Shown in pieces: positions 1-23,656 of a stretch of 23,656 bases of DNA. Both the position numbers and the translations under genes were made by a program. Position 1 is the first letter of the stretch, and each line of letters starts with the position of its first letter. Source of the DNA: a virus; IMG/VR virus record IMGVR_UViG_3300025122_000164, positions 1 through 23,656 of that record. One strand, given 5' to 3'. The notes under the pieces are model-generated. The model made no database searches, was not told the origin of the DNA, and saw only the letters and a list, made by a program, of their open reading frames with translations.

Positions 1-1
1 A

Positions 2-2080
2 GCGCTTTCTTCCGGAAGTCACGAATATAGTAATCAAAAAAAGGAATCAATTAACGCGGAAACAGGCTGGATTATCTCCCAAGATCTTGGAAACGTAACT
101 GCAAACACCGCAAATGATTTTGACGGCTTAACTCAAGCTAGAGCCAAAAGGTTATTTAGATTTGTTGCTCTCGATACAGGTGAGTGGAATCAGAATAACT
201 TAAAAGTTTCCATTGCCGATATCAAACCAGCAAAATCGGATACGAACTGGCCAACATTTTCAGTCGAATTGCGTCAAATCACCGATCACGATAAAGGCAA
301 GCAGGTCGTTGAGAAGTATTCAAATCTCAACATGAACCCATCTTCGCCAAATTATATTGCACGAAGAGTTGGCACAAGATACACAACTTGGAATGCCACA
401 GACAGACGTTTAGAATATCATGGCGATTATGAAAATATCTCCAAGTTTATGAGAGTTGCGATGCATGAAGATGGTCCAACTCGCGAACACCTTCCGTTCG
501 GTTCTTATGGCCCGATTCGATTTAAAGGATTTACTGTTAAAAGCGGTAGTGCGTGGGGCGCGAAGTTTGCACAGGACGACGTGTTTGTTGAGGCGTCTAA
601 TGATATTGCGATGACGCATCTTAGCGCCTCCAGGTTCCTAGGAACAGATGGTGTACACTGCGGCGAAGCCGCTTTCACAGGAAGTTTTCAATTCCCAGCA
701 GTACCTCTTCGAATTAGTGGCTCCACCGGCGGCATCACTGATGATACAAAAGCATATTTCGGAGCAGACACCTCACAAAGAGCGGCCGCAAGTATACGCT
801 ATAATGCTAGCATTGGAGATATTGTTCGTACGAAACCTGGCCAAACGTCGACTACGTTTGATATTGTTGATAGCCCGATTACAACTGGTGTGCCAAACGC
901 AGAACGTTCTTGGATCTTTACATTAGATGATGTTAAATATGATACGGTCACTGCAAGATTTTATTATGCTAGCGGCAGCAGGCAAGCAGGAAATTCCTGG
1001 ACTGCACTGAGCGGCACAAATAATCTCTTGACTGCCAGCGCCGCCGGTATAAATAAGTTTACGACTGTTTTCTATGGTGGTTTTGATGGCCTGGATATTA
1101 AAGAGCGAGAGCCATTTAGAAATGAAGATGTTTTGAGTGCGGATGGCACCACTGAGCAAACATCTTATGCCTATCACACTCTTATGAGAGCAATTGATTT
1201 GGTGCGAGATGCGGAACAAGTTGAGTGTAATTTGATGGCAATTCCCGGCGTTACTGCTAGAAGTATTACAGAGCGCCTCGTGAGAACTTGCGAAGAGCGC
1301 GCCGACGCATTGGCAATTATTGATATTGAAAATGATTTTGTTCCTGACACGGAAAATACCAGCAACGATGCAACGCGCCTAGGCAGCGTTCCACAGGCTG
1401 TAAATTCTATGAAAGATCGCACAGTCGATTCAAGTTATGGAGCCGCATATTATCCATGGGTTCAAGTTAAAGACAGAAGAACCGGAACAATGTTCTGGTG
1501 CCCGCCGTCTGTTGTTGCATTAGGCGCAATGGCATATAGCGAAGCTGTGAGAAACGTTTGGTTTGCTCCAGCCGGCTTTTCACGGGGAGGCTTAACTGCA
1601 ACTGGCGCTGGAGGTCTTACGGTAACTGGCGTACGCCAACATTTAACATCGAAGCAAAGAGATCAACTTTATGGCGTTAACGTCAACCCAATTGCTTCAT
1701 TCCCAGCAGAAGGTATTGTAATATTTGGTCAAAAGACTTTGCAATTGACGCCTTCTGCACTCGATAGGGTCAATGTTAGAAGATTGTTGATTTTCCTCAA
1801 AAAGGAAATTTCAAGAATTGCTGCACAAACTTTATTTGAGCAAAATATACAAGAAACTTGGAATGGATTTGCATCTAAAGCGGATAGTGTATTGAGTTCT
1901 GTTAAACTAGATTTTGGCTTAACTGAATATAGATTGGTTCTCGATGAAACTACAACCACTCCGGAGCTAATTGATAGAAATATTATGTATGCTAAAATCT
2001 TTTTGAAGCCTGCACGAGCAATTGAGTTTATTGCTCTTGATTTTATTATCACAAGCGCTGGTGCTTCTTTTGAGGATTAA
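2..2080 (+). CDS. Tail sheath protein, copy 1 (5' end outside window)
   Basis: Contractile tail sheath subunit, the T4 gp18 role: it polymerises around the tail tube and contracts on infection. The reading frame is open from base 2, so the gene starts before the window; 692 residues are visible. They align end to end with residues 433-1122 of the complete sheath gene immediately downstream. Conserved sheath stretches include YHTLMRAIDLVRDAEQ, the IDIENDFVP strand, and a C-terminal core with RRLLIFLKKEI and a final IITSAGASFED. A TTG at 269 is in frame but lies inside the conserved domain, so it is not the start. The copies differ mainly at bases 541-720 and near 1138-1160. The final codons (GAG GAT TAA) carry a GAGGA motif that is repeated just downstream as the ribosome binding site of copy 2. 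Family assignment is confident; whether both copies are built into virions is unknown. Confidence 0.9.
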   Translation, partial: ALSSGSHEYSNQKKESINAETGWIISQDLGNVTANTANDFDGLTQARAKRLFRFVALDTGEWNQNNLKVSIADIKPAKSDTNWPTFSVELRQITDHDKGKQVVEKYSNLNMNPSSPNYIARRVGTRYTTWNATDRRLEYHGDYENISKFMRVAMHEDGPTREHLPFGSYGPIRFKGFTVKSGSAWGAKFAQDDVFVEASNDIAMTHLSASRFLGTDGVHCGEAAFTGSFQFPAVPLRISGSTGGITDDTKAYFGADTSQRAAASIRYNASIGDIVRTKPGQTSTTFDIVDSPITTGVPNAERSWIFTLDDVKYDTVTARFYYASGSRQAGNSWTALSGTNNLLTASAAGINKFTTVFYGGFDGLDIKEREPFRNEDVLSADGTTEQTSYAYHTLMRAIDLVRDAEQVECNLMAIPGVTARSITERLVRTCEERADALAIIDIENDFVPDTENTSNDATRLGSVPQAVNSMKDRTVDSSYGAAYYPWVQVKDRRTGTMFWCPPSVVALGAMAYSEAVRNVWFAPAGFSRGGLTATGAGGLTVTGVRQHLTSKQRDQLYGVNVNPIASFPAEGIVIFGQKTLQLTPSALDRVNVRRLLIFLKKEISRIAAQTLFEQNIQETWNGFASKADSVLSSVKLDFGLTEYRLVLDETTTTPELIDRNIMYAKIFLKPARAIEFIALDFIITSAGASFED

Positions 2081-2090
2081 ATTAAACAAT

Positions 2091-2108
2091 GAGGATTAAA
2101 CGATAATG
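2091..2108 (+). promoter_or_regulatory. Ribosome binding site of sheath copy 2, derived from a repeated gene end
   Basis: The ten bases TGAGGATTAA that end sheath copy 1 (2071-2080) recur at 2090-2099, then ACGATA and the ATG at 2106. Copy 2 ends with the same ten bases (5465-5474), followed by TACGATA. GAGGA at 2091-2095 is well placed as the Shine-Dalgarno. The repeat looks like a scar of the duplication junction: the former downstream flank of a sheath gene now serves as the leader of the next copy. This is inference from the repeat pattern. Confidence 0.55.
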
Positions 2109-5100
2109 TCTGTTAATAAATTTAAGTTTGTTTCGCCCGGGGTTTTTGTTGACGAAATTGATCAATCCCAACTCCCGGCAATACCCACCAAAATGGGCCC
2201 AGTAATTATTGGCCGTGCCGAACGCGGACCAGCAATGAGGCCGATAACAGTTAATTCGTTTGCTGAGTTTGTTGAAATTTTTGGTGATCCAATTCCTGGC
2301 GGCTACGCAAATGATGTTTGGAGGAATGGCAATCATTCAGGCCCTACATATGGTGCTTTTGCTGCGCAAGCATACTTGCGAAATAGCAACCCTGTAACGT
2401 TTGTTAGGCTTCTGGGCAAGCAACACACTTTGGCCGATTCTAGCCTTGCAAACAAAGGCCAAGCCGGCTGGAGTACAAAAAATGAAGTAAATCCATCCCC
2501 GGGAAGTAGCGGAGGGTCTTATGGCCTTTGGGTCATTGAATCTGGATCTGTCGGTACCAACGCGCGTGTAGACGACGCGCTTAAAATTACAGGCGGAACT
2601 GTTGAGCACAACGATGCATTTACTGTCCTTGTTCCTGCGGCTGCTGGTGGATACGCCGGCGACATTACTATCACGGTTCTGGCGCGAACATCGATGGGAA
2701 GTACCCCATCTGCAAATCAGATTCATTGGCTGCTCTCTGGCACCGATGCCGCTAAAATCGCAAATTTAAAACTTGTATTTAATGGCACTACTGACACCAC
2801 CAAAGTTAAATTTGGATCTAGTTTTACAAACACAATTGGTGTTAAAGGACTCACAGCATCTGATGGCGTAACGACTACAGACTCATATGCTAGTCTGGCC
2901 GCGGACTTCTATGGAACGGCCGGAAATACTATCGCACTTACAGACACAGTTGGTTCAGTTCTTGTCAACGAAAGCGCCCTTACAAGCGGAAAACTAGCCG
3001 GCGGCACGCATGGCGCTCAATTAACTTCGCTTACCGGCACTCTCGCCGCTGTTTGGTATTTAAATGAAGCGACAATTGAGCTTTTCGGAACGGTTCGGCA
3101 TGGCGCCGCCTCGCAAAGCGGTTCCTGCGTATTTATTAACAGTTTAGGAGGCACCGAGGAAACTACTGAATTTAGAGCCCTCATCAAAGATACGAGCGGA
3201 AATAAAATTGTTAATACATCGTTTAATTTTGATCCAACTTCGGATAAGTACATTCGAAAAGTATTTAATACTAATCCGACACTAACTAATTCTGATATTT
3301 ATTCTACAACACAGAAATATTGGCTCGGAGAAACTTTTGATAGAGCAGTTGGCGAAAAGTTGACAGCAAACGGCGCCGGAAAAGCCTTCGGTGTCATTTT
3401 GGGGATTTCTTCTGGAAGTTACGAATATAGCAAACAAAGAAAAGAGTCTGTTAACGCTGAAACAGGCTGGATCATTTCTCAGGATCTTGGAAATGTAACT
3501 GCAAACACCGCAAATGATTTTGACGGCTTAGACCAAGATAGAGCTAAAAGATTATTTAGATTTATTGCCCTTGATACGGGCGAATGGAACCAAAATAACC
3601 TGAAAGTTTCCATTGCCGATATTGAACCAGCAGTGTCGGACACAAATTGGCCAACATTTTCAGTCGAATTGCGTCAAATCACCGATCACGATAAAGGCAA
3701 GCAGGTCGTTGAGAAGTATTCAAATCTCAACATGAACCCATCTTCGCCAAATTATATTGCACGAAGAATCGGCACGAGATATACAACTTGGAACGCCACA
3801 GATAAACGTTTGGAATATCATGGCGACTATGAAAATATCTCCAAGTTTATGCGAATTGCGATGCACGAAGATGGCCCAACTCGTGAGCATCTTCCATTCG
3901 GTTCTTATGGCCCAATTCGATTCAAAGGCTTTACCATTAAAAGTGGCAGTGCAGGAAAGTTCGCACAGGATGATACTTTTGTTGAGGCGTCTTTAGACAT
4001 TGCACACACACATGCAAGCGCATCAATTGTCTCTGATGGCATATATGTAGGTCCATTCGACTTCAACGGAAGTTTTGAATTCCCCGCAGTGCCTCTTCGA
4101 AAGAGCGGATCTGAAGGTGGTATCTCTATTGATACAAAAGCATATTTTGGCGCAGACACCACAAAAAGAGCAGCTGCAAACATACGTTATAACGCTAGCG
4201 TTGGAGACATTGTTCGTACGAAACCTGGCCAGTCAAAAGATGTATTTGATATTGTTGATAGCCCAATTACAACTGGCGTGCCAAACGCAGAACGTTCTTG
4301 GATCTTTACACTAGATGATATTAAATATGATAACACAACTCAAAGATTTTATTATGCTAGCGGTAGCCGACAACTCGGAAAATCTTGGACCGCACTGAGC
4401 GGCACAAATAATCTCTTGACCGCCTCTGATGCCGGCATAAATAAGTTTACGACTGTTTTCTATGGCGGCTTTGATGGCTTAGATATTAAAGAGCGCGAGC
4501 CGTTTAGAAATGAAGATGTTTTGAGCGCCGCCGGCGACGGTGGTGATGAAAAATTAAGCTATGCTTATCACACTCTTATGAGAGCAATTGATTTAGTTCG
4601 AGATGCGGAACAAGTCGAATGCAATTTGATGGCAATTCCTGGCGTGACCAATAAAAATATTACAGAACGCCTTGTAAGAACTTGCGAAGAACGTTCAGAT
4701 GCATTGGCAATTATTGATATTGAAAACGACTTTGTTCCCGATACAGAAAATACTAGCGACGCCTCAACACGCCAAGGTGATGTTCCGCAAGCCGTTAGAG
4801 CAATGCAGGATCGCACAGTCGACTCAAGCTATGGCGCGGCGTACTATCCATGGGTTCAGATTAACGATAGAAGAACTGGAGTGATGTTCTGGTGTCCGCC
4901 ATCTGTTGTTGCGATGGGTGCAATGGCATATAGTGAAGCGGTGAGAAACGTTTGGTTTGCTCCAGCCGGATTTTCACGAGGTGGTTTGACCGCGACTGGC
5001 GCAGGAGGCCTTACAGTAACTGGTGTGCGCCAACATTTAACATCGAAGCAAAGAGATCAACTTTACGAAGTTAACGTCAATCCAATTGCTTCATTCCCGG

Positions 5101-5474
5101 CGGAAGGTATTGTAATATTTGGTCAAAAGACTTTGCAATTGACGCCTTCTGCACTTGATAGAGTCAATGTTAGAAGATTGTTGATTTTCCTCAAAAAGGA
5201 AATTTCAAGAATTGCTGCACAAACTTTATTCGAGCAAAACATTCAAGAAACTTGGAATGGATTTGCATCTAAAGCTGACAGCGTATTGAGTTCTGTTAAA
5301 TTAGATTTTGGTTTAACCGAGTATAGGCTGGTTCTAGATGAAACTACGACCACTCCGGAACTAATTGATAGAAATATTATGTATGCTAAGATATTCTTGA
5401 AGCCTGCACGAGCAATTGAGTTTATTGCTCTTGATTTTATTATCACAAGCGCTGGTGCTTCTTTTGAGGATTAA
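2106..5474 (+). CDS. Tail sheath protein, copy 2 (complete, 1122 aa)
   Basis: Complete contractile sheath subunit. The N-terminus (SPGVFVDEID, then VIIGRAERGP and YGAFAAQAYLRN near residues 78-89) is typical of the sheath family, and the C-terminal third carries the conserved core. At 1122 residues it is much longer than T4 gp18 (659). The extra length is mostly a Gly/Ser/Thr-rich beta-type region at about residues 120-400, which probably forms additional surface domains. Residues 433-1122 duplicate the upstream gene. The ATG at 2106 has GAGGA about 10 bases upstream and starts exactly at the conserved sheath N-terminus. A weak hairpin/terminator separates it from the tail tube gene, a spacing that could let sheath and tube be expressed at different levels. 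Family assignment is firm; the role of the insert is not known. Confidence 0.93.
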   Translation: MSVNKFKFVSPGVFVDEIDQSQLPAIPTKMGPVIIGRAERGPAMRPITVNSFAEFVEIFGDPIPGGYANDVWRNGNHSGPTYGAFAAQAYLRNSNPVTFVRLLGKQHTLADSSLANKGQAGWSTKNEVNPSPGSSGGSYGLWVIESGSVGTNARVDDALKITGGTVEHNDAFTVLVPAAAGGYAGDITITVLARTSMGSTPSANQIHWLLSGTDAAKIANLKLVFNGTTDTTKVKFGSSFTNTIGVKGLTASDGVTTTDSYASLAADFYGTAGNTIALTDTVGSVLVNESALTSGKLAGGTHGAQLTSLTGTLAAVWYLNEATIELFGTVRHGAASQSGSCVFINSLGGTEETTEFRALIKDTSGNKIVNTSFNFDPTSDKYIRKVFNTNPTLTNSDIYSTTQKYWLGETFDRAVGEKLTANGAGKAFGVILGISSGSYEYSKQRKESVNAETGWIISQDLGNVTANTANDFDGLDQDRAKRLFRFIALDTGEWNQNNLKVSIADIEPAVSDTNWPTFSVELRQITDHDKGKQVVEKYSNLNMNPSSPNYIARRIGTRYTTWNATDKRLEYHGDYENISKFMRIAMHEDGPTREHLPFGSYGPIRFKGFTIKSGSAGKFAQDDTFVEASLDIAHTHASASIVSDGIYVGPFDFNGSFEFPAVPLRKSGSEGGISIDTKAYFGADTTKRAAANIRYNASVGDIVRTKPGQSKDVFDIVDSPITTGVPNAERSWIFTLDDIKYDNTTQRFYYASGSRQLGKSWTALSGTNNLLTASDAGINKFTTVFYGGFDGLDIKEREPFRNEDVLSAAGDGGDEKLSYAYHTLMRAIDLVRDAEQVECNLMAIPGVTNKNITERLVRTCEERSDALAIIDIENDFVPDTENTSDASTRQGDVPQAVRAMQDRTVDSSYGAAYYPWVQINDRRTGVMFWCPPSVVAMGAMAYSEAVRNVWFAPAGFSRGGLTATGAGGLTVTGVRQHLTSKQRDQLYEVNVNPIASFPAEGIVIFGQKTLQLTPSALDRVNVRRLLIFLKKEISRIAAQTLFEQNIQETWNGFASKADSVLSSVKLDFGLTEYRLVLDETTTTPELIDRNIMYAKIFLKPARAIEFIALDFIITSAGASFED
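3402..5474 (+). repeat. Tandem duplication: copy of bases 2-2080
   Basis: Bases 3402-5474 are a diverged direct repeat of bases 2-2080 (offset 3400 at the start, 3394 at the end). Identity is patchy. Runs of complete identity, such as 248-367 versus 3648-3767 (120 bases) and 2003-2080 versus 5397-5474 (78 bases), sit beside strongly diverged segments such as 541-720 versus 3941-4110. The repeat probably extends to the left of the window. Confidence 0.93.
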
Positions 5475-5496
5475 TACGATAAAAAAGAAAATTAAC

Positions 5497-5520
5497 ACTA
5501 CTTATTAATGAGTAGTTTTT
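5497..5520 (+). terminator. Weak terminator or attenuator between sheath and tube genes
   Basis: An 8-bp stem (ACTACTTA with TGAGTAGT, one G-T pair) closes a TTAA loop and runs into a short T tract ending at 5520. The stem is AT-rich, so partial termination is more likely than a complete stop. It lies in the 61-base gap between sheath and tube genes. Confidence 0.5.
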
Positions 5521-5535
5521 AGGGAGAATAATAAA

Positions 5536-6114
5536 ATGCCTTTCTGGTCAGACCCAAGTGGTGAAACTAAACGCGCTTATAGGTGGACGGTCACTATTAA
5601 TTCAATTTATCAATGGATGGCGAAGTCTGTTTCTAAGCCCGGGTTCTCAATCTCTGAAATTTCTCATAGATTTATTAATCATACTTTTTGGTACCCCGGC
5701 AGAGTCGAATGGGACCAATGTAGCGTAGTTCTTGTTGACCCAGTTTCTCCAGATGCTGCAGCTACTGTAATGAGCATCGTTGAAGCGTCAGGATATACGC
5801 CGCCGTTTGAACAAGCTACTTATTGGCGCACTATAAGCAAAGGCTCGGCAGTTAATTCCTTAAGCGGCGTCAAAATTGAACAAGTTGATAAAGATGGTTT
5901 TCCAATTGAAACATGGACTCTTAAAAATCCGTGGATCAAAGATGTGAAGTTTGGAGATTTGAGCTACGATAATGATGATATCATGACAATATCTTTAACG
6001 CTTCGCTACGATTGGGCCAGCCTGAAAACATATAATGGCGGTGCGAACGTTGGCGTTCCAGCCCCATACAATAGAACGGATAGATTCCCAGCCGCAGATC
6101 GCGGAGGCTACTAA
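5536..6114 (+). CDS. Tail tube protein (gp19-like)
   Basis: Subunit of the inner tail tube, through which DNA passes; T4 gp19 role. The 192-residue length is close to the family's usual size (T4 gp19 is 163). The sequence opens with MPFWSDPSGETKRAYRW and contains the FWYPGRVEW segment, the PDAAATVMSIVEASGY helix, and a C-terminal LRYDWA strand, all typical of T4-type tube proteins. AGGGAGA at 5521-5527 is a good ribosome binding site for the ATG at 5536. Its position straight after the sheath gene matches the universal sheath-tube order of contractile phages. No anomalies are visible. Confidence 0.9.
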   Translation: MPFWSDPSGETKRAYRWTVTINSIYQWMAKSVSKPGFSISEISHRFINHTFWYPGRVEWDQCSVVLVDPVSPDAAATVMSIVEASGYTPPFEQATYWRTISKGSAVNSLSGVKIEQVDKDGFPIETWTLKNPWIKDVKFGDLSYDNDDIMTISLTLRYDWASLKTYNGGANVGVPAPYNRTDRFPAADRGGY

Positions 6115-6135
6115 TTTTACAATTAAGAGGTAATA

Positions 6136-6972
6136 ATGCGAAATAATGAAGAGCGCTTTAAAGCACATGGCGCAGATTCAACCCCACCACCCACAGAAGA
6201 AACAAAAACTTTACACTTTGTAACACCCACAGATTTTGTCGAATTGCCGTCGAGAGGGCAATATTATGCGGAAGATCATCCTTTGTATGGTCAAGAGCAT
6301 TTGGAAATTCGACAAATGACTGCTAAGGATGAAGATATTTTAACTTCACCAACACTTTTGAAAAAGGGCGTTGCTGTCGAGAGGTTGATTCAAAATTTAA
6401 TAGTTGATAAAAATATCAAAGCAGACGATCTTTTGGTAGGCGATAAAAACGCAATATTAATCACTGCAAGAACATCTGCTTATGGCGCACTTTATGAAAC
6501 AAAAATTCAGTGTCCTTTTTGTAATCACTATTCCAATTATGAATTTGATTTAAAAGAGGTGAAAGTTCACCATGGCGAAGAAAATGTCGAGAATGTTACA
6601 TTAACTGAAGATAAAACATTTTCTGTTACACTGCCTAGTAGTGACGCCGAAGTAGAAATTAAACTTTTAACTGGCGCAGACGAACAAAAATATATATTTA
6701 TGCTACAACAAAATAAAAAGCATAATTTGAGACAAGCAACAGTAACGGATCAAATGAAAATGTTCGTTGTTTCAGTAGGCGGCGTTTCTGATCCTACACA
6801 GGTTTCGAATTTTATTGACAACATGCCAGCAAAAGACTCAAGACACCTTCGAAGTACATATTCGAAAGTGAATCCAGCGATAGATTTAACACAATACTTT
6901 GCATGCCTATATTGCAACTCAGAAACAAAACTGGAGGTGCCGCTTACCGCGGACTTTTTTTGGCCTGAGTGA
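6136..6972 (+). CDS. Baseplate assembly protein, gp26-like, with zinc-binding Cys pairs
   Basis: A 278-residue protein resembling the T4-type baseplate family that includes gp26. Typical features are FVELPSRGQYY near residues 34-44, IRQMTAKDEDILTSPTLLKKG at about 58-78, and two CxxC pairs (C126/C129 and C257/C260) that could together bind one zinc ion. Its place between the tail tube and the tape measure gene is also where the tail assembly chaperones (lambda G/GT type) of many long-tailed phages lie. The frame ends at TGA 6970-6972, but a second open frame continues beyond, and a slippery T7 run just before the stop suggests a longer frameshifted product of about 336 residues. AAGAGGT precedes the ATG. 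The gp26 assignment rests on motif resemblance, not on a search. Confidence 0.72.
   Translation: MRNNEERFKAHGADSTPPPTEETKTLHFVTPTDFVELPSRGQYYAEDHPLYGQEHLEIRQMTAKDEDILTSPTLLKKGVAVERLIQNLIVDKNIKADDLLVGDKNAILITARTSAYGALYETKIQCPFCNHYSNYEFDLKEVKVHHGEENVENVTLTEDKTFSVTLPSSDAEVEIKLLTGADEQKYIFMLQQNKKHNLRQATVTDQMKMFVVSVGGVSDPTQVSNFIDNMPAKDSRHLRSTYSKVNPAIDLTQYFACLYCNSETKLEVPLTADFFWPE
6933..6962 (+). other. Candidate programmed frameshift signal
   Basis: GGAGGTG at 6933-6939 is a seven-base match to the Shine-Dalgarno consensus, inside the coding region. No ATG, GTG or TTG follows at initiation distance in the downstream frame. Fifteen bases later comes a run of seven T (6955-6961), read as TTT TTT T in the upstream frame, with that frame's TGA nine bases beyond. 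Moving +1 or -2 on the run enters the next frame at GGC (6962). An internal Shine-Dalgarno upstream of a homopolymer is a known frameshift stimulator (dnaX, prfB). Use of the site here is inferred. Confidence 0.55.
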
Positions 6973-7147
6973 TGAATATATAAAAGATGTATATGAACAA
7001 TTCTTTTTATTAAAATATCATGGTGGCTGGAGTCTTTTTGAGGTCTACAACCTCCCGGTTGGACTAAGAAACTGGTTTATACAACGACTCACAAAGCAAT
7101 TTGAACAAGAAAAAGAAGATTACGAGAAAATAAAAAATAAAAATTAA
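6962..7147 (+). CDS. Downstream frame of gp26-like gene (frameshift extension or small overlapping gene)
   Basis: About 61 residues of convincing protein sequence (DEYIKDVYEQFFLLKYHGGW, VYNLPVGLRNWFIQRL, then a Lys/Glu-rich tail) in the frame +1 relative to the gp26-like gene. It has no plausible start: the only in-frame ATG (6899) lies deep in the upstream gene, where this frame gives an unlikely sequence, and a CTG at 6965 is too far from the GGAGGTG at 6933. The Y.LP..LR.WF pattern recalls short proteins coded next to gp26 in marine T4-like phages, some labelled gp51, and the C-terminal parts of frameshifted tail chaperones. The simplest reading is a C-terminal extension made by ribosomal frameshifting, analogous to lambda gpGT. 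A terminator follows directly. Confidence 0.6.
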   Translation, partial: GLSDEYIKDVYEQFFLLKYHGGWSLFEVYNLPVGLRNWFIQRLTKQFEQEKEDYEKIKNKN

Positions 7148-7157
7148 TGTTTTTACA

Positions 7158-7180
7158 GCCGAGGTCATCCTCGGCTTTTT
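7158..7180 (+). terminator. Rho-independent terminator
   Basis: A perfect 7-bp GC-rich stem (GCCGAGG with CCTCGGC) around a TCAT loop, followed by five T. It ends the sheath-tube-gp26 transcription unit, 10 bases after the preceding stop codon. Confidence 0.9.
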
Positions 7181-7208
7181 ATTTTCATGTTTAAATACTA
7201 TTTATAAT
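7180..7208 (+). promoter_or_regulatory. Candidate promoter upstream of the tape-measure operon
   Basis: A consensus TATAAT lies at 7203-7208, just after the terminator, where a new promoter is expected. The -35 region is AT-rich and poor, so an activator or a phage-modified polymerase may be needed. The overlapping TATTTATA (7199-7206) is the reverse complement of the T4 late motif TATAAATA. The TACTATTTA at this site recurs before the gene at 20903. Confidence 0.5.
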
Positions 7209-7230
7209 AAGAAGATGGAGGATTCTTTTC

Positions 7231-7635
7231 ATGGAACAAAGAATTATATCTGAAGATAAATTAAATTCATATCATTTGGATTTAAGGTCCGCACAAAAGG
7301 GCCAAATTAATGAAAGCTTTTTGGCAATGTTTGGAGAAACCCTAAAAACAATTTTAAAAAGAATGTTTGGGCGAATGCCTTCTGCTGAAGAGCTGGGACC
7401 TTATTTAAAAGAAAATGAAGAAGAAGACCAATCCGGATTTGGCGATGTTAAAGTTACAGGCACTAAAGCGCAAATGAAAGCTTTGGCCTTGGCTTTAGCC
7501 GCAGAAAAGAAATATATGGAAGCATACGTACATTGGGGCTTAAAAGATGAAAGAACAAAAGAGTCTCGGTATGAATTGTATGATGCAATTGAAACTTTTG
7601 AAAAAACAACAGGCCTCTTATGGCCATTTAAATAG
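7231..7635 (+). CDS. Unknown small protein before the tape measure
   Basis: A 134-residue soluble protein whose family I cannot name. No membrane segment or signal peptide is visible. The N-terminal half includes the basic helix LKTILKRMFGRMPSAEEL (about residues 38-55) and an acidic linker NEEEDQ. The C-terminal half (about 74-134) looks like a compact helical domain, starting at VKVTGTKAQMKALALALAAE, with Lys/Tyr-rich helices and ending GLLWPFK. GGAGGA at 7217-7222 gives a strong ribosome binding site. It is first in a unit leading into the tape measure, only 15 bases upstream of it, so a role in tail assembly or as a minor virion protein is reasonable but unproven. Confidence 0.8.
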   Translation: MEQRIISEDKLNSYHLDLRSAQKGQINESFLAMFGETLKTILKRMFGRMPSAEELGPYLKENEEEDQSGFGDVKVTGTKAQMKALALALAAEKKYMEAYVHWGLKDERTKESRYELYDAIETFEKTTGLLWPFK

Positions 7636-7650
7636 GAACTATGCTAACCA

Positions 7651-10023
7651 ATGGCTGACGAGACAGGCCCACCGATTGACCCAGAAGTATTAAATGCTCA
7701 AGTAGCTGGCACGGAACAGCTGCGCGAATTACTTTTTCAAATTAGTTCGATCAAAGGCCAGCTTACACAAAGCGAAGCTGAGTTGTTACAATATGCTCAG
7801 CAAAGAGTTCAAACCTTTGATGCGCAGCTTAAGCAAGCATTACAAATAGCCGAAGCAACAGGCCGCGTTACTAACGACGAGCAAAGAAGAAACTTTATTC
7901 TCAAAGAGGAGGTCGGAGAACTAAGAAAACAATTAAATCTTATAACAACCACCGACGCGACAAGAAAACGAAATTTAGAATCTATCCGAAGACAACAGAG
8001 AGACCTAAGAAAAGAAATTAATGATACAATTAATCTGGAAGGCGAGGGCGCTCAGCGAACCGCAACTTTACGATCTAGATTAAATGCGCTAGTAGAGCAA
8101 GAGCAAAGCCTCCTTCGCAGCAATTTACAATTAGGCGAAGCGGCACACGCAAACCTAGTTAAAAAGATATCTGCTCAGATACAATTCAGGCAGGCCGCAA
8201 TAGAAACTTCTCAGCACACTCAAAGCGCCATGAGAATGATAGCAGGCCTTTCCTCTGATTGGCAAAACACACTTTTAGGTGCTTTCACCACGATGACAAA
8301 ATCATCCATGCAATCTGAAGGCGCTATTAAGGGCTTGATTAATTCAGCAAATGTTTTGGTTAACTCGTTGAACAATGCCGCATCCGTAGCAAACCTTGCT
8401 GGCACAACGATGATGAAAATCCAAGAAAAAACGATTTACATGGTTAATGAAATTGACCGCTCGCAAGTGTCACTACGCGCAGCGACTGGAGCATCTCAAG
8501 ATTTCGCCCGCGGCATTACGAGAGCATTTAACGATAGGGCCATTAAGCAAATGGCCGCTTCATACAACGAGCTTTATCAGCTGCAATCGTCATTGTTTGG
8601 GTTATCAAAGAGTTATTCAGAACAAACTGGCGCCGAAAGATTGGCGCTAGATAGACTTGGCATGGCCGCTTCAAGGGCTGGGATTGCTTATGATGATTTC
8701 GCCACAGTGGTTGATAAATCTATTCGTATTTTTGGTCAAGAATCAACGAGAGCAATAAATCAATTATATAATACTGCCGTTTCAATTGGCGAAAAACCAG
8801 CACAAGTTGTTAAGGCATACATTGGCGCTCTGGACACTTTAGCTCAATATTCAGCCCCGAGAGCGATTAGTGTATTTCAACAACTGGTCTCCTGGCAAAA
8901 GGCCACAGGAATCGAAACACAAAAACTTCTCAGTGTTGTTGCACAGTATGACACATTTGAAAGTGCGGCCACTTCAGTTTCTAGATTAAATACAGTTTTA
9001 GGCGGTTCATATTTTAATACGCTTCAGATGCTTAATGCTGATGAAGCTGAAAGAGTAAGATTGTTGCAAGAGGGCTTCCGAGCGACCAACATGAGTTGGG
9101 AAGCAATGGGTAGGTTCCAAAGAAGGGCTTTGGCGACCGCAGCCGGATTTAAGGATTTACATGTTGCCGCAGCTTTCTTTAGAGGAGACATGGAAAAAGT
9201 TGCAGCATTGCAAGACAAAGCGGCTCGCGCCGCCGACGCACAGCAAAGGCTGCTTGAAATCGGAGTGCAATTAGTTCCTGTTGCGCAAAGATTAGTTCGC
9301 GTAATGCAAGAGTTTGGTAAGTTTGCAGAACAATTGATACCGTACATACGGGCATTTGCTAAGATTTTAAATGACATGTCACCTTCAACTGCATTGTTGT
9401 ATATGGGCCTCTATAAGCTCTCTATTGGCATTTCTGCATTCACACTCCGGGTTGCAGCTGCCCGGGCCGCTACAGGCGGCTTTGCCGGGGCCCTAGGTGG
9501 CTCTCTTACTGCGATCATAGGTCTTTTGCCGATGATAGCTCTTTTGGGCACGGCATTCACCTCTCTTAATCAAAAGGTTCATGAAAAGAGATCTCCCCCG
9601 TTCTATCAAGTATTTGGCATAATGGCCAGTGGTTTAAGGCAGTTTGTTGTTGGCGCTAAAGATGCGATTGGTGCCGCGAGAGAATTGGGAACCACAGTTG
9701 CAGCCATGCCCACAGAAAAAATGATTAAAGTTGCATCGGTAACAAGACAAGTTGGCCAATCGGCCGCCGCAATGCGCGGAGGCGCCGGCGGAGCGCGCTC
9801 AGCAGCAGTTCAGGCTCAATCAACAGCCATAGCAGTTAATATTGCTCGACAAAATGCTCTACCAGCCGGCGGCGGAGCGGGTCGACTTCCTCCTGGCGTA
9901 CTAGTTACAAAAGACCTTACTTTTAGTGTTGGAAGCGATATATCAATTACTAAGAGAGTAGAGGATCTTGTAAATGAAAAATTCAGAAACCGTGAACAGG
10001 CCGCGGCCTTAAGGAGTACTTAA
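7651..10023 (+). CDS. Tape measure protein (gp29-like role)
   Basis: A 790-residue protein that probably sets tail length inside the growing tube and is released during DNA injection. The first 180 residues or so are Gln/Glu/Arg-rich and strongly alpha-helical, with coiled-coil character. Further helical sequence follows, then two hydrophobic segments at about residues 577-602 and 610-640, and an Ala/Gly-rich then charged C-terminal tail. This layout is typical of tape measures, and the gene sits between the gp26-like and tube-initiator-like genes, as gene 29 does in T4. By the rule of thumb of 0.15 nm per residue it would specify a tail of about 118 nm. An ATG at 7641 is in another frame and gives only five codons, so 7651 is the start; the AGGAAC upstream is modest. 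The call rests on architecture and position. Confidence 0.75.
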   Translation: MADETGPPIDPEVLNAQVAGTEQLRELLFQISSIKGQLTQSEAELLQYAQQRVQTFDAQLKQALQIAEATGRVTNDEQRRNFILKEEVGELRKQLNLITTTDATRKRNLESIRRQQRDLRKEINDTINLEGEGAQRTATLRSRLNALVEQEQSLLRSNLQLGEAAHANLVKKISAQIQFRQAAIETSQHTQSAMRMIAGLSSDWQNTLLGAFTTMTKSSMQSEGAIKGLINSANVLVNSLNNAASVANLAGTTMMKIQEKTIYMVNEIDRSQVSLRAATGASQDFARGITRAFNDRAIKQMAASYNELYQLQSSLFGLSKSYSEQTGAERLALDRLGMAASRAGIAYDDFATVVDKSIRIFGQESTRAINQLYNTAVSIGEKPAQVVKAYIGALDTLAQYSAPRAISVFQQLVSWQKATGIETQKLLSVVAQYDTFESAATSVSRLNTVLGGSYFNTLQMLNADEAERVRLLQEGFRATNMSWEAMGRFQRRALATAAGFKDLHVAAAFFRGDMEKVAALQDKAARAADAQQRLLEIGVQLVPVAQRLVRVMQEFGKFAEQLIPYIRAFAKILNDMSPSTALLYMGLYKLSIGISAFTLRVAAARAATGGFAGALGGSLTAIIGLLPMIALLGTAFTSLNQKVHEKRSPPFYQVFGIMASGLRQFVVGAKDAIGAARELGTTVAAMPTEKMIKVASVTRQVGQSAAAMRGGAGGARSAAVQAQSTAIAVNIARQNALPAGGGAGRLPPGVLVTKDLTFSVGSDISITKRVEDLVNEKFRNREQAAALRST

Positions 10024-10026
10024 TAA

Positions 10027-10884
10027 ATGCCAAGAATAAAAAATGTTATAAGTGGCGATACAAGTGACATAGCGTTTGGCAACACATGGGGAAAAATTCA
10101 ATTTGTCCATTTAGGCTCCGGGGCTGATGGTAACAATCCACTAGTAGTTGAATTTAAAGCTTTTATTAAGAGATTTAATGATAGTTTTAGTGGGGACTGG
10201 AAAGAAGCGCAATACCCAAATCAATCTGTACCAATTGCGCATCAAGTACGCCCCAGGCGAGATATTCATCTTGAATGGACAGTTCCGGCTTCCACCGAAG
10301 CTGAAGCAATTAGCAACTTAGGAAAATGCGGCGCATTAGCGCAAATGATGTTTCCAACTTTAAAGCCGGCTGGATCTTGGTCATCGCGCGCCGACCAAGA
10401 AATGTATTTTCCAAAATCTTCTTTTATAGCCATTAAATTTGGAAACATGATTCAGAAATGGGATGGTTCGCCCTTGCCTGGATATATTAAAGGATTTAAT
10501 TATACACCAAACTTTGAAGAGGGCGTACTTATTGCAAATAGGGCGAAAAAAACAAGACTTCCAAAGCAAATTAAAGCAATGATGGATACTGAATCTAAGA
10601 AAGAGGGGTTGTTAGTGCCAATGTTTGTAGATATATCATTAGATTTTACCCCATTCTACATACGACAAGACGTGGGCTATAAACATGGTACCGAAGACGA
10701 ATGGGCCCAATGGATGATGCCCTCCTGGCCATACAGTGTAGATTTCGAGGAAGCAACGGCAGATAGCGATGAAAAAGCTGGCACTAAAAAGACTGATATA
10801 TGCATAACTAAAGCTTCAGAAGGCGGTTATTATGATGTTTGTTCTCGCACCATGTTTGCTGGTGCGCGAGGAGTAACAAAATGA
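10027..10884 (+). CDS. Baseplate tube-initiator-like protein (gp48/gp54-like)
   Basis: A 285-residue protein directly after the tape measure, the position of genes 48 and 54 in T4. Those proteins cap the baseplate hub, have a tail-tube-like fold, and start tube polymerisation. Visible features are the AHQVRPRRDIHLEWTVPAS strand region (about residues 72-90), the helix SNLGKCGALAQMMFP, and a strand pattern with PGYIKGFNYTPNFEEGV and VDISLDFTPFYI, which is compatible with the tube fold (compare LRYDWA in the tail tube protein). AAGGAG at 10011-10016 lies within the last codons of the tape measure gene, 10 bases before the ATG, indicating coupled expression. Which of gp48 or gp54 it matches cannot be decided by eye. 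Confidence 0.55.
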   Translation: MPRIKNVISGDTSDIAFGNTWGKIQFVHLGSGADGNNPLVVEFKAFIKRFNDSFSGDWKEAQYPNQSVPIAHQVRPRRDIHLEWTVPASTEAEAISNLGKCGALAQMMFPTLKPAGSWSSRADQEMYFPKSSFIAIKFGNMIQKWDGSPLPGYIKGFNYTPNFEEGVLIANRAKKTRLPKQIKAMMDTESKKEGLLVPMFVDISLDFTPFYIRQDVGYKHGTEDEWAQWMMPSWPYSVDFEEATADSDEKAGTKKTDICITKASEGGYYDVCSRTMFAGARGVTK

Positions 10885-10896
10885 GGTTAAAAGGCA

Positions 10897-11235
10897 ATGC
10901 GTTATAAGAAAAGGCTAGTCGCACTAAATAATGAGAAATTATATGAAGATCACTTTAGGCGCCGCGGCTTAAAATTTATTCATCAATATACAACTCCCAC
11001 ATTGAATCACCCGACAGTAGAACAGGTGGAAAGATTAAATGAAATTAGCCATGTCTGGACTCAGGGAGATCGTTATTATAAATTAGCACATAGACATTAT
11101 AAGGATTCAAAACTATGGTGGGTTATTGCATGGTATAACCAGAAACCAACAGAAGGACATCTTCAACTTGGAGATGTTGTTTATGTTCCGACACCTTTAA
11201 GTGAAGTGCTTAAATATTATAAACTTTATTATTAA
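10897..11235 (+). CDS. Baseplate wedge protein with LysM-like domain (gp53-like)
   Basis: A 112-residue protein with a clear LysM-type pattern in its second half: WTQGDRYYKLAHRHYKDSKL, then WWVIAWYNQKPTEG and LQLGDVVYVPTP. The same arrangement is found in T4-type gp53, a wedge subunit that links neighbouring wedges in the baseplate, and in short LysM proteins of other contractile systems. At 112 residues it is shorter than T4 gp53 (196), so it is close to a minimal version. It starts 12 bases after the previous stop, with GAGG and AAAGG upstream. In a baseplate gene cluster, a structural role is much more likely than free peptidoglycan binding. Confidence 0.78.
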   Translation: MRYKKRLVALNNEKLYEDHFRRRGLKFIHQYTTPTLNHPTVEQVERLNEISHVWTQGDRYYKLAHRHYKDSKLWWVIAWYNQKPTEGHLQLGDVVYVPTPLSEVLKYYKLYY

Positions 11236-11249
11236 CTTGAGGAAGTTCT

Positions 11250-14200
11250 ATGGCGAACGCAAAAACGGAAAAACAAATACGTGACCAACTTAAAGACGAG
11301 GAACAGGCTAGACGAGCCCGATTCCAAGAGCAATGCTTTCTTTTATATCACAGATATCAGTTAAGAGACAGCCTTAAAGTTGTAGCTGATCGCGATATCG
11401 CCGTTGACACAAGGCAAAAGATGCCTACCGCGGCAAAGAACTCTGGCGTAGAAAAAATACTTGATTATCATCACATAGTTACTATAGATGCTAAAGATCC
11501 GACATATTTAGCATCTCAAATTAGTGCGATTGATGGCGCAGAAATTTTCTTTGATTTAGATGCCAACATTCTTTCTCAACTTAAACCAATTGTTGAGTTA
11601 TATAAAATTTATCCAAATAAGAAAACAACATCCAAAGGTGTTGAAGTCCCTCTTAGAGTTCCTTTTTTATTAGGCGAGGGAATAAAAGATAGCGCCGCAG
11701 TAGATACAACTGAAAATGGCTTATCGGCCTTGGACGATTTGTTCAGGAGCCATAACACTTTAGGCAACGTAATGCCGCACAATTTTAGAATTAAGTTCGC
11801 CGGAAAAGATATTGCCTGGGTTAATGCCATTGATCAATTTAGTTTCAGTCTTTCTTTTTCCTCATTTAAGCTTTTTAATCACGAGTTTAAAACTACAGAT
11901 GATCTCGGGGATCTAGTAAAGTGGCGATATACAGATTTAATATCAACTCCGCCGGGCCAATTTTCAGTTGCATCTACTGCGCCACGAATCGGCAGCGTTG
12001 ATAGTTTGCCTGGAGGCGAATGTTCATATGATTGGAATGCTACTGAAGGGGGCAAGAAGATCGATCCACCGCCGAATTCAAATCCAAAAGAAAATCCTGA
12101 ATATTTCGAGATTCAAGCTGTTATCAAATATGATCCGGAAATAGACTGGGATATGGCCGATCTTGGCGATGTGTGGACTCGGTACGAACCAGAAGACATG
12201 GAAAAGCTCGAAAATTTCCTGCGCGGCTCCGCTTTGGTTGTGCGATTACAATTTAAACAGCATACAATTCGCTACAGTATGGGCGATTCCGGGGGGACTA
12301 ATACTGAATTTGTCCTTGATTTAGATTATGCTGCTTATTTGGAGGGCGTTTTAAACTCTCCCGATTTAAATTTGCTAGCTTTAAATGATGCAGATGAAAA
12401 AGCTATGGAAGTTCTAGAAACAGATCTTGCATATGCAAAACGATTGTTGGCAGAAGTTAGAAGTAAGGATTTCACTTTAAATCAGGCTATAGCCGGCAAT
12501 GGTACGGGCGCGAACACTGAAAATCAGATTGCAACAGCTTATGTTAAATTAAGGCATAGTTTTTCACAGCGAATTGGATGGCCGGGGCAATGGCTAATTA
12601 GAATGCCTGCGACTGTGGACCCAAACACCGGTCAAATTAAAGGCTGGAAACCTTTTGATCAAATTGTCCCAACTAAAGCAGCGATTGAAAAAGAACGCGG
12701 CCGTGCCGGCGACACCGACACGGCTAGATTTCCAGCAGCCAAAAATGCTCTAGCGCAAGACCCTAAAAGCAGCAAAGATGTACCAACGGGCCAAACGCTT
12801 GGAGAACACCGCTTGGTAATACGAAAGAATAATGCAGCGCGAGTTTTTCAAGAGCTGGTTAATGCGTACGATAATCACATAGCACGAAAGCGGCGCGCCT
12901 TTCAGCATGTAAGATACAGGAAATACTTTCAGCACCTTTTAGGAAAAGGAAGAATTTATAAAGTTGAAGCCGAACCTCAAAAGGTTGGAATGTCGTCTGG
13001 CGTCACCAAAGGTGATACTATTGTTGCTGATGCCCGGGCCCAAGGCACGCCAGAAGAAGGGTCGTGGTCAGGACTTTCAGCGAAATCTGTCATAGTGTGT
13101 GACCCCGCCGAAGCGTCTGTGCAGAATAATTTAATTTCAGAATTTGAAGAAAACGCAGATTCTATACAAAAAGGTGCTGTCAAGTCTTTCGCAGGCGCCC
13201 AAGATATGGCTCAATCGTTTTCTGATGGGCGTCTAAAGGGCTTTGAAACCAAAAATAATAATAGATTGATCTATTTTACAACATTTGGCGATATTCTTGA
13301 TGTCGCCATCGACATAGCAACTCGTGACAAGATTGACTATGACGAAGCAACCGGCGGCATCGGCGTGTACGGCACATTTGGCCCAGGCCTTTTTAAAAGG
13401 AGGATGGGAGTGCTTCTAGGCCCTTTAATTGATGAGACCACGGCCTTGGCGGAGACGTACAAAGGGGCAAAAACTTTTAATTTAGCGCATGTGCCAGTTT
13501 CACTCTCATTGTTAATGGGCTGGTGGATACAAAACGTTTCTGCAAAAGAAAGGACCGTTTACACGTTACACCAATTTATTAGAGATCTTATTAAAAATCT
13601 GGTAGGCAAAATGTTAGGAGAGTCTTGCATTGAGGGCGGCGGCAATCGATCAGAAGATGTTAAAATTATTAATTTTACTAGCGAGATGCGCCCCTTGAAT
13701 AAGGACCATAACATTCCTCCATTTTATCCGCGAGGTCCACGACAAGGCAAGACGGGGGATTACCCTCCTCAAGGAAATTCAAGTGTTTTATTGGAGGAAA
13801 CAGAAACAGGTGGTTTATTTTTGAAGGGAATAAGCCGCAACTCTGGTATGCCGCCGCTTTACCCTTTGCCATGGGGGAGCCGCCGAGTCGACAAAAAAAA
13901 AGTGGCACAAAATGTCGCCGGCCAGCTTACAAAAGTTGATCCATCGAAGCCTTTAAAAGATCAATTTAATTATATGTTTATTTATGTGCATAGTTATGAT
14001 CCTAAAAATTTAGATCCAGCATTGGAAATGAAAAATATTCGAAGAGGAATTTATTATTTACGTCTAGGAAAAATGACATCTGTCATCAAATCGTGTGCAT
14101 TTACAAGAATGGAAATTCCTTATTTGAGAGAAATGAGAATTGCTGGCCATACGTCGCCAACTGGCGCAACAATGTTGCGAGACACCTATGATGCTAGAAT

Positions 14201-14549
14201 AACATTATTTGGTAATAATATATTTAAAGTAGGATCTCATGTATTTGTTGATCCAACTAAAGATGGTGCTGAAAAGTTTGATGACTGGAGAAGATTAGGG
14301 ATTGGAGGATTTTATCTGGTAACTGAAGTCGAACAAATTCTCTTACATGATGATGTAACACAGGAGACAAATTTGAAGTTACGATATGTTACGGCTGGTA
14401 ATTGCTCGGAATCTGGGAAAGGAACCAAGGTCACGTATAGTAATTATTCAACTGCCACGCCGGCTACATATGAAGATGGAAATAAAAAAGAGCACACCTA
14501 CCCCCAAGAAGGCCCGACAGTAGATGGCAATCCGGATAAGAGGCCCTAG
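11250..14549 (+). CDS. Large baseplate/virion protein with hub-like C-terminal region (1099 aa)
   Basis: I do not recognise the family as a whole. The first 40 residues are charged and helical. The centre is a mixture of beta-rich segments (for example FRIKFAGKDIAWVNAIDQFS) and a helical part near residues 530-580. The C-terminal part contains LFGNNIFKVGSHVFVDP followed by GIGGFYLVTEVEQILLHDD, a pattern seen in tail hub proteins of contractile systems (T4 gp27 / VgrG type), where a domain closes the hub ring. That makes a hub or hub-associated role plausible. There is no lysozyme motif or needle-like repeat. GAGGA lies 9 bases before the ATG. The gene sits between the wedge-like gene and another large virion protein, and translation looks continuous across the three. 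Confidence 0.6.
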   Translation: MANAKTEKQIRDQLKDEEQARRARFQEQCFLLYHRYQLRDSLKVVADRDIAVDTRQKMPTAAKNSGVEKILDYHHIVTIDAKDPTYLASQISAIDGAEIFFDLDANILSQLKPIVELYKIYPNKKTTSKGVEVPLRVPFLLGEGIKDSAAVDTTENGLSALDDLFRSHNTLGNVMPHNFRIKFAGKDIAWVNAIDQFSFSLSFSSFKLFNHEFKTTDDLGDLVKWRYTDLISTPPGQFSVASTAPRIGSVDSLPGGECSYDWNATEGGKKIDPPPNSNPKENPEYFEIQAVIKYDPEIDWDMADLGDVWTRYEPEDMEKLENFLRGSALVVRLQFKQHTIRYSMGDSGGTNTEFVLDLDYAAYLEGVLNSPDLNLLALNDADEKAMEVLETDLAYAKRLLAEVRSKDFTLNQAIAGNGTGANTENQIATAYVKLRHSFSQRIGWPGQWLIRMPATVDPNTGQIKGWKPFDQIVPTKAAIEKERGRAGDTDTARFPAAKNALAQDPKSSKDVPTGQTLGEHRLVIRKNNAARVFQELVNAYDNHIARKRRAFQHVRYRKYFQHLLGKGRIYKVEAEPQKVGMSSGVTKGDTIVADARAQGTPEEGSWSGLSAKSVIVCDPAEASVQNNLISEFEENADSIQKGAVKSFAGAQDMAQSFSDGRLKGFETKNNNRLIYFTTFGDILDVAIDIATRDKIDYDEATGGIGVYGTFGPGLFKRRMGVLLGPLIDETTALAETYKGAKTFNLAHVPVSLSLLMGWWIQNVSAKERTVYTLHQFIRDLIKNLVGKMLGESCIEGGGNRSEDVKIINFTSEMRPLNKDHNIPPFYPRGPRQGKTGDYPPQGNSSVLLEETETGGLFLKGISRNSGMPPLYPLPWGSRRVDKKKVAQNVAGQLTKVDPSKPLKDQFNYMFIYVHSYDPKNLDPALEMKNIRRGIYYLRLGKMTSVIKSCAFTRMEIPYLREMRIAGHTSPTGATMLRDTYDARITLFGNNIFKVGSHVFVDPTKDGAEKFDDWRRLGIGGFYLVTEVEQILLHDDVTQETNLKLRYVTAGNCSESGKGTKVTYSNYSTATPATYEDGNKKEHTYPQEGPTVDGNPDKRP

Positions 14550-14557
14550 GTTAATTT

Positions 14558-16195
14558 ATGCCCTATAAAAAAAATATACAAAAAACAATTGCTTTTGGTA
14601 ACAATTCGCGCAATGCAAAAGAACTATTCTTTTTTAAAAATTTTTATTATGATAAAATTTATCCAAATGGAAAGTTACCATGGGCAGAACGTCCATTGGA
14701 CTTTATTAATAATAATCCTCTATATGGCAAAGTTGATCTGGACAAAAATTTTATTTATCCCAAACCAAAACATTTAAGGCAAATAAATGTTGGAAAAGCC
14801 AAAACAAAAAATTTAAAAGTTTTTGACTTTGTAGCTACTGCATTTGAAGATTTTCGAGACCACATGCATGCACAAGTTAATAACGGACACCTTCAAGCTG
14901 GCCATGCAATAGCTGCATGTGATCCTAAAAGAACTTTTGTAGAGACAGAAGTATTTTATAAAAAATTTAAAGAACTTCACTGGGCATACTTTTCACTAAT
15001 ATACTTATCAACTCCTTCAGATCATGATGTGGTAAGAAAATTTCCTATAAAAGAACAAATTGATAATTTTTCTCAGTTTGTGAAGTATTACATAGAATTT
15101 TTAAAAACAGCAGCTCCGGAAATTCCAATCACATTAACCGGCGCGCTAAAAACGAGCTATGCGTCACCACTTATGACCGGCTTGTGTGTTGAAATTCACG
15201 ATAAAGCGTATGATGATGATAGAGCTAAGCAAGAATTTATCGATAGTCCTAATTTCAATTTTTTTAAATGTACGGCTAGGAGATATGGTTTTGTATTAGA
15301 TAGAAATGTGCCGTGGAGATTGGTAGCGGATGTAACCTCTCTTAAGATGAGAGAATATATGCGAATCGCCTTTGAACAGCCACAAATTGAAGAAAAGCAA
15401 GCTATAACTCTACAAGAGAGGTTGGATTTATTGCAGACCATGACGCCAGCCGTCATTACCGTTGACGACATTGTTGATTTTAATTTAGTGAACCCGCTGG
15501 CAGATTGGCCCCGTAGTGAAGTTTTAAACTTTCAAAAAGAAACCATGAACCAGTTGCAAGAAGTAAAAACCTTAATCATGAACAGTAATGCCGAAAATTG
15601 GGAAGAGGTGAAACTCAAAGGGGCAGCAGATCCTAATATGACGAGCATCGTTCTGCCCGCCCTCAACCCCTCTGAAGAGGGCATACAAGGACTAGTTCCA
15701 GATTGTGATGGAACAGTTTGTTCAACCAGAGTTATGAAATTTGACTTTTTCTTTGAAGAATATTATAACAAATCACACTCTGAAGATATTTGGGAATTGC
15801 GAAAGATTCTTTGGCAATTTTGGACAAGCTGGATTGAAAATCATCCTTATGTTAAAAAAGTGCGCACAGTTGGCTGTCTGGAAAGTGGATTTAAAACTAA
15901 AGTAGTCGAAGAAAAAGAAATACAATTTATTGAATGGGATGATTTTAAATCGCAGTATGGCGAACTTTTTTGGCTTAAGTTTTATTTTGATGTCCGGACG
16001 GTTGAAAATAAGATAAAATGGGACCCTATTGATCGCAAGAAGAAAATGAAAAAAATTAACTTTTTAAATAAAACACTTGACTTTTACCGCGCTGTAGATT
16101 ACATTAACAGAGTAACAAGTGTTGAAATGCTTGATGCACAAGAAATATATGTCCCCACACCGGAGGCAGAAGAACTAATTTTAGATTGGGCTTAG
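14558..16195 (+). CDS. Unknown large virion/baseplate protein (545 aa)
   Basis: The family is not recognised. It is a soluble protein rich in aromatic and Lys residues with no signal or membrane segment. Notable stretches are the N-terminal FGNNSRNAKELFFFKNFYYD, a helical part with FVKYYIEFLKTAAPEIPITLTG near residues 170-195, YGFVLDRNVPWRLVADVTS near 245-265, and a C-terminal half with IWELRKILWQFWTSWIENHP. It starts 8 bases after the 1099-residue gene and ends 10 bases before the polymerase gene, so it belongs to the tail transcription unit by position. A baseplate or tail-associated structural role is inferred from context only. The ribosome binding site (TAGGTT) is weak, which suggests coupling to upstream translation. 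Confidence 0.7.
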   Translation: MPYKKNIQKTIAFGNNSRNAKELFFFKNFYYDKIYPNGKLPWAERPLDFINNNPLYGKVDLDKNFIYPKPKHLRQINVGKAKTKNLKVFDFVATAFEDFRDHMHAQVNNGHLQAGHAIAACDPKRTFVETEVFYKKFKELHWAYFSLIYLSTPSDHDVVRKFPIKEQIDNFSQFVKYYIEFLKTAAPEIPITLTGALKTSYASPLMTGLCVEIHDKAYDDDRAKQEFIDSPNFNFFKCTARRYGFVLDRNVPWRLVADVTSLKMREYMRIAFEQPQIEEKQAITLQERLDLLQTMTPAVITVDDIVDFNLVNPLADWPRSEVLNFQKETMNQLQEVKTLIMNSNAENWEEVKLKGAADPNMTSIVLPALNPSEEGIQGLVPDCDGTVCSTRVMKFDFFFEEYYNKSHSEDIWELRKILWQFWTSWIENHPYVKKVRTVGCLESGFKTKVVEEKEIQFIEWDDFKSQYGELFWLKFYFDVRTVENKIKWDPIDRKKKMKKINFLNKTLDFYRAVDYINRVTSVEMLDAQEIYVPTPEAEELILDWA

Positions 16196-16205
16196 AGGTC
16201 CCATT

Positions 16206-17396
16206 TTGCTTTTCCAAACGTTTGACGATAAAGAGAGGTGTATTGCATTATATGCCAAAGAAAAGCTTTTCTTCAAAAAGCCGCCCTCTAAACTAACTAA
16301 AACTTGGTCGTACTCGGAATTTTTATCAGACAAAGACGTTGAATATGCTCAACTTTATTGTGCCGGCAAATCTTTAGATCAGACTTGCCCTGATCACTTA
16401 AAAAAAGATTGGGAGAAAGTAAGCAACAAGTTAAAAGCTTTTTATAGGTCTGCTTTAGAAGCAGAGCTAGATCTTAACGAGCATTGTTTTTATGACATGG
16501 TTCCACAAAATTTTTTAATTGATTACGCAGAGATCAAAAATAAAATATGCGCTCATGTTTTTAGCACGCATGAAAAGCCACACAACTATGATCATTTATC
16601 CGACCTAACAAAGGTTTTGGTCGAGATCAAAAATAAAAAATTAAATGTAGATGCAACACAGCTGAGCAAAGAACTTCATAAATTTAAAGTACGCCGCTTT
16701 GTAAAGAAAATAAAAAGAATTGCACCTTATATAAAATACGACTCCTTTCGAACAAAAACTGGACGCCTGGCCACGTACTCAAATTCTTTCCCCATTTTGA
16801 CAATGGATAAATCTTATCGTAAAATTCTCAAACCAAAAAACGATTGGTTCTTAGAGTTTGATTATAATGCGGCAGAGCTTCGCGTAATGCTCGGGTTGCT
16901 AGAGAAAGAGCAACCAAAAGAAGATATACATGAATGGAATTTGAAAAATGTATATAACGGAGTGGGCACGCGGGAAGAAGCAAAGAAAAGAATATTTGCT
17001 TGGCTGTATAATCCAGAATCAAAAGACGCCCTCTCAAGCAAGGCATATGATAGAGATGGGCTTTTAAATAAGTATTGGGACGGGGCTAATGTAAAAACAT
17101 GCTTTAATAGAGAGATTGAAGCGGACGCACATCATGCATTAAACTATATCATTCAGTCAACGGCAGCTGATTTATTTCTTCGACAAATGATTGAAGTTTG
17201 GAAGCTGCTTAAAGGCAGGAAGTCTTACATTACATTCTGCATGCATGATTCTCTTGTGATTGATTTTTCCGAAGAAGAGCAGCATTTGTTAAATGAACTT
17301 AAAGAAAAATTTGAAAATACAATATTCGGCAAGTTTAAAGTGAATAGTTCAGCCGGAAAAAATTACGGCGAGATGAAAAGATTAAATGTTCATTAA
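16206..17396 (+). CDS. Short family A DNA polymerase, no visible exonuclease domain
   Basis: Template-directed DNA synthesis. The signature elements of the polymerase I family are present: FRTKTGR (181-187), motif A FDYNAAELR with the metal-binding D219, the O-helix pattern R256-x3-K260-x3-F264-x3-Y268 that binds dNTP, NYIIQSTAADLF (313-324), and motif C H347-D348-S349. At 396 residues it is far shorter than Klenow-type enzymes (about 600). The 170 residues before the palm show no DEDD exonuclease motifs, so proofreading appears to be absent. T4 itself uses a family B polymerase. The start is TTG at 16206 with AGAGGT 6 bases upstream; the next in-frame ATG would remove about 97 residues. A 5' nuclease is coded separately at 21678. 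Confidence 0.88.
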   Translation: MLFQTFDDKERCIALYAKEKLFFKKPPSKLTKTWSYSEFLSDKDVEYAQLYCAGKSLDQTCPDHLKKDWEKVSNKLKAFYRSALEAELDLNEHCFYDMVPQNFLIDYAEIKNKICAHVFSTHEKPHNYDHLSDLTKVLVEIKNKKLNVDATQLSKELHKFKVRRFVKKIKRIAPYIKYDSFRTKTGRLATYSNSFPILTMDKSYRKILKPKNDWFLEFDYNAAELRVMLGLLEKEQPKEDIHEWNLKNVYNGVGTREEAKKRIFAWLYNPESKDALSSKAYDRDGLLNKYWDGANVKTCFNREIEADAHHALNYIIQSTAADLFLRQMIEVWKLLKGRKSYITFCMHDSLVIDFSEEEQHLLNELKEKFENTIFGKFKVNSSAGKNYGEMKRLNVH

Positions 17397-17423
17397 CTAA
17401 TTATATACAAGGAGAAAAAACTA

Positions 17424-17819
17424 ATGAAACTTTCCAAACGAATGCTTAAGCAAATAATTAGAGAAGAAATTTTGAACGAAACCAACGGAGACTCTCCTTT
17501 TGCGCGCGCCGTAGACCGCCCCTTGGCATCTGAATCCGAACCTGAAGAAACCGCGGCACCCGGGCAAACCAAATCTACTCCTAGCGGATTAGAAGGCATT
17601 GACCCAAAAGGATCTTTGCGAGACAGTATGTTTAAAATAATGCAAATCATATCGGCGTATCAAGTTGATTTTGTCGGCACAGAAAAAGCAGTATTTCTTA
17701 ACCACCTAACAGCGCTGATTGAGTCCTTCATAGAATCAGATATTTCTGCTGAAAGCTCACTTAGGATGCGCTTAAATCAAACTGCCGCAGAAATGGAAAA
17801 AATTAATCGACGAAAATAA
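17424..17819 (+). CDS. Small protein with possible capsid-targeting N-terminus
   Basis: A 131-residue protein of unknown family. Its N-terminus, MKLSKRMLKQIIREEI, closely matches that of the protein at 20903 (MKLTKAKLKQLIQEEL), while the rest is unrelated. After it comes a Pro/Ser/Glu-rich, probably disordered linker (about residues 18-60), then a helical domain (about 65-131) containing FKIMQIISAYQVDF and an Arg/Lys-rich end. T4 internal head proteins begin MKTYQEFIAE and are cut after the (I/L)xE by the prohead protease; I12-R13-E14 here would fit that rule. A packaged internal protein is therefore a reasonable hypothesis, but no more. AAGGAG upstream is a strong ribosome binding site. Confidence 0.75.
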   Translation: MKLSKRMLKQIIREEILNETNGDSPFARAVDRPLASESEPEETAAPGQTKSTPSGLEGIDPKGSLRDSMFKIMQIISAYQVDFVGTEKAVFLNHLTALIESFIESDISAESSLRMRLNQTAAEMEKINRRK

Positions 17820-17827
17820 GAGGCAAA

Positions 17828-18679
17828 ATGAAAACAATAATTGGCCTAGGCCAAGCCGGCTGCGATATCGCAGAAAAATTCAAAAAATATCCTCAATATA
17901 AAGTCTATAAGATAGATGTTGGCCTGGAAGAGGCCGACTCATACGCAATGAAGCGCCAAACAAGTCCAGAACTTTATGAATCTAAATGTCCAAGCTTAAA
18001 GACGTTTTTTAAGGAGGTGAGTAATGAAGTATTATTTATTACAAGCTCTGGGAATATCTCTGGTGCCTTATTGCGTATTTTAGAACAATTGAGAGGCAAA
18101 GCTGATATTGATGTTTTATATATTAAGCCCGATTCGAGCCTGTTATCCATGGCAGAAAAATTACAAGAGAATGTAGTTTTTCAGGTATTGCAAGAGTATG
18201 CTCGCTCAGCAGCTTTTGAGAAAATTTTTCTTATTGACAATGCGCAGCTAACAGAAGTCGTTGGAGATGTGCCAATTAAAGAGCACTATAATTATTTAAA
18301 TGAAGCCATTGTTTCTACGATACATATGATTAATGTATTTGATAATTCTAAGTCTGTACTGGACAATTTCTCTCCACCAATAGAAACTGCAAGAATATTT
18401 ACTTTTGGCCTAATAAACTTTGAAGAGGAAGAAGAAAAAATGTTCTTCGACCTCCAAATGCCACGGGAAAAGAAATACTATTATGCATACCCAGAAGAAG
18501 CAATTGAATCAGACGGAACCCTAATGAAAAAAATTAAAAAACACATTAAAAAAAATACAGAACATGATAAGATGAAGATCAGCTATGGGATATATTCAAC
18601 AAACTACGAACAGCCGTATGTTTATTGTCTATCCAATAGCACACTTATTCAAGGAAGTGAAAAAATACTTGACAAATAA
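17828..18679 (+). CDS. Tubulin/FtsZ/CetZ-like protein
   Basis: A 283-residue protein that matches the tubulin superfamily at several separate points. The N-terminal strand and loop IIGLGQAGCDIAEKF (4-18) closely resembles the T1 loop of CetZ/FtsZ. After strand FITSSGNISGALL, the nucleotide T4 loop, normally GGGTGSG, appears as S73-S74-G75-N76-I77-S78-G79. FLIDNAQLTEVVGD (134-147) followed by a helix with N155..N158 matches the FtsZ segment that precedes helix H7. GLINFEEEEE (194-203) matches the T7 synergy loop, with N197, E199 and E202 where FtsZ has N-x-D-x-x-D. It is shorter than FtsZ (about 380), with only about 80 residues after T7. Jumbo phages use a tubulin (PhuZ) to position DNA; whether this one polymerises is unknown. 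It starts 9 bases after the previous gene, with AAGAGG upstream. Confidence 0.75.
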   Translation: MKTIIGLGQAGCDIAEKFKKYPQYKVYKIDVGLEEADSYAMKRQTSPELYESKCPSLKTFFKEVSNEVLFITSSGNISGALLRILEQLRGKADIDVLYIKPDSSLLSMAEKLQENVVFQVLQEYARSAAFEKIFLIDNAQLTEVVGDVPIKEHYNYLNEAIVSTIHMINVFDNSKSVLDNFSPPIETARIFTFGLINFEEEEEKMFFDLQMPREKKYYYAYPEEAIESDGTLMKKIKKHIKKNTEHDKMKISYGIYSTNYEQPYVYCLSNSTLIQGSEKILDK

Positions 18680-18698
18680 ATAATAAATATGATATATT
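18669..18698 (+). promoter_or_regulatory. Promoter of the gp32-like gene
   Basis: A perfect TTGACA (18669-18674) is separated by 18 bases from TATATT (18693-18698), a good host sigma70-type promoter. The -35 box overlaps the last codons of the tubulin-like gene. The spacer contains two copies of AATAAATA (18675-18682 and 18682-18689), which fit the T4-type late motif NATAAATA, so one region might serve two phases of infection. The predicted start point is near 18705. Confidence 0.75.
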
Positions 18699-18706
18699 AA
18701 AACCAG

Positions 18707-18738
18707 CAGAGTGAGAGAGTTATCATTCTGACTTTAAC
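18707..18738 (+). promoter_or_regulatory. 5' leader hairpin, possible pseudoknot, of gp32-like mRNA
   Basis: CAGAGTGA (18707-18714) pairs with TCATTCTG (18723-18730): 8 bp with one G-U, 8-base loop. Loop bases GTTA (18719-18722) can also pair with TAAC (18735-18738), giving an H-type pseudoknot. An A-rich, unstructured ribosome binding region follows (18739-18755). T4 gene 32 mRNA carries a pseudoknot upstream of an A/U-rich start region, used for autogenous repression by gp32. The second stem is only 4 bp and the connecting loop is short, so the pseudoknot is tentative; the hairpin is clear. Confidence 0.5.
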
Positions 18739-18755
18739 GAAGGAAAAAAACTACT

Positions 18756-19523
18756 ATGTCAATTAATATGGAAAAAATGAAATCACGGCTTACCACCCTT
18801 AAAAATAACGGTAGAACTGACGCACAATCGCGCTTTTGGCGACCGCCGGATGGCGAATCAACAATTCGAATTGTCCCCACTGAAGATGGAGATCCGTTTA
18901 AGGATTATTGGTTCCATTACAATCTAGGTGAAAACCCTGGCTTTCTGAGTCCAAAAAAGAATTTTGGCGATGACTGCCCACTGGATTCTTTTGTTCGCAA
19001 TCTTTGGAAAGAAGGAACGGAAGAAAGTAAACGAATGGCTAAAAAGCTTAACGCTCGCCAGCGATTCTTTACACCAGTTGTTGTACGCGGAGAAGAAGAT
19101 CAAGGTGTACGAGTCTGGGGTTTTGGAAAGCAAGTGTATGAAACACTTTTAAACCTTGTGCTAAATCCGGAATATGGAGACATTACAGATCCTGAAGCTG
19201 GTACTGATTTGGTCATTTCTTATGGCAAGCCAGCCGGAGCTTCATTTCCTGTGACAAACATCACTCCCCGACGACGAAATTCCCAACTTTGCTCGGAGGG
19301 TCCTGAAAAGTGTCGTGAAGTTTTGGAAAACATTCCAGACTTCGATGAACTTTTTGAAGGAAATCGCAAGACTTTCTCAGAAATTCAAACGATGCTTGAT
19401 CAATTTCTTTTGGGCGAATCTGACTCAGAAGAAGTTTCATCCGAAACTACCAAGTATAACAACAACAACAGTGAAAAATCAAACTCTGTTGATGAAGCGT
19501 TTGCAGATCTCTTAGGTAGCTAA
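18756..19523 (+). CDS. Single-stranded DNA-binding protein (gp32-like)
   Basis: Coats single-stranded DNA during replication and recombination and works with the recombinase coded just downstream. The 255-residue layout follows T4 gp32 (301 residues): a short basic N-terminus (MEKMKSRLTTLKNN) of the kind used for cooperative binding, an OB-fold core with FWRPPDGESTIRIVP and an aromatic strand DYWFHYNLG, a low-complexity linker, and an acidic C-terminal tail with VDEAFADLLGS that in gp32 recruits partner proteins. H54 and C74 may correspond to two of the T4 zinc ligands, but the following C-x2-C pair is not seen, so the zinc site may be lost. A dedicated promoter, a leader hairpin and a terminator surround this gene, consistent with separately controlled, high expression. 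Confidence 0.85.
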   Translation: MSINMEKMKSRLTTLKNNGRTDAQSRFWRPPDGESTIRIVPTEDGDPFKDYWFHYNLGENPGFLSPKKNFGDDCPLDSFVRNLWKEGTEESKRMAKKLNARQRFFTPVVVRGEEDQGVRVWGFGKQVYETLLNLVLNPEYGDITDPEAGTDLVISYGKPAGASFPVTNITPRRRNSQLCSEGPEKCREVLENIPDFDELFEGNRKTFSEIQTMLDQFLLGESDSEEVSSETTKYNNNNSEKSNSVDEAFADLLGS

Positions 19524-19537
19524 AAGATGCCCACAGG

Positions 19538-19570
19538 GAGGCACAGGGTCATCAGGTGCCTCATTTTTTT
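19538..19570 (+). terminator. Rho-independent terminator after the gp32-like gene
   Basis: A 7-bp stem, GAGGCAC with GTGCCTC, closes an 11-base loop and is followed by A and seven T (19564-19570). It lies 14 bases after the stop codon. An in-frame GTG at 19556 falls inside the stem and is therefore unlikely to start the next gene. Confidence 0.88.
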
Positions 19571-19594
19571 AAAAACAAAAGGGAGAAAATCGAC

Positions 19595-19753
19595 ATGGAT
19601 GCAAAGTTTATTGTTTGGGATCAGATCTCACTTCACGGCGCAACGCCCAAAGAAACATTCAACATTGTGAGAGAATACTTTCCAGAAATTTCTGATGAAG
19701 AGCTTAATGTTTTGATTCAAGAGGAAGTAAAGAAGAAGGCCGGAAATGGCTAA
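19595..19753 (+). CDS. Small acidic helical protein coupled to the recombinase gene
   Basis: A 52-residue protein of unknown function with start ATG 19595 and GGGAGAAAA upstream. The sequence reads as three short helices: an N-terminal VWDQISLHGATPKETFNIV, then YFPEISDEELNVLIQEEV, then a basic KKKAGNG end. The pattern of a first helix, a turn with P-K-E, and D/E-E-L is like small helix-turn-helix or UBA-like folds, but this is only a resemblance. Its last eight bases (ATGGCTAA) overlap the start of the recombinase gene, so the two are translationally coupled and probably made in related amounts. It may be an accessory factor of the recombinase, but nothing in the sequence proves that. Confidence 0.72.
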   Translation: MDAKFIVWDQISLHGATPKETFNIVREYFPEISDEELNVLIQEEVKKKAGNG

Positions 19754-20864
19754 GACAAAAACAACAAAAGCTGGCAAGCTTTCGAGCACGGATATGCGCA
19801 AAATCCTCAATAAGAAAGCTGGCATGAATATTGCGCACAACTTAAATGAAGACAGCCCAACAATTGTAAAAGATTGGATTCCAACCGGATCTCGCTGGCT
19901 CGACTCTATTACGTGTAGAGGAAAACTAGCAGGAATTCCAGTAGGAAAAATTGTGGAGATTGCTGGATTAGAATCAACAGGCAAATCATACATGGCTGCA
20001 CAAGTTGCTGCCAATGCTCAAAAGAAAGGCATTGATGTAGTTTACTTTGATTCTGAATCTGCAATTGATCCTGGCTTTTTAGAAAAGGCTGGGTGCAATG
20101 TAGAAGATATAATCTATGTGCAAGCCAGTTCAGTAGAGTTTGTACTTGGGGCAATTGAAGAGTTGCTTGGCAACAATGAAAACCGAATGCTTTTCATTTG
20201 GGATTCTTTGGCGCTGACACCATCAAATTCTGATATTGAAGGAGACTTCAATCCTCAATCGTCGATGGCAGTTAAGCCTCGTATTCTTTCAAAAGGAATG
20301 TCAAAGCTAACAGTGCCAATTGCAAATAGCCAATCTACGCTACTAGTTTTAAATCAGCTTAAAACAAACATAACAAGCAATATTGCTGAAGCTTTAACTA
20401 CGCCATATTTTACTCCTGGCGGAAAAGCAATGATTTATGCTTATTCGCTTCGCGTCTGGCTTACAGGTCGCAAAGCAAAGAACTCATTTATTTATGATGA
20501 TAAAGGATTTAGAGTTGGCTCTGAGGTGAAAGTTAAGCTGGAGAAATCTAGATTTGGCACACAAGGACGAAATTGTAATTTTAAGATTTTGTGGGGTGAT
20601 GAAGTTGGAGTTCAAGACGAAGAAAGTTGGCTAGACGCAATCAAAGGCTCAGATCACCTAAAGCAATCTGGTGCTTGGTTTGAGTTATGTTACGAAGACG
20701 AAACCAGTGAAAAGTTTCAAGCTGCCAAGTGGACTGAAAAACTTCAAGATAAAAAGTTTAAGGACCGTGTTCTAGAAGTTATGGACGAAGAGATTATTCG
20801 TAAATTTGACGATAGAACAGGAAATGCTGCAGATTACTACGAAAAAGAGGAAGAATCGGCCTAA
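19746..20864 (+). CDS. UvsX/RecA-type recombinase
   Basis: An ATP-dependent strand-exchange protein for homologous recombination and recombination-dependent replication. The 372-residue length is near T4 UvsX (391). The Walker A motif is G74-L-E-S-T-G-K80-S81, which follows the bacterial RecA type more closely than the unusual UvsX motif. VVYFDSESAID contains the catalytic-type E104, Walker B is MLFIWDS with D153, and LLVLNQLKTNI followed by YFTPGGKAMIYAYSLRVWL corresponds to the DNA-binding loop and the following core strands. The C-terminal part (about 290-372) is charged and helical. The start overlaps the small upstream gene by 8 bases. A gp32-like protein is coded just before, as its functional partner. 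The identity is strong; UvsX versus RecA subfamily is less certain. Confidence 0.92.
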   Translation: MAKTKTTKAGKLSSTDMRKILNKKAGMNIAHNLNEDSPTIVKDWIPTGSRWLDSITCRGKLAGIPVGKIVEIAGLESTGKSYMAAQVAANAQKKGIDVVYFDSESAIDPGFLEKAGCNVEDIIYVQASSVEFVLGAIEELLGNNENRMLFIWDSLALTPSNSDIEGDFNPQSSMAVKPRILSKGMSKLTVPIANSQSTLLVLNQLKTNITSNIAEALTTPYFTPGGKAMIYAYSLRVWLTGRKAKNSFIYDDKGFRVGSEVKVKLEKSRFGTQGRNCNFKILWGDEVGVQDEESWLDAIKGSDHLKQSGAWFELCYEDETSEKFQAAKWTEKLQDKKFKDRVLEVMDEEIIRKFDDRTGNAADYYEKEEESA

Positions 20865-20893
20865 AAGTACTATTTACTGTAGTATTTAAGGAG
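20865..20893 (+). promoter_or_regulatory. Leader stem-loop and ribosome binding site
   Basis: AAGTACTA (20865-20872) pairs with TAGTATTT (20880-20887) around a 7-base loop, and AAGGAG (20888-20893) follows directly, 9 bases before the ATG at 20903. TACTATTTA in this stem recurs at 7196-7204 with a similar distance to the next start. It could be a regulatory hairpin or part of a phage promoter class. There is no long T run, so it is not a standard terminator. Confidence 0.4.
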
Positions 20894-20902
20894 CGTTTTT
20901 TC

Positions 20903-21070
20903 ATGAAATTAACAAAAGCAAAATTAAAACAATTAATCCAAGAAGAACTACAAGCTGTTCTTGCAGAAACACTTTCCGCAGAAAAACAAGCTAAACTTAA
21001 AAAGCTTAAAAAAAAGAAAAATAAATCAAAAGAAGATAAAGAAGAAGAGAAAACCCTCCAACATCAATGA
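20903..21070 (+). CDS. Small protein with LKQLIQEEL N-terminus (55 aa)
   Basis: A 55-residue protein, with strong AAGGAG and ATG at 20903. The N-terminus MKLTKAKLKQLIQEELQAV is nearly the same as in the unrelated 131-residue protein at 17424. Its remainder is a highly charged Lys/Glu helix (about residues 27-50) ending TLQHQ. It stops at TGA 21068-21070, and the next gene begins at the following ATG in the same frame. So the two may be separate genes joined by stop-start reinitiation, one 126-residue product through UGA readthrough, or a gene split by a nonsense mutation. As in T4 internal head proteins, I12-Q13-E14 fits the (I/L)xE prohead-protease rule. No function can be stated. Confidence 0.7.
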   Translation: MKLTKAKLKQLIQEELQAVLAETLSAEKQAKLKKLKKKKNKSKEDKEEEKTLQHQ

Positions 21071-21286
21071 ATGAAAGAAGGAAAGCTGAGTTCAGCTTTA
21101 GTAAAAAGATTTCAGCTAAAAGAATCAGTTGGTAAAGTATTGTGGCATTCATTAGATAAAAATGGTCGCATCAATGAATATGATATGCAGTTTGGAGATA
21201 CAATTGTTAAAGGCCTTTTACCAGAAAATGTTGAACCAGTTGTGGTTCAGGAGCACGAGCACCCCAAACGAGACGATAGAGAATAA
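21071..21286 (+). CDS. Unknown small protein, in frame after a UGA (71 aa)
   Basis: A 71-residue protein starting at the ATG that abuts the previous TGA, in the same frame. No good Shine-Dalgarno lies at the right distance; the purine-rich GAAGAAGAGA is about 20 bases upstream, so reinitiation or readthrough is needed for efficient expression. The sequence looks like a compact mixed alpha/beta domain: SSALVKRFQLKESVGKVLWH, then a turn DKNGRINEYDMQFGD and IVKGLLPENVEPVVVQEHEH, ending in a charged KRDDRE tail. I do not recognise the family. It sits 5 bases before the next small gene in a cluster of short accessory proteins between recombinase and 5' nuclease. Confidence 0.65.
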   Translation: MKEGKLSSALVKRFQLKESVGKVLWHSLDKNGRINEYDMQFGDTIVKGLLPENVEPVVVQEHEHPKRDDRE

Positions 21287-21291
21287 GATTA

Positions 21292-21492
21292 ATGCCTTAT
21301 GAAGTCAAAGGCAAATGTGTCTATAAAAAAGATACTGGCAAAAAAGTAGGCTGCACAAAAGGCTCCGTTAAAAAGTATCTTGCGGCGCTTCATGCAAATG
21401 CAAACGAATCCAAAGAATACAATGAAGAGCTATTAGAAACTCTCGAAGATATCATTCAAGAAACCTTAATAAATTTAAATCTTAATATTTAA
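21292..21492 (+). CDS. Small two-cysteine protein of a marine-phage type (66 aa)
   Basis: A 66-residue protein. The first 37 residues (VKGKCVYKKDTGKKVGCTKG, then VKKYLAALHANA) look like a beta hairpin with two Cys (C9 and C22) and a short helix. I recall the same pattern recurring as a small domain in T4-like marine phages, without a known function; this is from memory, not a search. The C-terminal part (EELLETLEDIIQETL) is an acidic amphipathic helix whose IIQE recalls the N-terminal helices of the proteins at 17424 and 20903. The Cys pair could form a disulfide or bind metal only with a partner. It follows the preceding gene by 5 bases and has a weak ribosome binding site. Confidence 0.7.
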   Translation: MPYEVKGKCVYKKDTGKKVGCTKGSVKKYLAALHANANESKEYNEELLETLEDIIQETLINLNLNI

Positions 21493-21501
21493 TTTTTCTT
21501 C

Positions 21502-21530
21502 TTTACAAACCAAAATTATTTTGTTATAGT
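21502..21530 (+). promoter_or_regulatory. Sigma70-type promoter for the polybasic gene and downstream
   Basis: TTTACA (21502-21507) and TATAGT (21525-21530) have the optimal 17-base spacing, in an AT-rich 86-base gap. TTATAG is repeated directly after the first copy. Transcription should start near 21537. The promoter would drive the 31-residue polybasic gene, the 5' nuclease, the ClpP-like protease and perhaps the lipoprotein. Confidence 0.75.
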
Positions 21531-21578
21531 TATAGTACACAAAAAAGCAATGGTTAGTTGCACCCGAAAGGAGATTTA

Positions 21579-21674
21579 ATGAGCTATAGAGCACCTCATA
21601 GAAAATTTAGACGTAGGAGAAAACTTGGTTCAACGAAACGAAGAAAACGACGTCTTAGAAGAAAGAAAAAATAA
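21579..21674 (+). CDS. Tiny polybasic protein (31 aa)
   Basis: A 31-residue frame with an excellent ribosome binding site (AAAGGAG at 21567-21573, 5 bases from the ATG) and its own promoter. It has 12 Arg and 7 Lys, no acidic residue, and no Cys. The basic residues are clustered as FRRRRK, TKRRKRRLRRRKK, with a small break LGST. The charge and size recall the smallest ribosomal proteins (bL34, eL41 type) or protamine-like peptides, but no family match can be claimed. Binding to RNA, DNA or an acidic protein is very likely on charge alone. The stop is 3 bases before the 5' nuclease start, so the nuclease is probably co-translated with it. The combination of promoter, Shine-Dalgarno and clean frame argues that it is a real, strongly expressed gene. 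Confidence 0.75.
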   Translation: MSYRAPHRKFRRRRKLGSTKRRKRRLRRKKK

Positions 21675-21677
21675 TCT

Positions 21678-22655
21678 ATGAAAAATAAACGAGTAATGGT
21701 AATTGATGCCTTAAATCAATTTTTAAGGGCATATATAGTTAATCCAACTTTATCTCCAAACGGCGACCCCGTTGGCGGAGCAATTGGATTTCTTAAAATC
21801 CTACAAAAACTTTGTCGAGAAATAAAACCAGACAAAGTTGTCATTTGTTGGGATGGGCAAGGCGGGAGCAAAAAGCGCAAACTTATAAACAAAAATTATA
21901 AGGGAGGTCGCAAACCGCTTCGACTTAATCGCGACATCAAACATTTGACAGAGGAAGAGGAGCTTCAAAATAAGATTTGGCAGCAGACACGCCTGGTTGA
22001 TTATTTGAATAATTTTCCAGTCACTCAGTTAATGTTTGAAGGCGTGGAAGCAGATGATGTCATCTCTTTTGTTTGCCAAATGCCAAAGTTTAAAGGATGG
22101 CAAAAAGTAATTATTTCAAGCGACAAGGATTTCTTTCAATTGCTTGATGATGAAACAATTGCTTATCGTCCAACTCAACATGAAATCTTAAATAAGAATA
22201 TGATTGTAGAAAAGTTTGGCATCCATCCAACAAACTTTGCTTTGGCACGCGCAATAGTTGGAGATCAAAGCGATAATCTTGAAGGCATCAAAGGCGTTGG
22301 ATTGCCAACGGTTGCTAAAAGACTATCATTTTTAAGTGAAGAGAAGACTTACACAATTCCGGAAGTTGTGGAATTTTGTGAGAATGCAAACAGCAGCTTA
22401 AGGGCGTACAATAATATTGCCGAGAGTCAAGAATTAATAGAACAAAACTATCAGCTAATGCAGTTGTATAGCCCAAATATTTCAGTTCAGACAAAAAACA
22501 AAATTAAATATATTGTCAACAATGCCGAGTCCACATTTAATAAAACTTATACAAATACTATGATGCTGGAGGATGGCGCAGGCAATTTAAATTGGTCAGA
22601 TTTATTTATAATTTTTAAGAAAATAGTATTAAACGAAAAAAGGAGTAAGGTTTGA
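21678..22655 (+). CDS. 5'-3' exonuclease / flap endonuclease (T4 RNase H type)
   Basis: Removes RNA primers and 5' flaps during lagging-strand synthesis. The 325 residues contain the FEN-family acidic sites in order: D10 in MVIDALN, D59 in ICWDG, E124/D126/D127 in EGVEADD, D149/D151 in SSDKDFF, and D196/D199 in GDQSDNL. The helix-hairpin-helix GIKGVGLPTVAK (203-214) follows. The length is close to T4 RNase H (305). A basic stretch (KKRKLINKNYKGGRK) lies in the position of the helical arch that threads the flap. The gene begins 3 bases after the polybasic gene and overlaps the protease start by TTGA (22652-22655). As the phage polymerase here is short and has no nuclease domain, this enzyme supplies the 5' nuclease activity. 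Confidence 0.9.
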   Translation: MKNKRVMVIDALNQFLRAYIVNPTLSPNGDPVGGAIGFLKILQKLCREIKPDKVVICWDGQGGSKKRKLINKNYKGGRKPLRLNRDIKHLTEEEELQNKIWQQTRLVDYLNNFPVTQLMFEGVEADDVISFVCQMPKFKGWQKVIISSDKDFFQLLDDETIAYRPTQHEILNKNMIVEKFGIHPTNFALARAIVGDQSDNLEGIKGVGLPTVAKRLSFLSEEKTYTIPEVVEFCENANSSLRAYNNIAESQELIEQNYQLMQLYSPNISVQTKNKIKYIVNNAESTFNKTYTNTMMLEDGAGNLNWSDLFIIFKKIVLNEKRSKV

Positions 22656-23260
22656 AAGATATTCAATGGCTAAATGCGGCTGCGACCTCGGCCGTGAAGC
22701 CACAAAATGACGAAGAAGAATCGAGCAATCAAGTTTCAACGCTAGACAATAGAATTTTTTTCTATTCAGGAGTAACTACATCCAATGTGTTAACTTTTAA
22801 CAAAGAAATCAGAAACTTAAACGTTAAAATTCTTAGCAGTGCCACCGCACTAAACAGCGACCCTGCTAATTTATATGTTCATATTAATAGCTATGGCGGC
22901 AGTGTTTTTGCCGGCCTGGCGGCGATGGATTATATAAGAACTTCAACGGTTCCAGTTCATAGCGTAATTGATGGCTGCGCCGCAAGTGCAGCAACATTAA
23001 TGAGCGTTGTTGCGAAAGAAAGATACATGCACGAGCATTCTTTTATGTTGATTCATCAGTTATCTTCAGGTATGTGGGGAAAGTATGAAGAACTAAAAGA
23101 TGATATGAAAAACTGCGATGTTCTGATGAAAACAATCAAGAAAATTTATATGGAACGCGCAAAAATTCCCAAAAGTAAATTAAGCCAGATATTAAAGCAC
23201 GACTTGTGGTTTGATGCAAAAACATGTTTGAATTATGGATTGGTTGACGAAATTATTTAG
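22652..23260 (+). CDS. ClpP-like serine protease
   Basis: A 202-residue protease of the ClpP/crotonase fold. The catalytic triad is visible: S112 in GCAASAATLM, H135 in FMLIHQ, and D184 in HDLWFDAK, 12 residues before the family's GLVD end. HINSYGGSVFAGLAAMDYI (78-96) forms the oxyanion and core region. The start is TTG at 22652, overlapping the previous stop, with AGGAG at 22641-22645; the first ATG-coded Met inside the fold (M92) is too late. The N-terminal 30 residues are a phage-specific, acidic extension. ClpP needs an AAA+ partner for protein unfolding and none is coded here, so it may use a host ClpX/ClpA, or act as a peptidase or maturation protease. Many phage prohead proteases of other groups have this fold, so a role in head maturation is also possible. 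Confidence 0.88.
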   Translation: MKDIQWLNAAATSAVKPQNDEEESSNQVSTLDNRIFFYSGVTTSNVLTFNKEIRNLNVKILSSATALNSDPANLYVHINSYGGSVFAGLAAMDYIRTSTVPVHSVIDGCAASAATLMSVVAKERYMHEHSFMLIHQLSSGMWGKYEELKDDMKNCDVLMKTIKKIYMERAKIPKSKLSQILKHDLWFDAKTCLNYGLVDEII

Positions 23261-23267
23261 GAGAGAG

Positions 23268-23546
23268 ATGAAAAAATTATTAATATTTTTATGTGCATTG
23301 GTTTGCATAGGGTGTGAGATTTATACGCCCACTGGTTCAGTTGTTGTTGGCCCCTATGTTGAAATTTATGAAACATGTACTTACGATAGCTACACTCCTC
23401 ATTACTATGAAAATGTATGGTCATGCTGGGATAATTGTTGCACATGGGCAGTGGATTATCCTTATTATTATATGACATGTGAAGAAACGTGGTGTTATTA
23501 TGATGCGTATTGTAACTGGGAGCTAGTGGATGAATATTGTTATTAA
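23268..23546 (+). CDS. Cys/Tyr-rich putative lipoprotein (92 aa)
   Basis: A 92-residue exported protein. The N-terminus MKKLLIFLCALVCIGC is a short lipoprotein-like signal with a candidate lipid-modified C16; the residue at -3 is Cys rather than Leu/Val, so the lipobox is not perfect. The start is ATG 23268 with GGAGAG upstream; the frame is open from a TTG at 23235, but that start would spoil the signal peptide. The mature part has 9 Cys, 16 Tyr and 5 Trp in 77 residues, for example CWDNCC, DYPYYYM and WCYYDAYC. Several disulfides in the periplasm or outside the cell are likely. Phage lipoproteins of this size often block superinfection or take part in lysis, but the sequence gives no direct evidence for either. 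It follows the protease stop by 7 bases. Confidence 0.75.
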   Translation: MKKLLIFLCALVCIGCEIYTPTGSVVVGPYVEIYETCTYDSYTPHYYENVWSCWDNCCTWAVDYPYYYMTCEETWCYYDAYCNWELVDEYCY

Positions 23547-23552
23547 AAAAAT

Positions 23553-23591
23553 GCCTTCGTAGCTCAGTTGGTTAGAGCAAGCGGCTTATAA
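23553..23591 (+). tRNA. 5' half of a tRNA, tRNA-Ile(UAU)-like, interrupted after the anticodon loop
   Basis: A normal tRNA 5' half is present: acceptor strand GCCTTCG (23553-23559), TA, a perfect D arm (GCTC, loop AGTTGGTTA, GAGC), A26, anticodon-stem 5' strand AGCGG (23580-23584), and loop CTTATAA with anticodon TAT (23587-23589). The next bases (GAGGA) do not pair with AGCGG, and no variable loop, T arm or acceptor 3' strand follows. Instead a ribosome binding site and a reading frame begin. It could be a degraded tRNA, a recombination junction, or the 5' exon of an intron-split tRNA whose 3' half is outside the window. Confidence 0.65.
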
Positions 23592-23601
23592 GAGGAAAAT
23601 C

Positions 23602-23656
23602 ATGAGAGAGAAAAAAAAGAAGTTCGAACATATTAAGAATAAGCACCAGTTCATTA
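23602..23656 (+). CDS. Start of a Lys-rich protein (runs off the window)
   Basis: Eighteen codons are visible from ATG 23602: MREKKKKFEHIKNKHQFI, strongly basic. AAGAGGA at 23590-23596 lies 5 bases before the ATG, and partly uses the last bases of the tRNA anticodon loop. The product cannot be identified from so little. If the tRNA is split by an intron, this could be an intron-coded protein such as a homing endonuclease; otherwise it is simply the next gene. Confidence 0.5.
   Translation, partial: MREKKKKFEHIKNKHQFI

Follow-up and report, generated by a model that had tools for sequence, protein, structure and literature searches.

A predicted tubulin-fold protein without the canonical catalytic signature in the replication operon of uncultured contractile-tailed phages

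We analysed the whole of an IMG/VR virus record of 23,656 bases (the window), with tail genes in its left half and replication genes in its right half, and propose, at a probability of about one half, that a tubulin-fold protein encoded in it (TUB) is a nucleotide-binding, probably non-hydrolysing partner of the neighbouring PolA/SSB/RecA machinery. The probable ligand of TUB is a guanine nucleotide, which would be contacted by the conserved T1 loop and, at the base, by two asparagines. Since TUB has lost the T7 motif and helix H8 and carries another sequence in place of the T4 signature, canonical hydrolysis of GTP between subunits would not take place. TUB could then be a monomer, or form short static oligomers, and act as an adaptor or nucleotide-binding scaffold for the adjacently encoded PolA-type polymerase, gp32 single-stranded DNA-binding protein (SSB), UvsX recombinase and 5'-3' exonuclease. 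The fold, the retention and loss of motifs, the fixed gene order and the purifying selection were all established computationally, and it is from these that we infer nucleotide binding, absent hydrolysis and a physical partnership with the replication proteins. What is known of phage tubulins comes mainly from the cytoskeletal filaments of jumbo phages; a single-copy TUB that is fixed in a replication operon and has lost the catalytic signature allows the use of the tubulin fold to be tested outside filament dynamics.

The AlphaFold2 model of TUB, built on an alignment of 66 relatives, had a mean pLDDT of 92.6 and a pTM of 0.90 and showed the predicted layout of the superfamily, with a Rossmann-like GTPase domain, the central helix H7 and a C-terminal domain. 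The results of our Foldseek search of the PDB with this model showed that the best 50 matches were all FtsZ, TubZ or tubulin (top E 1.3e-12, TM about 0.7), and the top viral fold match was an uncultured phage 'FtsZ cell division GTPase' (TM 0.78). A second model, made on alignment A4 for the relative L192, which is 28% identical to TUB, reached a pLDDT of 94.4, and its best 50 PDB matches again belonged to the tubulin superfamily throughout. Profile-profile comparison with hhalign gave scores of 34.1 against FtsZ and 45.8 against PhuZ, while the maximum among 60 column-shuffled controls was 19.5 and 21.9, respectively, and unrelated controls scored 14 to 17. Since two divergent models agree and the profile scores exceed those of shuffled and unrelated controls, the assignment of TUB to the tubulin/FtsZ superfamily, which the first-pass annotation had made from sequence motifs, is secure at the level of predicted structure. 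That annotation was to be given up if the predicted structure lacked the tubulin GTPase fold or matched another family better, and the structure search returned the tubulin fold and no better match elsewhere. The idea that TUB belongs to some other Rossmann-like nucleotide-binding family, its tubulin motifs being coincidental, could appeal to the lack of a Pfam match over threshold and to weak noise of the Pyr_redox/TrkA_N type in a few members. It is exceedingly improbable and is disfavoured already at the level of predicted structure, given that the best 50 PDB matches of two models of 28% identical proteins are all from the tubulin superfamily and that the profile scores lie far beyond the shuffled controls.

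Table 1. Positions in the window of TUB, of its sequence elements and of the neighbouring genes (residue numbers are those of TUB)
Feature	Position	Strand	Basis
TUB, tubulin-fold protein, 283 aa	17828..18679	+	ORF, AlphaFold2, Foldseek, dN/dS
GAGG, likely ribosome-binding site of TUB	17820..17823	+	read from sequence
T1 loop IGLGQAGC, residues 4-12	17837..17863	+	conservation, aligned to FtsZ and PhuZ T1
T4 position SSGNISGA, residues 73-80, about 3 residues shorter than FtsZ	18044..18067	+	
N138, aligned with E. coli FtsZ N165	18239..18241	+	hhalign; N in 132/140
N158, aligned with FtsZ N186	18299..18301	+	hhalign; N in 133/140
Central helix H7, residues 150-172	18275..18343	+	DSSP on AlphaFold2 model
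True T7 site, residues 173-189	18344..18394	+	model and conservation
Reduced C-terminal domain, residues 190-271	18395..18640	+	model secondary structure, repeated in 28%-identical relative
GLINFEEEEE, residues 194-203, strand and hairpin of C-terminal domain	18407..18436	+	model
545-aa ORF, usually just upstream of PolA	14558..16195	+	67/93 loci
PolA-type polymerase domain	16206..17396	+	PF00476 E 1.4e-16
131-aa neighbour, N-terminal KLSKRMLKQIIREE	17424..17819	+	insertion outside conserved module
gp32-type ssDNA-binding protein	18756..19523	+	PF08804 E 3.9e-14
UvsX/RecA-type recombinase	19746..20864	+	PHROG 97 E 3.3e-52
5'-3' exonuclease, conserved partner	21678..22655	+	PF02739 E 2e-28

Residue conservation was counted over 140 TUB proteins. 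The segment GLGQAG (residues 6-11), read in the first pass as the T1 loop, aligned with FtsZ and PhuZ in hhalign with scores above the shuffled controls, and its glycines are conserved (G6 in 136, G8 in 138 and G11 in 136 of the 140 proteins). The LIDNAQLTEVVGD segment, also listed as a tubulin motif, corresponds to strand S6 and helix H6, again by hhalign alignment to FtsZ and PhuZ above the shuffled controls. SSGNISG (73-79) lies at the T4 position, after strand 66-72, as had been suggested. The T4 signature of the superfamily is GGGTG[T/S]G (PMC12583498). A check of this loop across the relatives, which had been called for, showed the replacement form [GS][SCAG]G-x-[IV]-S-[GA] and GGGTG[TS]G in 0 of the 140 proteins, so that the loss of the consensus first read from the window protein is general.

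The T1 loop and both base-contact asparagines are retained in about 95% of the 140 proteins. We take N138 (FtsZ N165) to be equivalent to tubulin N206, a predicted guanine contact, and N158 (FtsZ N186) to tubulin N228, a guanine contact. In beta-tubulin, two hydrogen bonds link N228 to the guanine nucleotide (PMC6471726). Both asparagines were absent together in seven of the eight proteins missing either, which fall in several separate clades; such paired loss would be expected if the two touch one ligand. Judged by its sequence, then, TUB is a putative GTP-binding protein, with the T1 glycine loop and the guanine-contact asparagines present. The homologues at positions 8001-8840 of L024 and 6001-6813 of L180 have neither the T1 glycines nor the two asparagines and look like natural pseudo-nucleotide-binding versions of TUB, and in L025 and L026 the pocket residues are lost in part (T1 glycines). 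Nucleotide binding is therefore perhaps not universal in the family.

The T7 loop of FtsZ, NxDxx[D/E], is located at the end of H7 (PMC12583498). Because H7 of TUB covers residues 150-172, its T7 site must be residues 173-189; none of the 140 proteins has NxDxx[DE] within residues 172-189, and no acid is conserved at residues 173-189. The first-pass annotation had placed the catalytic T7 loop at GLINFEEEEE, with its acidic residues kept. This placement was rejected on topology, as both the model and local alignment disagree with it: GLI (194-196) is within strand 190-197 of the C-terminal domain and most of EEEEE falls in the hairpin that leads from there to strand 202-205. The retention of T7 acids is likewise unsupported at the true site. 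A sequence-only global alignment pairs GLIN of TUB with GLMN of FtsZ, which explains the earlier guess. E203 is a glutamate in 122 and an aspartate in 6 of the 140 proteins and E202 is also conserved; these residues of the C-terminal domain could provide an acid through an arrangement that a monomer model does not reveal.

In known protofilaments the longitudinal contact is made by S9 together with loop T7 and the base of H8 (PMC3678025). An H8-like helix from H7 to the next strand is absent from both AlphaFold2 models (the window TUB and L192). The C-terminal domain is indeed short, as first noted: in the model H8 and the tail are both missing, the ordered structure ends with strand 264-271, which leaves 12 residues to the C-terminus, and there is no PhuZ-type C-terminal helix or acidic tail.

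Comparison of TUB with the known relatives showed that PhuZ (TubZ of phage Phi-KZ), which is also phage-encoded and of tubulin fold, gives the top profile-profile score; the T4 loop of the phiKZ protein (SMGGASGS) likewise departs from GGGTGSG and is similar in length to that of TUB. However, TUB has no direct sequence match to PhuZ, lacks the T7 motif and the C-terminal helix and tail, has a reduced C-terminal domain and is located within a replication operon. Polymerisation of PhuZ needs the C-terminal helix and acidic tail (PMC7950403, PMC3678025). FtsZ is the best PDB fold match and its T1 loop, S6 asparagine and H7 asparagine align with those of TUB, whereas TUB has no GGGTG[TS]G, NxDxx[DE], T3-like GAG loop or H8, has no C-terminal linker in its 283 aa, and is about 10-14% identical in fold alignments. 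The TubZ proteins of Bacillus plasmids (4ei7, 2xka) are also among the top fold matches, but their catalytic and tail elements are missing from TUB. The superfamily is common to TUB, CetZ (3zid) and P0005, an FtsZ/CetZ-like protein of 402 aa encoded on the minus strand of contig G013 (IMGVR_UViG_3300028045_001344; L265:5155-6363; PDB 3zid E 6e-10). Unlike TUB, P0005 retains the T4 loop (GGGGGTGSS) and sits in the head module, its gene being located between those of the portal and the prohead protease, in a phage that has TUB as well. P0005 was found in one of the 20 records searched and not in the 19 others, and the slot in contigs G001 and G002 measures only about 400 nt.

The TUB gene starts with ATG shortly after the GAGG, and the opposite strand of this stretch contains many stops. 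The dN/dS ratio was 0.04-0.13 between relatives and 0.12-0.13 between the window TUB and its nearest relatives; TUB is therefore a real gene under purifying selection. No excess of sigma-70-like promoters was observed in its region. The ratio stays in the same range for the pair L025 and L026, in which the T1 glycines are lost; purifying selection where nucleotide binding looks impaired implies that TUB is needed there, which favours a scaffold-like over an enzymatic role. Lineages of TUB that lack the pocket, in a family under strong purifying selection, would be natural variants that separate nucleotide-dependent from scaffold functions.

A single TUB protein, searched against Pfam, PHROGs, the sequences of the PDB and, by tblastn, INPHARED, had no significant match, and a TUB profile found nothing usable among PDB sequences. 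The tblastn search of the 50,697 phage records of INPHARED returned zero matches even at E<=1, while PhuZ matched 179 records of the same collection. TUB did not reach the gathering score of PF00091 (best member E 0.048), and a scan of large contigs with this model gave a weak signal at T1 of TUB, with a maximum of 13.2 bits vs a cutoff of 33. TUB relatives are encoded on at least 409 IMG/VR stretches, with one copy in each of eight large contigs (101-204 kb), and form a tubulin-fold family of their own, deep and abundant, which is absent by sequence from Pfam, PHROGs and the INPHARED records. The best explanation is that the family belongs to the core of a replication/recombination operon in a large clade of uncultured contractile-tailed phages, which we take, from the sample collections behind the contigs, to be mostly marine; TUB is a candidate new phage replication component in common ocean viruses. 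The sole match of the TUB cluster in a genome collection, a MAG of candidate division WOR-3 (L121, CP070664.1), was rejected as a link to a host: the phage piece is flanked by N runs within bacterial sequence and is probably a scaffolding chimera.

We then surveyed 93 loci with distinct complete TUB on IMG/VR contigs, which are fragments; PolA, gp32 and UvsX were counted only in loci with room for the gene concerned. The gene order was an ORF of no known family, PolA-type polymerase, TUB, gp32, UvsX and 5'-3' exonuclease. PolA was upstream of TUB in 73 of 74 loci and gp32 downstream in all 69, and UvsX was in the module in 46 of 46. The ORF that precedes PolA (545 aa in the window) has relatives 22-64% identical and no Pfam or PHROG match. 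A search with gp32 only, run to avoid the circularity of TUB-based loci, found TUB in 60 of the 62 loci that extend 1 kb or more upstream; the two exceptions (L207 and L210) are short on that side, and a TUB gene may be present beyond the contig end. The start of TUB is often 0-6 nt from the end of PolA, which suggests translational coupling. Of the two flanking genes between which TUB had originally been placed, the ssDNA-binding gp32 downstream is a constant neighbour, but the 131-aa 'possibly capsid-targeted' protein upstream is not conserved and was found by tblastn in only one other locus (L002).

The description of this phage as T4-like is apt only in part: it suits gp32, UvsX and the T4-type tail genes, but the polymerases observed are PolA-type and, in the long relative G001, also DnaE-type. 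Models of gp45-type clamp families, which may miss divergent clamps, found none in six large contigs. G001 also encodes a DnaB-type helicase, and the presence of DnaE and DnaB suggests that the set of PolA, TUB, gp32, UvsX and exonuclease may serve gap filling and recombination, not bulk synthesis. TUB was not found by this search in Flavobacterium phage immuto and Microcystis phage Mel-JY01, the nearest phages of known host having parts of the module, or in the 484-kb huge uncultured phage LR756508. Related gene orders thus exist without TUB, which is therefore not required for such a replication scheme in general. The Mel-JY01 gene upstream of gp32 was considered as the missing tubulin and rejected, being S-AdoMet-lyase-like, and the proteins encoded between PolA and gp32 in immuto and LR756508 are unrelated to TUB.

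How closely TUB would be tied to this machinery is a matter of degree. That it is a non-hydrolysing part of the phage replication/recombination complex, in direct contact with PolA, SSB or RecA, is a tentative proposal, and the fixed gene order may instead mean co-expression without contact, which is a point against partnership. If direct contact is true, TUB would be a tubulin working in DNA metabolism and not in a cytoskeleton. It is rather unlikely that TUB forms static filaments, without hydrolysis or with slow turnover, as organisers or anchors of the site of phage replication. In every solved filament of a tubulin relative the subunits are stacked head to tail. T7-mutant PhuZ still forms filaments, which are non-dynamic (PMC7950403). 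The highly conserved residues Y24, Q122, R126, S127, H166 and R189, which are off the nucleotide loops, are compatible with a contact surface, but H8, a part of the longitudinal contact in known protofilaments, is missing from both models and TUB has no PhuZ- or TubZ-type C-terminal tail.

A dynamic cytomotive filament like that of PhuZ, positioning phage DNA or capsids, would accord with the nearest profile score being that of PhuZ (45.8 vs a shuffled maximum of 21.9), with the similar T4 length and with the large genomes of TUB phages (185-204 kb). We consider it improbable, as the T7 motif is missing in 140 of 140 proteins, TUB has no C-terminal tail, which PhuZ requires for polymerising (PMC7950403), and the gene is locked in a replication/recombination operon, with no tblastn match in INPHARED. 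A tubulin fold with fewer polymerisation features could also cap a host protofilament, so that TUB might bind the FtsZ of the host as a decoy or inhibitor and thereby block division. Phages often inhibit FtsZ, which counts for this reading, but the position between PolA and gp32, fixed over a large divergence, is unusual for a host-takeover gene, the dN/dS of TUB is 0.04-0.13, the closest profile is PhuZ and not FtsZ, and our analysis found no specific support for a decoy, which makes this function quite improbable.

Other features of the window were recorded. The tail sheath coding sequence is present in two adjacent copies (269-2080 and 2106-5474), 89% identical over about 605 aa, which may be a tandem duplication or an effect of assembly; the first copy is at the start of the contig. 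A gene for a ClpP-like head maturation protease (22652-23260) adjoins that of the 5'-3' exonuclease and was seen in only 7 of the 93 loci, many of them too short to reach it. An N-terminal tag, KLTKxxLKxxIKEE, recurs on otherwise dissimilar, mostly small proteins, six of them in G001 (e.g. 127314-128180), one in the window (17424-17470) and one in L265.
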